Below are positions 1-64,000 of a stretch of DNA of 64,000 nucleotides, one piece after another. Within the stretch, counting starts at the first letter, position 1, and every line of letters starts with the position of its first letter. Origin of the DNA: an uncultured Eubacteriales bacterium. Lineage in GTDB: Bacteria; Bacillota; Clostridia; Lachnospirales; Lachnospiraceae. The notes under the pieces were generated by a model. That model was given only the letters and a program-made list of their open reading frames with translations. It searched no databases and had not been told where the DNA came from. The stretch lies in the NCBI GenBank assembly GCA_900314525.1, contig OMVN01000002.1:1-64000 (forward strand). The letters run 5' to 3'. The position numbers and the translations under genes were made by a program.

Positions 1-183
1 ATCATTGCAGACTACATTCTTCACTTGGTTATCAAACACCAGTACAATATCGGAAAAATAACCTTAAAAAAGTTGTCTAAAAAAGTGTTGACAATCCAAA
101 CTATTGTTGCAGCAATATTAGTGGGATTTATTGCACGACTTATTGCAAAAAAACTTTCTTTTTTATCAGAATTATTGATATAA
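1..183 (+). CDS. C-terminal fragment of a membrane protein (partial)
   Basis: An open frame runs in from the window edge and ends at TAA 181-183, giving the last 60 residues of a protein. The tail has a hydrophobic stretch (IVAAILVGFIARLIA, around residues 36-50) after a basic segment, so it probably ends in a membrane helix. The start lies outside the window. I do not recognise the family; a small holin-like or other inner-membrane protein is possible. Confidence 0.5.
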   Translation: MIADYILHLVIKHQYNIGKITLKKLSKKVLTIQTIVAAILVGFIARLIAKKLSFLSELLI

Positions 184-262
184 ATGACGAATTGTACATA
201 TGGTTTCTTTGAATGGTGTAAATAATAATAAATTAAGAAAAGTAAAAATTAGGCGATTAAAT

Positions 263-1204
263 ATGGAAAAAACAACACAAAACAGAAGAACACAATTTTT
301 AACAAACAGATATGTAATATTTCTTGGTGCGATGATATGCTGTGCATTATGGGGAAGTGCATTTCCTTTTGTGAAAAGGGGAATGGATTTGATGAAACTT
401 TCTAAATCAGACACAGCAGGTCTGATTCTGTTTGCAGGGGAGAGATTTACACTGGCTGGTATTTTTATAATAATACTGGGAAGTATTTTTAGTAAAAATA
501 TTCTTGTTCCGAAAACATCTGAGATTAAGGATGTAATTATACTTTGTATTTTTCAGTCTGTAGGACAATATACATTTTATTATATAGGTATTGCACATAC
601 ATCTGGAGTAAACACCTCGATCGTTGATTCACTGGCATATTTTTTGTCAATTATAAGTGCATGTATTATTTTTAGACTGGAAAAAATGACAACAAAGAAA
701 TTTTTAGGTTGTATTCTTGGATTTACTGGGGTGATATTGGTAAATGTCACAGGAAATGGCTTTGATTTTAATATGACATGTATTGGAGAAGGAATGATAC
801 TTTTGTCTGCGGTGTCCTATTCGTTTTCATCGGTATTAGCCAAAATTTTCTCAAAAAAAGATAATCCAGTGATGTTAAGTGGATATCAGTTTGTGCTTGG
901 GGGAATTATAATGCTTTTGGGTTCACTTGTAGCAGGCGCGAGATTCAGACCATTTACGGGTAAAGCACTTGCAGTGTTAATTTATCTGGCATTTATTTCC
1001 ACATTTGCTTATTCACTCTGGACAATTTTATTAAAATATAATGAGGTATCAAAAGTTTCAATATATGGATTTTTAAATCCTGTATTTGGAGTGATTTTGT
1101 CAGCACTGATACTTGGAGAGACAAATGAAATAGGTTTGAATTATATCATAGCACTAGTGATAATAAGCATCGGAATTACAATTGTAAACAAAAAAACAGA
1201 ATAG
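263..1204 (+). CDS. DMT-family (EamA) transporter
   Basis: This is a 313-residue, highly hydrophobic protein with about ten predicted membrane helices in two similar halves, as in drug/metabolite transporters. The first helix carries the family-typical CALWGSAFPFVKRGMD, and the second half ends in a helix followed by a short basic tail (VNKKTE). The family exports metabolites or amino acids; the substrate cannot be told. I chose ATG 263 because an AGG lies nine bases upstream; the in-frame ATG at 200 has no ribosome binding site and would add a charged 21-residue extension. The gene stands alone, followed by the rlmI promoter. Confidence 0.85.
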   Translation: MEKTTQNRRTQFLTNRYVIFLGAMICCALWGSAFPFVKRGMDLMKLSKSDTAGLILFAGERFTLAGIFIIILGSIFSKNILVPKTSEIKDVIILCIFQSVGQYTFYYIGIAHTSGVNTSIVDSLAYFLSIISACIIFRLEKMTTKKFLGCILGFTGVILVNVTGNGFDFNMTCIGEGMILLSAVSYSFSSVLAKIFSKKDNPVMLSGYQFVLGGIIMLLGSLVAGARFRPFTGKALAVLIYLAFISTFAYSLWTILLKYNEVSKVSIYGFLNPVFGVILSALILGETNEIGLNYIIALVIISIGITIVNKKTE

Positions 1205-1225
1205 AAAATAAAGACACAATGAATA

Positions 1226-1253
1226 TTACAAAATTGCTGATTTATGATATAAT
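1226..1253 (+). promoter_or_regulatory. Promoter for the rlmI-like gene
   Basis: TTACAA (1226-1231), a 16-base spacer and TATAAT (1248-1253). It sits 24 bases before the GTG start at 1278. Confidence 0.6.
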
Positions 1254-1277
1254 CAGTAAAAAAACAGGAGGTACGAG

Positions 1278-2483
1278 GTGGATAATCATACAATTGTTAC
1301 CTTAAAAAAAGGTGAAGGAAGAACAATAAAATCCGGAGGAATGTGGATTTTTGACAATGAGATAGAGTCAATAGTTGGAACATTTAAAAATGGTGATATA
1401 GTTACTGTTCATGATTTTGATGGATATCCAATGGGGAGAGGTTTTATAAACCAGAATTCTAAGATTAGAGTAAGACTGATGACAAGAAATTCACATCAGG
1501 AAATAGATTCGCAGTTTTTAATGAATCGTGTTAAAGATGCATGGGAATACAGAAAGAAAACTGTAGATATTAGCAGCTGTAGAATTGTATTTGGTGATGC
1601 AGATTTTCTTCCTGGACTAGTGATTGATAAATTTGAAGATATTCTCGTTGTACAGTCCCTTGCTCTTGGAATAGATCGATTTAAAATGGAAATAATTGAT
1701 GATTTAAAAACACTTCTTAAAGAGGACGGAATAAATATTAGGGGTGTTTACGAGAGAAGTGATGCCAAGGAGAGGGACAAGGAAGGAATGCCAAGAACCA
1801 AGGGATTTATCGGTGAGCCATTTGACACAAATGTATTGATAACAGAAAATGGAGTAAAATACATTGTAGATGTGGAGAATGGACAAAAGACAGGATTTTT
1901 CCTTGACCAGAAGTATAACAGAAAATCAATCTGGAAACTATGCAAGGATGCGAAGGTATTAGATTGTTTCACACATACAGGATCTTTTGCACTCAATGCA
2001 GGAATGGCAGGAGCGAAGTCTGTCTTAGGTGTAGATGCATCAGAACTAGCGGTGCAGCAGGCAACAGAAAATGCCGGATTAAATGGTTTAGAAAATACAG
2101 TTAAGTTTCAGTGTGAGGATGTATTTGAACTTCTTCCAAGATTAGAGGAGCAGGGTGAATTGTTTGACCTTGTCATTCTTGATCCACCTGCCTTTACTAA
2201 ATCGAAGAATTCTATAAAAAATGCAATAAAAGGATACAGGGAAATAAATCGAAGAGGAATTAAATTAGTAAAGAATGGTGGTTATCTTGCTACATGTTCA
2301 TGCTCTCATTTTATGGATTATGAGACATTTACCAAGACGATAGGACAGGCGGCTTCAAATGTTCACAGAAGATTAAAACAGGTGGAATTCAGAACACAGG
2401 CTCCTGATCATCCGATATTATGGTCTGCAGATGAAAGCTATTATCTTAAATTCTATATTTTCCAGGTTGTGGATGAAAAATAA
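1278..2483 (+). CDS. Class I rRNA (cytosine-C5) methyltransferase, RlmI-like
   Basis: The 401-residue protein matches the RlmI/YwbD family, which makes m5C1962 in 23S rRNA. An N-terminal PUA-like RNA-binding domain covers about residues 1-75. The Rossmann methyltransferase follows, with SAM motif I (VLDCFTHTGSFALNAG, about residue 220), the motif IV-like DLVILDPPAFTKSK (about residue 300) and a Cys-containing motif ATCSCSHF (about residue 340). Translation starts at GTG 1278, placed by a perfect AGGAGG at 1266-1271 with six-base spacing. It is monocistronic and ends at a bidirectional terminator. The exact target base is inferred from the family. Confidence 0.88.
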   Translation: MDNHTIVTLKKGEGRTIKSGGMWIFDNEIESIVGTFKNGDIVTVHDFDGYPMGRGFINQNSKIRVRLMTRNSHQEIDSQFLMNRVKDAWEYRKKTVDISSCRIVFGDADFLPGLVIDKFEDILVVQSLALGIDRFKMEIIDDLKTLLKEDGINIRGVYERSDAKERDKEGMPRTKGFIGEPFDTNVLITENGVKYIVDVENGQKTGFFLDQKYNRKSIWKLCKDAKVLDCFTHTGSFALNAGMAGAKSVLGVDASELAVQQATENAGLNGLENTVKFQCEDVFELLPRLEEQGELFDLVILDPPAFTKSKNSIKNAIKGYREINRRGIKLVKNGGYLATCSCSHFMDYETFTKTIGQAASNVHRRLKQVEFRTQAPDHPILWSADESYYLKFYIFQVVDEK

Positions 2484-2503
2484 AATATAATAAAAGTACA
2501 GAA

Positions 2504-2542
2504 AAAAATAGCTTTGAGTAGAAAGTACTCAAAGCTATTTTT
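2504..2542. terminator. Bidirectional intrinsic terminator
   Basis: A perfect 17-bp inverted repeat (AAAAATAGCTTTGAGTA, loop GAAAG, TACTCAAAGCTATTTTT) with A-run and T-run flanks lies between the convergent rlmI-like and aquaporin genes. It can stop transcription from either side. Confidence 0.9.
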
Positions 2543-2569
2543 ACTTTTTGTATTGTTTAAAAAGACATT

Positions 2570-3238
2570 TTATTTGTCAGCAGTCTTTTTAAAAAATATC
2601 CATACAAGGGCTGCAAGAGCACCACCAATAAGTGGAGCAACGATAAATACCCATACATTTGATAATGCATCTCCGCCAGCTAAAAGAGCAGGGCCGAGAG
2701 ATCTAGCAGGGTTAACACTTGTACCAGTGAAATAAATTCCAAGTAAATGTACAAGTGTAAGAGAACCACCGATTACAAGTCCAGCAACGGCTGCATTTTC
2801 AGTTTTGCTTGTAGCACCTAAAACAGCTAATACAAATACAAATGTGAGAATGCACTCAATAACAAGACTTTTAGCTATGCTATCGTTATATAATCCATTT
2901 GTACCGAGACCTAATTTTTTAGGAAGAAGCGCTTTTAATGTTGCAGCACCTGCAATAGCACCTGCACACTGTGCGATGACATAAAGTACAAAATCAGCGG
3001 CCTTCATTCCTCCATTAATAAAAACTCCAAGGGAAACAGCAGGATTAATATGACATCCTGAGATATATCCAATAGAATATGCCATTGCAACGATTACAAG
3101 ACCAAATGCAATTGCAGTTAATACATAAGCACTGTCTGCTTTAGCTGTACATCCTGTCACAGCAGCAACGCCGCATCCAAATACAACAAGGACATATGTT
3201 CCGATGAATTCGGCAATAAATTTTTTTAAATTCTCCAT
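2570..3238 (-). CDS. Aquaporin / MIP-family channel
   Basis: This is a 222-residue six-helix major intrinsic protein. Both signature loops are present: HINPAVSLG in the first half and SVNPARSLGPA in the second, forming the two NPA half-helices of the pore. The length and the ARSLGPA context resemble the water-channel (AqpZ) branch more than glycerol facilitators, which are usually longer; water versus glycerol selectivity is not settled. The start is the ATG at 3236-3238, preceded by AGAGG at eight-base spacing; an upstream in-frame ATG at 3271 lacks a binding site. Confidence 0.92.
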   Translation of the reverse strand: MENLKKFIAEFIGTYVLVVFGCGVAAVTGCTAKADSAYVLTAIAFGLVIVAMAYSIGYISGCHINPAVSLGVFINGGMKAADFVLYVIAQCAGAIAGAATLKALLPKKLGLGTNGLYNDSIAKSLVIECILTFVFVLAVLGATSKTENAAVAGLVIGGSLTLVHLLGIYFTGTSVNPARSLGPALLAGGDALSNVWVFIVAPLIGGALAALVWIFFKKTADK

Positions 3239-3472
3239 GTAAATTACCTCTTTTCTATTAAATTTTAACATTTATATTATATCAGTAATTTTAAATATAT
3301 AGAATAAAAATTTTATAAATATTAATATGGTGAAAATAAACATAAAAATAGAAAAAATAAATGCATTTATAGTGCATAATTATTAATATTATGGTAAAAT
3401 ATATTTATATTTAAACGTGAACAGGTTACATGATTTTTATTTTTGACCTGCAAGAATAAGGGAGGCAGATTT

Positions 3473-4378
3473 ATGGATACTAATTTATTTAATAATTCAC
3501 ATGTTATTTCGTGGCTTAAATATTTTTCGGATAATACAAATGTGGATTTGGAACATGTTAAGATTTTAGATATTACTAAGAAAAACAAGAACCTTATACC
3601 GGCTGTGGAAGCACATAGAAGTGTACTTGTATTTACTGAGGCAGGGCATGAGGATATTTTCTACAGAATGTTTAATGCTGGACTTGGTGAATGCAGAGTT
3701 ATATATAATGACGGAAGTGAACCTGAAGGTCCGGTTAAAGAAGATAAGGTTGCCAATATGATTGATAGGGGAATAAATGCATCTGCAGGAATGCTAATAT
3801 TAAATGACAAAGCCAGGACAACACTTAAGTTTGGAATAGATAACAGGGATTTAGCCTGTGGATCGGTAAAATATGTTGCATCAGAAATAAGGACAGTGTT
3901 ATTATCGAAAATGCACCTTAGTGAAGGAAAAAATACCTGCGTAATTTCGGGAGAATCAATTGCAGTAGAGGCCGCAATTCAGGACGGAGAGAGAACTGTT
4001 ATTGCTGTTGAGTATAATTCAAGAGATAGAGATACACTAGAAGACAATGTAAGTAGGTTTGGACTTAACAATATTAAAATAATAGACCATGTCGATAATG
4101 ACACAATGAAAGGATTGCCAGTTCCAGACGTAACAATGCTTGTGGCATCTGCAAGCATGGAACAGGAAATGAAATGTCTGCTTGAATTAAATAGTAATAT
4201 GGAATTTGTTGTATATACTCTTGATTTTACAGTGGCGGCATCAATGGAGAGTATATGTGCTAAATTTGGAATAAGAGATCCCGAGATAATTCAGATTTCT
4301 GTTTCAAAGCTTACAAGCAAACATACATTTAATACACAGCCTGCACCTTGGATAATTACATTTAAAACTGGGGAATAG
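3473..4378 (+). CDS. Orphan CbiE/CbiT-like (precorrin methyltransferase-like) protein
   Basis: A 301-residue protein I compare with the CbiE-CbiT (CobL) family of cobalamin synthesis. Residues about 55-110 (VLVFTEAGHEDIFYRMF, then GLGECRVIY) resemble the end of CbiE. Residues about 130-230 resemble CbiT: an SxVRxxxLSKL-like segment (ASEIRTVLLSKMHLSEG), a strand where the SAM glycine loop should be, then IAVEYNSRDRD and NVSRFGLNNIKIIDH. The expected GAGTGxxxxE loop is replaced by SGESIAVE, so SAM binding is doubtful. There are no cobalamin genes nearby; the gene is monocistronic between a GGGAGG-led start and its own terminator. It could be a repurposed paralogue. Family assignment is by eye. 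Confidence 0.5.
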   Translation: MDTNLFNNSHVISWLKYFSDNTNVDLEHVKILDITKKNKNLIPAVEAHRSVLVFTEAGHEDIFYRMFNAGLGECRVIYNDGSEPEGPVKEDKVANMIDRGINASAGMLILNDKARTTLKFGIDNRDLACGSVKYVASEIRTVLLSKMHLSEGKNTCVISGESIAVEAAIQDGERTVIAVEYNSRDRDTLEDNVSRFGLNNIKIIDHVDNDTMKGLPVPDVTMLVASASMEQEMKCLLELNSNMEFVVYTLDFTVAASMESICAKFGIRDPEIIQISVSKLTSKHTFNTQPAPWIITFKTGE

Positions 4379-4417
4379 AGTCGGGCTATTACTTAAGGGA
4401 TGCTCTGAGAGGATTGA

Positions 4418-4450
4418 AATATCGGTGCCTGCTGGTGCCGATATTTTTTA
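4418..4450 (+). terminator. Intrinsic terminator after the CbiE/T-like gene
   Basis: A 12-bp stem with two G-U wobbles (AATATCGGTGCC / GGTGCCGATATT), a TGCT loop and a T-run. Confidence 0.85.
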
Positions 4451-4495
4451 TAAAATGGTTTTTACAGTTATTGTTAAGATAAAATGGAGGTAAGT

Positions 4496-5272
4496 ATGAA
4501 TATAAAAATGATTATTTCCTATGATGGGACGAGGTATAATGGATGGCAGAAACAGGGGAATACCTTGAATACAATTCAGGGTAAAATAGAATCTACACTT
4601 TCCAAAATGTTTAAAATTGATATAGAGATATCAGGAGCAGGACGAACAGACGCGGGAGTTCATGCAAGGGGCCAGGTGGCAAATTTTCATGTTGACAGAG
4701 ATGTGTTTGAAAGGTTTGTTGAGAGAACCGGAAGAGATTTGCTAGATGGGATGGAGATATTTAAAAAATATTTAAATGACCATTTGCCAGATGATATAAA
4801 GATTTTAAGTGTTGCCATGGTTAATCCGAGATTTCATGCCAGACTAAATGCTAAAGGTAAGCATTATGCATATTATATAGATAATTCATCAGTTCCTAGA
4901 GTTTTTGATCGAAAATATGTAAATAGAATAGAAGGCCGTATTGATTTGGAAAAAATGAGAAGTGCAGCGGATTACATGATAGGAACACATGATTTCAAGA
5001 GTTTCTGTACTAATAAAAAAATGAAAAAATCAACAGTGAGAACAGTGAATAAAATAGAAATAAGTAGCAATAATGGACTTATCAGAATAGATTACTATGG
5101 GGATGGATTTCTCTATAATATGATTAGAATTATGACAGGGACATTGGTTGATGTTAGCAAGGGCAGAATAAATCCAGATGATGTTAAAAATATCATTGAA
5201 GCAAAGGACAGAACAAAAGCATCACAATTAGCCAGAGCTAAGGGATTATTTTTGGAAGAAGTATATTATTAA
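4496..5272 (+). CDS. truA: tRNA pseudouridine(38-40) synthase TruA
   Basis: TruA isomerises uridines 38-40 in the anticodon arm of many tRNAs. The 258-residue protein has the usual family length. It carries the N-terminal ISYDGTRYNGWQ motif and the catalytic-Asp motif GAGRTDAGVHA near residue 50. The C-terminal half has DGFLYNMIRIMTGTL, also typical. ATG 4496 is chosen because GGAGG (4486-4490) lies five bases upstream; ATG 4484 overlaps that site. It is monocistronic. Confidence 0.95.
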   Translation: MNIKMIISYDGTRYNGWQKQGNTLNTIQGKIESTLSKMFKIDIEISGAGRTDAGVHARGQVANFHVDRDVFERFVERTGRDLLDGMEIFKKYLNDHLPDDIKILSVAMVNPRFHARLNAKGKHYAYYIDNSSVPRVFDRKYVNRIEGRIDLEKMRSAADYMIGTHDFKSFCTNKKMKKSTVRTVNKIEISSNNGLIRIDYYGDGFLYNMIRIMTGTLVDVSKGRINPDDVKNIIEAKDRTKASQLARAKGLFLEEVYY

Positions 5273-5347
5273 ATTAGAAACATGTTAAAAACAATGCGCT
5301 TAATTTTTTTTTTAATAAATAATAATCTGATGTATTGGTGGATTTCA

Positions 5348-5376
5348 TTGACAACTTTGATAAAAAAAGATAATAT
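5348..5376 (+). promoter_or_regulatory. Strong promoter of the mgtE leader transcript
   Basis: TTGACA (5348-5353), exactly 17 bases, TAATAT (5371-5376). The predicted start of transcription near 5383 leaves only about 13 bases before the ribosome binding site of the leader ORF, so that ORF would be the first thing translated. Confidence 0.75.
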
Positions 5377-5409
5377 TATAAAGGCAAAAAAATAAAGGAG
5401 GAAAACCAG

Positions 5410-5460
5410 ATGGATAGTGGATCGGGAAGCGGAAATATTCCCCCGAATATAGTGCTGTAA
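5410..5460 (+). CDS. Candidate leader peptide upstream of mgtE (16 codons)
   Basis: A short ORF, MDSGSGSGNIPPNIVL, has a perfect AGGAGG at 5396-5401 with eight-base spacing, stronger than the site of mgtE itself. It contains an early Asp and a Pro-Pro pair (CCC CCG). Enterobacterial Mg2+ transporter leader peptides (mgtL, mgtP) sense Mg2+ through acidic and proline codons that destabilise or stall ribosomes. By analogy this may be a Mg2+- or translation-responsive leader. Its TAA stop lies at the foot of a long stem that continues toward mgtE. Whether it is translated is inferred from the ribosome binding site. Confidence 0.6.
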   Translation: MDSGSGSGNIPPNIVL

Positions 5461-5511
5461 TCGACATATATTTAAATTTTAAAATATTTAAGACTTAAAT
5501 ATATGCCGATT
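5459..5511 (+). promoter_or_regulatory. Long stem-loop in the mgtE 5' leader
   Basis: A 17-bp stem with one A-C mismatch: left arm 5459-5475, right arm 5495-5511, 19-base AT-rich loop. The left arm begins inside the leader ORF stop codon, so a ribosome terminating there would open the foot of the stem. No T-run follows, so this is not a standard intrinsic terminator. Competing pairings exist: TCGGG/CCCGA inside the ORF, and GGAAATAT (about 5431-5438) with ATATTTCC (about 5524-5531). Confidence 0.6.
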
Positions 5512-5570
5512 GCAGCGGGTGACATATTTCCATGCCAAAATAAAATTAAATATGAGAGGCAGGATTAATT

Positions 5571-6950
5571 ATGGATGAAAGAGAGATGAATTCTGAAAAA
5601 AATCTTAGGATAGATTTAAAAGACAGAATAGAAGAACTTTTGGAGAAAAGGGATTACTCTGGACTTAAAGATATACTTGTTGTAATGAATGCAGCGGATA
5701 TATCTACCCTTTTTGATGATTTGAAAGACAGCAGAATACCACTGCTATTCAGATTACTGCCAAAAGTATTAGCTGCTGAGGTATTCGTGGAAATGGAAGC
5801 GGACGCTCAGAAAATGCTTATTCAGGGATTTAGTGATAATGAGTTAAAGGAAGTCCTTGATGAGCTGTATTTAGATGATGCTGTAGATATAGTTGAGGAG
5901 ATGCCTGCGAATGTTGTAAAAAGGATTTTATTAAATACAGATTCTGCAACTAGGAATATGATTAATGAAATACTTAAGTATCCAGATGACAGCGCAGGAA
6001 GTATTATGACAATTGAATATGTCAGTCTGAGACTTAATATGACCGTGTTAGAAGCGATAAAGAGAATCAGAAGAACAGGGGTTGATAAGGAGACAATATA
6101 TACCTGTTATGTTACTGATTCAAACAGATTTCTTCATGGAGCAGTATCTATAAAAACCCTTTTACTAGCTGATGAAGATGCCCTTATAAAGGACATAATG
6201 GATACAAACTATATTTCAGTTCACACATTAGAAGACAAGGAAGATGTAGCTAATAAGTTTAACAAGTACGATTTGCTGGCAATTCCAGTAGTAGATGATG
6301 AAAATAGACTGGTAGGAATTGTAACATTTGATGATGCTATTGATGTTATGCAGGATGAGGCTACAGAAGATATTAAGAAGATGGCAGCTATTATACCATC
6401 AGATAAAACATACTTTAAGACAAATATTTTTGAAACATATAAAGCCAGAATACCATGGCTCTTATTACTTATGATATCGGCGACTTTCACAGGCCTTATC
6501 ATTACTTCGTTTGAGAAAGCACTTGCAACTTATACAATTTTAACAGCTTATATTCCAATGCTGATGGATACAGGTGGTAACTCAGGAAGTCAGTCGTCTG
6601 TTACTGTGATAAGAGCGTTATCACTGGATGAAATTGACTTTAAGGACATTTTTAGAGTGTTATGGAAAGAGGCAAGAGTGGCATTGATGTGCGGGGGAAC
6701 ATTAGCGGTGTGCAATCTTGCTAAACTTACATTTTTTGACAGAATTGACTTTGTTGTGGCAGTAGTTGTGTGTCTGACCCTTATTGTTACTGTTTTTATA
6801 GCTAAAATTATTGGATGTTCGCTACCAATTATAGCTAAACAGATTGGATTTGACCCTGCAGTTATGGCAAGTCCATTCATTACTACAATAGTAGATGCAG
6901 TATCTCTACTTGTATATTTCAGAGTTGCATCATTGTTTTTACATCTGTGA
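5571..6950 (+). CDS. mgtE: Magnesium transporter MgtE
   Basis: MgtE is a homodimeric Mg2+ channel gated by cytosolic Mg2+. The 459-residue protein has the full architecture. A helical N domain (about 1-130) contains repeats such as LDELYLDDAVDIVEEMP. A CBS pair (about 135-255) begins at DDSAGSIMTIEYVSL. Five membrane helices (about 285-459) include the pore motif MLMDTGGNSGSQSS. Acidic residues in the N and CBS domains are those that bind regulatory Mg2+ in this family. The start has a GAGAGG-type site. It is transcribed behind a 190-base leader with its own small ORF and stem; no M-box aptamer is recognisable. Confidence 0.95.
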   Translation: MDEREMNSEKNLRIDLKDRIEELLEKRDYSGLKDILVVMNAADISTLFDDLKDSRIPLLFRLLPKVLAAEVFVEMEADAQKMLIQGFSDNELKEVLDELYLDDAVDIVEEMPANVVKRILLNTDSATRNMINEILKYPDDSAGSIMTIEYVSLRLNMTVLEAIKRIRRTGVDKETIYTCYVTDSNRFLHGAVSIKTLLLADEDALIKDIMDTNYISVHTLEDKEDVANKFNKYDLLAIPVVDDENRLVGIVTFDDAIDVMQDEATEDIKKMAAIIPSDKTYFKTNIFETYKARIPWLLLLMISATFTGLIITSFEKALATYTILTAYIPMLMDTGGNSGSQSSVTVIRALSLDEIDFKDIFRVLWKEARVALMCGGTLAVCNLAKLTFFDRIDFVVAVVVCLTLIVTVFIAKIIGCSLPIIAKQIGFDPAVMASPFITTIVDAVSLLVYFRVASLFLHL

Positions 6951-6977
6951 TAAAACGATTAGAATGAAGGTGATTAA

Positions 6978-8012
6978 ATGTTACTGACAACACTGTGTTA
7001 TATAGAAAAAGATGATTCCTATCTGATGCTTCATAGAGATAAAAAGGAAAAAGATTTAAGTAATGATATGTGGATTGGTGTAGGAGGAAAATTTGAATAC
7101 GGGGAAAGTCCTTTAGAATGCCTGAAAAGAGAGGTAAGAGAAGAGACTGGACTTACACTTAATACAGTGAAATTCAGAGGAATTGTCACATTTCATTCAA
7201 TTGATAATAGTGAGGAATTATCAGAGTATATGTTTTTATACACATCGGATTCTTTTTCAGGAGAACTTGCTGAATGTGATGAGGGCAGTTTGAAATTTAT
7301 TCCTAAAAATGAGCTTTCAAAGTTGTATTTCTGGTCAGGTGATGAAATTTTCCTGAAACTAATTAGGGATAATGTGGATTTCTTTGATCTCAAACTTGAT
7401 TACAGGGGAAAAACATTAAAAAGTGCAGTACTAAATGGAAGAAATATGGAATTGTTTGATCAGCTGGGGGAAGACTTTGAACCTACAGGAATTGTGAGGG
7501 AGAGAAGTGTTGCCCATGAACTGGGATATCTTCACAGAACAGTTCATATTTGGGTAGTACGTAGAGAAAATGGAAGACTGAAAGTTTTGCTTCAGAAGCG
7601 AGCAATGAATAAGGATTCATATCCAGGATATTATGATATTTCCAGTGCTGGACACATTATGGCTGGTGATGACTACATGATTTCTGCATTGAGAGAGATA
7701 AGAGAAGAAATTGGAATAGCAGCAAATGAAACGGACATAATATTTATTGGAAAAAGAAGGACAAATCAAAGAACAGAATTTTATGGAAGACCTTTTATTA
7801 ATAATGAGATAAGTAATATATATTTGTTTGATATGACTGGTCGAAGTGATACCATTTTTGAGCTTCAGAAAGAGGAAGTTGAAGAGGTATGCTGGTTTGA
7901 CTATAGAGAGATTACAGATGAGATATATACAGGAAGATTGAAAAACTGCATTTTTCTGGATGAATGGGAATTGTTAAGACAGTTTGATGGAGAGGAGGAA
8001 AAAAATGTATAA
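6978..8012 (+). CDS. Tandem double-Nudix hydrolase
   Basis: A 344-residue fusion of two Nudix domains. The N-terminal domain (about 1-130) has a complete box starting GGKFEYGESP with REVREETGL, like MutT-type nucleotide phosphatases. The C-terminal domain (about 175-335) resembles the Idi-like group (HRTVHIWVV, LLQKRAMNKDSYPGYYDIS) with box GHIMAGDDYM then REIREEIGI; the first box Glu is Asp. Substrates are unknown. It begins 27 bases after mgtE and overlaps the patatin gene by eight bases, so all three may be one operon. Confidence 0.85.
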   Translation: MLLTTLCYIEKDDSYLMLHRDKKEKDLSNDMWIGVGGKFEYGESPLECLKREVREETGLTLNTVKFRGIVTFHSIDNSEELSEYMFLYTSDSFSGELAECDEGSLKFIPKNELSKLYFWSGDEIFLKLIRDNVDFFDLKLDYRGKTLKSAVLNGRNMELFDQLGEDFEPTGIVRERSVAHELGYLHRTVHIWVVRRENGRLKVLLQKRAMNKDSYPGYYDISSAGHIMAGDDYMISALREIREEIGIAANETDIIFIGKRRTNQRTEFYGRPFINNEISNIYLFDMTGRSDTIFELQKEEVEEVCWFDYREITDEIYTGRLKNCIFLDEWELLRQFDGEEEKNV

Positions 8013-8853
8013 TTTTGGACTTGTTTTAGAAGGCGGTGGAATGAGAGGACTTTACTCGGCGGGGGTGCTTGATTTTCTTATTGATGAAGGAATAGAATTT
8101 AACGCAGTATATGGAGTATCTGCTGGTTCTGCTAACGGATGTAATTTTATTTCACGACAGAGAAAAAGAACTTATCACATATATACTGATTTTATAGATG
8201 ATAAGAGATACGCAAGTTTTGATAATCTGATAAGAACGGGGAATTTTTTCGGGACAGAAATGAATTATGATGAAATCCCCAATAAATTGATTCCTTATGA
8301 TTACGATAAATTTCTTGAATACAAAGGTGATTTTTACGTGGTGGTGACAAATTGTGAGACTGGTCACCCTATGTACAAAAAAATCACAGACTTAAAAAAA
8401 GAATTATATATATTGAGAGCATCGTGTTCTCTGCCTTTGATGGCTGAAATGGTTAACGTTGATGGTGTACCTTGTCTTGATGGAGGTATTTCGGATTCTA
8501 TACCAGTGAGAAGATCAGTAAAAGATGGACATACAAAAAATGTAGTGGTACTTACCAGAGATATAAGCTATAGAAAAAAAAGCAGTCGCCTTCTGTCGAT
8601 AATGAAGCTTAAATACAGTGCATATCCAAATCTGGTCAGAGCTATAGAGCGAAGGTATATGGTATATAACAGGACTCTTGATTATATTGAAAACCAGGAA
8701 AGAAAAGGTAATTTATTTGTAATCAGACCTTCTCGACCTGTAAAGGTAGGAAGACTTGAAAAAGATAAAGAGAAGCTGACAAGATTATATAACAGGGGTT
8801 ATCAGGAAACCAAGAAATTATATCCACAGCTTATGGAATTTCTTAATAGCTAA
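8005..8853 (+). CDS. Patatin-like phospholipase
   Basis: The 282-residue protein has the patatin Ser-Asp dyad signature. The oxyanion loop is GGGMRG (about residue 12), the nucleophile elbow is GVSAGS (Ser about residue 41), and the Asp is in LDGGISDS (about residue 160). Such enzymes hydrolyse acyl esters of phospholipids. There is no signal peptide, so it is probably cytoplasmic or membrane-peripheral. The start at 8005 is fixed by AGGAGG 7993-7998 inside the previous gene, with an eight-base coding overlap indicating translational coupling. It resembles the YjjU/RssA-like bacterial branch by length. Confidence 0.9.
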   Translation: MYNFGLVLEGGGMRGLYSAGVLDFLIDEGIEFNAVYGVSAGSANGCNFISRQRKRTYHIYTDFIDDKRYASFDNLIRTGNFFGTEMNYDEIPNKLIPYDYDKFLEYKGDFYVVVTNCETGHPMYKKITDLKKELYILRASCSLPLMAEMVNVDGVPCLDGGISDSIPVRRSVKDGHTKNVVVLTRDISYRKKSSRLLSIMKLKYSAYPNLVRAIERRYMVYNRTLDYIENQERKGNLFVIRPSRPVKVGRLEKDKEKLTRLYNRGYQETKKLYPQLMEFLNS

Positions 8854-8856
8854 GAA

Positions 8857-8885
8857 TTGACATAGATAACAATAAAATTTATAAT
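8857..8885 (+). promoter_or_regulatory. Consensus promoter for the RHH-like gene
   Basis: TTGACA (8857-8862), 17 bases, TATAAT (8880-8885): a perfect sigma-A consensus promoter immediately after the patatin stop. Confidence 0.85.
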
Positions 8886-8926
8886 ATAATATATAGTATA
8901 AAAAATATTATAAATGAGGTGGTATT

Positions 8927-9253
8927 ATGTATAACGAATTTGATGAAAAGAGATTTAAATCATTTCAGAAGCTATTAGGAAAAGGTGATGCGAAGAAGAA
9001 TATTTCTATCAGCCTGAGAGCAGATATGATTGACAGGATTGATGAATTATCAAAGAGAGCATCAAAAATTTCAGGTAATAATATTACCAGAAATGCAATT
9101 ATTGAAGAGGGTATTTCAATATATGTTCAGGAGTTTGAAGATTATCTTGATAATATTTACAGTAATTATGAAGATAGTGGAAAATATATTGACGATAAAA
9201 TGAAGTTAGAAGATAAAAGAGGTAAAACTAAAATGTTAGAAGAAAAGAAATAA
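8927..9253 (+). CDS. Small ribbon-helix-helix-like protein
   Basis: A 108-residue, highly charged protein. Residues about 24-60 (NISISLRADMIDRIDELSKRA, then ITRNAIIEEGI) read as a strand followed by two helices, the pattern of CopG/Arc-type ribbon-helix-helix DNA-binding domains. The C-terminal tail is acidic then basic (DKMKLEDKRGKTK). It is transcribed from a perfect consensus promoter, and a GAGGTGG site precedes the ATG. No toxin partner is adjacent, so an antitoxin role is not supported. It may be a small regulator. Confidence 0.6.
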   Translation: MYNEFDEKRFKSFQKLLGKGDAKKNISISLRADMIDRIDELSKRASKISGNNITRNAIIEEGISIYVQEFEDYLDNIYSNYEDSGKYIDDKMKLEDKRGKTKMLEEKK

Positions 9254-9273
9254 ATAAATATTTCAAAAACTGG

Positions 9274-9302
9274 TTAACATTTTTTTATATTTGTAGTAAA
9301 AT
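9274..9302 (+). promoter_or_regulatory. Promoter for the 67-residue gene
   Basis: TTAACA (9274-9279), 17 bases, TAAAAT (9297-9302). Confidence 0.6.
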
Positions 9303-9338
9303 TAAATGAGAAATACATATACATTGGAGGTCTTTGTA

Positions 9339-9542
9339 ATGAAGAGATATTTTGAATTAGGTGTTTATGATAAGGAAAAATCAGATGGAACAGGAGCTCT
9401 TGCAAGATACGGAAGCATAGCAGAAGCTAAAGAAGCAATAAAAGAATATACAAAGGAGCCTGATCAGATATTCATAATTGATGAATTAGAGGAACAGGAT
9501 GATGGATCAATTAGACAACTTGGTGAGTGGATGGTAAGATAA
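9339..9542 (+). CDS. Small conserved-looking hypothetical protein (67 aa)
   Basis: Sequence MKRYFELGVYDKEKSDGTGA and onward; acidic, no membrane segment and no domain I recognise. A GGAGG eight bases upstream of ATG 9339 sets the start. It has its own promoter and its own terminator, which argues that it is a real single-gene unit despite its size. Confidence 0.65.
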   Translation: MKRYFELGVYDKEKSDGTGALARYGSIAEAKEAIKEYTKEPDQIFIIDELEEQDDGSIRQLGEWMVR

Positions 9543-9554
9543 TAAATGATATTT

Positions 9555-9582
9555 AAGAGAATCGTCACGAGACGATTCTTTT
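9555..9582 (+). terminator. Intrinsic terminator
   Basis: A 12-bp stem with one wobble (AAGAGAATCGTC / GACGATTCTTTT), loop ACGA, ending in T4. Confidence 0.8.
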
Positions 9583-9639
9583 AAGATATAAACATAGTGT
9601 TTGAAAATGTTATTGTGAAGTACACCAGGAGATGTAATA

Positions 9640-9882
9640 ATGAAAAGTGTGGAATTTAAAATGGAAAGACCTGGTCTTTTGAAAAATGGGGAAGATGTTG
9701 AAGTTGATGAGTCAAGACTGCAGACATTACAGGGGGTGATGTATTATTATACAATTATTCCAGCGCTGGCTATGTCTAACAATATCCCTGCAAAGGACAG
9801 ACTTAAAGTTTTAAAAGGAAAAGTAACTGGTATAAAAGAGACAGAAAGTGCTTCTTTTATAACGGTGGATTTCGACGAGTAA
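9640..9882 (+). CDS. Small hypothetical protein (80 aa)
   Basis: An 80-residue soluble protein with a predicted helix around QTLQGVMYYYTIIPALAM and a beta-rich end (KVTGIKETESASFITVDFDE). An AGGAG precedes ATG 9640. No family is recognised. It lies between the 67-aa unit and the ilvN promoter with no clear terminator of its own. Confidence 0.6.
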   Translation: MKSVEFKMERPGLLKNGEDVEVDESRLQTLQGVMYYYTIIPALAMSNNIPAKDRLKVLKGKVTGIKETESASFITVDFDE

Positions 9883-9906
9883 AATATACAGAATCAGTTG
9901 TGAAAC

Positions 9907-9934
9907 TTGACAAAACATATGATTGTGATATGAT
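9907..9934 (+). promoter_or_regulatory. Promoter for ilvN
   Basis: TTGACA (9907-9912), 16 bases, TATGAT (9929-9934). Confidence 0.65.
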
Positions 9935-9986
9935 TAATCTAACAATAAATTACGGTATATTAATTATGCAGAAATGAGGTATTTAC

Positions 9987-10493
9987 GTGAAGAAGATGGT
10001 ATTATCTATTCTTGTGGAGAACACTGCAGGAGTATTAATGAGAGTTGCAGGTTTGTTTGCAAGAAGAGGATATAATATTGATAGTCTTACAGTTAGTGAG
10101 ACAGAAACAGTTGGTATGTCAAAAATGACAATTGTGGTAAGCGGAGAAGATGAGATACTTGAGCAGATTCAAAAACAACTTTCTAAACTTATTGAAGTAA
10201 AAGAAATCATTGAGTTGAAACATGGAGCATCTGTATGCAGAGAACTTATATTAGTTAAAGTAGCAGTAGATGCAACTCAGAGACAGCAGGTTTTAGCTGT
10301 AGCTGACATTTTTAGAGCAAAAATTGTAGATGTTTCAACAGACTCTATGATGATTGAGTTAACAGGAAACCAGCAGAAATTAGACGCATTTATAGGTTTA
10401 CTTGGGGGATTTGAAGTAAAAGAGCTTGTCAGAACAGGTATAACAGGATTAACTAGAGGAAATTTTGATATGCTTGCAGGAGAACTTGAATAG
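9987..10493 (+). CDS. ilvN: Acetolactate synthase regulatory (small) subunit
   Basis: The small subunit binds valine and regulates acetohydroxyacid synthase, the first common enzyme of branched-chain amino-acid synthesis. The 168-residue protein starts with the ACT domain (LSILVENTAGVLMRVAGLFA, then RRGYNIDSL) and has the typical C-terminal domain (ELTGNQQKLDAFI, RTGITGLTRG). Translation starts at GTG 9987, with a GAGG about eight bases before. The catalytic ilvB is not adjacent, so the large subunit must be encoded elsewhere. A 73-residue gene follows before a strong terminator. Confidence 0.93.
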   Translation: MKKMVLSILVENTAGVLMRVAGLFARRGYNIDSLTVSETETVGMSKMTIVVSGEDEILEQIQKQLSKLIEVKEIIELKHGASVCRELILVKVAVDATQRQQVLAVADIFRAKIVDVSTDSMMIELTGNQQKLDAFIGLLGGFEVKELVRTGITGLTRGNFDMLAGELE

Positions 10494-10528
10494 ACATTTA
10501 AATGCTTTGTGAAAATGAGGTGATTTAT

Positions 10529-10750
10529 ATGCTGTTAGGTAAAACGAAAAAAGTTATTGAAGGAAAAGAAACTGAAATGAAGCTGTTTCTATCAAATAAC
10601 TACAAAGATTCGGCATATAAGGCTTACCAGGAGTTCGTGGCAATTGTAGAGGAATTCAAATCAAACGGAAAAATTAGTGATAAGGATTACTCAAAGCTTA
10701 TGTCAAAGATAAATGACTATAAGATAAAATTTAAAGATTTTATTAAGTAA
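10529..10750 (+). CDS. Small hypothetical protein (73 aa)
   Basis: A lysine-rich, probably all-helical 73-residue protein (KTKKVIEGKETEMKLFL and onward). ATG 10529 has GAGGTG seven bases upstream; ATG 10502 lacks a site. It lies 35 bases after ilvN with a strong terminator right behind it, so it is probably co-transcribed with ilvN. No function can be assigned. Confidence 0.6.
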   Translation: MLLGKTKKVIEGKETEMKLFLSNNYKDSAYKAYQEFVAIVEEFKSNGKISDKDYSKLMSKINDYKIKFKDFIK

Positions 10751-10756
10751 TTTTAG

Positions 10757-10788
10757 TCCTGTCAGACTGTTCTGACAGGATTTTTTTT
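10757..10788 (+). terminator. Strong intrinsic terminator after the ilvN unit
   Basis: A perfect 9-bp stem TCCTGTCAG / CTGACAGGA with a 6-base loop, followed by T8. Confidence 0.92.
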
Positions 10789-10806
10789 GGTTAAGGATAT
10801 AAGTAT

Positions 10807-10835
10807 TTGCAATATTTTTCAAATAATGATATTAT
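10807..10835 (+). promoter_or_regulatory. Promoter for leuCD
   Basis: TTGCAA (10807-10812), 17 bases, TATTAT (10830-10835). The leader is short and shows no T-box or leucine-rich leader peptide. Confidence 0.55.
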
Positions 10836-10871
10836 TTAATGAAATATTAATTTTTTTAGGAGGCAATAACC

Positions 10872-12167
10872 ATGGGAATGACTATGACACAGAAGATTTT
10901 AGCTGCACATGCCGGCCTTGAAAGTGTAAAAGCAGGACAGCTTATAGAGGCAAATCTTGACTTGGTTCTTGGCAATGATGTTACATCTCCTGTAGCAATT
11001 AAAGAGATGAAGAAAATGAACGTAGAGGGTGTATTTGATAAGGACAAAATTGCAATTGTTCTAGATCATTTTACTCCAAATAAGGACATCAAATCAGCAC
11101 AGCTTTGTAAATGTGCTAAAGAGTTTGCAGATGATAATGAAATTACAAACTTTTTTGAAACAGGTGAGGTTGGAATCGAACATGCACTTTTACCTGAAAA
11201 AGGACTTGTTGTAGCAGGTGATGCCGTAATAGGTGCAGATTCTCATACATGTACATATGGAGCACTTGGTGCATTTTCTACCGGTGTAGGTAGTACAGAT
11301 ATGGCAGCTGGAATGGCTACAGGAAAAGCATGGTTTAAAGTACCATCAGCAATTAAGTTCAATTTAACAGGAAAACCTGCAGATTTCGTTACAGGTAAAG
11401 ATATAATCCTTCATATTATTGGAATGATTGGTGTTGATGGAGCTTTATATAGATCAATGGAATTTACAGGTGATGGAATAAAATACCTTTCAATGGATGA
11501 CCGTTTTGCAATGACAAATATGGCAATCGAAGCTGGTGGAAAAAATGGAATTTTCCCAGTTGATGATCTTACAATTGAGTATATGAAAGAGCATTCTGCT
11601 AGAGAATATAGGGTATTTACAGCTGATGATGATGCAGATTACGATGAGGAGTATACAATAGACTTAAGCAAGTTAAGACCTGTTGTTGCATATCCACATC
11701 TTCCAGAAAATACAAAAACAATTGATGAAATAAACAAGGAACCTGAGGTTAAGATTGATCAGGTGGTAATTGGTTCATGTACAAACGGAAGAATATCTGA
11801 TTTAAGAGCAGCAGCAAAAGTAATGGAAGGAAGAAAAGTGGCCAAGGGAGTGAGAACAATCGTTATTCCTGCAACACAGGCTATATATCTTCAGGCATTA
11901 GAGGAAGGCTTATTAACTACATTTATTAAGGCCGGAGCTGCAGTATCGACTCCAACATGTGGACCATGTCTTGGTGGTCATATGGGAATCCTTGCAAAGG
12001 GAGAGAGAGCAGTAGCCACAACAAATAGAAACTTTGTCGGAAGAATGGGAGATCCAGAGTCTTTTGTTTATCTTGCAAGTCCTTATGTTGCAGCTGCTTC
12101 AGCAATAACAGGAAAGATTTCGGGACCTGAGGAATTAGGAATAAAACTTGATGGAAAGGAAGATTAG
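10872..12167 (+). CDS. leuC: 3-isopropylmalate dehydratase large subunit LeuC
   Basis: LeuC with LeuD isomerises 2-isopropylmalate to 3-isopropylmalate in leucine synthesis. The 431-residue length is that of the shorter (homoaconitase-like) LeuC branch. The three [4Fe-4S] cysteines are visible in [10 protein letters not shown] (about residue 302) and [10 protein letters not shown] (about 361 and 364). [20 protein letters not shown] marks the active-site region. AGGAGG (10858-10863) sits eight bases before ATG 10872. It is coupled to leuD with a three-base gap. leuA and leuB are not in the window. Confidence 0.95.
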
Positions 12168-12170
12168 TCG

Positions 12171-12656
12171 ATGAAAGCATTAGGTAAAGTATATAAATTT
12201 GGTGACAACGTTGATACGGATGTTATTATCCCAGCCAGATATTTAAATGTGCCAGATCCAGCAGAACTTGCTAAACACTGTATGGAGGATATAGATATTG
12301 ATTTTGCAAAAAACGTTCAAAATGGAGATATCATTGTAGCAAATAAGAACTTTGGATGCGGATCCTCAAGAGAGCATGCTCCAATCTCCATAAAAGCAGC
12401 AGGAGTAAGCTGTGTAATAGCAGAGACATTTGCAAGAATATTCTACAGAAATGCAATTAATATCGGTTTACCAATTATTGAATGTGAAGAAGCAGCTAAG
12501 GATATTGAAGCTGGAGATGAAGTAGAAGTTGATTTCGACAGTGGAATTATTTATGATAAGACAAAAGGAACAAAATATCAGGGACAGGCTTTTCCAGAAT
12601 TTATGCAGAAAATCATTAAGGCGGAAGGCTTAATAAATTATATTAATAATAAGTAA
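12171..12656 (+). CDS. leuD: 3-isopropylmalate dehydratase small subunit LeuD
   Basis: The 161-residue swivelling-domain partner of LeuC. It has the diagnostic [12 protein letters not shown] motif (about residues 60-71) and [16 protein letters not shown] near residue 85, both involved in substrate recognition. The start is three bases after the leuC stop with GGAAAGGAAG as binding site. The length is typical of the short LeuD branch that pairs with the LeuC type seen here. It is followed by a terminator. Confidence 0.95.
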
Positions 12657-12668
12657 AAAAATCAAAAG

Positions 12669-12715
12669 ATGTCAAACAAATATTATCTTTTTTGGTAATG
12701 TTGTTTGACATTTTT
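12669..12715 (+). terminator. Intrinsic terminator of leuCD
   Basis: An 11-bp stem ATGTCAAACAA / TTGTTTGACAT, with a further ATTATC / GGTAAT pairing inside and a T-run. Confidence 0.75.
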
Positions 12716-12755
12716 AAATAATCTGTAAAAAAGATTTAATATTTTAATGAATATA

Positions 12756-12764
12756 TGGTATAAT
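12756..12764 (+). promoter_or_regulatory. Extended -10 promoter element
   Basis: TGG-TATAAT (TATAAT at 12759-12764), an extended -10 without a clear -35, 55 bases before the SleB-like gene. Confidence 0.45.
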
Positions 12765-12818
12765 AATATCATCATCAGTTTTCATAGGTGAAAAAATATT
12801 TTTGCGAGAAGGAGTATT

Positions 12819-13955
12819 ATGACAGAATTAAAGACATTTTTAAAAAAATGCGTTGAGAAAACGAAAAATTTTAAAAACGGGATTTCACAAATGATAAAAA
12901 CTGAATACATAAAAAAGGCACTTGCCGTATTTTGTATTATGCTTGTATCTTTTGGTATACTGTATGTTTATGGTCAGAAAAATGACGGAAATAAACTAAG
13001 AGACACAGAAGAAAAAAATGAAGAGAATATTTTTAAGTTAAACATGCCTAAAAATGCAAGACATGAGTTGACAAAAGGAATTTCTTCAATATATGGTGCG
13101 GTGACTGACAGACATTTAGAAAGTGCATATTCGAAAATTATGAGTAAGTATTTACCTTTTGGCAGAGATATTTACTTAGTATTAAGTAATCAGAAAGATG
13201 GAAATCCAACTGTTGTTGAAAATCAGAGTAATATGGTAATGGCAGCACAACAGGATGCAGGTCAGAATACAGAGATGCAACAGGCACAGGAGGCACAGAA
13301 AGTATTAGAATTACAAGAAGCACAGAAAGTTTTGGAATTAGAAGAAGCTCAAAAAGTGTTAGAACTTCAGGCAGCACAGGAGGCAGAACAGGCAGCAATG
13401 CAAGTAGCACAACCTGAAACACAGGTAGTTTACACTGAACCAGAAACGAAAGAAGAAGTTTTATTTACAATATATGATCCTAACTTTGCAACAGAATCAG
13501 TAGATGCCCAGGCAAGTGTTTCAGACAATGTTACAAGAGATGTTTCAAGTACACCCGTTTATACCAAGGCATTTGGAAATATCACATCAGATGAATATTA
13601 CTGGCTCAGACAAATTGTACAGGCAGAGGCTGGTAACCAGGATGAAGTTGGAAAAATTTTAGTCGCAAATGTAATACTTAATAGAGTCAGAAATGGAAGA
13701 TTTCCTGGAAATATAAAGGATGTTATCTTTCAAGGCAATGGAAGGGTATATCAGTTTCAGCCTGTAAAGAATGGAATGATAAATACTGTTGTGCCTGATC
13801 AGAACACAATAGCTTGTGTGGACAGGGCACTTGCAGGAGAGGATTATTCGGACGGAGCACTGTTTTTTGCAAGACAAACGGCAAATGACAGCTGGTTCAA
13901 CAGATCTCTCACATTTTTATTTGTTCATGGGGCACATTATTTTTACAAATATTAA
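12819..13955 (+). CDS. Membrane-anchored SleB/CwlJ-type cell-wall hydrolase
   Basis: A 378-residue protein with three parts. A basic N-terminus is followed by one membrane helix (about residues 33-52), a signal anchor. A Gln/Ala/Glu-rich stalk (about 145-205) contains three tandem nine-residue repeats, QEAQKVLEL twice and EEAQKVLEL once, likely coiled coil. The C-terminal domain (about 255-378) matches Hydrolase_2 (SleB/CwlJ lytic enzymes), with LRQIVQAEAGNQDEVGKI, ANVILNRVRNGRFP and GALFFARQTANDSWF. It probably cleaves peptidoglycan outside the membrane. No YpeB partner is adjacent, so spore-germination function is not assured. Confidence 0.85.
   Translation: MTELKTFLKKCVEKTKNFKNGISQMIKTEYIKKALAVFCIMLVSFGILYVYGQKNDGNKLRDTEEKNEENIFKLNMPKNARHELTKGISSIYGAVTDRHLESAYSKIMSKYLPFGRDIYLVLSNQKDGNPTVVENQSNMVMAAQQDAGQNTEMQQAQEAQKVLELQEAQKVLELEEAQKVLELQAAQEAEQAAMQVAQPETQVVYTEPETKEEVLFTIYDPNFATESVDAQASVSDNVTRDVSSTPVYTKAFGNITSDEYYWLRQIVQAEAGNQDEVGKILVANVILNRVRNGRFPGNIKDVIFQGNGRVYQFQPVKNGMINTVVPDQNTIACVDRALAGEDYSDGALFFARQTANDSWFNRSLTFLFVHGAHYFYKY
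13285..13375 (+). repeat. 27-nt tandem repeat coding for EAQKVLEL units
   Basis: Three consecutive 27-base units, diverged at third positions, encode QEAQKVLEL, QEAQKVLEL and EEAQKVLEL, followed by a decayed unit. This is a simple coding repeat in the stalk of the wall hydrolase and may vary in copy number between strains. Confidence 0.8.
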
Positions 13956-13958
13956 ATC

Positions 13959-13987
13959 TTGTTAAATGAGTTTTACTGTGATATAAT
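13959..13987 (+). promoter_or_regulatory. Promoter for thrC
   Basis: TTGTTA (13959-13964), 17 bases, TATAAT (13982-13987). Confidence 0.7.
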
Positions 13988-14016
13988 ACGCACATATTGT
14001 CAAAACAGAGAAAGGA

Positions 14017-15516
14017 ATGGTGAACATTTTGAATATACAGTACAAAAGCACAAGAAGCGATGATACAGTTACAGCTTCACAGGCTATCTTAAAAGGACTT
14101 GCAAATGATGGAGGATTATTTGTACCAACAAGTATACCTAAATTACAGGTGTCTTTATCAGAACTCTCTAAGATGTCATACAAAGAAACTGCTTATGCAG
14201 TAATGAAAGAGTTTCTGACAGATTTTACAGAAGAGGAATTGAAGAATTGTATAGATAAAGCGTATGATTCTAAATTTGATACAGAGGAAATTGCTCCTCT
14301 TGTGAAAGCAGAGGATGCATATTATCTTGAGTTATTCCATGGATCAACAATTGCTTTCAAAGATATGGCACTTTCTATATTACCACATCTTCTTACAACA
14401 TCGGCAAAGAAGAATAATGTAAAAAATGATATAGTAATACTTACAGCAACATCAGGTGATACAGGAAAAGCTGCACTTGCAGGTTTTGCAGATGTTAAAG
14501 GTACTAAGATAATTGTATTTTATCCAAAGGGTGGAGTTAGTCCAATTCAAGAAAAACAGATGGTAACACAGAAGGGTGATAATACTTTTGTTGTTGGAAT
14601 TAATGGAAACTTCGATCAGGCACAGTCAGGTGTAAAGGCTATGTTTGGAGACAAGGAACTTGCTAAAGAATTAGATAATGCAGGTTATCAGTTTTCGTCT
14701 GCCAACTCTATTAATATTGGAAGACTTGTACCACAGGTAGTATATTATGTTTATGCGTATGCAAAACTTCTTGCAAATGATGAAATAAAAGAAGGTGAGA
14801 AGATTAATGTGGTTGTACCTACAGGTAACTTCGGAAATATTCTTGCTGCTTTTTATGCAAAGAATATGGGACTTCCAATTGATAAATTAATATGTGCATC
14901 AAATGAAAATAAAGTATTGTATGATTTCTTTACAACAGGAACATATGATAAGAACAGACAGTTTATTCTTACTACATCACCATCTATGGATATTCTTATT
15001 TCAAGCAACTTAGAGAGACTTATATATAGAATAGCAGGAAATGATTCAGCTAAAAATAAAGAACTTATGGAAGAATTAAAGACAGATGGCAAGTATGAAA
15101 TAACAGATGAAATGAAAGCTGAACTTAAGGATTTCTATGGAAATTACGCAAGTGAAGATGAGACAGCTGCTACAATCAAAGATTTATATGACAAAACAGG
15201 ATATATAATTGACACTCATACAGCTGTTGCTTCCACAGTATATTCTAAATATAAGAATGAAACAAAAGATACTACAAAAGCAGTTATAGCTTCAACAGCA
15301 AGTCCATTCAAGTTTACAAGAAGTGTTATGAATGCTATTGATACAAAATATGACAGCATGGGAGATTTTGAATTAGTAGATGAGCTTAGCAAAATTGGTA
15401 ATGTAAAAGTACCTAACGCAATTGAAGAAATCAGAAATGCTAAAGTTCTTCATGATACAGTTTGTGAAGTTGATGAAATGCCAAATGTTGTAAAAAACTT
15501 TCTTGAAATAAAATAA
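14017..15516 (+). CDS. thrC: Threonine synthase
   Basis: A PLP enzyme converting O-phosphohomoserine to threonine. The 499-residue size and N-terminus (YKSTRSDDTVTASQAILKGL) fit the longer bacterial/fungal branch. The PLP lysine is in GSTIAFKDMALSILPHLL (about residue 112), and the phosphate-binding loop is TATSGDTGKAAL (about 148). The start is uncertain: ATG 14017 lies directly after AAAGGA with almost no spacing, while TTG 14029 (giving MNIQYKSTR) has 12 bases from the same site and matches usual family starts. It is monocistronic with its own promoter and terminator. Confidence 0.93.
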   Translation: MVNILNIQYKSTRSDDTVTASQAILKGLANDGGLFVPTSIPKLQVSLSELSKMSYKETAYAVMKEFLTDFTEEELKNCIDKAYDSKFDTEEIAPLVKAEDAYYLELFHGSTIAFKDMALSILPHLLTTSAKKNNVKNDIVILTATSGDTGKAALAGFADVKGTKIIVFYPKGGVSPIQEKQMVTQKGDNTFVVGINGNFDQAQSGVKAMFGDKELAKELDNAGYQFSSANSINIGRLVPQVVYYVYAYAKLLANDEIKEGEKINVVVPTGNFGNILAAFYAKNMGLPIDKLICASNENKVLYDFFTTGTYDKNRQFILTTSPSMDILISSNLERLIYRIAGNDSAKNKELMEELKTDGKYEITDEMKAELKDFYGNYASEDETAATIKDLYDKTGYIIDTHTAVASTVYSKYKNETKDTTKAVIASTASPFKFTRSVMNAIDTKYDSMGDFELVDELSKIGNVKVPNAIEEIRNAKVLHDTVCEVDEMPNVVKNFLEIK

Positions 15517-15527
15517 TAGAAAATATA

Positions 15528-15608
15528 AGACAGGTTATCTGTTTATATATGCAAAATTACCTTTTTGACTGGTAATTTTGTATGTAAGCAGGTAGCCTTT
15601 TTTTTTAT
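15528..15608 (+). terminator. Branched intrinsic terminator after thrC
   Basis: An inner 13-bp stem with one wobble (ATGCAAAATTACC / GGTAATTTTGTAT) sits inside an outer stem (AGGTTATCTG / CAGGTAGCCT with two wobbles) that ends directly in T9. Confidence 0.85.
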
Positions 15609-15705
15609 ATACAAATCATACAAATTAAAGATTGAACTTCTGTGCATTAATATATACAAAAATAGCTTAAATAATCAGATAAAATTGTGATATTATACTA
15701 ATGTA

Positions 15706-15735
15706 AGGAAACTAATAATGCCAAAATCGTTTCCT
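15706..15735 (+). promoter_or_regulatory. Candidate TetR operator
   Basis: A perfect 7-bp inverted repeat AGGAAAC / GTTTCCT separated by 16 bases, just downstream of a TATACT-type -10 (about 15694-15699) and 63 bases before the TetR gene. The position fits autorepression; the arm spacing is wider than usual for this family. Confidence 0.4.
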
Positions 15736-15797
15736 GAGGTTTTGTAGAGACTAGAATTTTAATTATATAAAACAAAGTTTGGGATGGAGGAGTTAAT

Positions 15798-16379
15798 GTG
15801 AATGACGAAAATGAAATAAAAGTAAAAATAATTGAGGCATCAATTGATGAGATAAATGAAAATGGTCTGAAGTTTACAATGGATAAACTTGCTAAGCGGC
15901 TTGTTATGAGCAAAAAGACAATATACAAGTATTTTGAAAACAAGGAAAAATTATTAGATGAAGTTGTGGATTACAGTTTTGACCAGATTCAGCTGTCAAA
16001 GAAAAAAGTAATGAGAGATTTTTCACTTGATACGGTGGAAAGACTTCATAAAATACTTCAGGCTATGCCAGACAGATATGAGAATCTCAATCTTGTACAA
16101 CTATATCAGTTAAAGGATAAATATCCTGACATATACAGTCATGTGGAGAGAAGACTTGAATCAGATTGGGAAATGACTATTAAACTATTAAATCAGGGAA
16201 AGAAAGAAGGAAAAATTATGGATATCCATATTCCTATTTTTAAGACCATGATGTCAGCGACAATAGAACAGTTTTTTAAAGAGGATATACTTGTTACAAA
16301 CAAGATTAGTTATAAAGAGGCTTTGATGGAAGTTGTTAATATTTTAATGAATGGAATTGCTGTAAATGGAGGTAAATAA
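15798..16379 (+). CDS. TetR/AcrR-family transcriptional regulator
   Basis: The 193-residue protein has an N-terminal helix-turn-helix (residues about 5-55) with the TetR pattern: IIEASIDEINENGLKFTMDKLA, then SKKTIYKYFENKEKLL. A divergent, all-helical ligand domain follows (about 60-193). Translation starts at GTG 15798 with GGAGGAG five bases upstream. It lies 37 bases ahead of the truncated glycosyltransferase and may have controlled it. Its ligand is unknown. Confidence 0.88.
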   Translation: MNDENEIKVKIIEASIDEINENGLKFTMDKLAKRLVMSKKTIYKYFENKEKLLDEVVDYSFDQIQLSKKKVMRDFSLDTVERLHKILQAMPDRYENLNLVQLYQLKDKYPDIYSHVERRLESDWEMTIKLLNQGKKEGKIMDIHIPIFKTMMSATIEQFFKEDILVTNKISYKEALMEVVNILMNGIAVNGGK

Positions 16380-16416
16380 GATGGAAGAAAACAGATAAGA
16401 GATATTTGGGAATAAA

Positions 16417-17589
16417 ATGGACAGAGTGTCAATTACGAATGCCAATAATTCAAAGAAGAGGTTTGTTTCGAAATATGGTGATGACAGTGATAAGGATTAC
16501 AAAGTATCGATAAGAAAAAACAAGAGTATTGGAGATATTTTAAATGTAAGTGATATTGTAATTGATGAAGAAGGCAATGAGGAGTTTGATGAGGAAAAAG
16601 GTATTATTGTAGGAAATATAAGAATGAGGTTTGGTCATTACAGAATTTCTATGGCCATAGCATCGGCTGCAAATGCCATGGGATATAAGCAATACTGGAT
16701 GGATTTGAATTCATATAAGAATACAGCATGTACAAAGGTTATCAGTGCTCAGAATGAACTGTATTCCAAAGGTTCAAGAATATCTCAAAAAAGCAGAATT
16801 TTTAATAAGGCAGTTTGGGAACCTGTAAACTATGAAGCTTTTAGGAGACTTGCATATAACCTGTCAGATCAGAAAAATTCAGAACTTATGGCCCCAGTAT
16901 TTAAAAATATTCCTAAGAAAATTCCCGTTGTTGGTACACACGTATGGCCAGCTCAGGCGGCAATACATGCAGGAATGAAAAATGTAGTAAATGCAATACC
17001 AGACAACTGGCCAATGGCACTTCATCTTGCAGAGGGAAGTGTACATACAGTTCAGACGCATAATGCATATCAGGGCTATCGTATTTTAAACGGAATGGCT
17101 GGAAGAAAAGTTTTGAAGCCTATGCCACAGGGCAGTCTTTATTATACAGGACATTATGTTGACTACGAATTGGTAGAAAATATTGAAAAAGATTGTGAAA
17201 AGAGAATAGAGAGAAAGAGAAGTGGAGAGCCATTAAGATTTCTGTTATCAATTGGTGGTGCAGGGGCTCAGAAGGATATATTTAAGGCAATTATAAAATA
17301 TCTTATGAAGTCTATAAAGAAACAGAAAGCGGCACTTTTTATAAATGTTGGAGATTATAAAAATGTATGGGATGAACTTTTAGAGGAAATTCCAGAATTA
17401 AACGATGTATCTACAGAACATTTTGATGAATTTAATGATACAAGATGGTTCTGCAATAATGCAAATGATAACAGAATCACAGGAGTTCACGCATTTTATC
17501 ACAAAGACATATTTGAAGCTGTGTACAGTACAAAGCTTCTAATGAGATGTTGTGATGTACTTGTGACAAAACCAAGTGAACTATGTTAA
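16417..17589 (+). pseudogene. UDP-glycosyltransferase-like gene truncated by IS insertion
   Basis: The 390-codon frame has a large N-terminal domain (IIVGNIRMRFGHYRISMAIA at about 64-83), resembling the acceptor domain of MurG/diacylglycerol glycosyltransferase-like enzymes. It has a second Rossmann start at LRFLLSIGGAGAQKD (about 275). It stops abruptly at CDVLVTKPSELC, exactly where such enzymes have the nucleotide-sugar motif (LVTKPGG or similar); the frame then runs into IS3-family sequence. The C-terminal donor-binding end is therefore missing and the product is probably inactive. The substrate of the intact ancestor is unknown. Confidence 0.7.
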
Positions 17590-17778
17590 GGCTTATACCC
17601 AGATGTATGCATAACCACTTTAAGCCAAAATGATCTTTATTATTGTCAATGAAACGATATACCACTAATCGATTTCTTTCGCATTATATTCTGCAGATAA
17701 TTCTGCAGTAGATCTGTCACCTGCCATATAGGCTTTTACGACTTCAAGTTTAAAGTCCTCATTGTAACGTACTGACAT
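17585..17778 (-). mobile_element. IS3-family remnant (orfA' and orfB' fragments)
   Basis: On the minus strand, AAGGAGG precedes ATG 17778 and a 37-codon frame (MSVRYNEDFKLEVVKAYMAG then DRSTAELSAEYNAK) matching the N-terminal helix-turn-helix of IS3-family OrfA. It stops early at 17665. A second frame, 17665 down to 17585, reads YRFIDNNKDHFGLKWLC then IHLGISLN, matching the N-terminal region of IS3-family OrfB. The middle of both genes is deleted, so the element is dead. Its left edge abuts the truncated glycosyltransferase. Confidence 0.8.
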
Positions 17779-17851
17779 TGCTAGTAATCCTCCTTGGATA
17801 ATAATTGTATTATATATCATATTATCCGAACAAGGTATTACCAATTTAGTT

Positions 17852-17989
17852 TACCACTACAGGGATGGTGTTTTTTATGATGCTGTAGTGGCTAATGCCA
17901 TTATGGACAGAGTATTACATAATTCACATGTAATACCAATATCAGGAAAATCTTATAGATTGAAAGATCATTTGAGCCAAACAGACTAA
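17852..17989 (+). pseudogene. IS21-family istB C-terminal fragment
   Basis: An open frame of 45 codons ends at TAA 17987-17989 and reads YHYRDGVFYDAVVANAIMDR, then VLHNSHVIPISGKSYRLKDH. This matches the C-terminus of IstB, the AAA+ helper ATPase of IS21-family elements. The P-loop domain and istA are absent, so only an end of the element remains. Two copies of TGTACATT (17991 and 18015) just downstream may belong to its terminal repeats. Confidence 0.75.
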
Positions 17990-18079
17990 TTGTACATTTT
18001 TATATAATATTTTTTGTACATTCGGTCTTGACATTTTATAAACGGAAATCCCCGTGTAAAACAAAGCGTGTATTCAGAC

Positions 18080-18110
18080 AGGCATCTCACTCAAGTCGAG
18101 GTGCCTTTTT
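18080..18110 (+). terminator. Intrinsic terminator upstream of the AbrB cassette
   Basis: A 9-bp stem with one wobble (AGGCATCTC / GAGGTGCCT), 9-base loop, T-run. There is no gene upstream for it to serve, so it may be carried over from the donor locus of the cassette. Confidence 0.75.
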
Positions 18111-18152
18111 GTGATAGCACGGTGAAAGCCTGATGAAAATTTCGCAGTTCTA

Positions 18153-18181
18153 TTGACATTTTACAGAAAAAGAAGTATGAT
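18153..18181 (+). promoter_or_regulatory. Promoter of the AbrB-glycosyltransferase cassette
   Basis: TTGACA (18153-18158), 17 bases, TATGAT (18176-18181). Confidence 0.8.
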
Positions 18182-18201
18182 TAGTTATACAAATCATACT
18201 T
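18173..18201 (+). promoter_or_regulatory. Palindromic operator over the -10 box
   Basis: A perfect 10-bp inverted repeat AAGTATGATT / AATCATACTT with a 9-base centre. It covers the -10 hexamer and the predicted start site, 16 bases before the abrB-like ATG. Autoregulation by the adjacent AbrB-type protein is the simplest reading. Confidence 0.65.
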
Positions 18202-18216
18202 ACGAGGAGGAATGAA

Positions 18217-18435
18217 ATGAACGCACCAAAAGGAAAATATGCATGGACGGCTACTGTCGGCGAGAAAGGACAGATAGTAATACCGAAACAAGCTCGTGAT
18301 ATCTTCGGAATTAAACCGGGAGACACGCTGTTGCTTCTTGGCGATGAACAGCGAGGAATCGCAATACCTCCGAAAGGAGCATTTGCTGAATTGTTCGGCA
18401 TAGCATACGGAGAAAAGGACGGTGATGGTGATTGA
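18217..18435 (+). CDS. AbrB/MazE/SpoVT-type DNA-binding protein
   Basis: A 72-residue swapped-hairpin AbrB-like protein. The core (WTATVGEKGQIVIPKQARDI then FGIKPGDTLLLLG, about residues 9-45) matches the SpoVT/AbrB fold. A GAGGAGG precedes ATG 18217. It overlaps the glycosyltransferase start by four bases and has a palindrome in its promoter, so it likely represses its own operon. G+C content and codon use (CCG, CGT, GGC) are visibly higher than in neighbouring genes, suggesting recent transfer. Confidence 0.88.
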   Translation: MNAPKGKYAWTATVGEKGQIVIPKQARDIFGIKPGDTLLLLGDEQRGIAIPPKGAFAELFGIAYGEKDGDGD

Positions 18436-19823
18436 AAAAAGTAGCTTTCTTCTGTATCCCTGCGCATGGTCACACAAATCCTATGCTTCCCGTTGCAGCG
18501 GAGTTGGTTCGACGTGGGAACACAGTCAGATTTTATTCGTTTAACGAATTCAAAAGCAAAATAGAGGCAACCGGAGCGGAGTTTATTTCCTGCGATTCTT
18601 ATCTCCCCGAACTGACTGAAAAGGAAGAATCAGGACTTAAAAGCGTGTCTACTACGGAAATGACGATTCAGGATATTCGCATCACACTCGCAATGAATGA
18701 TTTTTTGCGTGATGAATTTCTTTTCTTTAAGCCGGATGTGGTCTATACTGATTCTGTCTGCTTTTGGGGAAAACTGAATGCCTGGAAATATGATGTGCCG
18801 ATGGTGGTGTCCACTAGCACATTTGCATTTAATCAACTGTCATCGCAATATATGAAAAACAGTCCGCGAGAACTTGCTGGTCTGATTTTAGGTTTGCCAA
18901 AGGTATCGAGAGAGCTTAACAAACTGAAAGCCTATGGCTTTAAGTTCAAGGGTTTGTTTTCTCTTATCCAAAGCGACAATGACACCGATTCTGTCGTTTA
19001 TACTTCACGGCGTTTTCAGCCGTATGCGGAAAGTTTCTCCGACCACTATGCTTTTGTCGGTCCATCGGTGTTTTCAAAAATCGAACCGAATAAGGAAAAA
19101 ACCAGACCGCTTGTTTATATTTCGCTGGGAACGGTTATCAATGACCGACCGGAATTCTACGGCAAGTGTATTGAAGCTCTGAAAGACATGGATGTGGATG
19201 CCATCATATCATGCGGAAACGTAATAGACCGTGAGGCTTTGGGAGTGGTTCCGAAGAATGTTCAGGTGTATCCGTATGTTAATCAGCTTGATATCCTTTC
19301 CAAAGCGGATGTCTTTATTACTCACTGCGGCATGAACAGCGTTTCAGAAAGTTTGTATATGGCTGCGCCGATGGTTCTTTATCCCCAGACAAACGAGCAA
19401 CAGGCAGTTGCGAGAAGAACGATGGAAATCGGTGCGGGGATAATGCTTACTGATGATTCTGCCCAAGGTATCCGCGCTACTGTTCAGAGTATCCTGGACA
19501 ACGATACCTATAGTGGCTCAGCAGAAAAATGCAGCAAAGATTTTCGATCCTGTTCCGGGACAAACGGAGCGGCAGAATTTATTGAAAATGCTCCGCATTC
19601 ATCAAACGGCATCGACTTCATCAAAGAATTGAGTAAAGCTAACGGAAAGTTCCAATGCATATACTGGGGGATTGCTATGGCGGTAATCATTCTTGTAGGC
19701 ATTTTTATAAGCTGGAAGTATGTATGGATTGTAGGCGCTCCTGCCGGCATACTATCTACACCGATAGGAAAGTCTGTACAAAAACGGCAGTACAAATCAC
19801 TCATTGAAAAAATGAATAAGTAA
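18432..19823 (+). CDS. MGT-type (macrolide-like) UDP-glycosyltransferase with a C-terminal membrane segment
   Basis: The 463-residue GT1 enzyme begins MKKVAFFCIPAHGHTNPMLP, the acceptor-domain start of macrolide/natural-product glycosyltransferases. The nucleotide-sugar motif is in the second half: FITHCGMNSVSESLYMAAPM then YPQTNEQQAVA (about 295-325). An unusual C-terminal extension has a hydrophobic stretch (WGIAMAVIILVGIFI, about residue 412) and a second weak one, so the enzyme may be membrane-bound. Translation starts at TTG 18432, overlapping the abrB stop by four bases (TTGA). The role could be antibiotic inactivation or lipid/sterol glycosylation; the substrate is unproven. G+C content is close to one half, foreign to this locus. 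Confidence 0.85.
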   Translation: MKKVAFFCIPAHGHTNPMLPVAAELVRRGNTVRFYSFNEFKSKIEATGAEFISCDSYLPELTEKEESGLKSVSTTEMTIQDIRITLAMNDFLRDEFLFFKPDVVYTDSVCFWGKLNAWKYDVPMVVSTSTFAFNQLSSQYMKNSPRELAGLILGLPKVSRELNKLKAYGFKFKGLFSLIQSDNDTDSVVYTSRRFQPYAESFSDHYAFVGPSVFSKIEPNKEKTRPLVYISLGTVINDRPEFYGKCIEALKDMDVDAIISCGNVIDREALGVVPKNVQVYPYVNQLDILSKADVFITHCGMNSVSESLYMAAPMVLYPQTNEQQAVARRTMEIGAGIMLTDDSAQGIRATVQSILDNDTYSGSAEKCSKDFRSCSGTNGAAEFIENAPHSSNGIDFIKELSKANGKFQCIYWGIAMAVIILVGIFISWKYVWIVGAPAGILSTPIGKSVQKRQYKSLIEKMNK

Positions 19824-19836
19824 AATCTTCTACGAT

Positions 19837-19873
19837 AAGCACTTCACAAAAACACAAGTGGAGTGCTTTTTCT
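19837..19873 (+). terminator. Terminator of the AbrB-GT cassette
   Basis: An 11-bp stem with one wobble (AAGCACTTCAC / GTGGAGTGCTT), 10-base loop, T-run. Confidence 0.85.
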
Positions 19874-19900
19874 TTGCCTTGTCTGCGGCGAGGTTACATT

Positions 19901-19950
19901 TTTGAACCCGTCCAATGCGATTTGAACCCGACCGCTCGATTTTGAACCCA
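19901..19950 (+). repeat. Three 20-bp-spaced copies of TTTGAACCC
   Basis: TTTGAACCCG at 19901, TTTGAACCCG at 19921 and TTTGAACCCA at 19941: exactly 20-bp period with unrelated sequence between. Regularly spaced short repeats like these are typical of terminal transposase-binding sites of IS21-like elements, and they lie 40 bp before the galK fragment. Assignment to an IS end is inference. Confidence 0.6.
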
Positions 19951-19991
19951 TCGGAATGTAAAAATAAAATTGTATCAAAGACAGCGTTTAG

Positions 19992-20558
19992 TTAGATATT
20001 GTAATTACAAATTCAAATGTAAAACATAAGCTTACGGATTCAGATTACAATAAGAGAAGACAAGAGTGTGAACAGGCTCTTGAAATTTTAAAAACTGCGG
20101 TCGATATAGATAGTTTGTGTGAATTGAAACCAGATGAATTTGAAAAATATAAAGATAATCTGAAGGATGATACATTGAAAAAAAAGGTTAGACATGTGGT
20201 ATATGAAAATAACAGGACTATAATAGCAAAGAAGGCATTGAATTCTAATAATATAGTGCAGTTTGGCAGACTTATGTATGCATCACATGAATCACTTAAA
20301 AGTTTATATGAAGTAAGTTGCAAGGAACTTGACGTGCTTGTTGATTTGGCTAAAGAATTTGAAGGATGTATTGGTGCAAGGATGACAGGAGGAGGATTTG
20401 GAGGCTGCATGGTTTCTATTGTAAAGAAGAATCAAACGGCTAAATTCAAGCAGTACATATCAGAAAATTATAAAAAGATTACTGATAGAGAGGCAGATAT
20501 ATATATAGCAAAAACTGGAGGTGTCAGGTATGGAAGGGATGTCAGAAGAGAAAATTGA
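19992..20558 (+). pseudogene. galK: galactokinase C-terminal fragment (5' truncated)
   Basis: The frame is open from 19992 to TAA 20556-20558 and encodes about 188 residues matching the second half of galactokinase. It has KHKLTDSDYNKRRQECEQAL, a helical segment, and GHMP motif 3 (GARMTGGGFGGCMVS). The N-terminal GHMP motifs (the ATP-binding PxxxGLSSSA and the galactose site) are absent, and the upstream sequence is insertion-derived. No promoter or start fits. The gene is broken, while galT directly downstream overlaps its end by 29 bases and is intact. Confidence 0.85.
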
Positions 20559-22023
20559 TAATATGATTATGAAACTAACTGCATATGGTTTATATACTGG
20601 ATTAATAGAAAACTCAGACGTTGTCTATATTATTAATCAGTATATTGGAATGCTTGGGATTGATGAAATTGGTATTAGTGCAAAAGATGTAATAGAATTC
20701 ACCGAGAAATTTAGTGAAGATGATATCTTATCAGAGGATATTTTATCTAAAATACTAGATGGAATCTGCTATTATGTAGTCAAAAAGGGATTTATTGAAA
20801 ATCAGACTGTATACAGGGATTTATTTGATACTAAGTTAATGGGAGTAATGACTGACAGACCATCTTCCATAATGAAAAAATTTAATGATTATTACATAAA
20901 AGATCCAGTGAGTGCTACTGATTACTTTTATGAATTTTCTAAAGATACAAACTATATAAGGCGTGACAGAATAAAAAGAGATGTTAAGTGGGTTACGTCA
21001 ACAGAATATGGTAACCTAGACATTACCATTAATTTATCAAAACCTGAGAAGGATCCAAAGACAATAGCAATGGCACTTAAGATGAAAAAATCCTCTTATC
21101 CTATGTGTCAGCTCTGCATGGAGAATGAGGGATATTTTGGAAGAGTTAATTATCCTGCAAGAGAAAATCACAGGATAATAAAAATTGATTTAGGTGATGA
21201 AAAGTGGGGATTTCAGTATTCTCCATATGTGTATTATAATGAGCACTGTATTGTACTCAGCGATAAACATGAACCGATGAAGATTGACAGAAAGACGTTT
21301 GAGAGACTGTTAAACTTTGTATCACAATTTCCGCATTATTTTATCGGATCTAATGCAGACCTTCCAATTGTAGGTGGTTCAATACTTACACATAACCATT
21401 TTCAGGGTGGGAAATATGATTTTGCAATGGCAAAGGCAGAAACAGAATATGAAACATGTATAGATGGTTATGAAGGAGTAAAACTTGAAATTGTAAAATG
21501 GCCAATGTCATGTATAAGATTATCTGGAGAAAATATTGAGAAAATTATAGATCTGGCTGATAAAATATTAATAGAGTGGAGAGAGTACTCAGATGAATCT
21601 GTAAATATTCTGGCATATTCTGATGGTGAAAACCACAATACAATTACACCTATAGCAAGGAAAAACGGTACTTGTTATGAACTTGATCTGGTTCTTAGAA
21701 ATAATAGGACAAGTCCCGAACATCCCATTGGAATATTCCACCCTCATGAAAATCTCCACCACATAAAAAAAGAAAATATTGGTTTGATAGAAGTAATGGG
21801 ACTTACCGTTCTTACAGCCAGATTAAAGAGTGAGATGGCAGAACTCAAAGAGGCAATTCTTGAAGGAAGACCCCTTGAGGACAATGAGGAAATAAGAAAA
21901 CATGAATCATGGATGAGAGAAATAATACAAAGACATGATGAAATAAACAGCGAAAATGTTGACAGTATTCTTAAAGAGGAAATAGGAAAGGTATTTTTGC
22001 AAGTACTTATGGATGCAGTGTAA
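20530..22023 (+). CDS. galT: Galactose-1-phosphate uridylyltransferase, type 2
   Basis: GalT exchanges galactose-1-P and UDP-glucose in the Leloir pathway. At 497 residues this is the class II enzyme of Firmicutes. The catalytic histidine motif is ILTHNHFQGGKYDF (about residue 283). Conserved CQLCMENEGYFGRVNYPARE precedes it. ATG 20530 is used because GGAGG (20517-20521) is eight bases away; an in-frame GTG at 20521 overlaps that site. With galK destroyed upstream, the supply of galactose-1-P must come from another kinase or galT may be poorly expressed. Confidence 0.93.
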   Translation: MEGMSEEKIDNMIMKLTAYGLYTGLIENSDVVYIINQYIGMLGIDEIGISAKDVIEFTEKFSEDDILSEDILSKILDGICYYVVKKGFIENQTVYRDLFDTKLMGVMTDRPSSIMKKFNDYYIKDPVSATDYFYEFSKDTNYIRRDRIKRDVKWVTSTEYGNLDITINLSKPEKDPKTIAMALKMKKSSYPMCQLCMENEGYFGRVNYPARENHRIIKIDLGDEKWGFQYSPYVYYNEHCIVLSDKHEPMKIDRKTFERLLNFVSQFPHYFIGSNADLPIVGGSILTHNHFQGGKYDFAMAKAETEYETCIDGYEGVKLEIVKWPMSCIRLSGENIEKIIDLADKILIEWREYSDESVNILAYSDGENHNTITPIARKNGTCYELDLVLRNNRTSPEHPIGIFHPHENLHHIKKENIGLIEVMGLTVLTARLKSEMAELKEAILEGRPLEDNEEIRKHESWMREIIQRHDEINSENVDSILKEEIGKVFLQVLMDAV

Positions 22024-22038
22024 ACTGCATCCTTTTTT
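22011..22038 (+). terminator. galT terminator with the stop codon in its loop
   Basis: A perfect 9-bp stem GGATGCAGT / ACTGCATCC with loop GTAA that contains the TAA stop codon, followed by T6. Confidence 0.9.
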
Positions 22039-22069
22039 AATAATGTAATATATTGTGAAATTTATAAAT

Positions 22070-22948
22070 TTACAAAGATAATGAAAACTTAATTGTGCCA
22101 AAGGTGTATCTGAATGGAAAAATAATGTATGACTCCATCTGGGAATTTAAATCAGATACTGCTACGGGTGGAGATAGTTTAAGTTCTAATTCCCTTTCAT
22201 TTGACATGTTAACGATAAAAATACCATTGTGCAGATTTAGAAAATCCTGAAAAGATGCAATTACATATTCGTCATAGTCCTCTAGATTTTCTTGTATGTA
22301 ACGATATGAAAATGGTATCAGTGCTTCTTTTCCTGAAAAAATAGCAGTAGATAAGCTAAGCTTGCCGTTTATATTCTGGGAGACAAATTTGTAAGAAGAA
22401 CTTGTATCATATAACTCTGGCTTTAGAGGAGTAAAGTCACTTCCGATAAAACGAATAAGGTTATTGATTAGAAGATATATGTAGTCCCTATAATAACTGC
22501 CATTTTTTATTGAATTGAAATCATAAAGCGTATCTATTAATTTAGATGTTTTTACAAGATCATCATTAGTTGCATCTTCGAGAGTAAGGGAATTTTTCTT
22601 GTTATAATCTCTAAGTGCCTTTTCAAAATCATGATGTCTCATGTATCTTTTATCAATTATAGCCTGACCAAGAAGAAGATATCCAGGTGTCTGCTTTGAT
22701 AGAAGCATGTCAACCTGATCTTTAGTAAGGTATCCAAGTTCTATAGCGGCATCGCCAAACCTTTTGTCTTGCCTGGTCTGAATTGCATGAACCTCCTCAA
22801 CCTGAGCTGAATTCATTAACCCCTCGTTCATAGCAAGCAGTCCTAATTTGATTTTAGTGTTTTTCTTGCTGCCCATTACATCAATTAACTGCTCAGGAGT
22901 GATTAATTTTTCGTTTAGCAAATAATTGCCAAAAAATTGTGTGTACAT
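22070..22948 (-). CDS. MshEN-like plus CheX-like chemotaxis-type protein
   Basis: A 292-residue protein. The N-terminal half has two helical repeats of the type II secretion/MshE N-domain style (NEKLITPEQLIDVMGSKK; ELGYLTKDQVDMLLSKQ). The C-terminal half (about 145-292) looks like a CheC/CheX domain (KEALIPFSYRYIQENLEDYD, IVNMSNERELELKLSPP), a family that often dephosphorylates CheY. The ExxN phosphatase motif is not obvious; QDFLN is a possible variant. The start overlaps the receiver gene stop by one base, so the two are coupled. I infer a partner of that receiver. Confidence 0.6.
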   Translation of the reverse strand: MYTQFFGNYLLNEKLITPEQLIDVMGSKKNTKIKLGLLAMNEGLMNSAQVEEVHAIQTRQDKRFGDAAIELGYLTKDQVDMLLSKQTPGYLLLGQAIIDKRYMRHHDFEKALRDYNKKNSLTLEDATNDDLVKTSKLIDTLYDFNSIKNGSYYRDYIYLLINNLIRFIGSDFTPLKPELYDTSSSYKFVSQNINGKLSLSTAIFSGKEALIPFSYRYIQENLEDYDEYVIASFQDFLNLHNGIFIVNMSNERELELKLSPPVAVSDLNSQMESYIIFPFRYTFGTIKFSLSL

Positions 22949-23331
22949 TAAAACTCCTCCCTTGTGCAATAAGAATCAATATAACTTTTAACCTGCATAG
23001 GGTCTATTGGCTTCTGAAGAAAATCACTGGCACCAAAGCGTATAGCTTCGTTTAGATATGACTGTGTTCCAACCGAAGATGCCATAACAACAGTGGCATC
23101 AGGGTCAAGTTCAAGTATTTCCTTGAGAGCCTCAATACCGTCTTTTTTAGGCATTATAATGTCCATAAATACAATATCAGGGCGGTTATCTCTAAATGAG
23201 GAAACTGCCTCTTCACCATCTGCTGCTTCATAGATACTAGCGCAGTTTAATTTGCTAATACAATCTTTTAATTTTTTTCGTGATAAAAGGGAGTCATCAC
23301 ATATCAAAATTTTCAAGTCATTAACATTCAT
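22948..23331 (-). CDS. Stand-alone CheY-like response regulator
   Basis: A single 127-residue receiver domain with no output domain. The acidic pair is CDDS (about 12-13), the phosphoacceptor Asp is in IVFMDIIMPKKDG (about 57) and the conserved Lys is in FLQKPID (about 107). It is transcribed away from the OmpR-type gene and translationally coupled (TAATG) to the CheX-like gene. No chemoreceptor or CheA is in the window; the kinase is elsewhere. Confidence 0.92.
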   Translation of the reverse strand: MNVNDLKILICDDSLLSRKKLKDCISKLNCASIYEAADGEEAVSSFRDNRPDIVFMDIIMPKKDGIEALKEILELDPDATVVMASSVGTQSYLNEAIRFGASDFLQKPIDPMQVKSYIDSYCTREEF

Positions 23332-23459
23332 TGCTAAAAACTCCTTTCTTTAATCTACAAAACTGTTTATATTGTACAATAATAAATGAAAATATTCAAT
23401 AATATTTGGCAAAATATATAAAAGTATGCTATGATATCAAACACATAATTCTAATTTAC

Positions 23460-23499
23460 TTGTCACAGAGTTGTCACATAGCAATGTTAGAGTATATGC
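23460..23499 (+). promoter_or_regulatory. Pho-box-like direct repeat and promoter
   Basis: TTGTCACA at 23460-23467 and again at 23471-23478, with an 11-bp period, the spacing of OmpR/PhoB-family tandem sites. The second copy also works as a -35 (TTGTCA) with TATATG 16 bases downstream. It lies 52 bases before an OmpR-type regulator gene. Autoregulation and phosphate control are inference. Confidence 0.6.
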
Positions 23500-23529
23500 A
23501 GTGAAAAAAAGATAAAGGAGGTAACGAAG

Positions 23530-24207
23530 GTGGAAAAAATTCTTGTAGTTGATGATGAGGAAAAGATAAGAACAATAATAAGAAAATATGGAGAGTTTGA
23601 AGGCTATGTTGTAACAGAAGCAGAGAATGGTATAGAAGCAGTAAATATCTGCAAAGAGAAGGATTTTGATATAGTTATTTTAGATATAATGATGCCTGAA
23701 TTGGATGGATTTTCTACATGCAAAAAAATCAGAGAAATAAAAGATATTCCAGTTATTATGCTTTCGGCAAGAGGTGAGGAATATGATAAAATTCATGGTT
23801 TCGAACTTGGTATAGATGATTATGTAGTGAAACCATTTTCACCAAGGGAACTTATGATGAGGGTAAGAGCGGTATTGTCAAGAAGAAATAGAGGTAGTTC
23901 ACAAGATGATGTTCACGATGTTTTTGATATTGAAGGACTCCACGTGGATTTTACAGGCAGAATAGTCACTGTTGATGGAGAAAAAGTGAGTATGACACCA
24001 AAAGAATACGATTTACTGTTTTATCTCATAAAGAATAAAGGAATTGCTCTTTCAAGGGAAAAACTCATTACAGAAGTTTGGGGATACGATTATTTTGGAG
24101 ACGACAGAACCTTAGATACACATATTAAACTGCTAAGAAGCAGTATTGGAGAATATAGAAAATATTTAGTCACATTAAGAGGAGTTGGATACAGATTTGA
24201 AGCATAG
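23530..24207 (+). CDS. OmpR/PhoB-family response regulator
   Basis: The 225-residue protein has a receiver domain (VDDEEK; phosphoacceptor Asp in DIVILDIMMPELDG, about residue 51; Lys in DDYVVKPFSPREL). It also has a winged-helix DNA-binding domain (about 130-225; VSMTPKEYDLLFYL, TLDTHIKLLRSSIGEYRKY, LRGVGYRFE). GTG 23530 is the start, with AGGAGG eight bases upstream. It is followed, overlapping, by its sensor kinase. The 11-bp direct repeat upstream fits binding by this subfamily. Confidence 0.95.
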   Translation: MEKILVVDDEEKIRTIIRKYGEFEGYVVTEAENGIEAVNICKEKDFDIVILDIMMPELDGFSTCKKIREIKDIPVIMLSARGEEYDKIHGFELGIDDYVVKPFSPRELMMRVRAVLSRRNRGSSQDDVHDVFDIEGLHVDFTGRIVTVDGEKVSMTPKEYDLLFYLIKNKGIALSREKLITEVWGYDYFGDDRTLDTHIKLLRSSIGEYRKYLVTLRGVGYRFEA

Positions 24208-25678
24208 TAATATAAGCATAAAGTGGAAAGTATTTATTTACATGATAGGGTTTTGTGGTATACTTATCTGCCTTTTGTGGCTGTTTCAGACAGTATATCT
24301 GGACAGATTCTATAAATCAATTAAGAAGAAAGAAATTGATAATGCGATAGAAAATATAGTGACGGTTATGGATAATAAAGATCCAGAGTCAGATATAGAG
24401 ACGATTTCAGAGAGATATCAGTTATGTGTTTTGGTGGTGGACTCAGACGGAAATAATATTTATACCTCAGACAGGAATCCTGATTGTATAATCCATAAAT
24501 ATAATAGGGATAAATTAAAGGAAATATATAAACTGGCAGCAGAAAATGATGGGATAACACAGATAAATACAAAGGATGAAATGAACCGACAGGATGAGTT
24601 TATAAAAAATTCAGAATTACCTCAGAAATCCGAATCAAGATACGATATGTCTAAGCTTCCAAATATGCCAAAAGACAGGAATTCAGAGGGAATAATAAAG
24701 GTTAAGATAGTAAATATTGGTGGCGAAAAATATGCAGTAATAGTTGATTGTGTCATTACTCCTGTAAGTGCTACAGTGCATACACTGAGAATACAGCTTG
24801 TATATATTAGTATAATTATGATAATATTATCGATACTGATAGCATTTTTCTTATCTAAATTTATTTCTAAACCAATTATTAAAATAAATGAACAGGCAAA
24901 AGTTCTTGCTAAGGGAAATTTTGATGTTGAATTTAAGGAGAGTGGTTACAGAGAGATTTCGGAACTTTCTAAAACGCTTAATTATACCACACAGGAACTT
25001 TCAAAATCTGATAATCTTCAAAAGGAACTCCTTGCGAATGTCTCACATGATTTTAGAACACCACTGACAATGATTACTGGATATGGTGAAGTGATGAGAG
25101 ATCTTCCAGGTGAAAATACCCCTGAAAATGTTCAGGTGATTATTGATGAGGCGAAGAGATTAACTGGTCTGGTAAATGATCTGTTAGATATTTCAAAAAT
25201 TCAAGCTGGAGTTACAGGCTTAGAGACAAAAGAATTTGACATAACTGAGAGTATTAAGGCAATAATTGAAAGACATTCAAAACTTCTTGAACCATATGGA
25301 TACAATATCTATTTTAAATATAATGAGAATATTATAGTTGACGCAGATGAATTTAAAATATATCAGGTTGTTTATAATCTGATTGCAAATGCAGTAAATT
25401 ATTCATATGATAACAAAACTATTACAGTATCACAAATCAAACATAGAGATAATGTGAGAATTGAAGTTGAGGACCATGGTCCTGGAATTCCGAAGGATAA
25501 ACTAGATAGCGTCTGGGACAGATACTACAAGATTGATAAGAACCACAATAGGGCAATAATAGGAAGTGGACTTGGACTATCAATAGTAAAGAACATACTA
25601 GAAATGCATGGTGCCAAATATGGAGTAGACAGTACAGAAGGAGTTGGAAGTACATTCTGGTTTGAACTTCCAATGTAA
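24197..25678 (+). CDS. Membrane sensor histidine kinase
   Basis: An orthodox HAMP kinase of about 493 residues. TM1 covers about 10-32, an extracytoplasmic sensor region about 33-195 and TM2 about 200-222 (IIMIILSILIAFFLS). HAMP follows, then a HisKA domain with NVSHDFRTPLTMITGYGE (His about 285) and an HATPase with the N box (NLIANAVNYSYD), DHGPGIP and GSGLGLSIVKNI. Only TTG starts are available: 24185 or 24197; I prefer 24197 because GGAG lies upstream. It overlaps the regulator gene and is only 16 bases from the VTC gene, so all are one operon. Confidence 0.92.
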   Translation: MKHSNISIKWKVFIYMIGFCGILICLLWLFQTVYLDRFYKSIKKKEIDNAIENIVTVMDNKDPESDIETISERYQLCVLVVDSDGNNIYTSDRNPDCIIHKYNRDKLKEIYKLAAENDGITQINTKDEMNRQDEFIKNSELPQKSESRYDMSKLPNMPKDRNSEGIIKVKIVNIGGEKYAVIVDCVITPVSATVHTLRIQLVYISIIMIILSILIAFFLSKFISKPIIKINEQAKVLAKGNFDVEFKESGYREISELSKTLNYTTQELSKSDNLQKELLANVSHDFRTPLTMITGYGEVMRDLPGENTPENVQVIIDEAKRLTGLVNDLLDISKIQAGVTGLETKEFDITESIKAIIERHSKLLEPYGYNIYFKYNENIIVDADEFKIYQVVYNLIANAVNYSYDNKTITVSQIKHRDNVRIEVEDHGPGIPKDKLDSVWDRYYKIDKNHNRAIIGSGLGLSIVKNILEMHGAKYGVDSTEGVGSTFWFELPM

Positions 25679-25694
25679 AAGAAAGGTGATAATT

Positions 25695-26408
25695 ATGGCA
25701 ATTGAAGTTTTTAACAGAGTGGAAAAAAAATACTTAATTAACAGTGAACAGTTTAATATATTAAGTCAGAGACTTGAGCCATATATGAACCTGGATGAAT
25801 ACTGTTCGAATGGAGAATTTTATTCTATTAACAACCTGTATTTTGACACTGAGGAAGACGAGCTTATAGGGCGTTCCATAGAAAAACCGGTTTATAAAGA
25901 AAAACTGAGACTTAGAAGTTATGGTGTTCCTGACAGCAATACCTATGTATTTCTCGAAATTAAGAAGAAATACAAGGGAATAGTGAATAAAAGAAGGACA
26001 ACTATTAAACTGACAGATGCATACAGCTTCATTGAAAATGGAATAATTCCTGAAAATGAGATGTATCTTAATACTCAGGTTTTAAAGGAAATCAAGTATT
26101 TCCTTGATTTTTACAGACCTAAAGCAAAGGTATTTATAAAATATGACAGACTGGCATTGTTTGGAAAGGATGATGAGAATTTAAGAATTACATTTGATAA
26201 GAATATTATCACACGACGGGATAACCTGAGACTTGAAAATGGGGAAAACGGGGAAAAGATATTAGAAGATAGAATGTATCTGATGGAAATTAAAGTTCCT
26301 GTAAGTTTCCCACTTTGGCTGTCTGATATGCTTGCAGAATTAAAAATTTACAGTAATTCATTTTCAAAATATGGAAATGAATACAGGAAAACAATGAAAA
26401 ACAGCTAA
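25695..26408 (+). CDS. VTC-domain polyphosphate polymerase
   Basis: The 237-residue protein is a bare VTC catalytic domain of the tunnel-fold (CYTH-like) type, known from yeast Vtc4 to make polyphosphate from ATP. Charged strands line the tunnel: RVEKKYLINSEQF, YKEKLRLRSYG, VFLEIKKKYKGIVNKRR and YLMEIKVP. ATG 25695 follows AAAGGTG. It is next to a DUF4956 membrane protein, its usual partner in bacteria. The CotH-like kinase sometimes found in such clusters is absent. Confidence 0.85.
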   Translation: MAIEVFNRVEKKYLINSEQFNILSQRLEPYMNLDEYCSNGEFYSINNLYFDTEEDELIGRSIEKPVYKEKLRLRSYGVPDSNTYVFLEIKKKYKGIVNKRRTTIKLTDAYSFIENGIIPENEMYLNTQVLKEIKYFLDFYRPKAKVFIKYDRLALFGKDDENLRITFDKNIITRRDNLRLENGENGEKILEDRMYLMEIKVPVSFPLWLSDMLAELKIYSNSFSKYGNEYRKTMKNS

Positions 26409-26436
26409 AGTAATAAAAGAAAGGTAAGTGATAATT

Positions 26437-27123
26437 ATGTTTAAAACAATTTTAAATCAAACAACAAATGGAATTTACGCAGATAAGGATATTCTTATTT
26501 GCATAGCAACGGCACTGATTCTGGGATTTGTTATAAGCCTCATTTATATTTTCAGTGACAAGAAGAGGAGATTTTCTACAAACTTTGCAATAACACTTGT
26601 TATTTTGCCTGCAGTAGTGTCAGTTGTTATTATGCTTGTTGGAAGCAATGTGGCAAGAGCATTCTCCATGGCAGGAGCATTTGCACTTATAAGATTCAGA
26701 AGCGTGCCAGGTGACTCAAAAGATATTACAAGTGTTTTCTTTTCAATGGCTGTAGGTCTTGCAACTGGACTTGGATATATAAAACTTGCAATTGTAATTA
26801 CAGTAATTATTGGAATTGTATATTTTGTACTTATGATTTCAAAGTATGGTGTACTAAAAAACAATGATAATACATTAAGAATCACAGTTCCGGAAAATCT
26901 TAATTTTACTGGATCATTTGATGATTTATTCGATACATATACAAATTCGAGATCGTTAGACAGAATTAAGACAACAAATCTGGGATCATTATATGAACTC
27001 ACATATACTGTTTCATTGAAAAAAGATACAGATGAGAAGAAGTTTATTGATGAGATAAGATGCAGAAATGGCAATTTAAATATTATTCTCTGTAAAACAG
27101 AGACACCAGCAGATTTACTATAG
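26437..27123 (+). CDS. DUF4956 membrane protein
   Basis: A 228-residue protein with three or four membrane helices in the first 140 residues and a soluble C-terminal domain. The conserved core is ARAFSMAGAFALIRFRSVPG followed by SKDITSVFFSMAVGLATG, the hallmark of DUF4956. These proteins are repeatedly encoded beside VTC-domain polymerases, suggesting a membrane partner or exporter for polyphosphate; this is inference. The start is at ATG 26437 after AAAGGTAAG. Confidence 0.85.
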   Translation: MFKTILNQTTNGIYADKDILICIATALILGFVISLIYIFSDKKRRFSTNFAITLVILPAVVSVVIMLVGSNVARAFSMAGAFALIRFRSVPGDSKDITSVFFSMAVGLATGLGYIKLAIVITVIIGIVYFVLMISKYGVLKNNDNTLRITVPENLNFTGSFDDLFDTYTNSRSLDRIKTTNLGSLYELTYTVSLKKDTDEKKFIDEIRCRNGNLNIILCKTETPADLL

Positions 27124-27132
27124 AAAATACAG

Positions 27133-27161
27133 TTGATATCATTATTTTTAAATGATATAAT
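27133..27161 (+). promoter_or_regulatory. Promoter of the yfbR-topoisomerase unit
   Basis: TTGATA (27133-27138), 17 bases, TATAAT (27156-27161). Confidence 0.75.
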
Positions 27162-27198
27162 CAATAAAGAGTTCCGAATACGGGGCTCTTTATTGATT
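27159..27198 (+). promoter_or_regulatory. Long hairpin at the transcription start of yfbR
   Basis: A 17-bp stem (AATCAATAAAGAG / CTCTTTATTGATT perfect, continued by TTCC / GGGG with two wobbles), loop GAATAC. It begins inside the -10 box and ends 21 bases before the yfbR ATG, with no T-run after it. It may be a 5'-end RNA stabiliser or a DNA operator palindrome. Confidence 0.55.
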
Positions 27199-27218
27199 AT
27201 GACAGATTGGAGAATTTA

Positions 27219-27803
27219 ATGAGTAATAATAATTTTTTTGCGATGCTCTCCAGAATGAAATATATTAACAGATGGGGACTAATGAGAAATACCATCACTG
27301 AAAATATCGCTGAGCACAGCCTTGAGACAGCATTTATTGCACATGCATTAGCCGTGATTAATAATATATATTATGAAGGTGACATTAATCCTGAAAGGGT
27401 AGCAATTTATGCTATGTATCATGATGTCCCTGAGATAATTACAGGAGATTTGCCTACACCGGTAAAATATTTTGACCCCACTATTAAGAAATCTTATGAT
27501 GTGGTTGAATCTGTAGCTGTATCAAAATTATTAAACTCCATGCCAGAAGAAATGAGAGCAGTGTATGAAAATATTCTGGACGAGAAAAATATACAAATTG
27601 AATATAGAAAAATAGTAAAGGCTGCAGACAAGATTTCTGCACTTATAAAATGCATTGAGGAACGAAAAATGGGAAATCAGGATTTTGCAAGGGCAGAGAA
27701 TTCAACAATAGCAGCAATAAGAAAATTAGAATGCAGGGAAGCAAATTATTTTCTTGATAATTATATTGAAGCATATGGACTTACATTAGATGAACAGACT
27801 TGA
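27219..27803 (+). CDS. HD-domain 5'-deoxynucleotidase, YfbR-like
   Basis: The 194-residue protein matches YfbR, which dephosphorylates deoxynucleoside 5'-monophosphates. Metal-binding histidines and Asp lie in NIAEHSLETAFIAH and MYHDVPEIITGDLPTPVK, with a later Asp in AADKISALIK. ATG 27219 has GGAGA seven bases upstream. It ends 16 bases before the topoisomerase ATG, forming a two-gene unit. Confidence 0.88.
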   Translation: MSNNNFFAMLSRMKYINRWGLMRNTITENIAEHSLETAFIAHALAVINNIYYEGDINPERVAIYAMYHDVPEIITGDLPTPVKYFDPTIKKSYDVVESVAVSKLLNSMPEEMRAVYENILDEKNIQIEYRKIVKAADKISALIKCIEERKMGNQDFARAENSTIAAIRKLECREANYFLDNYIEAYGLTLDEQT

Positions 27804-27819
27804 TTTGGAAGTGAAAAGA

Positions 27820-29856
27820 ATGGGAAAATCAGTATATATTGCAGAAAAACCAAGTGTTGCCAAGGAGTTTGCAAAAGCTCTTAAGATAACAGGTAGAGGA
27901 AATGATGGATTTATAGAGAATGAGAACGGAATAGTTACATGGTGTGTGGGACATCTTGTAACTATGAGCTATCCAGAAAAATATGATCCTGCCTTGAAAA
28001 GATGGAGTATGGAAACTCTTCCATTTTTACCTGAAAAATGGAAATACGAGGTTATAGAGAATGTAAAAAAACAATTTAATATTGTCAAAAATATTTTGAA
28101 CAGAGAAGATGTTGATACCATATACATTTGCACCGACTCTGGACGAGAGGGAGAATATATATACAGGCTTGTTGATATGATGGCAAAGGTCCACGATAAG
28201 GCAAGAAAAAGGGTATGGATTGATTCCCAGACAGAGGAAGAGATACTCAAGGGCATAAATACAGCAAAAGACTGGAAAGAGTACGATGATTTGTCCTCTG
28301 CTGCATATTTAAGAGCAAAAGAAGATTATCTGATGGGTATTAATTTTTCAAGGGCACTTACCCTTAAATATGGCAATATTGTATCGTCATATTTAAAAAG
28401 AGACAGAACAGTACTCTCAGTGGGAAGAGTAATGACCTGTGTTCTTGGAATGGTTGTAAAAAGAGAGAGAGAAATAAGGGAATTTGTAGTTACTCCATTT
28501 TACAGGGTTAATGCTAGTGCAAAATGTTCAGAAAGTTATAGTTTTGATGCAGAATGGAGAGTTAACGAAAAGTCATTATATTTTAATACGCCTTATTTGT
28601 ACAAGGAGAATGGATTTAAAGACGAGGAACATGCAAAAGAACTGATAAAAATGATTAACGAAACTGGAAATGAAATGACGGTGGAGAGTGCAGAGAAAAA
28701 GCTTGAAAAGAAAAATCCACCGCTATTATTTAATCTTGCCGAATTACAAAATGAGTGTTCGAAATTATTTAAAATTAGTCCTGATGAGACTCTTAAAATT
28801 GTGCAGGAGCTTTATGAGAGAAAGTGTGTTACCTATCCAAGAACAGATGCAAGAGTGCTGTCAACTGCTATTTCTAAAGAGATAATAAAGAACATAAATG
28901 GTCTTAAAAACTTTAAAAAATTAGAACCATACTGTGATTATATAGTTCAGAAAGAGAGCTATAAGAATATTGTCAAAACTAGATATGTAGATGACAAACA
29001 GATAACCGATCACTATGCGATTATTCCAACAGGACAGGGAATATCTAATCTTAATTCCTTAAGTTCCCTTCACGGAGCTGTTTATGAAGTCATTGCCAGA
29101 AGATTTCTCAGCATATTCTATCCTCAGGCGGTTTATCAGAAGCTAAGTATAAGACTTATGATGCCATTAAAAAAAGATGAAAAGATATATGAGGAAAACT
29201 TTTATTCTTCTTTTAAGGTAATGGTTGATAAGGGATTTTTGGAAGTGTTAAAACCTGAAAAAAAGGATAATAAAGAAAATTCAGCCGAGGAAGACAATAA
29301 TGACAATAACAATGACAAGTTACTTGACAAGGATTCTATAAATTCATTGAAATTAATCAGGAAAAATGATAAACTGATATGCAATGGTTTAAATATCAAG
29401 GAAGGTAAAACATCACCTCCTAAGAGATATAATTCTGGCTCTATAATTCTTGCAATGGAATCGGCAGGACAGCTGATTGAGGATGAAGAATTAAGAGCTC
29501 AGATTAAGGGAAGCGGAATCGGAACAAGTGCTACCAGAGCTGAGATATTAAAGAAACTATTTAATATAAAATATTTATCTCTTAACAAGAAAACTCAGAT
29601 AATTACACCTACAAAATTTGGGGAAATTGTTTATGAAGTTGTGGATGTTGCAATAAATCATCTTCTTAACCCAGAACTTACAGCAAGCTGGGAAAAGGGG
29701 CTCACTATGGTTTCTAATGGAGAGATAAAAGAGGATGAATATCTGGATAAATTAGAGGGATTTATTAAGAGGAGAACTGCATATGTTGTTAATTCAAATA
29801 AGCAGACGGAACTCAGAAATCGATTTATAGAAGTATCAAAATATTATAAAAAATAA
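27820..29856 (+). CDS. Type IA DNA topoisomerase (TopB/topoisomerase III-like)
   Basis: The 678-residue enzyme has an N-terminal Toprim domain (VYIAEKPSVAKEFAKAL; CTDSGREGEYIYR). The active-site tyrosine is in CVTYPRTDARVLS (Tyr about residue 339). Type IA enzymes pass single strands to relax or decatenate DNA. A lysine/aspartate/asparagine-rich low-complexity stretch occupies about 480-510. No C-terminal zinc-finger cysteines are seen, as in TopB rather than TopA. In Firmicutes such proteins occur on both chromosomes and conjugative elements; nothing else here suggests an element. Confidence 0.9.
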   Translation: MGKSVYIAEKPSVAKEFAKALKITGRGNDGFIENENGIVTWCVGHLVTMSYPEKYDPALKRWSMETLPFLPEKWKYEVIENVKKQFNIVKNILNREDVDTIYICTDSGREGEYIYRLVDMMAKVHDKARKRVWIDSQTEEEILKGINTAKDWKEYDDLSSAAYLRAKEDYLMGINFSRALTLKYGNIVSSYLKRDRTVLSVGRVMTCVLGMVVKREREIREFVVTPFYRVNASAKCSESYSFDAEWRVNEKSLYFNTPYLYKENGFKDEEHAKELIKMINETGNEMTVESAEKKLEKKNPPLLFNLAELQNECSKLFKISPDETLKIVQELYERKCVTYPRTDARVLSTAISKEIIKNINGLKNFKKLEPYCDYIVQKESYKNIVKTRYVDDKQITDHYAIIPTGQGISNLNSLSSLHGAVYEVIARRFLSIFYPQAVYQKLSIRLMMPLKKDEKIYEENFYSSFKVMVDKGFLEVLKPEKKDNKENSAEEDNNDNNNDKLLDKDSINSLKLIRKNDKLICNGLNIKEGKTSPPKRYNSGSIILAMESAGQLIEDEELRAQIKGSGIGTSATRAEILKKLFNIKYLSLNKKTQIITPTKFGEIVYEVVDVAINHLLNPELTASWEKGLTMVSNGEIKEDEYLDKLEGFIKRRTAYVVNSNKQTELRNRFIEVSKYYKK

Positions 29857-29879
29857 CAATTCATAAGGAGGATTTTGTT

Positions 29880-31700
29880 ATGTGCGGTATCGTTGGATAT
29901 GTTGGTGACAAAGACTGTGCAGATGTATTAGTTGACGGTCTTAAAAAACTTGAATATAGAGGATATGATTCTGCAGGAATCGCAGTATTTCAGAATGGGG
30001 AAATAGAAGTAGAAAAATCTAAGGGGAAATTAGCAGATCTTGAGAATAAAATGAAGAATGAAGGAAAACCATCAGGACATTGCGGAATAGGACACACAAG
30101 ATGGGCAACACATGGAGAACCTTCAGACATCAATTCACATCCACATGGAAATAAGCGAGTAAGTATTGTTCATAATGGAATTATTGAAAATTATAAGCAA
30201 ATAAAAGATTTCCTTACAGGAAAGGGATATGTCTTTGAGAGCGAGACAGATACAGAGACAGTAGCAAAATTACTTGATTACTTATACGATGGCAATCCAA
30301 TAGAAACACTAAGCAAAATGATAGATAAAGTCAGAGGTTCATATGCTCTTGGAATATTGTTTAAAGATTACCCTGACACAATTTTTGCAGTGAGAAAAGA
30401 AAGCCCATTAATCGTTGGACTTGGTGAAAATGAGAATTTTATCGCATCTGATGTGACACCTATTCTAAAATATACAAGAAAATATTATTTGTTAGAACAG
30501 GATGAGATAGCAATTATTAAAAAAGACAGTGTCAAAATTGTTACACCTGAAAATGAGGAGATCACAAAAGAAGTTCTCACTGCAGACTGGGACGTTGATG
30601 CTGCAGAAAAGGGCGGGTATGCTCATTTTATGCTCAAAGAGATAAATGAACAGCCTTCAAAAATTAAGACTACAATTTCTCCAAGAATTCAGGATGGCAT
30701 GCCATACTTGGAAGAAAGCGGAATTACAATGGAGATGCTTAAAAACAGTAAGAGAATTTTTATTGTAGCATGTGGTACAGCAATGCATGCTGGAATGGTT
30801 GGAAAATATGTAATTGAAAGTCTTGCAAGGGTTGAAGTAACAGTTGATATTGCCTCTGAGTTCAGATACAGAAATCCACTAATTGAAAAAGGAGATTTGG
30901 TTATTCTTATATCTCAGTCTGGTGAAACTGCAGATACTTATGCAGCACTTAAACTTGCAAAAGAGAGAGGAGCAACTACGGTTTCAGTTGTTAATGTAAA
31001 GGGTTCAACTATTGCAAGAGAAGCTGATAAGGTAATTTATACTCATGCAGGTCCTGAAATATCAGTAGCCTCTACAAAGGCATATTCAGTACAGTTAAGT
31101 ATTATGTATCTCTTTGCATTTGAACTTGCATATGCAAAAGAAAAAATCAGTAAAGAAAGATGTATGGAACTTACAAAACAACTTATGGAAGTACCAGATA
31201 AATTAGCAGAAGTTCTTGAATTAAAAGAGAGATGTCAGTTTATCGCTTCAAGACTTGTAAATGCTGAAAGTTTATTATATATAGGACGAGGACTTGACTA
31301 TGCCCTAAGCATGGAGGGTTCACTTAAATTAAAGGAAATTTCATATATTCACTCTGAATCATACGCAGCAGGAGAACTAAAACATGGTACAATATCACTA
31401 GTAACAGAAGATATGCCAGTAATTGCTGTTGCTACACAGAGTAATCTGCTTGAAAAGACAATAAGTAATGTAAAAGAGGTAAAGGCTAGAGGTGCTAAAG
31501 TTACAGTTATATGTAAAGAGGGCACTGAAATTGGAAAAGATGTGGCAAATCATCTTGTAACACTTCCTGCTATGGAAGATATGTTAATGCCAATGCTTGC
31601 AGCGGTACCAATGCAGTATATCGCATATTACACAGCAGCATTAAAAGGATGCGATGTTGATCAGCCAAGAAACCTTGCAAAATCAGTTACAGTTGAATAA
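29880..31700 (+). CDS. glmS: Glutamine-fructose-6-phosphate aminotransferase GlmS
   Basis: GlmS makes glucosamine-6-phosphate, the first step to UDP-GlcNAc. The 606-residue protein begins MCGIVGYVGD, so Cys2 is the glutaminase nucleophile after Met removal; GHTRWATHGEPSD is the glutaminase loop. Two SIS isomerase domains follow (ACGTAMHAG; SQSGETADT) and it ends in the classical QPRNLAKSVTVE. AAGGAGG precedes ATG 29880. Only 23 bases separate it from the topoisomerase gene, so there is no room for a glmS ribozyme. Confidence 0.97.
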   Translation: MCGIVGYVGDKDCADVLVDGLKKLEYRGYDSAGIAVFQNGEIEVEKSKGKLADLENKMKNEGKPSGHCGIGHTRWATHGEPSDINSHPHGNKRVSIVHNGIIENYKQIKDFLTGKGYVFESETDTETVAKLLDYLYDGNPIETLSKMIDKVRGSYALGILFKDYPDTIFAVRKESPLIVGLGENENFIASDVTPILKYTRKYYLLEQDEIAIIKKDSVKIVTPENEEITKEVLTADWDVDAAEKGGYAHFMLKEINEQPSKIKTTISPRIQDGMPYLEESGITMEMLKNSKRIFIVACGTAMHAGMVGKYVIESLARVEVTVDIASEFRYRNPLIEKGDLVILISQSGETADTYAALKLAKERGATTVSVVNVKGSTIAREADKVIYTHAGPEISVASTKAYSVQLSIMYLFAFELAYAKEKISKERCMELTKQLMEVPDKLAEVLELKERCQFIASRLVNAESLLYIGRGLDYALSMEGSLKLKEISYIHSESYAAGELKHGTISLVTEDMPVIAVATQSNLLEKTISNVKEVKARGAKVTVICKEGTEIGKDVANHLVTLPAMEDMLMPMLAAVPMQYIAYYTAALKGCDVDQPRNLAKSVTVE

Positions 31701-31717
31701 TAGAATTGGAGTAAAAA

Positions 31718-32377
31718 ATGTTAGAGATTAGAGAATTACTTGATTTAGAACAGACAATTGCCAGAGAATTTTTTGATGGATTAAAATATCCATGGGAAGT
31801 TTTCGATGGATTAGATGATAAGATAATAGCACTTGGAAAGACACTTGCAGAGGATAAATTTGATTATCTAGGGGATAACATCTGGGTAGCAAAGAGTGCA
31901 AAAGTTGCAAAGACAGCATTTTTAAATGGACCACTTATAATTGATGAGGGTGCAGAGATAAGACACTGTGCTTTTATCAGAGGTGCAGCAGTTGTTGGTA
32001 AAGAATGTGTTGTAGGTAATTCTACAGAACTTAAGAGTTCAATATTATTTAATAATGTTCAGACACCACATTACAATTATGTTGGGAATTCAGTATTATC
32101 ATACAAATCTCACATGGGTGCAGGTTCTATTACATCAAATTTAAAATCTGACAAAACCCTTGTTACAATCAATACAGGAGACGAGAAAGTCGAGACAGGA
32201 CTTAAGAAACTTGGAGCTATTCTTGGAAGTTATGTAGAGGTAGGCTGTAACAGCGTACTAAATCCTGGAACAGTAATTGGAAGTCACACAAATGTATATC
32301 CGCTGTCAATGGTAAGAGGGTATGTACCTGCAAATTCTATTTACAAAAAAGCAGGAGAAATAGCGGAGAAAAACTAG
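31718..32377 (+). CDS. Left-handed beta-helix acyltransferase, GlmU C-domain-like
   Basis: A 219-residue hexapeptide-repeat protein. After a helical N-terminus (about 1-45) come repeats such as VAKSAKVAKTA, IDEGAEIRHCAFIRGAAVVG and VEVGCNSVLNPGTVIG. The middle reads TPHYNYVGNSVLSYKSHMGA then GSITSN, like the acetyltransferase active site of GlmU, including the His. There is no pyrophosphorylase domain. It follows glmS by 17 bases, so it may acetylate glucosamine-1-phosphate, with a separate uridylyltransferase elsewhere. This role is inferred. Confidence 0.75.
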   Translation: MLEIRELLDLEQTIAREFFDGLKYPWEVFDGLDDKIIALGKTLAEDKFDYLGDNIWVAKSAKVAKTAFLNGPLIIDEGAEIRHCAFIRGAAVVGKECVVGNSTELKSSILFNNVQTPHYNYVGNSVLSYKSHMGAGSITSNLKSDKTLVTINTGDEKVETGLKKLGAILGSYVEVGCNSVLNPGTVIGSHTNVYPLSMVRGYVPANSIYKKAGEIAEKN

Positions 32378-32401
32378 ACAATTATTATTTTAGGAGGGAC
32401 T

Positions 32402-34003
32402 ATGTCTGATTTAGTAACAGAGATAAAAAAAAGAAGAACATTTGCCATAATTTCCCATCCTGATGCAGGAAAGACAACACTTACAGAGAAATTTCTGCTT
32501 TATGGAAAAGCAATTAATCTGGCAGGTTCTGTTAAGGGAAAGAAAACAGCAAAGCATGCAGTATCTGACTGGATGGAAATAGAGAAGGAGAGAGGTATTT
32601 CAGTTACTTCTTCAGTTCTTCAGTTTAATTATGATGGATATTGCATTAATATATTAGATACTCCGGGACATCAGGATTTCTCGGAGGACACATACAGAAC
32701 ATTAATGGCTGCAGACTCTGCGGTAATGGTTATTGATGCTTCTAAGGGTGTTGAGAAACAGACAATCAAGCTTTTCAAAGTTTGTGTAATGAGACATATA
32801 CCAATATTTACATTTATAAATAAGATGGACAGAGAATCAAAGGATCCATTTGATTTATTAGAGGATATTGAGAATGTATTAGGTATTGACACTTGCCCTA
32901 TTAACTGGCCAATAGGATCTGGAAAGAATTTCAAGGGTGTTTATGAGAGAGCAGAGAACTGTGTAACCACATTTAAGGCAGAGATGAATGGGCAGAAGAA
33001 ATTAGAGACCAGCAGAATTAATTTTGAAGAGGCAAACCATGATGATTTAGTTGCTCATATGGGTGATGAACTTTATGAAAAGCTTAGTGAGGATTTGGAG
33101 CTATTAGATGGAGCCAGCAGCGAATATAATTTGGATACTATTAGGGAAGGTAATCTGACACCAGTGTTTTTTGGGTCCGCTCTTACCAATTTTGGTGTGG
33201 AGAATTTTCTACAGCATTTCCTTAAGATGACAACATCACCATTACAGAGAAAATCAAACATTGGAGATATTGATCCATTCAGACCTGATTTTTCAGCATT
33301 CGTATTTAAAATTCAGGCTAATATGAATAAGGCTCATAGAGACAGGGTTGCATTTATGAGAATTACATCAGGAAAATTTGAAGCTGGAATGGAAGTAAAT
33401 CATGTTCAGGGTGGAAAAAAAGTTAAGCTTTCACAACCTCAGCAGATGATGGCCTCAGAGAGACATATTGTAAAAGAGGCATTTGCAGGTGATATCATAG
33501 GTGTATTTGATCCTGGTATTTTCTCAATTGGGGATACACTTTGTCAGTCAAATGAAAAGTTTGAATTTGAGGGAATTCCTACATTTGCACCAGAGCATTT
33601 TGCCAGAGTAAGACAGATGGACACAATGAAGAGAAAGCAGTTTGTAAAAGGTATAAATCAGATTGCTCAGGAAGGTGCAATACAGATATTCCAGGAATTT
33701 AATACAGGTATGGAAGAGATAATAGTAGGAGTTGTTGGTGTACTTCAGTTTGACGTTCTTAAATACAGACTCGAAAACGAATATAATGTGGAAATAAAGT
33801 TAGAACAACTTCCATACGAGTATATCAGATGGATAGAAAATCCAGAAGAGTTTGATGTGTCTTCAATATCTGGAACATCTGATATGAAAAAGATAAAAGA
33901 TTTAAAAGACAGACCTCTTTTACTGTTTGTAAATTCGTGGAGTGTAAATATGGTTCTTGAGAGAAATGAGGGACTTAAATTGTCCGAATTTGGAAAGAAT
34001 TAG
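32402..34003 (+). CDS. prfC: Peptide chain release factor 3
   Basis: RF3 is the GTPase that removes RF1/RF2 from the ribosome after termination. The 533-residue protein has all G motifs near the N-terminus: SHPDAGKTTLTEKF (P-loop), RGISVTSSV, DTPGHQDFSEDTYR and FINKMDRES. The RF3-specific C-terminal part (about 390-533) follows. GGAGGG lies before ATG 32402. It follows the acyltransferase gene by 24 bases and is the last gene before a noncoding-RNA locus. Confidence 0.96.
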   Translation: MSDLVTEIKKRRTFAIISHPDAGKTTLTEKFLLYGKAINLAGSVKGKKTAKHAVSDWMEIEKERGISVTSSVLQFNYDGYCINILDTPGHQDFSEDTYRTLMAADSAVMVIDASKGVEKQTIKLFKVCVMRHIPIFTFINKMDRESKDPFDLLEDIENVLGIDTCPINWPIGSGKNFKGVYERAENCVTTFKAEMNGQKKLETSRINFEEANHDDLVAHMGDELYEKLSEDLELLDGASSEYNLDTIREGNLTPVFFGSALTNFGVENFLQHFLKMTTSPLQRKSNIGDIDPFRPDFSAFVFKIQANMNKAHRDRVAFMRITSGKFEAGMEVNHVQGGKKVKLSQPQQMMASERHIVKEAFAGDIIGVFDPGIFSIGDTLCQSNEKFEFEGIPTFAPEHFARVRQMDTMKRKQFVKGINQIAQEGAIQIFQEFNTGMEEIIVGVVGVLQFDVLKYRLENEYNVEIKLEQLPYEYIRWIENPEEFDVSSISGTSDMKKIKDLKDRPLLLFVNSWSVNMVLERNEGLKLSEFGKN

Positions 34004-34038
34004 CGATCAAAAATATATAAAAAATAAGTAATTTTTTA

Positions 34039-34067
34039 TTGATAATTATCATAAAATAGAGTATACT
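34039..34067 (+). promoter_or_regulatory. Promoter of the noncoding RNA
   Basis: TTGATA (34039-34044), 17 bases, TATACT (34062-34067). Confidence 0.7.
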
Positions 34068-34073
34068 AAAGAT

Positions 34074-34272
34074 AAGTTAAAAACTACTTATAAGAACCTG
34101 GGATGTGCGATAACTTCTGATATTTTGAACCTACATTTTTGAATTGGGATTCCTAGATTTTTGATAAGATGTGAGGCCTCCTCAGAGTGGAACACAGATA
34201 TATCAAATGCGGTAACCCACCTAGCGCTGCTAGGACTCAAAACACAGGAGCCGGCATCTTGGGATATAAGGA
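34074..34272 (+). ncRNA. ssrS: Probable 6S RNA (SsrS)
   Basis: A 200-base region with no ORF is bounded by a promoter and a terminator. It is clearly more GC-rich and structured than its surroundings. The ends pair (CCTGGGATGT near 34098 with GCATCTTGGG near 34255, ten pairs including wobbles). Internal hairpins include TGAGG-CCT-CCTCA and CCTAGC-GCT-GCTAGG. Length, closing stem and rod-like pairing fit 6S RNA, which binds sigma-A RNA polymerase. Motifs of RNase P, tmRNA and SRP RNA are not seen. The identity as 6S is a recognition judgement, not a covariance-model result. Confidence 0.55.
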
Positions 34273-34307
34273 CAGGATCAGTTTATTTAAGCTGGTCCTG
34301 TTTTTTT
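34272..34307 (+). terminator. Terminator of the noncoding RNA
   Basis: A 10-bp stem with one wobble (ACAGGATCAG / CTGGTCCTGT), 10-base loop, T7. Confidence 0.88.
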
Positions 34308-34366
34308 GGTATAAAAAAATAAGGCTTGCCATATTATATAATACAAATTTATAAGGCAGGGCTGAT

Positions 34367-35893
34367 ATGAAGATAAAAAAGTTTATTATTACGTTTTTTA
34401 CGGGAATTATGATGGGGATTTTTATAACTGTTACGACATCCAACTGGATTAGAAATAATAATTCTGGTGAAATATTTAAGCACCTAAAAAAATCTATTTT
34501 AGATGATAAAAATATAACTAAAAATAACAAGAAAAAGAAAGTAGAAAATACCAGACAGAATACAAAAGAAAATAATGAAAATAACATCGATAATGGAGAT
34601 ATGAAGACAATAAGGGTATTATTAAAGACTACAGGATATAAAGACATATTACATGACAAGGCAAGCTTTAGCTGTGGGTGTGATATGGACGTAATATATT
34701 ATAAAAAAGATGAAAATGGAAATCTCTTGGAACAGAGTTTAAAATGGGGGAAAGAAGGTGAGGTAGTAGTTAATCCTGATAATGAACTGTTAAATGACGG
34801 AATAATGAAAATTACACCAGAAGACAGAAATTATAAAATATCGATTAACTCTATTGAACGAAATGGATGCACACCAGTATATAGGGGAAATATTATTTTA
34901 TCAAGAAATCATGGGAAAATAACAATTGTAAATGAACTTCCTATTGAAGAATATTTATATAGTGTTGTTCCAAGTGAAATGCCTGTGAGTTTTGGAAATG
35001 AAGCATTAAAAGTTCAGGCAGTATGTGCAAGAAGTTATGCTGTAAGTCATCTTGGAGGTGGAGAATTATCCATGTACGATGCAGATGTAGATGATAGTAC
35101 TGATTACCAGGTCTATAATAATTCGGGAGAGAAAGAAGAGGCAATTCAGGCTGTGTCCGAGACAAAGGGACAGATAATGAAGCATGGAGATGAAATTGTA
35201 AATGCTTATTTTTTTGCCACGTCATGTGGATACACAACAGATGAAAGAATCTGGGGGAATAAGACAAAAGAATACATAAAAAGCAAATCTGTTACAGAGA
35301 AGGAAGAAAATATAAATCTTACAGATGAAGAAACATTTAAAAAGTTCATAAAAAGTAATTTTGATAGCTTTGATAAGGGAAATCCATGGTACAGATGGAA
35401 GATTTCATATACGGAAAAAGAATTAGCCGGGGTAATTAATGATAATATTAACAGACTGGTCACCCTTGGAGGAGATAAGATACTTACATATAACGGAAGT
35501 GAATTTGTACCAGGTAAACCTTCCCCTGTAAATAAAATCAGAGATATATTTATTACAAGTAGAAGTGAAGGGGGAGTTGCTAACGAACTAGTTATAGATG
35601 CTGAAAATGAAAAAATAAAAATCTTAAGCCAGACTTTTATAAGAAATATATTCAATCCATATGGAATTAAGATTGATAAATGTGATGGAAGCTTTAATGA
35701 TAAGATGAATTGCCTTCCTAGTGGTTTTTTTGTTATTGAAAAAAATGACGACAGATTTACACTGTACGGAGGAGGATTTGGACATGGAGTTGGAATGAGC
35801 CAGACTGCGGTAAAAAATATGGCAAATAATGGAATGACATACGAGGATATACTCAAATTTTTCTATAAGGATATAGACGTGGTTAAATATTAA
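34367..35893 (+). CDS. SpoIID/LytB-domain protein, membrane anchored
   Basis: A 508-residue protein with an N-terminal signal anchor (FIITFFTGIMMGIFITVTT, about 5-23) and an asparagine/lysine-rich linker. The SpoIID/LytB domain follows (about 180-508): EEYLYSVVPSEMPVSFGNEA, LKVQAVCARSYAVSHLGG, and the C-terminal GGGFGHGVGMSQTAVKNMA. SpoIID proteins are lytic transglycosylases acting on peptidoglycan stripped of stem peptides, classically in engulfment. No other sporulation gene is adjacent, so it may be a vegetative wall-remodelling homologue. Confidence 0.9.
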   Translation: MKIKKFIITFFTGIMMGIFITVTTSNWIRNNNSGEIFKHLKKSILDDKNITKNNKKKKVENTRQNTKENNENNIDNGDMKTIRVLLKTTGYKDILHDKASFSCGCDMDVIYYKKDENGNLLEQSLKWGKEGEVVVNPDNELLNDGIMKITPEDRNYKISINSIERNGCTPVYRGNIILSRNHGKITIVNELPIEEYLYSVVPSEMPVSFGNEALKVQAVCARSYAVSHLGGGELSMYDADVDDSTDYQVYNNSGEKEEAIQAVSETKGQIMKHGDEIVNAYFFATSCGYTTDERIWGNKTKEYIKSKSVTEKEENINLTDEETFKKFIKSNFDSFDKGNPWYRWKISYTEKELAGVINDNINRLVTLGGDKILTYNGSEFVPGKPSPVNKIRDIFITSRSEGGVANELVIDAENEKIKILSQTFIRNIFNPYGIKIDKCDGSFNDKMNCLPSGFFVIEKNDDRFTLYGGGFGHGVGMSQTAVKNMANNGMTYEDILKFFYKDIDVVKY

Positions 35894-35922
35894 TAATAAT
35901 ATGTTTTTATCGTTAATTTTAA

Positions 35923-35951
35923 TTGACAATTATGGATATTATAATTATAAT
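35923..35951 (+). promoter_or_regulatory. Consensus promoter of the polyamine operon
   Basis: TTGACA (35923-35928), 17 bases, TATAAT (35946-35951), a perfect match. Predicted transcription start about 35958. Confidence 0.85.
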
Positions 35952-35957
35952 CAAAGA

Positions 35958-36127
35958 CAGTGTGAAGAAGAGTTTAGCGGGATTAAATTGCGTACACACT
36001 TGTGAGATTATGTAATATTATGTGAGAGTAGTAAAAGTAATTTCTTGCTATATAGACTCTGAACGCGATCGGTTTTAATTGCAGATTAATCAAGTGTATT
36101 ATTTTTATAATATACTTGATTTTTTTT
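35958..36127 (+). promoter_or_regulatory. Structured leader RNA with intrinsic terminator ahead of speD
   Basis: About 170 bases of leader begin with a small hairpin (AGTGTG 35959-35964 / CACACT 35995-36000) containing an AGTTTA / TAAATT stem. ATTGCGT (35987-35993) inside it can pair with ACGCGAT (36063-36069), which would form a pseudoknot. The leader ends in the terminator described separately, so the operon is probably controlled by attenuation. It matches no riboswitch consensus I know (T-box, SAM-I, ykkC types). A polyamine, SAM or arginine sensor is a guess from gene context. Confidence 0.55.
36088..36127 (+). terminator. Attenuator-type terminator before speD
   Basis: A 15-bp stem with one wobble (AATCAAGTGTATTAT / ATAATATACTTGATT), TTTT loop, T8. 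It stands between a consensus promoter and the operon, with no complete gene upstream in the same transcript. Confidence 0.92.
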
Positions 36128-36180
36128 ATGAATATTACAGAGAATGTTAATGATAAATAATTTTCAATATGGAGAATGAA

Positions 36181-36972
36181 ATGAACAAAAAATTAAAGCT
36201 ATATGGATTTAATAACCTGACAAAATCATTGAGTTTTAATATCTATGATGTTTGTTATGCAAAGACTGAGAGGGAGCAGAAAGATTATATTTCTTATGTA
36301 GACGAACAGTATAATTCTGAAAGATTGGTTAATATATTGTGTCATATTGCAGAAATGATAGGTGCCCACGTACTTAGTGTTTCTAAACAGGATTATGAAC
36401 CTCAGGGTGCAAGTGTCACAATTCTTATGGCCGAAGAGCAGATGATTAAAGCTATGAGTGGTGAGCCTAGTTCTGAGGTAGTAGCAGGGGATGAAGTGGT
36501 TGCACACTTAGATAAGAGTCATATTACGGTTCATACTTATCCGGAGTTTCATCCAGATACAAGTATTGCTACATTCAGGGTTGATATTGACGTGGCAACA
36601 TGTGGAGAAATAACACCACTGCTTGCACTTGAATACCTTATTGGTAGTTTTGATTCAGATATAATTACAATGGATTATAAAGTAAGAGGATTCACAAGGG
36701 ATGTTGATGGAAAGAAACTTTTTATTGATCATGATATAAAATCTATTCAGGATTATATTTCTGATGAGACGTTACAGAGATACGATGCAGTCGATATAAA
36801 TGTATATCAGTCAAATATTTTCCACACGAAAATGCTGATAAAAGAACTGGATTTGCAGAATTATCTTTTTAACACTGATGTTTATGAACTTCAGCCAAAA
36901 GAAAGATTGGAAATCACAAACAGTCTCAGACAGGAAATGATAGAGATATTCAGTGGAAATAATATTTATTAA
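36181..36972 (+). CDS. speD: S-adenosylmethionine decarboxylase proenzyme
   Basis: SpeD makes decarboxylated SAM, the aminopropyl donor for spermidine. The 263-residue protein is of the E. coli-type class. The self-cleavage site is visible in [15 protein letters not shown]; Ser113 would become the pyruvoyl group after cleavage at Lys112-Ser113. ATG 36181 has GGAG six to seven bases upstream; ATG 36169 overlaps that site. It is the first gene of a six-gene polyamine operon and lies behind an attenuator-type leader. Confidence 0.95.
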
Positions 36973-36988
36973 GTAAGGACTGGGAAAA

Positions 36989-38437
36989 ATGAATTTTAAT
37001 CAGAATAGAATGCCAGTATATGAGGCATTAGAACAGATGAAAAATGAGAGAATAGTTCCTTTTGATGTTCCGGGACACAAACATGGAAAAGGAAACAAGG
37101 CATTGACTGATTTTTTGGGTGAAAAATGTATGACAGTTGATGTCAATTCAATGAAAATGCTTGATAATTTATGTCATCCTGTTTCAGTAATTAAAGAGGC
37201 ACAGGAACTGGCAGCAGAAGCGTTTCATGCAGAAAATGCATTTTTTATGGTGGGCGGAACAACCTCTTCAGTTCAGACTATGGTACTTACAACCTGCAAA
37301 AAGGGTGATAAGATAATAATGCCAAGAAATGTACACAGGAGTGCAATAAATGCATTAGTCTTATCTGGGGCAGTACCTGTTTATGTAAATCCAGATTCGG
37401 ACAAGAGACTTGGAATTTCACTTGGAATGAAAGTATCAGATCTTTTGAAGACAATAGAGGAAAATCCTGACGCAAAGGCTGTAATGGTTAATAATCCTAC
37501 TTATTATGGTATTTGCTCGGATATAAAGAAAATAGTTTCAATAGCACATGAGCATGGAATGATGGTATTAGCAGATGAAGCACATGGTACACATTTTTAT
37601 TTCAATGATAAATTGCCGATATCAGCTATGGAGGCAGGCGCGGATTTTGCTTCAGTTAGTATGCATAAATCAGGAGGAAGTTTAACTCAAAGTTCAATTC
37701 TCCTAACTGGAAAAAACGTCAATCCAGATTATGTGAGACAGGTCATTAATCTTACGCAGACAACAAGTGGTAGTTATCTTTTACTGTCAAGCCTTGATAT
37801 TTCTAGAAGAAATCTGGCACTTAATGGACAGGAAATATTTGACAGGGTAATTGACCTGGCGGAATATGCCAGAAAAGAGATAAATGAGATTGGCGATTAT
37901 TATGCATATAGCAAAGAAATAATAAATGGTGATTCAGTGTTTGACTTTGATGTCACAAAATTATCAATAAATACTTATGATGTAGGACTTGCAGGTATTG
38001 AAGTATATGATAAACTGAGAGATGAATATGAGATACAGATTGAATTTGGGGATCTTGATAACGTGCTTGCATATATCTCTGTAGGTGATCGTGAGAGGGA
38101 TATTGAGAGACTGGCAAGTGCACTGGCGGAGATAAAGAGAAGATTTAAGAAGGAAAAGAATAATCTGTTAGATCACGAGTATGTAAATCCTGTTGTTGAA
38201 ATGACACCTAGAGATGCTTTCTTCGGAGAAAAAAAGAAAGTTTTGTTGGAGGAATCAGAGGGGATGATTTGTGGAGAGTTCGTTATGTGTTATCCTCCTG
38301 GAATCCCAATTCTTGCACCAGGTGAGAAAATTACAGATGAGATTATTAATTACATAAAATATGCCAAGGAAAAGGGCTGTTTTATTACTGGACCACAGGA
38401 TCTGATGGTTGAAAATATAAATGTTGTAGTCGAATAG
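36989..38437 (+). CDS. speA: PLP-dependent arginine decarboxylase (Orn/Lys/Arg decarboxylase family)
   Basis: The 482-residue aspartate-aminotransferase-fold decarboxylase resembles the Bacillus SpeA/YaaO branch without the receiver-like wing. It has the N-terminal PFDVPGHKHGKGN, the cofactor region VMVNNPTYYG and LADEAHGTHFYF, and the PLP lysine in ASVSMHKSGGSLTQSS (about residue 227). It ends with EFVMCYPPGIPILAPGE. Arginine as substrate is inferred from the agmatinase gene three genes on; lysine or ornithine remain possible by sequence alone. It lies 16 bases after speD. Confidence 0.88.
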   Translation: MNFNQNRMPVYEALEQMKNERIVPFDVPGHKHGKGNKALTDFLGEKCMTVDVNSMKMLDNLCHPVSVIKEAQELAAEAFHAENAFFMVGGTTSSVQTMVLTTCKKGDKIIMPRNVHRSAINALVLSGAVPVYVNPDSDKRLGISLGMKVSDLLKTIEENPDAKAVMVNNPTYYGICSDIKKIVSIAHEHGMMVLADEAHGTHFYFNDKLPISAMEAGADFASVSMHKSGGSLTQSSILLTGKNVNPDYVRQVINLTQTTSGSYLLLSSLDISRRNLALNGQEIFDRVIDLAEYARKEINEIGDYYAYSKEIINGDSVFDFDVTKLSINTYDVGLAGIEVYDKLRDEYEIQIEFGDLDNVLAYISVGDRERDIERLASALAEIKRRFKKEKNNLLDHEYVNPVVEMTPRDAFFGEKKKVLLEESEGMICGEFVMCYPPGIPILAPGEKITDEIINYIKYAKEKGCFITGPQDLMVENINVVVE

Positions 38438-38445
38438 GAGAAAAA

Positions 38446-39297
38446 ATGGAATTATGGTTTACTGAAAATCACACAAAAAATGTGAGATTTTCTATTAAAG
38501 TGGATAAGCAACTGTGCAGTATGCAGAGTGATTTTCAGAGGATTGACGTATTTACTTCAGAAGAATTTGGAAGATTTTTAACTCTTGATGGTTATATGAT
38601 GCTCACAGAAAAAGATGAATTTATTTATCATGAAATGATGGTTCATGTTCCAATGTCCGTTCATCCTAATGTAAAAAATGTGTTAGTTATAGGTGCTGGA
38701 GATGGAGGCGTTGTAAGGGAACTTACAAAGTATGACGAAATTGAGAGAATTGACATGGTTGAAATAGATAAAATGGTAGTGGATGTCTGCAGGGAATATT
38801 TGCCATTTACAGCATGTAAACTAGACGATAAGAGGGTAAACATATTTTATCAAGATGGTCTTAAATTCGTCAGAAATAAAGAAAATGAGTATGACCTGAT
38901 TATTGTGGATTCTACAGATCCTTTTGGTCCAGGAGAAGGTCTTTTTACAAAAGAATTTTATGGAAACTGTTATAAGGCACTTACAGAAGACGGTATAATT
39001 GTAAATCAGCATGAGAGTCCATTTTACAAGGATGATGCAATTGCTATGCAGAGAGCACATAAAAGGATTGTGCAGAGCTTCAATCTTTGCAGATTATATC
39101 AGGCTCATATACCTACCTATCCTTCAGGACACTGGCTATTTGGATTTTCCTCAAAGAAATATCATCCTGTAAAGGATTTTGATCCAGAGAGATGGAATAA
39201 CAGAAATATAAAGACAAGATACTATAACACAAATTTACATAGGGGTGCATTTGCACTACCAAATTATGTGGAGGAATTACTAGAAAATGTGGAATAA
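38446..39297 (+). CDS. speE: Spermidine synthase
   Basis: The 283-residue aminopropyltransferase transfers the aminopropyl group from decarboxylated SAM to putrescine. It has YHEMMVHVPMSVHPN, the nucleotide loop VLVIGAGDGGVVRELTKY, and the catalytic-Asp segment YDLIIVDSTDPFGPGEGLF. The STDP motif favours putrescine-type acceptors. It begins eight bases after the decarboxylase gene and overlaps speB by 11 bases. SpeD being in the same operon supports spermidine synthesis by this route. Confidence 0.95.
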   Translation: MELWFTENHTKNVRFSIKVDKQLCSMQSDFQRIDVFTSEEFGRFLTLDGYMMLTEKDEFIYHEMMVHVPMSVHPNVKNVLVIGAGDGGVVRELTKYDEIERIDMVEIDKMVVDVCREYLPFTACKLDDKRVNIFYQDGLKFVRNKENEYDLIIVDSTDPFGPGEGLFTKEFYGNCYKALTEDGIIVNQHESPFYKDDAIAMQRAHKRIVQSFNLCRLYQAHIPTYPSGHWLFGFSSKKYHPVKDFDPERWNNRNIKTRYYNTNLHRGAFALPNYVEELLENVE

Positions 39298-40135
39298 AAA
39301 CATAGAAACCTTTATCGGATGTGAATCAGACTTTGAAAATGCAAAGATAGTAATGTTCGGAGCTCCATTTGATTCGACAACATCATACAGACCAGGAACA
39401 AGATTTGGAAGTAGGGCAATTAGAAGTGAATCATACGGACTTGAGGTATATAGCCCATATCAGGACAAAGAAATAACAGATATTGATATATTTGATGGTG
39501 GAGATATTGAACTTCCGTTTGGAGATGCAAATCTTGCTCTTGATATGATTGCTGAGAAAGAAAAGATTATCCTTGATGCAGGAAAAATCCCATGTATGAT
39601 AGGGGGAGAACACCTTGTGACATTAGGTGCATTCAGGGAAGTATATAAAAAATATAAGGACATAAGAGTAGTACATTTTGATGCTCACACTGATTTAAGG
39701 GATGAGTATCTGTCAGTGAAATTATCCCATGCCAGTGTTATAAGGAGGATATGGGAAATAACAGGTGATGACAGAATTTATCAGTTTGGAATAAGAAGTG
39801 GTGAAAAAGAAGAGTTTATGTGGGCTAAGGAGCATACAAATCTCCATAAATTTAATTTTGAAGGATTAGAGGATGTAATTAGTGAAATAGGGGATAAACC
39901 AGTATATTTTACTATTGACCTTGATGTTTTAGATCCGTCAATATTTCCAGGAACAGGTACACCTGAGGCTGGTGGAGTCAGTTTCTTGGAATTATTAAAT
40001 GCCATAATTAAAGTATCTAAGTTAAATATTGTAGCTATGGATGTAAATGAATTGGCACCAAACCTTGACCAGTCAGGAGCATCAACAGCAGTAGCATGTA
40101 AAATAGTGAGAGAATTATTAATATCGTTATCATAA
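39287..40135 (+). CDS. speB: Agmatinase / ureohydrolase
   Basis: A 282-residue Mn-dependent ureohydrolase. Metal ligands are in IGGEHLVTLGA, VVHFDAHTDLRDEY and FTIDLDVLDPSIFPGTGTPE. Agmatinase converts agmatine to putrescine and urea, linking arginine decarboxylase to spermidine synthase. In the alternative carboxyaminopropylagmatine pathway, a ureohydrolase of this family acts on aminopropylagmatine instead; sequence reading cannot separate the two. The ATG lies inside the end of speE, so translation is coupled. Confidence 0.9.
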   Translation: MWNKNIETFIGCESDFENAKIVMFGAPFDSTTSYRPGTRFGSRAIRSESYGLEVYSPYQDKEITDIDIFDGGDIELPFGDANLALDMIAEKEKIILDAGKIPCMIGGEHLVTLGAFREVYKKYKDIRVVHFDAHTDLRDEYLSVKLSHASVIRRIWEITGDDRIYQFGIRSGEKEEFMWAKEHTNLHKFNFEGLEDVISEIGDKPVYFTIDLDVLDPSIFPGTGTPEAGGVSFLELLNAIIKVSKLNIVAMDVNELAPNLDQSGASTAVACKIVRELLISLS

Positions 40136-40150
40136 AAGGAGGAATATGTT

Positions 40151-41353
40151 ATGGGAAAAGCGCTTATTATCGGATGTGGAGGAGTTGCAAGTGTTGCAAT
40201 TCATAAATGCTGTCAGAATAGTGATGAATTTACAGAAATAATGATAGCAAGCAGAACAAAGAGCAAATGTGATAAATTAAAGGAAGAACTAGAAAATAAA
40301 ACAAAGACAGTTATTAAGACAGCACAGGTAGATGCCAATAACGTGGATGAACTTGTTGAACTTATAAATGATTTCAAACCAGATGTTGTACTTAATCTTG
40401 CACTTCCATATCAGGATTTAACAATAATGGATGCTTGTCTTATCACAAAGACAAGCTATGTTGATACAGCTAATTATGAGCCAGAGGATACAGCAAAATT
40501 TGAATACAAATGGCAGTGGGCATACAGAGAAAAGTTCAGGGAAGCAGGAATTACTGCACTTCTTGGAAGCGGATTTGACCCAGGCGTAACAGGTGTATTC
40601 TCCGCATATGCTATGAAGCATGAATTTGATGAAATAAACTATATTGATATATTAGACTGTAATGGCGGAGACCATGGTTATCCTTTTGCCACAAACTTTA
40701 ATCCTGAGATTAATATCAGAGAGGTTTCTGCAAACGGAAGTTACTGGGAAGATGGAAAATGGGTTGAGACAAAACCTATGGAAATAAAGAGAGAATATGA
40801 TTTTGACGGAGTTGGAATGAAAGATATGTATCTTCTTCACCACGAAGAGTTAGAATCTCTTGGAATCAATATTAAGGGAATAAAAAGAATCAGATTCTTT
40901 ATGACATTTGGCCAAAGCTATTTAACACATTTAAAATGCCTTGAAAACGTTGGAATGACATCTATTGAGCCAATTATGTATGAGGGAAAAGAAATAGTTC
41001 CTCTTCAGTTTTTGAAGGCAGTTCTTCCAGACCCTGCATCACTTGGCCCTAGAACAGTTGGAAAGACTAACATTGGATGTATTTTTAGAGGTAAAAAAGA
41101 CGGAAAAGAAAAGAATCTTTATATTTACAATATGTGTGATCATCAGGAATGTTATAAGGAAGTTGGCTCGCAGGCAGTTAGCTACACAACTGGAGTTCCT
41201 GCAATGATAGGAGCAATGCTTATTATGAATGGTACATGGAAAGGACCTGGTGTATTTAATATTGAGGAGTTCGATCCTGATCCATTTATGGATGCATTAA
41301 ATAAATGGGGTCTTCCATGGGTAATTGACAGAGATCCTAAATTAGTAGATTAG
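40151..41353 (+). CDS. Carboxy(nor)spermidine dehydrogenase, saccharopine dehydrogenase family
   Basis: The 400-residue protein begins with the NADPH-binding GKALIIGCGGVASVAIHKC and has the family features DANNVDELVELINDFKPDVV, LGSGFDPGVTGVFSAYAMK and the C-terminal WVIDRDP. Paired with the next gene, it would reductively condense L-aspartate-beta-semialdehyde with putrescine to carboxyspermidine, or with agmatine to carboxyaminopropylagmatine. AAGGAGG lies before ATG 40151, 15 bases after speB. Lysine-pathway saccharopine dehydrogenase is unlikely given context. Confidence 0.88.
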   Translation: MGKALIIGCGGVASVAIHKCCQNSDEFTEIMIASRTKSKCDKLKEELENKTKTVIKTAQVDANNVDELVELINDFKPDVVLNLALPYQDLTIMDACLITKTSYVDTANYEPEDTAKFEYKWQWAYREKFREAGITALLGSGFDPGVTGVFSAYAMKHEFDEINYIDILDCNGGDHGYPFATNFNPEINIREVSANGSYWEDGKWVETKPMEIKREYDFDGVGMKDMYLLHHEELESLGINIKGIKRIRFFMTFGQSYLTHLKCLENVGMTSIEPIMYEGKEIVPLQFLKAVLPDPASLGPRTVGKTNIGCIFRGKKDGKEKNLYIYNMCDHQECYKEVGSQAVSYTTGVPAMIGAMLIMNGTWKGPGVFNIEEFDPDPFMDALNKWGLPWVIDRDPKLVD

Positions 41354-41363
41354 GAAAGTGAAT

Positions 41364-42500
41364 ATGATTTATAACTATGATAATGTTCCTACTCCATGCT
41401 TTGTCGTGGAGGAGGAACTTTTAATTGATAATTTAAAAATTTTAAAAAAGGTAATTGATGACACTGGTTGCAAAATCCTTCTGGCACAGAAATGTTTTTC
41501 AATGTTTTCAGCCTACCCACTTATATCAAAGTATATAAGTGGAACCACGGCAAGTGGATTATACGAAGCAAAACTTGGAAGAGAATATTTTGACGGAGAA
41601 GTCCATGTTTACTCAGGTGCATATAAAGACGAAGATATAGATGAAATATTAAAGATTTCAGACCACATTGTGTTTAACTCTTTTAGTCAGTGGGACAGAT
41701 ATAAGGAAAAAGCAATCAAGTCAGGCAAAAAGTGTGGAATCAGGATAAATCCAGAGTGCTCTACGCAGGAAGGACATGCAATATATGATCCATGTTCTCC
41801 GTTTTCAAGAATGGGCGTTACTAGAGAGATGTTTAAAATAGATGATCTAGAGGGAATATCTGGCCTTCATTTTCATACATTATGTGAACAAAATTCAGAT
41901 GATCTGGAGAAAACACTTGATGCAGTTGAAGAGAAATTTGGTGATGTTCTAAGTCGGATGGAATGGATAAACTTCGGTGGAGGTCATCACATAACAAGAA
42001 AAGATTATGATATTCTTAAACTTGAGAACTGTATAAATAGAATGCAGAAAAAATATGGATTGAAGGTTTATATTGAGCCTGGAGAAGCGGTTGCGTTAAA
42101 TGCAGGATTTCTTGTATCAGAAGTTTTAGATATTGTTCATAATGGAATGGATTTAGCGATTCTTGACACATCGGCAGCATGTCATATGCCAGATGTCTTA
42201 GAAATGCCATACACACCTGTAATTACGAGTGCATACTATGGTGACGACAAAGAGAAGTATAATAAATACAGACTAGGTGGACCTACGTGCCTTGCAGGAG
42301 ATGTCATAGGCGATTATTATTTTAAGGAACCATTAAAAATTGGAGACAGGCTTGTCTTTACAGATATGGCGATATACTCTATGGTTAAGACAAATACATT
42401 TAACGGGATGAAACTTCCATCCATTGCATACAAGGACCAAAGTGGTATAAAAATAATAAAAGAATTTGGCTACGATGATTTTAAGAACAGATTGTCATAA
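41364..42500 (+). CDS. nspC: Carboxynorspermidine/carboxyspermidine decarboxylase
   Basis: A 378-residue alanine-racemase-fold PLP decarboxylase. VPTPCFVVEEELLIDNLKIL opens the barrel and LLAQKCFSMFS carries the PLP lysine (about residue 40). GLHFHTLCEQ, INFGGGHHITRKDY, IEPGEAV and GPTCLAGDVIGDYYF complete the NspC signature. It decarboxylates carboxyspermidine to spermidine. ATG 41364 is preferred (AGGAAAG upstream); an in-frame GTG at 41358 is possible. It is the last polyamine gene of the operon. Confidence 0.93.
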   Translation: MIYNYDNVPTPCFVVEEELLIDNLKILKKVIDDTGCKILLAQKCFSMFSAYPLISKYISGTTASGLYEAKLGREYFDGEVHVYSGAYKDEDIDEILKISDHIVFNSFSQWDRYKEKAIKSGKKCGIRINPECSTQEGHAIYDPCSPFSRMGVTREMFKIDDLEGISGLHFHTLCEQNSDDLEKTLDAVEEKFGDVLSRMEWINFGGGHHITRKDYDILKLENCINRMQKKYGLKVYIEPGEAVALNAGFLVSEVLDIVHNGMDLAILDTSAACHMPDVLEMPYTPVITSAYYGDDKEKYNKYRLGGPTCLAGDVIGDYYFKEPLKIGDRLVFTDMAIYSMVKTNTFNGMKLPSIAYKDQSGIKIIKEFGYDDFKNRLS

Positions 42501-42530
42501 ATGAAGACAATTTCAGATAAGGAGCATAAT

Positions 42531-43436
42531 ATGGACGATAAAAAAGTTGCAGTTTTATTATCAACATATAACGGTGAGAAATATCTAAGAGAACAGTTAG
42601 ACTCAATTGAAAATCAGACATATAAAAATATACAAATAGTTATAAGAGATGATGGCTCCCATGATAATACAGTTGAAATTATAAATGAGTATTCGAAGAA
42701 ATACGGAAATGTTAAATTTATACATGGCAAAAATAAGGGATTTATTAAGAGCTTTTTTAAACTGTTAGAATACAGTGATGCAGATTACTTTGCCTATGCA
42801 GATCAGGATGATATCTGGCTTCCTGAGAAAATAGAATTAGCAGTAGATAAACTAAATAAATTTGATAATAAACTTCCAAATATGGCATTCTCGAATTCTG
42901 ACTATTATGATGAAAACATGAATCTGATTGGGGAAGGTGAAAAACATAAAAGTTACTCCTATACTAATTCACTTTATGAATGCGTGACACAGGGAATGAC
43001 TATGGTGATTAATGATACAACAAGGAGAATGATTTTAGATAATCCACCAAAAAAAGTTCTTTTTCATGACTGGTGGACTTATATGATTTGTGCATCAATG
43101 GGTAATATTGGGTATAGTGATGAGACCACTGTAAAATACAGAAGACTTGGAAATAATGTAACTGCTGAGGGTGAAAATTTTATAAAGGTATTTTTGTGGA
43201 GATTGAAAAATATTTTTGGAAACGATGGACTTAGAAATATCAGACTTCAGCAGAGGGAATTTAAGAGATTATTCTATGATAAATTATCTGAACAGGATAA
43301 AAAAATAACAGATATATTTGTCAGAAAATATACTTTGGGAGGAGCCCTGAAAAAGACATTTTATTGTCACAAAATCAGAAGACATATAGGGAATGATATT
43401 GTGATCAGAATAATGTTTGTTCTGGGATTGTTGTAA
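42531..43436 (+). CDS. Family 2 glycosyltransferase (rhamnosyltransferase-like)
   Basis: The 301-residue GT-A enzyme begins VAVLLSTYNGEKYLREQLDS and has DDGSHDNT, then YADQDDIWLPEKIE, the DxD-like metal motif of GT2 enzymes. The middle GMTMVIN and HDWWTYMICASMG match O-antigen rhamnosyltransferase-like proteins. AGGAG precedes ATG 42531, only 30 bases after nspC and with no terminator between, so it is likely transcribed with the polyamine operon. The acceptor is unknown; the flippase that follows suggests a surface polysaccharide. Confidence 0.88.
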   Translation: MDDKKVAVLLSTYNGEKYLREQLDSIENQTYKNIQIVIRDDGSHDNTVEIINEYSKKYGNVKFIHGKNKGFIKSFFKLLEYSDADYFAYADQDDIWLPEKIELAVDKLNKFDNKLPNMAFSNSDYYDENMNLIGEGEKHKSYSYTNSLYECVTQGMTMVINDTTRRMILDNPPKKVLFHDWWTYMICASMGNIGYSDETTVKYRRLGNNVTAEGENFIKVFLWRLKNIFGNDGLRNIRLQQREFKRLFYDKLSEQDKKITDIFVRKYTLGGALKKTFYCHKIRRHIGNDIVIRIMFVLGLL

Positions 43437-43437
43437 A

Positions 43438-44700
43438 ATGGAAAACGATAAAAAGTTATTTTTAAAGAATTTTGTCTGGAACATACTTGGCACAGGATTT
43501 AATTCGTTTAATTCTCTGTTTTTTCTTATAATTGTTACAAGGATAAATGGACAGACTGAAGCAGGAGTCTTTTCTATTGCATTTGCAGTGGCACTGACAC
43601 TTTATACAATTGCATATTATTCAGGAAGACTTATGCAGGTCACAGACACAAAAAATATAGTATCGGACAAAGATTATATTGGTAATAGAATACTTACATG
43701 TGTTGTAACTATGGCAATAGCAGTTGTATTTGCAATATGTATTAAAGGGTATAGGGATGAAAAATTATTTGCCTGTATTCTGCTTTGCCTATATAAAGTT
43801 ACAGAGGCATTTGCTGAAGTTTTATATGGAATAATGCAGAAAAATGAACTATTGTATAAATCTGGTCAGAGTCTATTTGCAAAATCATTTATAGGAATTC
43901 TGACATTTACAGTCACGGATATTATTACCAAAAATCTGATAATATCTATAATATCAGCAATAATTGTAAATGTTATAATAATCATCTGCTTTGATATTAT
44001 AGTTTCTCACAAACTTATAAAGTCTGATGACAGATATAATTTTAATCATATAATTGGAATTTTAAAAACGGATTTCTTTGTTTTTGCCAATTCCTTTGCA
44101 GGTATTTATGTCTTGAATGCACCTAAGTATTCAATTGACAAGTATGGAAATGATGATATGCAGGCTATGTTTGGATATATTATTATGCCAGCAACAGTAA
44201 TAGTTCTGTTTGCTCAGTTTTTCTTGATGCCTTTTCTAAATAAGCTTAGGATGTTATATGGCGACAGGAAAATGAAAGAGTTTATCAGACTGTCAAATAT
44301 GATTAAACTCGCAGTATTTTTGTTTGGAATAATGGTAGTGGTATGCGGATATCTCATTGGACCTGAAATATTAAAAATTATATATGGAGTAGATGATATT
44401 CCAAAGTATAGGTTGCATCTGGCAGTAATCTTAATGGCATATATCTGCTACGGAATTTCATATGTTAATCTAATTACCCTTACAACCGTTAGAAAAACAT
44501 TTATACAGTTTGTTATATATCTAATAACTATGGCAATTGCATTTGCTGGTTCTAATATATTAGTGGAACATTATTTGATAAAAGGAGCGGCAGCAAGCTG
44601 TGTGATTACACTTGGAATGCAGTTTGTGATATATACTGTGGCAACTAAGGCTATTTTATATAAAATATGCAGAGAAAATAAAAATGAGACTTACAGCTAA
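43438..44700 (+). CDS. Polysaccharide flippase (MATE/Wzx-like)
   Basis: A 420-residue, very hydrophobic protein with about 12 membrane helices (FVWNILGTGFNSFNSLFFLI at the start; ITLGMQFVIYTVATKAILY at the end), the layout of MOP-superfamily O-antigen or lipid-linked oligosaccharide exporters. The start is one base after the glycosyltransferase stop (TAAAATG), with weak Shine-Dalgarno sequence, so coupling is likely. No polymerase or further sugar genes accompany the pair, so it may be part of a split locus. Confidence 0.85.
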   Translation: MENDKKLFLKNFVWNILGTGFNSFNSLFFLIIVTRINGQTEAGVFSIAFAVALTLYTIAYYSGRLMQVTDTKNIVSDKDYIGNRILTCVVTMAIAVVFAICIKGYRDEKLFACILLCLYKVTEAFAEVLYGIMQKNELLYKSGQSLFAKSFIGILTFTVTDIITKNLIISIISAIIVNVIIIICFDIIVSHKLIKSDDRYNFNHIIGILKTDFFVFANSFAGIYVLNAPKYSIDKYGNDDMQAMFGYIIMPATVIVLFAQFFLMPFLNKLRMLYGDRKMKEFIRLSNMIKLAVFLFGIMVVVCGYLIGPEILKIIYGVDDIPKYRLHLAVILMAYICYGISYVNLITLTTVRKTFIQFVIYLITMAIAFAGSNILVEHYLIKGAAASCVITLGMQFVIYTVATKAILYKICRENKNETYS

Positions 44701-44716
44701 ATTTGCTGTAAGTCTC
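44686..44716. terminator. Shared terminator between the flippase gene and tRNA-Thr
   Basis: A perfect 12-bp stem GAGACTTACAGC / GCTGTAAGTCTC whose loop TAAATTT begins with the flippase stop codon. The plus side has only a weak T-run. On the minus strand the hairpin is followed by TTTTATTTTC, ending the tRNA transcript. Confidence 0.8.
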
Positions 44717-44726
44717 TTAAATTTTA

Positions 44727-44799
44727 AGCTGGAAAAGGGATTCGAACCCTCGGCTTACTGATTACGAATCAGTTACTCTACCACCTGAGTTATTCCAGC
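44727..44799 (-). tRNA. tRNA-Thr (anticodon CGU)
   Basis: On the minus strand the cloverleaf is complete: acceptor GCTGGAA / TTCCAGC, D stem ACTC / GAGT, anticodon stem ACTGA / TCAGT around loop TTCGTAA (anticodon CGT, reading ACG), and T arm GAGGG-TTCGAAT-CCCTT. The 3' CCA is not encoded. It is monocistronic. Confidence 0.93.
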
Positions 44800-44809
44800 G
44801 GACCATAAT

Positions 44810-44838
44810 ATTTTATAATAAATTGAAACTTTTATCAA
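44810..44838 (-). promoter_or_regulatory. Promoter of tRNA-Thr
   Basis: On the minus strand: TTGATA (44838-44833), 17 bases, TAAAAT (44815-44810). An overlapping TATAAA is an alternative -10. Confidence 0.6.
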
Positions 44839-44857
44839 TAATATTTTAAAAAAAAGG

Positions 44858-44885
44858 TTGCAATTTAAAAAATCTGTGGTATATT
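44858..44885 (+). promoter_or_regulatory. Promoter for asd
   Basis: TTGCAA (44858-44863), 16 bases, TATATT (44880-44885). The transcript then carries a small hairpin TTGTCCG / CGGACAA (44905-44925). No lysine riboswitch is seen; the leader is too short. Confidence 0.55.
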
Positions 44886-44976
44886 ATACATACGCCACAA
44901 ACAATTGTCCGCAAGAGACGGACAAATTAAAAGGCATAGATTAAGAATAAAATTATTAAATATATGAGGTGACATG

Positions 44977-46062
44977 ATGAGTAACAAATTAAGAGTAGGA
45001 ATTTTAGGCGCAACAGGAATGGTAGGACAGAGATTTATTTCTTTACTTGAGAATCATCCATGGTTTGAGGTAGTAACAGTAGCAGCAAGTCCACGTTCAG
45101 CAGGAAAGACTTATGAAGAAGCAGTTGGTGACAGATGGAAAATGGATACACCAATGCCAGAGGCAGTTAAGAAACTTGTTGTATTAAATGTTAATGAAGT
45201 TGAGAAAGTTGCAAGTACAGTTGATTTTGTATTTTCAGCAGTTGATATGTCTAAAGACGAGATAAAGAAAATCGAAGAAGAGTATGCTAAGACAGAAACT
45301 CCTGTAGTTTCTAATAACAGTGCACACAGATGGACACCAGATGTTCCTATGGTTGTTCCAGAAATCAACCCAGAGCATTTTGAGGTAATCAAATATCAGA
45401 AAGAGCGTCTCGGTACAAAGAGGGGATTCGTTGCTGTAAAACCTAACTGCTCAATTCAGAGTTATGCTCCAGTTCTTACAGCTTGGAAAGAATTCGAACC
45501 AGTCGAAGTAGTAGCAACAACATACCAGGCAATTTCAGGTGCAGGTAAGACATTTAAGGATTGGCCAGAGATGGTTGGAAACATTATTCCTTTCATCGGT
45601 GGAGAAGAAGAGAAGAGTGAGTTAGAGCCACTTAGAATCTGGGGTAAGATTGAAGACGGTGAAATAAAGAGAGCTGAACTTCCAGTTATCACAACACAGT
45701 GTATCCGTGTTCCAATCTTAAACGGACATACAGCAGCTGTTTTTGTTAAGTTTAACAAGAAACCTACAAAAGAGCAGCTTATTGAGAAATTAAGAGCATT
45801 CAGAGGAGTTCCACAGGATTTAGAACTTCCAAGTGCACCAAAGCAGTTTATCCAGTATTTAGAGGATGACAACAGACCTCAGGTTCAGTTAGACGTTGAT
45901 TTTGAAAACGGAATGGGAATTTCAGTAGGACGTTTAAGAGAAGACAAGGTATATGATTATAAATTTGTTGGACTTTCACACAACACTGTAAGAGGTGCTG
46001 CAGGCGGAGCAGTTCTCTGTGCTGAATTATTAAAAGCAAAAGGTTATATTGAAGCAAAATAA
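44977..46062 (+). CDS. asd: Aspartate-semialdehyde dehydrogenase
   Basis: Asd reduces aspartyl phosphate to L-aspartate-beta-semialdehyde, precursor of lysine/DAP, threonine and methionine, and also the substrate of the carboxyspermidine route encoded upstream. The 361-residue protein belongs to the archaeal/fungal-like branch. It has VGILGATGMVGQRFISLLEN, the catalytic cysteine in VKPNCSIQSYAPVL (about residue 153), and the C-terminal SHNTVRGAAGGAVLCAELL. ATG 44977 or the preceding ATG 44974 may serve, behind GAGGTG. It is monocistronic. Confidence 0.95.
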   Translation: MSNKLRVGILGATGMVGQRFISLLENHPWFEVVTVAASPRSAGKTYEEAVGDRWKMDTPMPEAVKKLVVLNVNEVEKVASTVDFVFSAVDMSKDEIKKIEEEYAKTETPVVSNNSAHRWTPDVPMVVPEINPEHFEVIKYQKERLGTKRGFVAVKPNCSIQSYAPVLTAWKEFEPVEVVATTYQAISGAGKTFKDWPEMVGNIIPFIGGEEEKSELEPLRIWGKIEDGEIKRAELPVITTQCIRVPILNGHTAAVFVKFNKKPTKEQLIEKLRAFRGVPQDLELPSAPKQFIQYLEDDNRPQVQLDVDFENGMGISVGRLREDKVYDYKFVGLSHNTVRGAAGGAVLCAELLKAKGYIEAK

Positions 46063-46101
46063 TAAAAATAAAAATTATATAGTGTTGAATAATATAGTAT
46101 A

Positions 46102-46184
46102 AGATAATCCCTTTGTGATAAGTATTGTAATTATCGAAATTGCGATAATTATATATGTATCATAAAGGGGTTATCTGTTTTTTA
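46102..46184 (+). terminator. Large branched terminator after asd
   Basis: A 19-bp outer stem with two wobbles (left arm 46102-46120, right arm 46158-46176) encloses a perfect 8-bp hairpin (AATTATCG / CGATAATT, 46129-46150). A T-run follows. Confidence 0.85.
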
Positions 46185-46208
46185 TTGTACATGCTGTTGT
46201 GTTATAAG

Positions 46209-46237
46209 TTGACATATCATTTTCGTTGTGATAAACT
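46209..46237 (+). promoter_or_regulatory. Promoter of the pheST T-box transcript
   Basis: TTGACA (46209-46214), 17 bases, TAAACT (46232-46237). Confidence 0.75.
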
Positions 46238-46249
46238 CTAAAAAGATAT

Positions 46250-46490
46250 GGCAATGAAGGTGCAAAGTAAGCAGAATCAGATGATTTATAGAGAATGATT
46301 ACCATCGGCTGGAAGTAATCGAAAATCATGCCTGCAGAAATTTCACACCTTGGCTTCGTTCCTAAAATGATTGTCAGAGTAGGGAATGACGTGGATGAGC
46401 GTTAATCATTATAAGAGTCTGTTTATACAGAAATTTGGGTGGTACCGCGGATTATTCGTCCCAATCAGCATAGCTGATTGGGATTTTTTT
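46250..46490 (+). promoter_or_regulatory. T-box riboswitch, Phe specific
   Basis: A classical T-box leader. Stem I opens with GAAGGTG near 46256 and closes with CACACCTT near 46348. The specifier reads TTC followed by A on the 3' side of stem I, a Phe codon matching the downstream pheST genes. The T-box sequence GGGTGGTACCGCGG is at 46437-46450. The terminator CCCAATCAGC-ATA-GCTGATTGGG (46460-46482) with T7 ends it. Uncharged tRNA-Phe should favour the antiterminator and allow pheST expression. Confidence 0.95.
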
Positions 46491-46565
46491 GTTTTATATT
46501 TGTTGCAGAAGGATAAAGGGTAGCACATCAATTTATATTAATAAAAGAAAGGAAGTTATATCCAC

Positions 46566-47588
46566 ATGATGAAGGAAAAGCTCTTAGAGATTAAAGAAGA
46601 AGCTTTAAAGAAAATCTCAGAAACAAATGGACTTGATAAGTTAAATGAAATCAGAGTCGCTTATCTTGGTAAAAAAGGTGAATTAACACAAGTCTTAAAA
46701 GGAATGAAAGATGTTAAACCAGAAGACAGACCAATGGTCGGACAGTATGTAAATGACACAAGAAAAGCAATAGAAGAAAAACTTGAAGAAGTTAAGACAA
46801 AACTTGAGGAAGAAGTTCTTAATCAGAAACTAAAGGCTGAGGTTATTGATGTAACACTCCCAGCAAAGAAGAATAATGTAGGACACAGACATCCTAATAC
46901 AATAGCTTTAGAGGAAGTTGAGAGAATTTTCGTAGGAATGGGTTACGAAGTTGTAGAAGGTCCTGAAGTTGAATATGATTACTACAATTTTGAAGCTTTA
47001 AATATTCCTGAAAATCACCCTGCAAAAGATGAGCAGGATACATTCTATGTAAATGATAAGATTCTCTTAAGAACACAGACATCATCAGTACAGGTTCATG
47101 AAATGGAAAAAGGAAAATTACCTATCAGAATGATTTCACCAGGTAGAGTTTTCAGAGCAGATGAGGTGGATGCAACTCATTCTCCTTCATTCCATCAGAT
47201 TGAGGGACTTGTAATAGATAAGAATGTTACATTTGCTGATTTAAAGGGAACACTTGCACAGTTTGCAAAAGAATTATTTGGTGAGGATACAAAGGTAAAA
47301 TTCAGACCACATCATTTCCCATTTACAGAGCCTAGTGCTGAAGTTGATGTATCATGTTTCAAGTGTCATGGCAAGGGATGTAGAATGTGTAAAGGTTCTG
47401 GGTGGATAGAAATTCTTGGATGCGGTATGGTACATCCTCATGTTCTTGAGATGAGTGGAATAGATCCAGAGGAATACACAGGATTTGCATTTGGTGTGGG
47501 ACTTGAGAGAATCGCATTACTTAAATATGAAATAGATGACATGAGACTTATGTATGAGAATGATACACGTTTCTTAAAACAGTTCTAA
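46566..47588 (+). CDS. pheS: Phenylalanine-tRNA ligase alpha subunit
   Basis: The catalytic subunit of the heterotetrameric PheRS. The 340-residue protein has an N-terminal coiled-coil arm for tRNA binding (about 1-85) and class II motifs. These include GHRHPNTIALEEVERIFVGMG, FYVNDKILLRTQTSSVQV (motif 2 region RVFRADEVDATHSPSFHQIEG, cited in part) and motif 3 GFAFGVGLERIALLKY. GGAAG lies upstream of ATG 46566, and a second ATG at 46569 is possible. It is under T-box control and 16 bases ahead of pheT. Confidence 0.97.
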   Translation: MMKEKLLEIKEEALKKISETNGLDKLNEIRVAYLGKKGELTQVLKGMKDVKPEDRPMVGQYVNDTRKAIEEKLEEVKTKLEEEVLNQKLKAEVIDVTLPAKKNNVGHRHPNTIALEEVERIFVGMGYEVVEGPEVEYDYYNFEALNIPENHPAKDEQDTFYVNDKILLRTQTSSVQVHEMEKGKLPIRMISPGRVFRADEVDATHSPSFHQIEGLVIDKNVTFADLKGTLAQFAKELFGEDTKVKFRPHHFPFTEPSAEVDVSCFKCHGKGCRMCKGSGWIEILGCGMVHPHVLEMSGIDPEEYTGFAFGVGLERIALLKYEIDDMRLMYENDTRFLKQF

Positions 47589-47604
47589 AGGAGGTTAATA
47601 TATA

Positions 47605-50022
47605 ATGAATACACCATTATCTTGGATAAAAGCATATGTTCCTGAACTTGACTGTACTGCACAGGAGTATACTGATGCTATGACACTTACAGGAACTAAG
47701 GTTGAGGGATTTGAAAATTTTGATGCAGATCTTGATAAGATTGTAATCGGACAGATAGAAAAAATAGAGAGACATCCGGACGCTGATAAATTGGTTATAT
47801 GTCAGGTAAATATAGGCTCTGAGACTATTCAGATAGTCACTGGAGCTCCAAATGTAGAGGAAGGACAAAAAGTTCCTGTTGTACTTGATGGAGGAAGAGT
47901 TGCCGGAGGACATGATGGAGAGAAAACTCCTGGTGGAATTAAAATCAAGAAGGGCAAATTAAGAGGAATCGAATCTGATGGAATGATGTGCTCAATTGAG
48001 GAACTTGGACAGACTAGAGAGTCATATCCAGAAGCTCCTGAATATGGTATTTATGTGTTTGATGATGACGCAGAAGTAGGCGCAGATGCCATTGAAGCAT
48101 TAGGACTTCATGATACAGTTGTTGAGTATGAAATCACATCTAACAGAGTAGACTGTTATTCAGTTATTGGTATTGCAAGAGAGGCAGCAGCTACATTTGA
48201 CAAGCCATTTGTACCACCTGTTGTAAAAGAGACAGGAAATGAAGAAGATGTAAATGATTATATCAAAGTCAGAGTTGAAGACAAAGATTTGTGTAAGAGA
48301 TATGTTGCAAGAGTTGTAAAGGATGTTAAATTAGCTCCTTCTCCAAAGTGGTTACAGAGAAGACTTGCAGCTGATGGAATAAGACCTATTAATAACATAG
48401 TAGATATTACAAATTATGTAATGGAAGAATATGGTCAGCCAATGCATGCTTATGATCTTGATACAATTAATGGTAGAGAAATTATTGTCAAGAGAGCAAA
48501 TGACGGTGACAAGTATACTACATTAGATGGTCAGGAGAGAAATCTTGACTCTAACATCCTTATGATTAATGACGCAAATGGTCCTGTTGGAATAGCCGGT
48601 ATCATGGGTGGGGAAAACTCAATGATTACTGATAATGTAAAGAATATTTTGTTTGAGGCAGCTTGCTTTGACGGAACAAATATCAGACTTTCAGCTAGAA
48701 GAGTAGGTCTTAGAACTGATGCTTCTGGAAAATTTGAAAAGGGACTTGATCCAAATAATGCAGAGGATGCAATTAACAGAGCTTGTGCACTTATTGAAGA
48801 ATTAGGTGCAGGTACAGTTGTAGGTGGAATGGTTGATATTTATGATGGAGTTAAAGAGCCTGTTACAATACCGTTTGAGCCACACAAGATTAATAAACTT
48901 CTTGGAACAGAAATCAGCAGTTCAGATATGCTCAAATATTTTGAGAAAATTGAACTTGAATATAACGAGGAGACAAATGAGGTTATTATTCCAACATTTA
49001 GACAGGATTTACTCTGCATGAATGATTTGGCAGAAGAAGTAGCTAGATTCTACGGATATGATAAGATTCCAGTGTCTCTTCCAAAAGGAGAGGCAACTGC
49101 CGGAAAACTTTCATACAAGTTAAGAATAGAAGCTGTTGCCAGAGATATAGCAGAGTTCTGCGGATTCTCACAGGCTATGACATATTCATTTGAGAGTCCA
49201 AAATGTTTTGATAAATTATTAATACCACAGGGTGATAAATTAAGAGAGACAGTAACAATTTCAAATCCACTTGGAGAGGATTTCTCTGTAATGAGAACAA
49301 CTCCATTAAATGGAATGCTTACATCACTTTCTACAAACTACAACAGAAGAAATAAAGATGTAAGATTATATGAAATTGGTAACATCTACCTTCCAAAGGC
49401 ATTGCCACTTACAGAACTTCCTGATGAGAGAACACAGTTTACCCTTGGAATGTATGGGGATGGCGACTTCTTTGACATGAAAGGTGTAGTTGAAGAATTC
49501 TTATATAAAGTCGGAATGAGAAAGAATATCAGATACAACAAGGAATCAGGAAAGCCATTCCTTCATCCTGGACGTCAGGCAAATATTGAGTATGCCGGTA
49601 AAGTTATTGGTTATATTGGTGAAGTTCATCCAAGAGTTCTAAAAAATTACTCTATAGGTGAGAGGGCATATGTTGCAGTTATAGATATGCCAGAAATTCT
49701 TGATATGACTACATTTGACAGAAAATATGATGGAATAGCTAAATATCCAGCAGTTACAAGAGATATTTCAATGGTTGTTCCAAAGGACATCGAAGTAGGA
49801 AAAATTGAAGAAATCATTAAGAAGAAGGGTGGAAACCTTGTAGAGAGTATCAATCTCTTCGATATTTATGAAGGCTCACAGATTAAAGAAGGATATAAAT
49901 CTATTGCTTATTCTGTAGTTTACAGAGCTAAGGACAGAACACTTGCAGATACAGAAGTACAGAATTCAATGGATAATATATTAACAGCATTAAAAGAAAT
50001 AGGAATTGAATTGAGAGCATAA
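47605..50022 (+). CDS. pheT: Phenylalanine-tRNA ligase beta subunit
   Basis: The 805-residue beta subunit, of usual bacterial length. It has the EMAP/tRNA-binding domain at about 40-150 (VIGQIEKIERHPDADKLVIC), B3/B4 editing domain with AYDLDTINGREIIVKRA, B5, the class II-like pseudo-catalytic core, and the C-terminal ferredoxin-anticodon-binding domain (about 710-805; FDRKYDGIAKYPAVTRDISM). AAGGAGG lies before ATG 47605. It ends in an intrinsic terminator. Confidence 0.97.
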   Translation: MNTPLSWIKAYVPELDCTAQEYTDAMTLTGTKVEGFENFDADLDKIVIGQIEKIERHPDADKLVICQVNIGSETIQIVTGAPNVEEGQKVPVVLDGGRVAGGHDGEKTPGGIKIKKGKLRGIESDGMMCSIEELGQTRESYPEAPEYGIYVFDDDAEVGADAIEALGLHDTVVEYEITSNRVDCYSVIGIAREAAATFDKPFVPPVVKETGNEEDVNDYIKVRVEDKDLCKRYVARVVKDVKLAPSPKWLQRRLAADGIRPINNIVDITNYVMEEYGQPMHAYDLDTINGREIIVKRANDGDKYTTLDGQERNLDSNILMINDANGPVGIAGIMGGENSMITDNVKNILFEAACFDGTNIRLSARRVGLRTDASGKFEKGLDPNNAEDAINRACALIEELGAGTVVGGMVDIYDGVKEPVTIPFEPHKINKLLGTEISSSDMLKYFEKIELEYNEETNEVIIPTFRQDLLCMNDLAEEVARFYGYDKIPVSLPKGEATAGKLSYKLRIEAVARDIAEFCGFSQAMTYSFESPKCFDKLLIPQGDKLRETVTISNPLGEDFSVMRTTPLNGMLTSLSTNYNRRNKDVRLYEIGNIYLPKALPLTELPDERTQFTLGMYGDGDFFDMKGVVEEFLYKVGMRKNIRYNKESGKPFLHPGRQANIEYAGKVIGYIGEVHPRVLKNYSIGERAYVAVIDMPEILDMTTFDRKYDGIAKYPAVTRDISMVVPKDIEVGKIEEIIKKKGGNLVESINLFDIYEGSQIKEGYKSIAYSVVYRAKDRTLADTEVQNSMDNILTALKEIGIELRA

Positions 50023-50041
50023 TTGCCTGAGAATTTTAAAA

Positions 50042-50080
50042 ATGGGAAACCTGAAATAAAAAGTAAGGTTTCCTATTTTT
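50042..50080 (+). terminator. Terminator of pheST
   Basis: Stem GGAAACCT / AGGTTTCC with a 13-base loop, followed by a T-rich tract. Confidence 0.8.
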
Positions 50081-50148
50081 TATGCAACAAAATCACTATT
50101 CTGTGATATAATATTAATAATTATGTGATAAATTACGAGGAGAATATT

Positions 50149-50655
50149 ATGGGATTTAGAGAAATTAAGGCAGAAGAGTTAAATGGAAATACATTTGAGA
50201 TGATTGGAAAGCAGTGGATGCTTGTTACTGCAAAGAATTCTAAGGGTCAGGTTAATACAATGACTGCTTCATGGGGTGGAGTTGGAATTATGTGGGGCAA
50301 ACCTGTTGCTTTCATCTTTATCAGACCACAGAGATATACAAAGGAATTTGTAGATGATTCAAATTATGTTTCTCTCACTTTCTTTGAGGAAAAATACAGA
50401 AGCATGTTAAAATATATGGGAACAGTGTCTGGAAGAAATGAGGATAAAATAAAACATGAAAGTCTTACCGTTGCAGAATATGATGGATGTCCATACTTTG
50501 AAGAGGCATCAGTTGTATTTAAGGCAAGAAAACTCTACGCACAGGATTTGGATAAAGACTGTATAATTGACAATGAAATTATAGATAAGTGGTATCCTAA
50601 TGATGATTGGCATACAATGTATGTATGTGAAATAGAAAAGATGCTGGTAAGATAA
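50149..50655 (+). CDS. Flavin reductase-like (FMN-binding split barrel) protein
   Basis: The 168-residue protein fits the flavin reductase/flavoredoxin domain: LVTAKNSKGQVNTMTASWGG at the N-terminal strand pair, GKPVAFIFIRPQRYTKEFVD, and SLTFFEEKYRSMLKYMGTVSG. Such proteins bind FMN and shuttle electrons. ATG 50149 follows GAGGAG. A -10-like TATAAT lies about 40 bases upstream. It leads a possible operon with the Hpt and phosphoesterase genes. Electron partners are unknown. Confidence 0.88.
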   Translation: MGFREIKAEELNGNTFEMIGKQWMLVTAKNSKGQVNTMTASWGGVGIMWGKPVAFIFIRPQRYTKEFVDDSNYVSLTFFEEKYRSMLKYMGTVSGRNEDKIKHESLTVAEYDGCPYFEEASVVFKARKLYAQDLDKDCIIDNEIIDKWYPNDDWHTMYVCEIEKMLVR

Positions 50656-50659
50656 TAGC

Positions 50660-51022
50660 ATGAGTAATTTTTATAAGAAATTAAGTAATGCCGGAGTAAT
50701 AATATCCGATTTGATAGAAAATATCGGAGGGGATAATACAGAGGTTATAGACAGGATTTTTCATATATTTCTTGAAGACGATAATATGGTTAAATTGAGA
50801 AAATGTATTGAGAATAAACAGTACAAAGACGCATTTAAATATTCTCATACATTAAAAGGAGTTCTTGCCAGTCTGGCATTGCAGGATTTGTATGAAAAAT
50901 GTCAGATTGTAGTAGAAAAACTCAGAAATAATAACTACGAAAATATAGAAATGGATTTTAAAGAATTTGACGACGAATACGAAAAAACCAGAGAAAAGAT
51001 TTTGGAGGCTTTAAATGACTAA
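50660..51022 (+). CDS. Hpt (histidine phosphotransfer) domain protein
   Basis: A 120-residue four-helix protein whose core DAFKYSHTLKGVLASLALQD carries the phosphorylatable His of Hpt domains (about residue 68). Stand-alone Hpt proteins relay phosphate between hybrid kinases and receivers. No hybrid kinase is in the window; the lone CheY-like receiver at about 23 kb is one conceivable partner but unproven. It begins four bases after the flavin reductase and overlaps the phosphoesterase by eight bases. Confidence 0.85.
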   Translation: MSNFYKKLSNAGVIISDLIENIGGDNTEVIDRIFHIFLEDDNMVKLRKCIENKQYKDAFKYSHTLKGVLASLALQDLYEKCQIVVEKLRNNNYENIEMDFKEFDDEYEKTREKILEALND

Positions 51023-52118
51023 AAATAAGAAGGCAATAGGTGTAGGAATTGCAGCTTTTGTCACAGGATTAAATAAATTATCAAATATATTATATAGTGG
51101 CAGTGATTTTCTGAATCCATATATAGAGAAAGTGGATAAAATAGAATCAAACAACAGAATAGAAATGGATGATGATGGGTATTATTCAGTTATAAAAGGT
51201 GATGACACTCCATTTAAAGTTATGCAGATTACAGATTTGCATATTGGAGGAGGCTATTTATCAAGACATGAGGATTTAAAAGCTTTGTCTATGGTTAAAT
51301 CTGCAATAAATAGGGTAAAACCTGATATTGTCGTAATTACTGGAGACCTGGCTTGCTCTAAAGCACATTTATCTTTTTCTAGAAATAATTTGAATTCGTT
51401 CAGAATTGTTACGACTATGCTGGAAAATATGGGAGTTCCATATGCTATTACTTTTGGAAATCATGATGCAGATAAGAAAACAATGTTTGAGAGAAGGGGA
51501 CTTACTGATTATCTTGTTTCGAGGAAGAGAAGTCTTTTTGCAATTACAAAAGAGACAAAAGTAATAACAGGTTATTCAAATTATCTTGTAAAACTCAGAA
51601 ATAGTGATGGAAAAATAAATTCAGTATTATATATGTTAGATTCAAATGAGTACACACACAGGCATGCTATAAAGACATATGATTACATTCACGATGATCA
51701 GGTGACTTGGTATAAAGAATCAGTGGACAGATTGAATAAAGAAAATGGAAAATTAGTTCCATCTCACATGTTTTTTCATATTCCAATTATTGAATACAAA
51801 GATGCATGGGATGATCTTAGCAACAAGAAATCACACACAAAATATTTTTATGGTACTATGGATGAAAAAATCAGTCCGTCAAAAATACATAGTAAAATTT
51901 TTGATGCTGTTCTGGCAAAAAAGTCTACTAAAGCTATTTTTTGCGGACATGATCACTTAAATGATTTTTCAGTAGAATATAAGGGAGTAAGACTTACATA
52001 TGGACAGAGTGCAGACTGTATCTTATATTCCAAAAATCTTATGGAACATAAGGGAGTAACTGTCTTGAAAATTGATAAAGATGGACAGTTTTCAATCACA
52101 CCTAAGAAGTGCAAATAA
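51015..52118 (+). CDS. Calcineurin-like metallophosphoesterase
   Basis: The 367-residue protein has the full dimetal motif series: QITDLHIGGG, VVITGDLACS, ITFGNHDADKK, HMFFHIP and FCGHDHLNDFSVEYKGV. A weakly hydrophobic N-terminus (IGVGIAAFVTGLNKLSNILY) may be a signal anchor. It resembles PhoD/Icc-like and fungal Dcr2-like phosphoesterases; the substrate is unknown. GGAGG precedes the ATG inside the Hpt gene, so it is translationally coupled to it. Confidence 0.88.
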   Translation: MTKNKKAIGVGIAAFVTGLNKLSNILYSGSDFLNPYIEKVDKIESNNRIEMDDDGYYSVIKGDDTPFKVMQITDLHIGGGYLSRHEDLKALSMVKSAINRVKPDIVVITGDLACSKAHLSFSRNNLNSFRIVTTMLENMGVPYAITFGNHDADKKTMFERRGLTDYLVSRKRSLFAITKETKVITGYSNYLVKLRNSDGKINSVLYMLDSNEYTHRHAIKTYDYIHDDQVTWYKESVDRLNKENGKLVPSHMFFHIPIIEYKDAWDDLSNKKSHTKYFYGTMDEKISPSKIHSKIFDAVLAKKSTKAIFCGHDHLNDFSVEYKGVRLTYGQSADCILYSKNLMEHKGVTVLKIDKDGQFSITPKKCK

Positions 52119-52139
52119 CTTTAAGATAGGAGCGATTAG

Positions 52140-53471
52140 ATGATTTATTATTTAATCGGTATTTTATGTATAGTTGCTTTGGAAATTGTAATGACTCTGA
52201 AGCAATATGAGAACAATATAAACATAAATAATATGCATATTTTTTCCACGGCAGTGTATTATGTTTACCTGATATTTGTAATTGAATACTTTCATGACAG
52301 ACCACAGATGAACATTATTAATATATTTTTGATGTTTGTGCTTTTTGCTCCTCTTACTATTGCAGGACAGCTTATATTTAATAGATTTAAACAATTTGCT
52401 CAGGCAATATTATTATCCATAGCAGCAGAGATATATATAATGATTTTACAGAAGATCGATACCGGTAAAATTAATATTTTATTTTTATTTGTCCCATTAT
52501 TGGGTGGTGTCGCTGGCTTTATTGTTGGAAAAATGATAAGAAATATTTTTCCACGAATTAGAAGATTTTTAATAATCAGAAAAAGGAAGAGAAGCAGGCT
52601 TTCAAAAGTTAATCTGTTTGAATTGGAAATCACCTGCTCCGTGTTTATGATTATGTTTTTAATGATATCAACTATTGAGGCATTCAGCGGAAATAATTTT
52701 GATGAGAAATTAAACAAAACATTAAAGTATGAAGTGACAAACAAAAAAGATAAGTACAAAAATATATATTTTGCAGATCAGGATAAATATGAGAGATATG
52801 AGGCATATAGAAAGGCTAATCCAGAAATGGAACTTGAAGATGTTGTATGGAGAGTTGATGCCAATCTTGATCAGAAATTTTATGATGATGCATACATAAA
52901 ATATTCAGATGCCTCAACAGATGAGCCCCTTCTTATAAATAAGTTTAACAGAGTGAGGGATGACTTTAAACCTAAAAATCTGGTGACAATAGAAGGCAGA
53001 TACGTGGCTACAGAAGAGACAGTTGATGCATATAAAATGCTGACGGGAGATTTGAAAAAAGAAGGAATGAAGATCTATGTTGTTTCTTCTTATAGAGACA
53101 TTAAATACCAGAACAGACTTTATAATAATTATCTGAAGTCTGACAAAAAAGAAGTAGTAGATACTTACAGCTCAAGACCTGGGTTTAGTGAACACCATAC
53201 AGGCAGGGCACTGGATGTGAGTCAGGTTTCAGGCAATCTCAATGTTTTTGAGGGAAGTCCTGAGGCTAAGTGGGTTTATGAAAATGCGTACAAGTACGGC
53301 TTTATCGTGAGATATAAAGAAAACCAAATGGATGTTACAGGCTATATCTTTGAACCATGGCATATTGTATATGTTGGCAAGGATATATCCCAGACTATGC
53401 ATGATGAGAATATAGAGACATTGGAAGAGTATGTGGTTAAATATATTGACCATACACCTGGAAAGGAATAA
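52140..53471 (+). CDS. VanY-type D-Ala-D-Ala carboxypeptidase with multi-helix membrane domain
   Basis: A 443-residue protein. Residues about 1-125 form four membrane helices, with a fifth at about 165-185. An extracellular M15 peptidase domain occupies about 280-430: [30 protein letters not shown] (zinc His and Asp) and [13 protein letters not shown] (zinc His). It should trim D-Ala from peptidoglycan precursors. VanY proteins usually have one anchor, so the large membrane domain is unusual. ATG 52140 lies after TAGGAG. queA follows by four bases. Confidence 0.87.
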
Positions 53472-53475
53472 TACG

Positions 53476-54528
53476 ATGACTAAAGAAATGAGATTAGAGG
53501 ATTTTAATTATAATCTGCCACAGGAACTGATTGCCCAGGACCCGCTTCTTGACAGAGCGTCATCAAGACTTATGGTTCTTGATAAAAATACAGGAGAGAT
53601 AAAACATAAAATATTTGCAGATGTAATTGATTATCTAAATGTCGGAGACTGCCTTGTAATTAACGATACTAAGGTAATTCCAGCAAGACTTATAGGTGAA
53701 AAAGAAGATACAGGTGCAAGTATAGAGGTACTTCTTCTTAAGAGAAAAGAAGATTCTACATGGGAGACACTTGTAAAACCAGGAAAAAAAGCCAAAATAG
53801 GGGCAAGAATTTCATTTGGAGATGGCTTGCTTATAGGAGAAGTAGTAGGTATTGTTGAGGATGGAAATCGTCTTATCAGATTTGAATATGACGGGGTGTT
53901 TGAGCAGATTCTCGATAAATTAGGTGAAATGCCATTACCTCCATATATCACACATAAATTAAAAGATAAAAACAGATACCAGACAGTATATGCAAAAAAT
54001 GAGGGTTCTGCAGCTGCTCCAACTGCCGGACTACATTTCACAGGTGAATTACTTAACAAGATAGAACAAAAGGGAATAAAGATTGTAAGAGTAACATTGC
54101 ATGTTGGACTGGGAACTTTCAGACCTGTTAAGGTTGAAAATGTACTAGAACATCATATGCATTCTGAGTATATTCATGTGACAAAAGAGGCGGCAGATAC
54201 AATTAATCAGGTAAAGGCAAATGGAGGAAGGGTTATAGCAGTTGGAACAACAAGCTGCAGAACGCTAGAGTCTGCCACAGGTGAAGATGGAATTGTTAAT
54301 CCTGTTAGCAAAGAGACAGATATATTTATTTATCCGGGATATAAATTTAAGGCTATAGATGCACTTATAACTAATTTCCATCTGCCAGAGTCAACACTAA
54401 TTATGCTTGTGTCAGCGCTGGCAGGAAGGGATAATATATTAAATGCATATAATACAGCTGTAGAAGAAAAGTACAGATTCTTTAGCTTTGGTGATGCAAT
54501 GTTTATTACTGATGATATTAATCATTAA
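53476..54528 (+). CDS. queA: SAM:tRNA ribosyltransferase-isomerase QueA
   Basis: QueA adds the epoxyqueuosine ring at tRNA position 34 using the ribosyl part of SAM. The 350-residue protein begins [20 protein letters not shown] and has [38 protein letters not shown] and TTSCRTLES, all diagnostic. GGAAAGGA precedes ATG 53476. Its 3' end overlaps the convergent tyrA gene by 11 bases and no terminator separates the two. Confidence 0.96.
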
Positions 54529-55618
54529 TATATATTGTGTAGTTATTTGAAACCAGGAAGTTTGCGGCTTCATCTCTGACACACTTGTCATAAAATTCAA
54601 TTCTAAGTACTCCGTTTTCAAATTCACGGTTGTTAACAATGCCGATATTCTTAATGCTGATTCCATTAGCAGCGAGGATACCGGCAATTTTTAATATTGC
54701 ACCGGATTCATCCACAATATCGCAGTATAAAGTATAAATTTCTCTGATTGGACCGTGTGCTTTTGAAGAGAATGAATTTCTGTAATCTCTGCTTTTTACA
54801 AACATATCATTTATATCTTTAAATTTATTTTCAGAAAGTATTTCAATTACTGATTTAAGGGAATCCACGTATTTTTCCAGTAAATTAATAATGTTTTCGG
54901 TATTTGTACTACAAATCTGTTCCCACATTTCAGGTGATGATGAGGCAATTCTTGTAATGTCTTTAAAACCACCAGCAGCAAGAAGCTTCATTAGTTCATC
55001 ATCAGTGTCATTGTCTCTTACAAGATTAACAAGACTAGAGGCAATGAGATGAGGAACATGGCTTATTCCTGCTACAGCATAATCATGTTTGCTAAAATCT
55101 ACAATTACAGGGATTGCACCTGTGGATTTTACAAACTCATATAATTCATCAACTCTTTTGGTATGGACTTTTTCGGTAGGAGTTATTGCATAATATGCAT
55201 TTTCAAGAAGTGAACTGCTGGCATTTTCATATCCTGTTTTTTCTGAACCGGCCATTGGATGACCACCGATAAAATTTTTCTCCATACCGAGTTCTTTTAC
55301 AGCCTGATGAATATTACCCTTTACAGAACCTACATCAGTAATTATTGTATTCTCAGATATAATGTCCTTAAGAATTCTAAGATATGAAATGTTATGCTCC
55401 ACAGGAGTACATAAGAAAATATAATCACAGTCGTGAAAAATCTCATCTACTTTATTGGTTACAATATCTGCAACCTTGTCGTTATATGCCAGAATTCTGG
55501 ATTTCTCACTCCTGTTGTATGCTATTATAATGTTGTCTGGATTGGATTTTTTTGCTGCTTTTGCAATGGAACCGCCGATTAATCCCAATCCTATAAATCC
55601 TAATTTTAAATTTCTCAT
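54518..55618 (-). CDS. tyrA: Prephenate dehydrogenase with ACT domain
   Basis: TyrA oxidatively decarboxylates prephenate to 4-hydroxyphenylpyruvate for tyrosine. The 366-residue protein has the NAD-binding [19 protein letters not shown], then [15 protein letters not shown] and the substrate helices ([14 protein letters not shown]). A C-terminal ACT domain (about 290-366; [21 protein letters not shown]) is probably for tyrosine feedback. It lies 17 bases after rqcH on the same strand, suggesting co-transcription. Confidence 0.95.
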
Positions 55619-55635
55619 TTGATGAATTCCTTTCT

Positions 55636-57384
55636 CTAGCAGTTAAGTTTTAACTGTTCTATTGATTTTGGCTCGCTGACCATTGAAAAGTTGGTATGAT
55701 ATATTACAAAACCTGGGGCTGCACCGGCAACTCTTTTTAGATTTTTCTTCTGAGTATAGTCAATTTCTACCTTTTCATTTTCTCTTCCTTTGGAGTAATA
55801 TGCGGCAAGGCTACCTGCGATTTCATAGATGTTATCTGGAAGAGATGATTCATCTGGTGCAGATGATTTTACAATAATATGTGATCCTGGCATTTTTTTT
55901 GCATGGAACCACCAGTCATTACCTGTAGCAATCTTAAATGAAACCTCTTCATTCTGATAATTATTCTTTCCAATATATATTTCGTGAAAATCATCTAATT
56001 TTATATGAATTGGTTTGCTCTTTGAGTTTGATCTTTTTTCATTTGATTTTCGCTTTATATATCCAAAGTTTATAAGCTCTTCTTTTATCTGTTTTAAATC
56101 ATCTACAGAGGTTGCAATAGATAGAGCAGTACTTATTGATTCTAAATGCTCAATTTCAGTAGCTGTCTCTAATGTAATTTTGCTGAGAGCCTCGTATGTT
56201 CTCTTTAATTTTTGGTATTTATCAAAGTATTTTTTTGCGTTGTCGATTGGAGATAACTGATTATCAATAGGAATTGAAATTTCTTTGTTATCATAATAAT
56301 TTATGCATTTAAGAACTTTGTCTTCTTCTGTAAGGCTGTAACCGTAAGTAGTTATGAGCTCACCATATACCTTGTATTTATCCCTTTTTTCTGTGTCTTT
56401 TAACTGTTTTAGCTGAAGGTTATATTTTTTATTACACTTCGAAAGGGTGCTATTAACTACTGTTCTTAAATCAGAAGAGCGCTGTTTCATCCTTTGAATA
56501 CTTTCTCTTTCTGAATAATAATCCTCAAGAAGTGTACTTATTGATTCTTTTTTTACACATTTTAAATCAGAATATACTGACAGAGGAATGGAACTGTAAT
56601 CTTTAGGTTCCTTGCCGTCGTAATAAATAACGGGGGAGTAGTTGCCTGATTTTATATCATCCATATAATGACTGAAGATATTATATAGATGATATATTTC
56701 ATCGTCATTTAGATCAGATGGTGTCATTGAAGAATCAAGACCTGACAAATTTACAATATCATTGCCTACTACAGGACTTATTCCTGTATATGATGATAAG
56801 ATTGCCCTTGATAATGAATCTGGTTTGCTGCATATTTCTTTTTTGAAACTTGGAAAATCTAGATTCAGTGGATCTAGCTTATCTGTAGTATTTGGAATGA
56901 AATAATTTCTTCCAGGTAGAACTTCTCTTACAGAACTGGTTCTTGCGCTGACATGTTTGATACTGTCAAGTATATTGTTATTTTCATCAGTGAAAATAAT
57001 ATTGCTGTGTTTTCCCATCAGTTCTGCAATCAATGTTTTTCTGCATAAATCTCCCATCTCATTTAAATGTTCTATTTCTATATTTATAATACGTTCAAGT
57101 CCTGGCTGGTATATTTTTACAATACGTCCGTTGTTAATATATTTTCTGAGAAGCATGCAGAAACTTGGTGCTGTAAGTGGAGACTGCTTAGGTTTGCTTG
57201 TCAGATAAACCAATGGAATTGAAGCATTTGCAGATATTAAAAGTTTGTACTGTTCTTTGTTTATTTTAATAGTAATATACAGTTCATCACTTTCAGGTTG
57301 TGCAATTTTAAAAATACGTCCGTTTATAAGTTTATTATTTAATTCATGAGCAATACATGAAACTGTCAATCCGTCAAATGCCAT
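55636..57384 (-). CDS. rqcH: RqcH / NFACT-family ribosome quality-control protein
   Basis: RqcH (Rqc2 homologue) binds stalled 50S subunits and adds C-terminal alanine tails; older annotations call it a fibronectin-binding protein. The 582-residue protein has NFACT-N (MAFDGLTVSCIAHELNNKLI), HhH segments, a long coiled coil (about 270-430), and the NFACT-R domain (IYIGKNNYQNEEVSFKI, NDWWFHAKKMPGSHIIV). The DR dipeptide critical in B. subtilis is GLERII here, a D-to-E change that I believe occurs in other Firmicutes. The start is ATG at 57382-57384 with GAGG upstream. Confidence 0.93.
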   Translation of the reverse strand: MAFDGLTVSCIAHELNNKLINGRIFKIAQPESDELYITIKINKEQYKLLISANASIPLVYLTSKPKQSPLTAPSFCMLLRKYINNGRIVKIYQPGLERIINIEIEHLNEMGDLCRKTLIAELMGKHSNIIFTDENNNILDSIKHVSARTSSVREVLPGRNYFIPNTTDKLDPLNLDFPSFKKEICSKPDSLSRAILSSYTGISPVVGNDIVNLSGLDSSMTPSDLNDDEIYHLYNIFSHYMDDIKSGNYSPVIYYDGKEPKDYSSIPLSVYSDLKCVKKESISTLLEDYYSERESIQRMKQRSSDLRTVVNSTLSKCNKKYNLQLKQLKDTEKRDKYKVYGELITTYGYSLTEEDKVLKCINYYDNKEISIPIDNQLSPIDNAKKYFDKYQKLKRTYEALSKITLETATEIEHLESISTALSIATSVDDLKQIKEELINFGYIKRKSNEKRSNSKSKPIHIKLDDFHEIYIGKNNYQNEEVSFKIATGNDWWFHAKKMPGSHIIVKSSAPDESSLPDNIYEIAGSLAAYYSKGRENEKVEIDYTQKKNLKRVAGAAPGFVIYHTNFSMVSEPKSIEQLKLNC

Positions 57385-57465
57385 AATATACCTCATTTCT
57401 TTATTTATGAATATAAGTAGTTTATACTAATAATAAAATGATTTCAAGAAAAAGCTTTACATAAC

Positions 57466-57494
57466 TTGAAAAAACTGTAATTTTAAACTATAAT
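57466..57494 (+). promoter_or_regulatory. Promoter for yicC-remA-gmk-rpoZ
   Basis: TTGAAA (57466-57471), 17 bases, TATAAT (57489-57494). Confidence 0.75.
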
Positions 57495-57545
57495 ATATTC
57501 TGTGTGTGTTATGCCCGCACAATTTATACCTAAGGGGACAAATAT

Positions 57546-58424
57546 ATGATAACAAGCATGACCGGTTTTGGACGTGGTGAATATTCTGATGAGAATAAAA
57601 AACTAGTTATTGAAATGAAGTCTGTAAACCACAGATATCTGGATGTGAATATTAAACTGCCGAAGAAATTAGGATTTTATGAAGCTTATATTAGAAATCT
57701 GCTTAAAAAGTACATAAGCAGGGGCAAGGTTGACATCTTTGTTACCTATGAAGATATGTCAGAAGACAGCAATAAGATTATTTATAATAGTGCAATTGCA
57801 TCTGAATATTTTAAATATGCTGAACTTATTAGCAGCGAATTATCTGTTAATAATGATATGACTGCATCTAAAATCATGAGATTTCCGGATGTAATTACAG
57901 TAGAGGAACAGGATGCAGATGAAAAAGAGATGGAGCAGCTGATAAATCAGGTTTTTGATGAGGCGGCAAAATCATTTGTTGTGACAAGACAGACTGAAGG
58001 TGAAAACCTGAAAAATGACATTCTTGAAAAATTAGAAAAGATGGATGAATACGTTTCATTTATTGAGGAAAGATCTCCTCAGATAATAAGTGAGTATAAA
58101 GATAAATTGAGAGAAAAAGTTAAAGATCTTCTCGATGAATCTAACACTGATGAAACAAGGATAATGATGGAAGTAACTGTTTTTGCAGATAAAGTATGCG
58201 TTGACGAAGAAATAGTTAGACTGAAAAGTCATATTGACGGGATGAGAAACGCATTGACTTCTGGAGGAAAAGTTGGAAGAAAACTTGATTTTCTGGCACA
58301 GGAGATGAACAGAGAGGCCAATACGACACTTTCAAAATCATCAGACCTAGAGATAACTAATATAGGAATTGAATTAAAGACTATGATTGAGAAAATCAGA
58401 GAACAGGTTCAGAATATTGAATAA
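57546..58424 (+). CDS. yloC: YicC/YloC-family endoribonuclease
   Basis: The 292-residue protein starts MITSMTGFGRGEY and has EMKSVNHRYLDVNIKLPKKL near the N-terminus. DUF1732 at the end reads KLDFLAQEMNREANTTLSKS. YicC-type proteins are RNases that act with PNPase. AAGGGGA precedes ATG 57546. It opens the conserved Firmicutes block yloC-remA-gmk-rpoZ. Confidence 0.93.
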   Translation: MITSMTGFGRGEYSDENKKLVIEMKSVNHRYLDVNIKLPKKLGFYEAYIRNLLKKYISRGKVDIFVTYEDMSEDSNKIIYNSAIASEYFKYAELISSELSVNNDMTASKIMRFPDVITVEEQDADEKEMEQLINQVFDEAAKSFVVTRQTEGENLKNDILEKLEKMDEYVSFIEERSPQIISEYKDKLREKVKDLLDESNTDETRIMMEVTVFADKVCVDEEIVRLKSHIDGMRNALTSGGKVGRKLDFLAQEMNREANTTLSKSSDLEITNIGIELKTMIEKIREQVQNIE

Positions 58425-58470
58425 TAATGATTGACTTTGAACCCCAAAATTAATAGAATAGTGTGATGTA

Positions 58471-58716
58471 ATGGATAAATTAATAAATGCTGGTTATGGT
58501 AATTGTATAAATTCAGGAAAAGTGATCTCTGTTGTATCAATAGACTCTGCACCATCAAAAAGACTAGTTTCAATGGCTAAGGATGCAGGAAAAGCAATAG
58601 ATGCAACACAGGGAAGAAAAACCAAATCAGTGATTGTGATGGATGACGGATATGTTGTTTTATCAGCACTGGTACCTGATACAATTGCAATAAGATTTAA
58701 TGATAACATAAAATAA
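58471..58716 (+). CDS. remA: RemA-like DNA-binding regulator (DUF370)
   Basis: The 81-residue protein matches RemA: INAGYGNCINSGKVISVVSI, PSKRLVSMAKDAGKAIDATQ, GRKTKSVIVMDDGYVVLSAL. In B. subtilis RemA activates matrix and osmoprotection operons by binding DNA as a ring-shaped oligomer. The ribosome binding site is poor (GTGTGATG). The position between yloC and gmk is conserved, supporting orthology. Confidence 0.92.
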   Translation: MDKLINAGYGNCINSGKVISVVSIDSAPSKRLVSMAKDAGKAIDATQGRKTKSVIVMDDGYVVLSALVPDTIAIRFNDNIK

Positions 58717-58736
58717 ATTTAAAGAGGCATGTAATA

Positions 58737-59369
58737 ATGAATAACAAAGGAATATTAACAATATTATCCGGATTTTCAGGAGTTGGAAAGGGAACTATTG
58801 TAAAAGAAATAATGGCAAAATATGATAATTATGCCCTCTCTGTTTCGGCAACTACAAGAAGCCCTAGACCAGGAGAAGAAGATGGAACTAGTTATTTCTT
58901 TAAATCAAAAGAAGAATTTGAAGAAATGATAAATGATAACAAACTTCTTGAATATGCCAATTATGTTGGCAACTACTATGGTACTCCAAGAGAGTATGTA
59001 GAGAATAAACTTAATGAAGGAAAAGATGTAATATTAGAAATAGAGATTCAGGGTGCAAGACAGGTTAAGAAATTAATGCCTGAGGCAATTTCGGTTTTTG
59101 TTATGCCACCTGATGCAAAGACATTAAAGGACAGACTTATAGGCAGAGGAACTGAGAGCCTTGAAGTGATAAACAAAAGACTTAGCAGAGCCGTTACAGA
59201 GTCTGAGGGAATAGAGGAATATGACTTTATTCTCGTAAATGATGATTTATCTGAAAGTGTGGAAAGGCTTAACAGTATTATAATGTCAAGTCACAACCAT
59301 TCATATAGAAACAAAGAATTTATTGATAGTATAAGAGAAGATGTTTCAGTCTTTTCGGAAGGAGAATAA
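58737..59369 (+). CDS. gmk: Guanylate kinase
   Basis: Gmk phosphorylates GMP/dGMP. The 210-residue protein has the P-loop LSGFSGVGKGTIVKEIM, the GMP-binding SVSATTRSPRPGEEDGTSYF and the lid LIGRGTESLEVINKRLSRA. AGAGGC lies before ATG 58737, 20 bases after remA; rpoZ follows by two bases. Confidence 0.97.
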   Translation: MNNKGILTILSGFSGVGKGTIVKEIMAKYDNYALSVSATTRSPRPGEEDGTSYFFKSKEEFEEMINDNKLLEYANYVGNYYGTPREYVENKLNEGKDVILEIEIQGARQVKKLMPEAISVFVMPPDAKTLKDRLIGRGTESLEVINKRLSRAVTESEGIEEYDFILVNDDLSESVERLNSIIMSSHNHSYRNKEFIDSIREDVSVFSEGE

Positions 59370-59371
59370 TT

Positions 59372-59620
59372 ATGATGTTACACCCATCTTACACAGATTT
59401 AATGGAAGTAGTTAACAGTGATATAGAACCAGGAGAACAGCCAGTTGTTCAGAGTCGTTATTCAATCGTAATGGCTACATCAAAAAGAGCAAGACAGATT
59501 ATTGCAGGAGAAGAGCCATTAGTTGATGGCAATGGCAAGAAGCCTTTATCAATTGCAGTAGAAGAATTATACAAATCAAAAATAACAATAATAGGCGATG
59601 AAGAGGAAGATGAAGAATAA
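59372..59620 (+). CDS. rpoZ: RNA polymerase omega subunit
   Basis: The 82-residue protein has the omega signature YSIVMATSKRARQIIAGEEP (about residues 31-50) and the C-terminal PLSIAVEELYKSKI. Omega assists beta-prime folding and RNA polymerase assembly. AAGGAG precedes ATG 59372 and a second ATG is at 59375. Its acidic tail (GDEEEDEE) encodes, in another frame, the ribosome binding site of rimO. Confidence 0.93.
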   Translation: MMLHPSYTDLMEVVNSDIEPGEQPVVQSRYSIVMATSKRARQIIAGEEPLVDGNGKKPLSIAVEELYKSKITIIGDEEEDEE

Positions 59621-60944
59621 AGTATTATTTGTCTCTTTGGGATGTGATAAAAATTTGGTTGATTCTGAGGAAATGATAGGAATTCTCAGAAGAGAAAATT
59701 TCGAATTTACAGATTTTGAAGAAGAGGCAGACGTAATAATTGTAAATTCATGCTGCTTTATTGGTGATGCAAAAGAAGAGAGCATAAACACTATTCTGCA
59801 GATGGCTGAGTATAGAAAGAATGGCAGATGTAAGGCATTAATAGTTACAGGATGTCTTGCACAGCGATATAAAGATGAGATAATCAGTGAAATAGAAGAA
59901 GTGGATGCTGTGCTTGGAACAAGCTCATATGATCAAATTATAAATGCAATAAAAGAGGCATTTGACGGAAACAAATATGAAAAGTTTATGTCACTTGACC
60001 GATTAATTGTTGAAGAAAAGGACAGAATACTTACTACAGGAGGTCATTTTGCGTATCTTAAGATTGCGGAAGGCTGTAATAAGAGATGTACTTACTGCGT
60101 TATACCTTCAGTCAGAGGAAATTACAGAAGTGTTCCTATGGAGGAATTAGTGGATACTGCTAAAAAATTGGCAGACAAAGGAGTAAAGGAACTTATACTT
60201 GTTGCACAGGAAACTACTGTTTATGGCATGGATATCTATGGCAAAAAAATGCTTCCAGAACTTCTTGATAAGCTTTGCGAAGTTGATGGGATTGTCTGGA
60301 TTAGACTAATGTATTGTTATCCTGAGGAAATCACAGATGAACTTATTGCTGCAATAAGGGATCATGATAAGGTATGTAATTACATTGATATGCCAATACA
60401 GCACTGTAATGACAGGTTGTTAAAACTTATGGGAAGAAAAACAAATAAGGCCCAGATAAAGGAGATTGCAGGAAAACTTAGAAAAGAAATCAAGGACATT
60501 GCAATCAGAACTACTCTTATAACAGGATTCCCATCAGAGACAGACGAAGAACATGAGGAATTAATGGACTTTGTTGATGAGATGGAATTCGAGAGATTAG
60601 GTGCTTTTCCATATTCTAAAGAAGAGGGAACACCTGCATATTCAATGGATGGACAGATTCCAGATGAGATAAAAGAAAAGAGAAGAGATGCCATTATGGA
60701 ATTGCAGCAGGAGGTTGCTTTTGATAATGGGGACAAAATGATTGGAAAAGAAATTCTGGTCATGATAGAGGGAAAAATTGTTGATGAAAATGTATATATT
60801 GGAAGAACCTATATGGATGCTCCATCAGTAGATGGAAACATTTTTATTGACTCTTATGAAGAACTTATAACCGGCGATTTTGTAAAGGTAAAGGTTACAG
60901 GCTCTAAAGATTATGATTTAATTGGAGAAATAGTTTCAAGATAA
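59610..60944 (+). CDS. rimO: Ribosomal protein S12 methylthiotransferase RimO
   Basis: RimO is a radical-SAM enzyme that methylthiolates Asp of ribosomal protein S12. The 444-residue protein has the N-terminal [4Fe-4S] domain (VLFVSLGCDKNLVDSEEM, VNSCCFI, VTGCLAQRY), the radical-SAM CxxxCxxC in AEGCNKRCTYCVIPSVRG, and a TRAM domain at the end. ATG 59610 is preferred (GAGGAAG just upstream, 11-base overlap with rpoZ); ATG 59598 is possible. Confidence 0.94.
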   Translation: MKNKVLFVSLGCDKNLVDSEEMIGILRRENFEFTDFEEEADVIIVNSCCFIGDAKEESINTILQMAEYRKNGRCKALIVTGCLAQRYKDEIISEIEEVDAVLGTSSYDQIINAIKEAFDGNKYEKFMSLDRLIVEEKDRILTTGGHFAYLKIAEGCNKRCTYCVIPSVRGNYRSVPMEELVDTAKKLADKGVKELILVAQETTVYGMDIYGKKMLPELLDKLCEVDGIVWIRLMYCYPEEITDELIAAIRDHDKVCNYIDMPIQHCNDRLLKLMGRKTNKAQIKEIAGKLRKEIKDIAIRTTLITGFPSETDEEHEELMDFVDEMEFERLGAFPYSKEEGTPAYSMDGQIPDEIKEKRRDAIMELQQEVAFDNGDKMIGKEILVMIEGKIVDENVYIGRTYMDAPSVDGNIFIDSYEELITGDFVKVKVTGSKDYDLIGEIVSR

Positions 60945-60967
60945 AATAATTGAAAGGAAAAAATGTT

Positions 60968-61519
60968 ATGAATTTACCTAACAAATTGACACTTTTCAGA
61001 GTATGCCTGATTCCGTTTTTTGTTGTATTTATGCTTGCAAACATTACAGGAGCATCGGACAAGTATATTGCAGTTGCAATATTTATAGTTGCAAGTCTTA
61101 CGGACTTTCTTGACGGAAAGATTGCAAGAAAATATAATCTTGTAACTAATTTTGGAAAGTTCATGGATCCTCTTGCAGATAAATTATTGGTTTGTTCTGC
61201 ACTTATCTGTTTAATTGGAGATAAGTTATATCCATGGATTGTAATAATTATTATCAGCAGGGAATTTATTATTAGTGGTTTCAGACTTATTGCCAGTGAT
61301 AATGGAGTTGTAATTGCAGCAAGCTGGTGGGGAAAATTTAAAACCACATCACAGATGATAATGATAATTTTATTGATAATTGATTTGAAATATAACTGGT
61401 ATCAGGTCATTGAATATGTATTTATATATGTTGCACTTGCACTTACAGTTGTGTCATTAATTGATTATCTTGCAAAGAATATTGATATTCTGAAAGATGG
61501 AGACAAAAAACAAAAGTAA
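60968..61519 (+). CDS. pgsA: CDP-diacylglycerol-glycerol-3-phosphate 3-phosphatidyltransferase
   Basis: PgsA makes phosphatidylglycerol phosphate. The 183-residue membrane protein begins MNLPNKLTLFRVCLIPFFV and carries the CDP-alcohol phosphotransferase motif: TDFLDGKIARKYN, then NFGKFMDPLADKL (about residues 55-82). It has about five membrane helices. AAAGGA precedes ATG 60968. It sits 23 bases after rimO, a common arrangement in Firmicutes. Confidence 0.95.
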   Translation: MNLPNKLTLFRVCLIPFFVVFMLANITGASDKYIAVAIFIVASLTDFLDGKIARKYNLVTNFGKFMDPLADKLLVCSALICLIGDKLYPWIVIIIISREFIISGFRLIASDNGVVIAASWWGKFKTTSQMIMIILLIIDLKYNWYQVIEYVFIYVALALTVVSLIDYLAKNIDILKDGDKKQK

Positions 61520-61567
61520 TAGATAAAGGATTTGATATCCAGATGGGATATCAGGATGGAGGAAATG

Positions 61568-62854
61568 ATGAAATCTTTTAAGCAAATGACAAAAGAAGAA
61601 TTATTAGAAGTTAAGGAGCAGCTTGATAAAGAATACAGCGAAGCAGCTGCAAAAGGACTTAAGCTTGACATGTCAAGAGGTAAGCCATCATCAAAACAGT
61701 TAGATTTAACAAGAGATATGTTAGATGTTTTAAACAGCGAATCAGATATGATTTCTGAAAATGGACTTGATATCAGAAATTATGGTGTTTTAGATGGCAT
61801 TCCTGAAGCTAAGAAGATTATGGCAGATATTTTACAGGTTTCCCCAGATAATGTAATTGTCTGTGGAAATGCCAGCTTAAATATAATGTACACACTTGTT
61901 TCGAATGCATACTCTTTTGGTGTACTTGGAAATGAGCCATGGTGCAAACAGGAAAATGTGAAATTCTTATGTCCAGCACCTGGATATGACAGACATTTTG
62001 CTATTTCAGAACTTTTTGGATTTGAATTAATTACAATTCCTATGAAGGAAGATGGTCCAGATATGGATCTTGTAGAGAAATACGTAAATAATGATCCTTC
62101 AGTAAAAGGAATTTGGACAGTTCCAAAATATTCTAACCCACAGGGTGTTACATATTCAGATGAAGTTGTAAAGAGATTTGCAGCATTAAAACCAGCTGCA
62201 AAAGATTTCAGAATTTTCTGGGATAATGCTTATATTATTCATGACCTTTATGATGATAAAAAAGATACTTTACTTAATATTTTTGATGAATGTAAAAAGA
62301 CAGGAAATGAAAATCTCGTCTATGAATTCTGTTCAACATCAAAAGTAACATTTGCAGGTGCTGGTATATCAGCTGTTGCAGCATCAGATGAAAATATAGC
62401 AGCAATTAAGAAAGTAATGGGAATTCAGACTATTGGATTTGATAAGATTAATCAGATGATGCATGCAAGATACTTCAAGAATGTAGAAGGCGTATATGAA
62501 CATATGAAGAAACATGCTTCACTATTAAGACCTAAATTTGAGGCTGTATTAAATATATTCAACGATGGATTAAAAGATTTAGATATCGCAACATGGACAA
62601 ATCCATTAGGTGGATATTTCATTTCATTTGAAAGTATGACTGGATGTGCAAAAGCAATAGTAGATAAATGTGCTAAGGCAGGAGTAAAACTTACAGGTGC
62701 AGGAGCAACTTTCCCATATAAGAAAGATCCTAATGATTCTAATATTAGAATTGCACCATCTTTCCCTACTGAAGAGGAAATGTCAGAAGCTGCAAAACTT
62801 TTTGTATTATGCGTAAAAATTGTAAGTGCTGAAAAGTTATTAGAAAATATGTAG
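61568..62854 (+). CDS. PLP-dependent class I aminotransferase (aspartate aminotransferase-like, PF12897 type)
   Basis: The 428-residue fold-type I enzyme has LDMSRGKPSSKQLDLTRDM near the start, NASLNIMYTLVSNAY, WTVPKYSNPQGVTYSDE and the PLP lysine in EFCSTSKVTFAGAGISA. This matches the atypical aspartate-aminotransferase group rather than classical AspC. The amino donor is not certain. GGAGGA before ATG 61568 sets the start. A perfect 8-bp palindrome (TGATATCC / GGATATCA, about 61532-61552) lies just upstream of the binding site. proC follows by 18 bases. Confidence 0.88.
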   Translation: MKSFKQMTKEELLEVKEQLDKEYSEAAAKGLKLDMSRGKPSSKQLDLTRDMLDVLNSESDMISENGLDIRNYGVLDGIPEAKKIMADILQVSPDNVIVCGNASLNIMYTLVSNAYSFGVLGNEPWCKQENVKFLCPAPGYDRHFAISELFGFELITIPMKEDGPDMDLVEKYVNNDPSVKGIWTVPKYSNPQGVTYSDEVVKRFAALKPAAKDFRIFWDNAYIIHDLYDDKKDTLLNIFDECKKTGNENLVYEFCSTSKVTFAGAGISAVAASDENIAAIKKVMGIQTIGFDKINQMMHARYFKNVEGVYEHMKKHASLLRPKFEAVLNIFNDGLKDLDIATWTNPLGGYFISFESMTGCAKAIVDKCAKAGVKLTGAGATFPYKKDPNDSNIRIAPSFPTEEEMSEAAKLFVLCVKIVSAEKLLENM

Positions 62855-62872
62855 AAAGAAGGGGAGATACAT

Positions 62873-63664
62873 ATGAAAATTGGTTTTATTGGTATGGGTA
62901 ACATGGGATATGCCATGTTAAAAGGAATTTTAAATGTAGTAAAGAGCACAGATGTTATTTTTTCAGAACCTAACAAAGAAAGAGCTGTCGATATCACAAG
63001 ACAGACAGGTGTTGAATCAGTTGATTCAAATGCAGAGTGTGCAAACAATGTAAAATATATTATTCTTGCAGTAAAACCACAGTTTTACCCACAAGTTTTG
63101 AAAAATATTGAGAACGTAGTCAGAAACGATCAGGTTATTATCTCCATTGCACCAGGTATCACAATGGATTATCTAAAGAAAACCTTAGGAATTGATAAGA
63201 GATTTGTAAGAGTAATGCCTAATACACCTGCACTTATTGGATGTGGAATGACAGGTGTATGCTTCGACGATAATGATTTTGATTATGAAGAAAAAGAAGT
63301 TATTGATATGATATTTACTTCTTTTGGAAGATACAGAAGAGTCGATGAGAGACTTATGAGTGCTGTTACCTGTGCTAGTGGAAGTTCCCCTGCATATGTA
63401 TATATGTTTATTGAAGCACTTGCTGATTCAGCAGTTAAATATGGTATGCCTAGAGATATGGCATATGAAATGGTAGCACAGACGGTAATGGGTTCCGCTA
63501 AGATGGTATTAGAAACTAAGGAACATCCTGGAAAATTAAAGGATAATGTATGTTCTCCAGCAGGAACTACAATTGCTGGTGTATCTGCATTAGAGGAATT
63601 TGGATTCAGAAATGCTATTATTAAAGCAACAGACGAATGCTATAAAAAGTGTGAAGGATTATAA
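62873..63664 (+). CDS. proC: Pyrroline-5-carboxylate reductase
   Basis: ProC reduces pyrroline-5-carboxylate to proline. The 263-residue protein has the NAD(P) loop IGFIGMGNMGYAMLKGIL, ILAVKPQFYPQVL, RVMPNTPALIGCGMTGV and the C-terminal signature VCSPAGTTIAGVSALEEFGF. AAGGGGAG precedes ATG 62873. It is transcribed with the aminotransferase upstream. Confidence 0.96.
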   Translation: MKIGFIGMGNMGYAMLKGILNVVKSTDVIFSEPNKERAVDITRQTGVESVDSNAECANNVKYIILAVKPQFYPQVLKNIENVVRNDQVIISIAPGITMDYLKKTLGIDKRFVRVMPNTPALIGCGMTGVCFDDNDFDYEEKEVIDMIFTSFGRYRRVDERLMSAVTCASGSSPAYVYMFIEALADSAVKYGMPRDMAYEMVAQTVMGSAKMVLETKEHPGKLKDNVCSPAGTTIAGVSALEEFGFRNAIIKATDECYKKCEGL

Positions 63665-63678
63665 AACAGGCGATTGTT

Positions 63679-64000
63679 ATGGATAAATTTGATAGACTTG
63701 ATAGAAAATTAGTTCATAAAGGCACAATTATTAATATGTATGAAGATACAGTCAGGGTATCTAACGGAAATGTTGTACACTGGGATTTTATAGGACATAA
63801 TGGTGCAGCTGCGGTTATTCCTGTTACTAAAGATGGTAAAATTGTTCTTGTAAAACAGTGGAGAAATGCTCTTGACAGATTTACATATGAAATTCCTGCA
63901 GGGGGATTAAATCCAGGGGAAAAAATGATAGATGCTGCAGCCAGGGAATTAGAAGAGGAAACCGGTTACAAGTCATCAGATTTGGAACTTCTTATCTCTC
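63679..64000 (+). CDS. Nudix hydrolase, ADP-ribose pyrophosphatase-like (3' end outside window)
   Basis: An open frame from ATG 63679 runs off the window edge, giving 107 residues. GKIVLVKQWRNALDRFTYEI leads into the Nudix box PAGGLNPGEKMIDAAARELE then EETGY, complete and typical of NudF-type ADP-ribose pyrophosphatases. It begins 15 bases after proC. The binding site is weak (CAGGCG). Specificity is inferred. Confidence 0.88.
   Translation, partial: MDKFDRLDRKLVHKGTIINMYEDTVRVSNGNVVHWDFIGHNGAAAVIPVTKDGKIVLVKQWRNALDRFTYEIPAGGLNPGEKMIDAAARELEEETGYKSSDLELLIS

Follow-up and report, generated by a model that had tools for sequence, protein, structure and literature searches.

The leader RNA of the polyamine operon in this DNA is probably a cis-acting transcription attenuator, a pared-down representative of an RNA family that is widespread in the Bacillota and would act as a polyamine-responsive OFF switch, most likely a spermidine riboswitch. 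It lies directly 5′ of the speD operon in the window, by which we mean the whole stretch of 64,000 nucleotides that was analysed. The initial annotation proposed an unrecognised attenuating leader with regulated readthrough at this place, and attenuation is likely, given that the terminator 5′ arm has its complement in a conserved strand farther upstream, and that the RNA tracks polyamine genes. Sequence comparison shows the family, most of its structure, the order of promoter, leader and terminator, the complementarity between the switch strand and the terminator, and the association with polyamine genes.

The features of the window are collected in Table 1. The promoter, annotated as perfect, agrees with the consensus at every position, and TTGACA and TATAAT spaced by 16 to 18 bases are found upstream of the leader in all six same-genus elements (window counted). 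The structured leader of about 170 bases is borne out, as 35958-36130 has a folding energy of -41.9 kcal/mol (z = -3.12, terminator hairpin included) and only 1 of 200 shuffles is equally stable. The 15-bp terminator before speD is also present as claimed, with 15 pairs (one G-U), a TTTT loop, an energy of -15.1 kcal/mol and nothing other than T at 36120-36127. It is not listed by a consensus terminator scan of the region, presumably because the scan wants three G-C pairs and the stem has two. The pseudoknot that had been suggested between 35987-35993 and 36063-36069 did not hold up: the strands are complementary (one G-U), yet at least one such 7-bp match occurs in 171 of 200 shuffles of the leader, and the proposed pairing overlaps the long-range helix P1. 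A second in-frame ATG for speD is found at 36169. Searches with Rfam gave no match within the window leader at gathering level, and up to E = 10 gave two chance matches only, both to eukaryotic snoRNA families. Elsewhere in the window, Rfam places a 6S RNA gene (RF00013, 34092-34269, + strand) upstream of a SpoIID-like gene, a tRNA gene (RF00005, 44727-44799, - strand), and a T-box leader (RF00230, 113.7 bits, 46245-46466, + strand) that is separate from the polyamine leader.

Table 1. Features of the polyamine leader and operon, in window coordinates.
Feature	Position	Strand	Basis or detail
Sigma-70-type promoter TTGACA-17-TATAAT	35923-35951	+	12/12 consensus bases
Probable outer stem P0, 5′ strand (GUGU)	35960-35963	+	MFE fold; pairs with 36063-36066
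Long-range helix P1, 5′ strand	35976-35991	+	AGCGGGA 35976-35982, bulge, AAUUGC 35986-35991; pairs within 36037-36049; MFE fold
Switch strand ACACUUG	35996-36002	+	7-bp match to terminator 5′ arm 36091-36097
Conserved core, domain C	36025-36060	+	Unique in window; R1 match
Domain C, GAGU	36026-36029	+	Predicted GAGU:ACUC pseudoknot
Domain C, AGUAAAAGUAA	36030-36040	+	
Domain C, P1 3′ strand	within 36037-36049	+	
Domain C, UAUAUAGA	36049-36056	+	
Domain C, ACUC	36056-36059	+	Predicted GAGU:ACUC pseudoknot
P0, 3′ strand (ACGC)	36063-36066	+	MFE fold
Intrinsic terminator	36088-36127	+	Stem 36088-36102/36107-36121, T tract 36120-36127; in the antiterminator, 5′ arm 36091-36097 would pair with the switch strand
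Ribosome-binding site GGAG and likely speD start ATG	36171-36183	+	GGAG 36171-36174, ATG 36181-36183; sequence
speD, adenosylmethionine decarboxylase	36181-36972	+	TIGR03331, above cut-off
Orn/Lys/Arg decarboxylase family, exact substrate not resolved	36989-38437	+	Best NCBIfam matches below cut-off
speE, spermidine synthase / polyamine aminopropyltransferase	38446-39297	+	NF002010, TIGR00417, above cut-off
speB, agmatinase	39287-40135	+	TIGR01230, above cut-off
Carboxynorspermidine synthase-like dehydrogenase	40151-41353	+	NF043000, 418.8 bits, below cut-off of 800
nspC, carboxynorspermidine decarboxylase	41358-42500	+	TIGR01047, above cut-off

Judged by sequence matching, the core of the window (36025-36060) recurs across the Bacillota. 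A search with SpeD gave matches in 21 of 61 genomes (own counted), one of them very weak, and a shared core was seen upstream of speD in seven of these; the window carries it as GAGUAGUAAAAGUAA ... UUGCUAUAUAGACUC at 36026-36059. The pattern AGTAAAAGTAAN{2,14}TGCTATATAGA is found in 24 of 397 genomes of the family-level sample, belonging to 23 genera, against 0 matches in the same 397 genomes for a reversed-pattern control. When one position of the core is relaxed there are at least 118 stretches in named genomes, and the taxa among the matches listed include Lachnospiraceae, Oscillospiraceae, Acetobacterium, Peptococcaceae, Neobacillus, Robertmurraya, Lederbergia and Kurthia, with others; by record titles, MAGs from animal guts and Bacillaceae-type genera are also among the carriers. 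The 142 distinct elements gathered, among which near-duplicates remain, comprise 22 from the family-genome pattern, 112 from the relaxed-pattern matches listed, 7 from the SpeD search (3 of them also matched by the pattern) and 1 from RF02440. One locus among them (L030) holds two near-identical attenuator copies in tandem ahead of speD, with cores at 1501 and 1891, 390 bases apart, and a contig titled Bacteroidales (L118) has an element ahead of a decarboxylase gene, by mis-binning or transfer.

A covariance model of domains B and C (R1) was built from 32 sequences, none from the genus of the window. It finds 17 of 299 genomes in a phylum sample and 40 of 291 in a class sample (own counted in both), with one match each. 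The initial annotation had advised a covariance model of related leaders, and R1 recovers the window at 36008-36061 with 43.9 bits (E 2.9e-6), the sole match in its genome.

Across the phylum, in the genomes compared, the family tracks genes of polyamine synthesis and import. Such genes lie 3′ of 134 of the 135 gathered elements with readable downstream DNA. The first recognised downstream gene encodes SpeD in 75 of the 142 elements, PotA in 26, an Orn/Lys/Arg decarboxylase in 25 and a carboxynorspermidine synthase-like protein in 8; seven elements run off their contig, and one (L146), the sole non-polyamine context, is followed by an IS200/IS605 transposase gene (NF033573) and then a sulfonate-type ABC-transporter gene. 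The PotA class consists of a reference (L049) above the NF043075 and TIGR01187 cut-offs and 25 further proteins assigned by BLASTP to that reference. Matches to R1, which were taken without regard to genes and overlap with the gathered set, lie upstream of polyamine genes in 53 of 53 cases outside the window's own genome; these are 16 of 16 in the phylum set and 37 further ones in the class set, a count that omits two matches already in the phylum set. In one of the loci (L174), the gene 3′ of the R1 match is a decarboxylase frame.

In the fuller relatives, a covarying long-range helix and an outer stem are accompanied by a multibranch domain, a predicted pseudoknot and a switch strand whose complement lies in the terminator 5′ arm. 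In the long-range helix P1, a strand that immediately precedes domain A, typically GCAAAUAUUU, pairs with the core C loop (AAAUAUUUGC), for example as GCAGAUAAUU/AAUUAUUUGC in Bacillaceae-type contigs and as GCAGGAAUUU/AAAUUCUUGC in locus L033. In an anchored test, where the 5′ strand was picked by its place beside domain A regardless of pairing, 67 of the 142 elements were usable and the mean P1 duplex was -6.40 kcal/mol, against -4.41 kcal/mol with swapped partners (0 of 1000 as low); with 51 unique pairs the values were -6.27 and -4.54 kcal/mol (0 of 5000), the duplex, covariation and switch statistics reported here all correcting only partly for common descent. The strands outside P1, forming P0, gave -13.86 against -10.35 kcal/mol (0 of 5000) in a test that placed 96 of 142 elements, 78 after removal of near-duplicates, although the own partner outscored every other in only 6 of 78 rows. 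This support for P0 comes from the relatives, the window itself lying outside that test. An ungapped scan for P1 over the elements (own 15.9, swapped 13.6) was noisy and was dropped in favour of the anchored duplex tests, as it was misled by chance sites, the window included.

Alignment A2 (60 pairs) comprises 33 of the 47 sequences to which deduplication reduced the 70 past a P1 score threshold; it has 94.1% of cells paired, compared with 91.1% when shuffled, and 18 pairs changed on both sides, compared with 10.1. Its covariation score is 0.142, against 0.095 for shuffled and at most 0.042 for slid versions; its P1 counts lean towards P1 because rows were selected by P1 score. A further alignment, A3, contains 32 of 48 deduplicated sequences, from 107. 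P2 and GAGU:ACUC hardly vary across the 33 sequences of A2 and so give little evidence either way, and RNAalifold on domains B and C finds 2 of 32 pairs changed on both sides, a low figure because these domains hardly vary. The R1 helices alone have 6 pairs changed on both sides, a number that 21 of 500 shuffles, and some of the slid versions, also reach; most of the covariation support therefore comes from P0, P1, P6, domain A and the small hairpin.

Among the 136 elements whose downstream sequence was long enough, 126 carry a terminator, and the other 10 have none by the rule used. The longest run complementary to the CUUGUG strand averages 5.99 in the terminator 5′ arms, against 4.94 in shuffled arms (sd 0.09), and 0 of 200 shuffled rounds were as high, the highest being 5.21. 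Where the switch has GUA in place of GUG, T tends to replace C in the arm (9 of 11 versus 13 of 40, Fisher p = 0.005, descent not corrected), with 40 of the 116 arms having no matching site and 25 having neither C nor T; this count of terminator arms replaced a looser switch-base count. The CUUGUG strand is the 3′ side of P4, and because it belongs to both P4 and the predicted antiterminator, the two should be mutually exclusive. In the window, the switch strand ACACUUG matches CAAGUGU in the terminator, a feature that it shares with the family. The antiterminator duplex of the window is not unusual when taken alone, as 104 of 1000 shuffles are as strong, and for the RNA up to 36103, before the terminator 3′ arm, the best fold has -26.8 kcal/mol and the best antiterminator fold -23.7 kcal/mol.

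From these elements the following mechanism can be proposed. In the full form, P0 and P1 would close the fold around the RF02440 hairpin domain (A), a small hairpin, domain B (P2-P6) and core C, in which GAGU is predicted to pair with ACUC across P1. An abundance of polyamine, most likely spermidine, would stabilise the fold and keep the CUUGUG switch strand in P4, letting the terminator form and transcription stop ahead of the operon. Under polyamine shortage, that strand would pair with the terminator 5′ arm and transcription would continue.

The gene contexts favour a polyamine as the signal, one of the candidates, along with SAM and arginine, that the initial annotation had considered plausible, polyamine genes adjoining family members across the phylum. 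The operons lead to spermidine via SpeD/SpeE or via a carboxynorspermidine-type route, or to import of polyamines. All would raise polyamine levels, by synthesis or import, and feedback repression by polyamine is therefore the simplest logic. The position of the elements ahead of SpeD/SpeE genes, of the carboxynorspermidine-type route and of PotA import genes points to a common end product. Spermidine is favoured because both synthesis routes probably end in it, while putrescine, cadaverine or norspermidine may be alternative ligands. Direct binding of the ligand, its identity and the OFF polarity are what we infer from the data. Some variants depart from the common core. Eight elements ahead of potA (L218, L221, L224, L226, L228-L230 and L232) have the core loop swapped for GAGUACGCGUA or similar; these potA-linked elements keep the pairing ends and are possibly a subclass. 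Three elements ahead of a decarboxylase gene (L051, L052 and L216) have an altered core (GAGCAGGGACAAUAUAUUUG in L051) and keep domain B, and a different ligand is conceivable for them.

The window copy has neither domain A nor P2-P6 (domain B, UUAUUGA:UCAAUAA and the inner helices), and R1 aligns to it only at the ends and the core, almost the entire score coming from core C. Its P1 is part of the MFE fold with a bulge, as a duplex of -11.1 kcal/mol that 19 of 1000 mononucleotide shuffles equal in strength; the ungapped scan, which cannot accommodate the bulge that this helix needs, did not find P1 in the window. The bases of GAGU and ACUC are both present, and in the nested MFE fold ACUC is paired with 35969-35974, not with GAGU. 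The best reading is that of a reduced yet still constrained element, and we infer that the shortened copy is still functional. There is a real, if small, chance that the copy is instead decaying while its genus loses control by the polyamine leader: R1 scores in the genus fall from 85.5 bits (L006) through 52.8 (L004), 52.4 (L005), 50.9 (L003) and 43.9 (window) to 43.1 (L002), and speD occurs with no R1 match at the leader in three members (L007, L013 and L022). However, neither the window nor its nearest relative (L002) has lost the core, the promoter, the terminator or the switch complementarity, and minimal forms resembling that of the window are found in another family (L183 and L185). One member of the genus (L007) lacks the attenuator and has a 6S RNA match immediately 5′ of speD.

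As to how the family would work, the covarying architecture bears on whether RNA or protein is the sensor. A polyamine-sensitive RNA-binding protein that binds the conserved leader and governs termination would suit the strong conservation outside helices, including AGUAAAAGUAA and UAUAUAGA, but a large, covarying, long-range architecture kept in many families is the usual look of a ligand-binding RNA, and both samples have one match per matched genome; we regard such protein-mediated attenuation as improbable. A polyamine-sensing RNA is also preferred over an arrangement in which promoter and terminator delimit an independent small RNA, as Rfam files RF02440, and speD has its own promoter. 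The Rfam type and a weak promoter-like match at 36134-36161 (9/12) speak for that arrangement, although such a match means little where 46 promoter-like matches occur in 7 kb (34.6 expected, sd 5.4). We hold the arrangement to be quite improbable: all 53 R1 matches immediately precede polyamine genes, and an sRNA would have no need of a switch strand that can pair with its terminator. Attenuation by ribosome stalling on a leader peptide is scarcely credible, for although the leader sits ahead of a terminator and an ATG frame of at least 6 codons is present in 128 of 142 leaders, these frames begin at scattered positions and the variation tracks base pairing.

Of the full-length RNA, Rfam contains no more than a short segment, namely RF02440 (SpF59_sRNA or “ldcC RNA”; 54 positions, Rfam type Gene; sRNA). 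The name “ldcC RNA” reportedly traces to a 2017 candidate-motif paper. RF02440, which is named in Streptococcus, is found directly 5′ of domain B, where it equals domain A, in 4 of the 13 loci, 12 of the 14 named contigs and 3 of the 21 family-level genomes that were scanned. In the phylum sample it occurs in 10 of 299 genomes, all of them among the 17 with R1 and at adjacent coordinates, so that in these genomes RF02440 is the 5′ part of a larger RNA. Its model covers only the 54-nt 5′ domain, and leaves out P0, P1, domain B, core C and the terminator. At its cut-off of 37.2 bits it has no match in the window or anywhere in the window's genome, and a search of a full-length member (L039) up to E = 10 gives only RF02440 and two chance matches. 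The earlier statement that no known class fits thus stands for the window leader, which has no Rfam class, and needs amending for its relatives, which carry RF02440 in the same leader. Likewise, the RNA is unrecognised in that Rfam is blind to the leader in the window's genome, but it is not completely novel, as fuller relatives hold RF02440. A literature search covering open-licence PMC papers returned no ligand for RF02440 and, as weak evidence given that coverage, no account of the family as a polyamine riboswitch. No clear match to a known riboswitch thus emerged, RF02440 being filed as an sRNA and those papers giving no ligand for it.

We see an even chance that the family is a natural spermidine (polyamine) riboswitch class, distinct from SAM-I, which runs two synthesis pathways and import across the Bacillota, with RF02440 as a 5′ accessory domain only and the sensor in the core of P1 and the GAGU-ACUC pseudoknot, as the window form would show. 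RF02440, now framed as an isolated 54-nt sRNA, would then become the opening segment of a cis-regulatory RNA, and the minimal form in the window would offer a small test object for locating the sensor.

Among known systems, the T-box leader (RF00230) of Firmicutes has a terminator controlled by alternative pairing. Control of this kind is also proposed for the polyamine leader, which has no match to RF00230 at 35890-36300. No SAM riboswitch of Rfam matches the window leader (up to E = 10) or the full-length member L039. The spermidine riboswitch that is a variant of SAM-I (Salvail et al. 2023, PMC10853860) is, as far as the available text describes it, an OFF switch acting via transcription termination that precedes polyamine genes including speD, speE, speB and ldcC, with 13 examples reported, compared with the 142 elements gathered here by sequence and the 53 found by the model alone (overlapping sets). 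As the SAM-I architecture is not matched, it was ruled out as the identity of the leader. The Bacillota family would resemble that riboswitch in its proposed OFF control by termination ahead of polyamine genes and, unlike the SAM-I aptamer described in the same text (PMC10853860), has another architecture.
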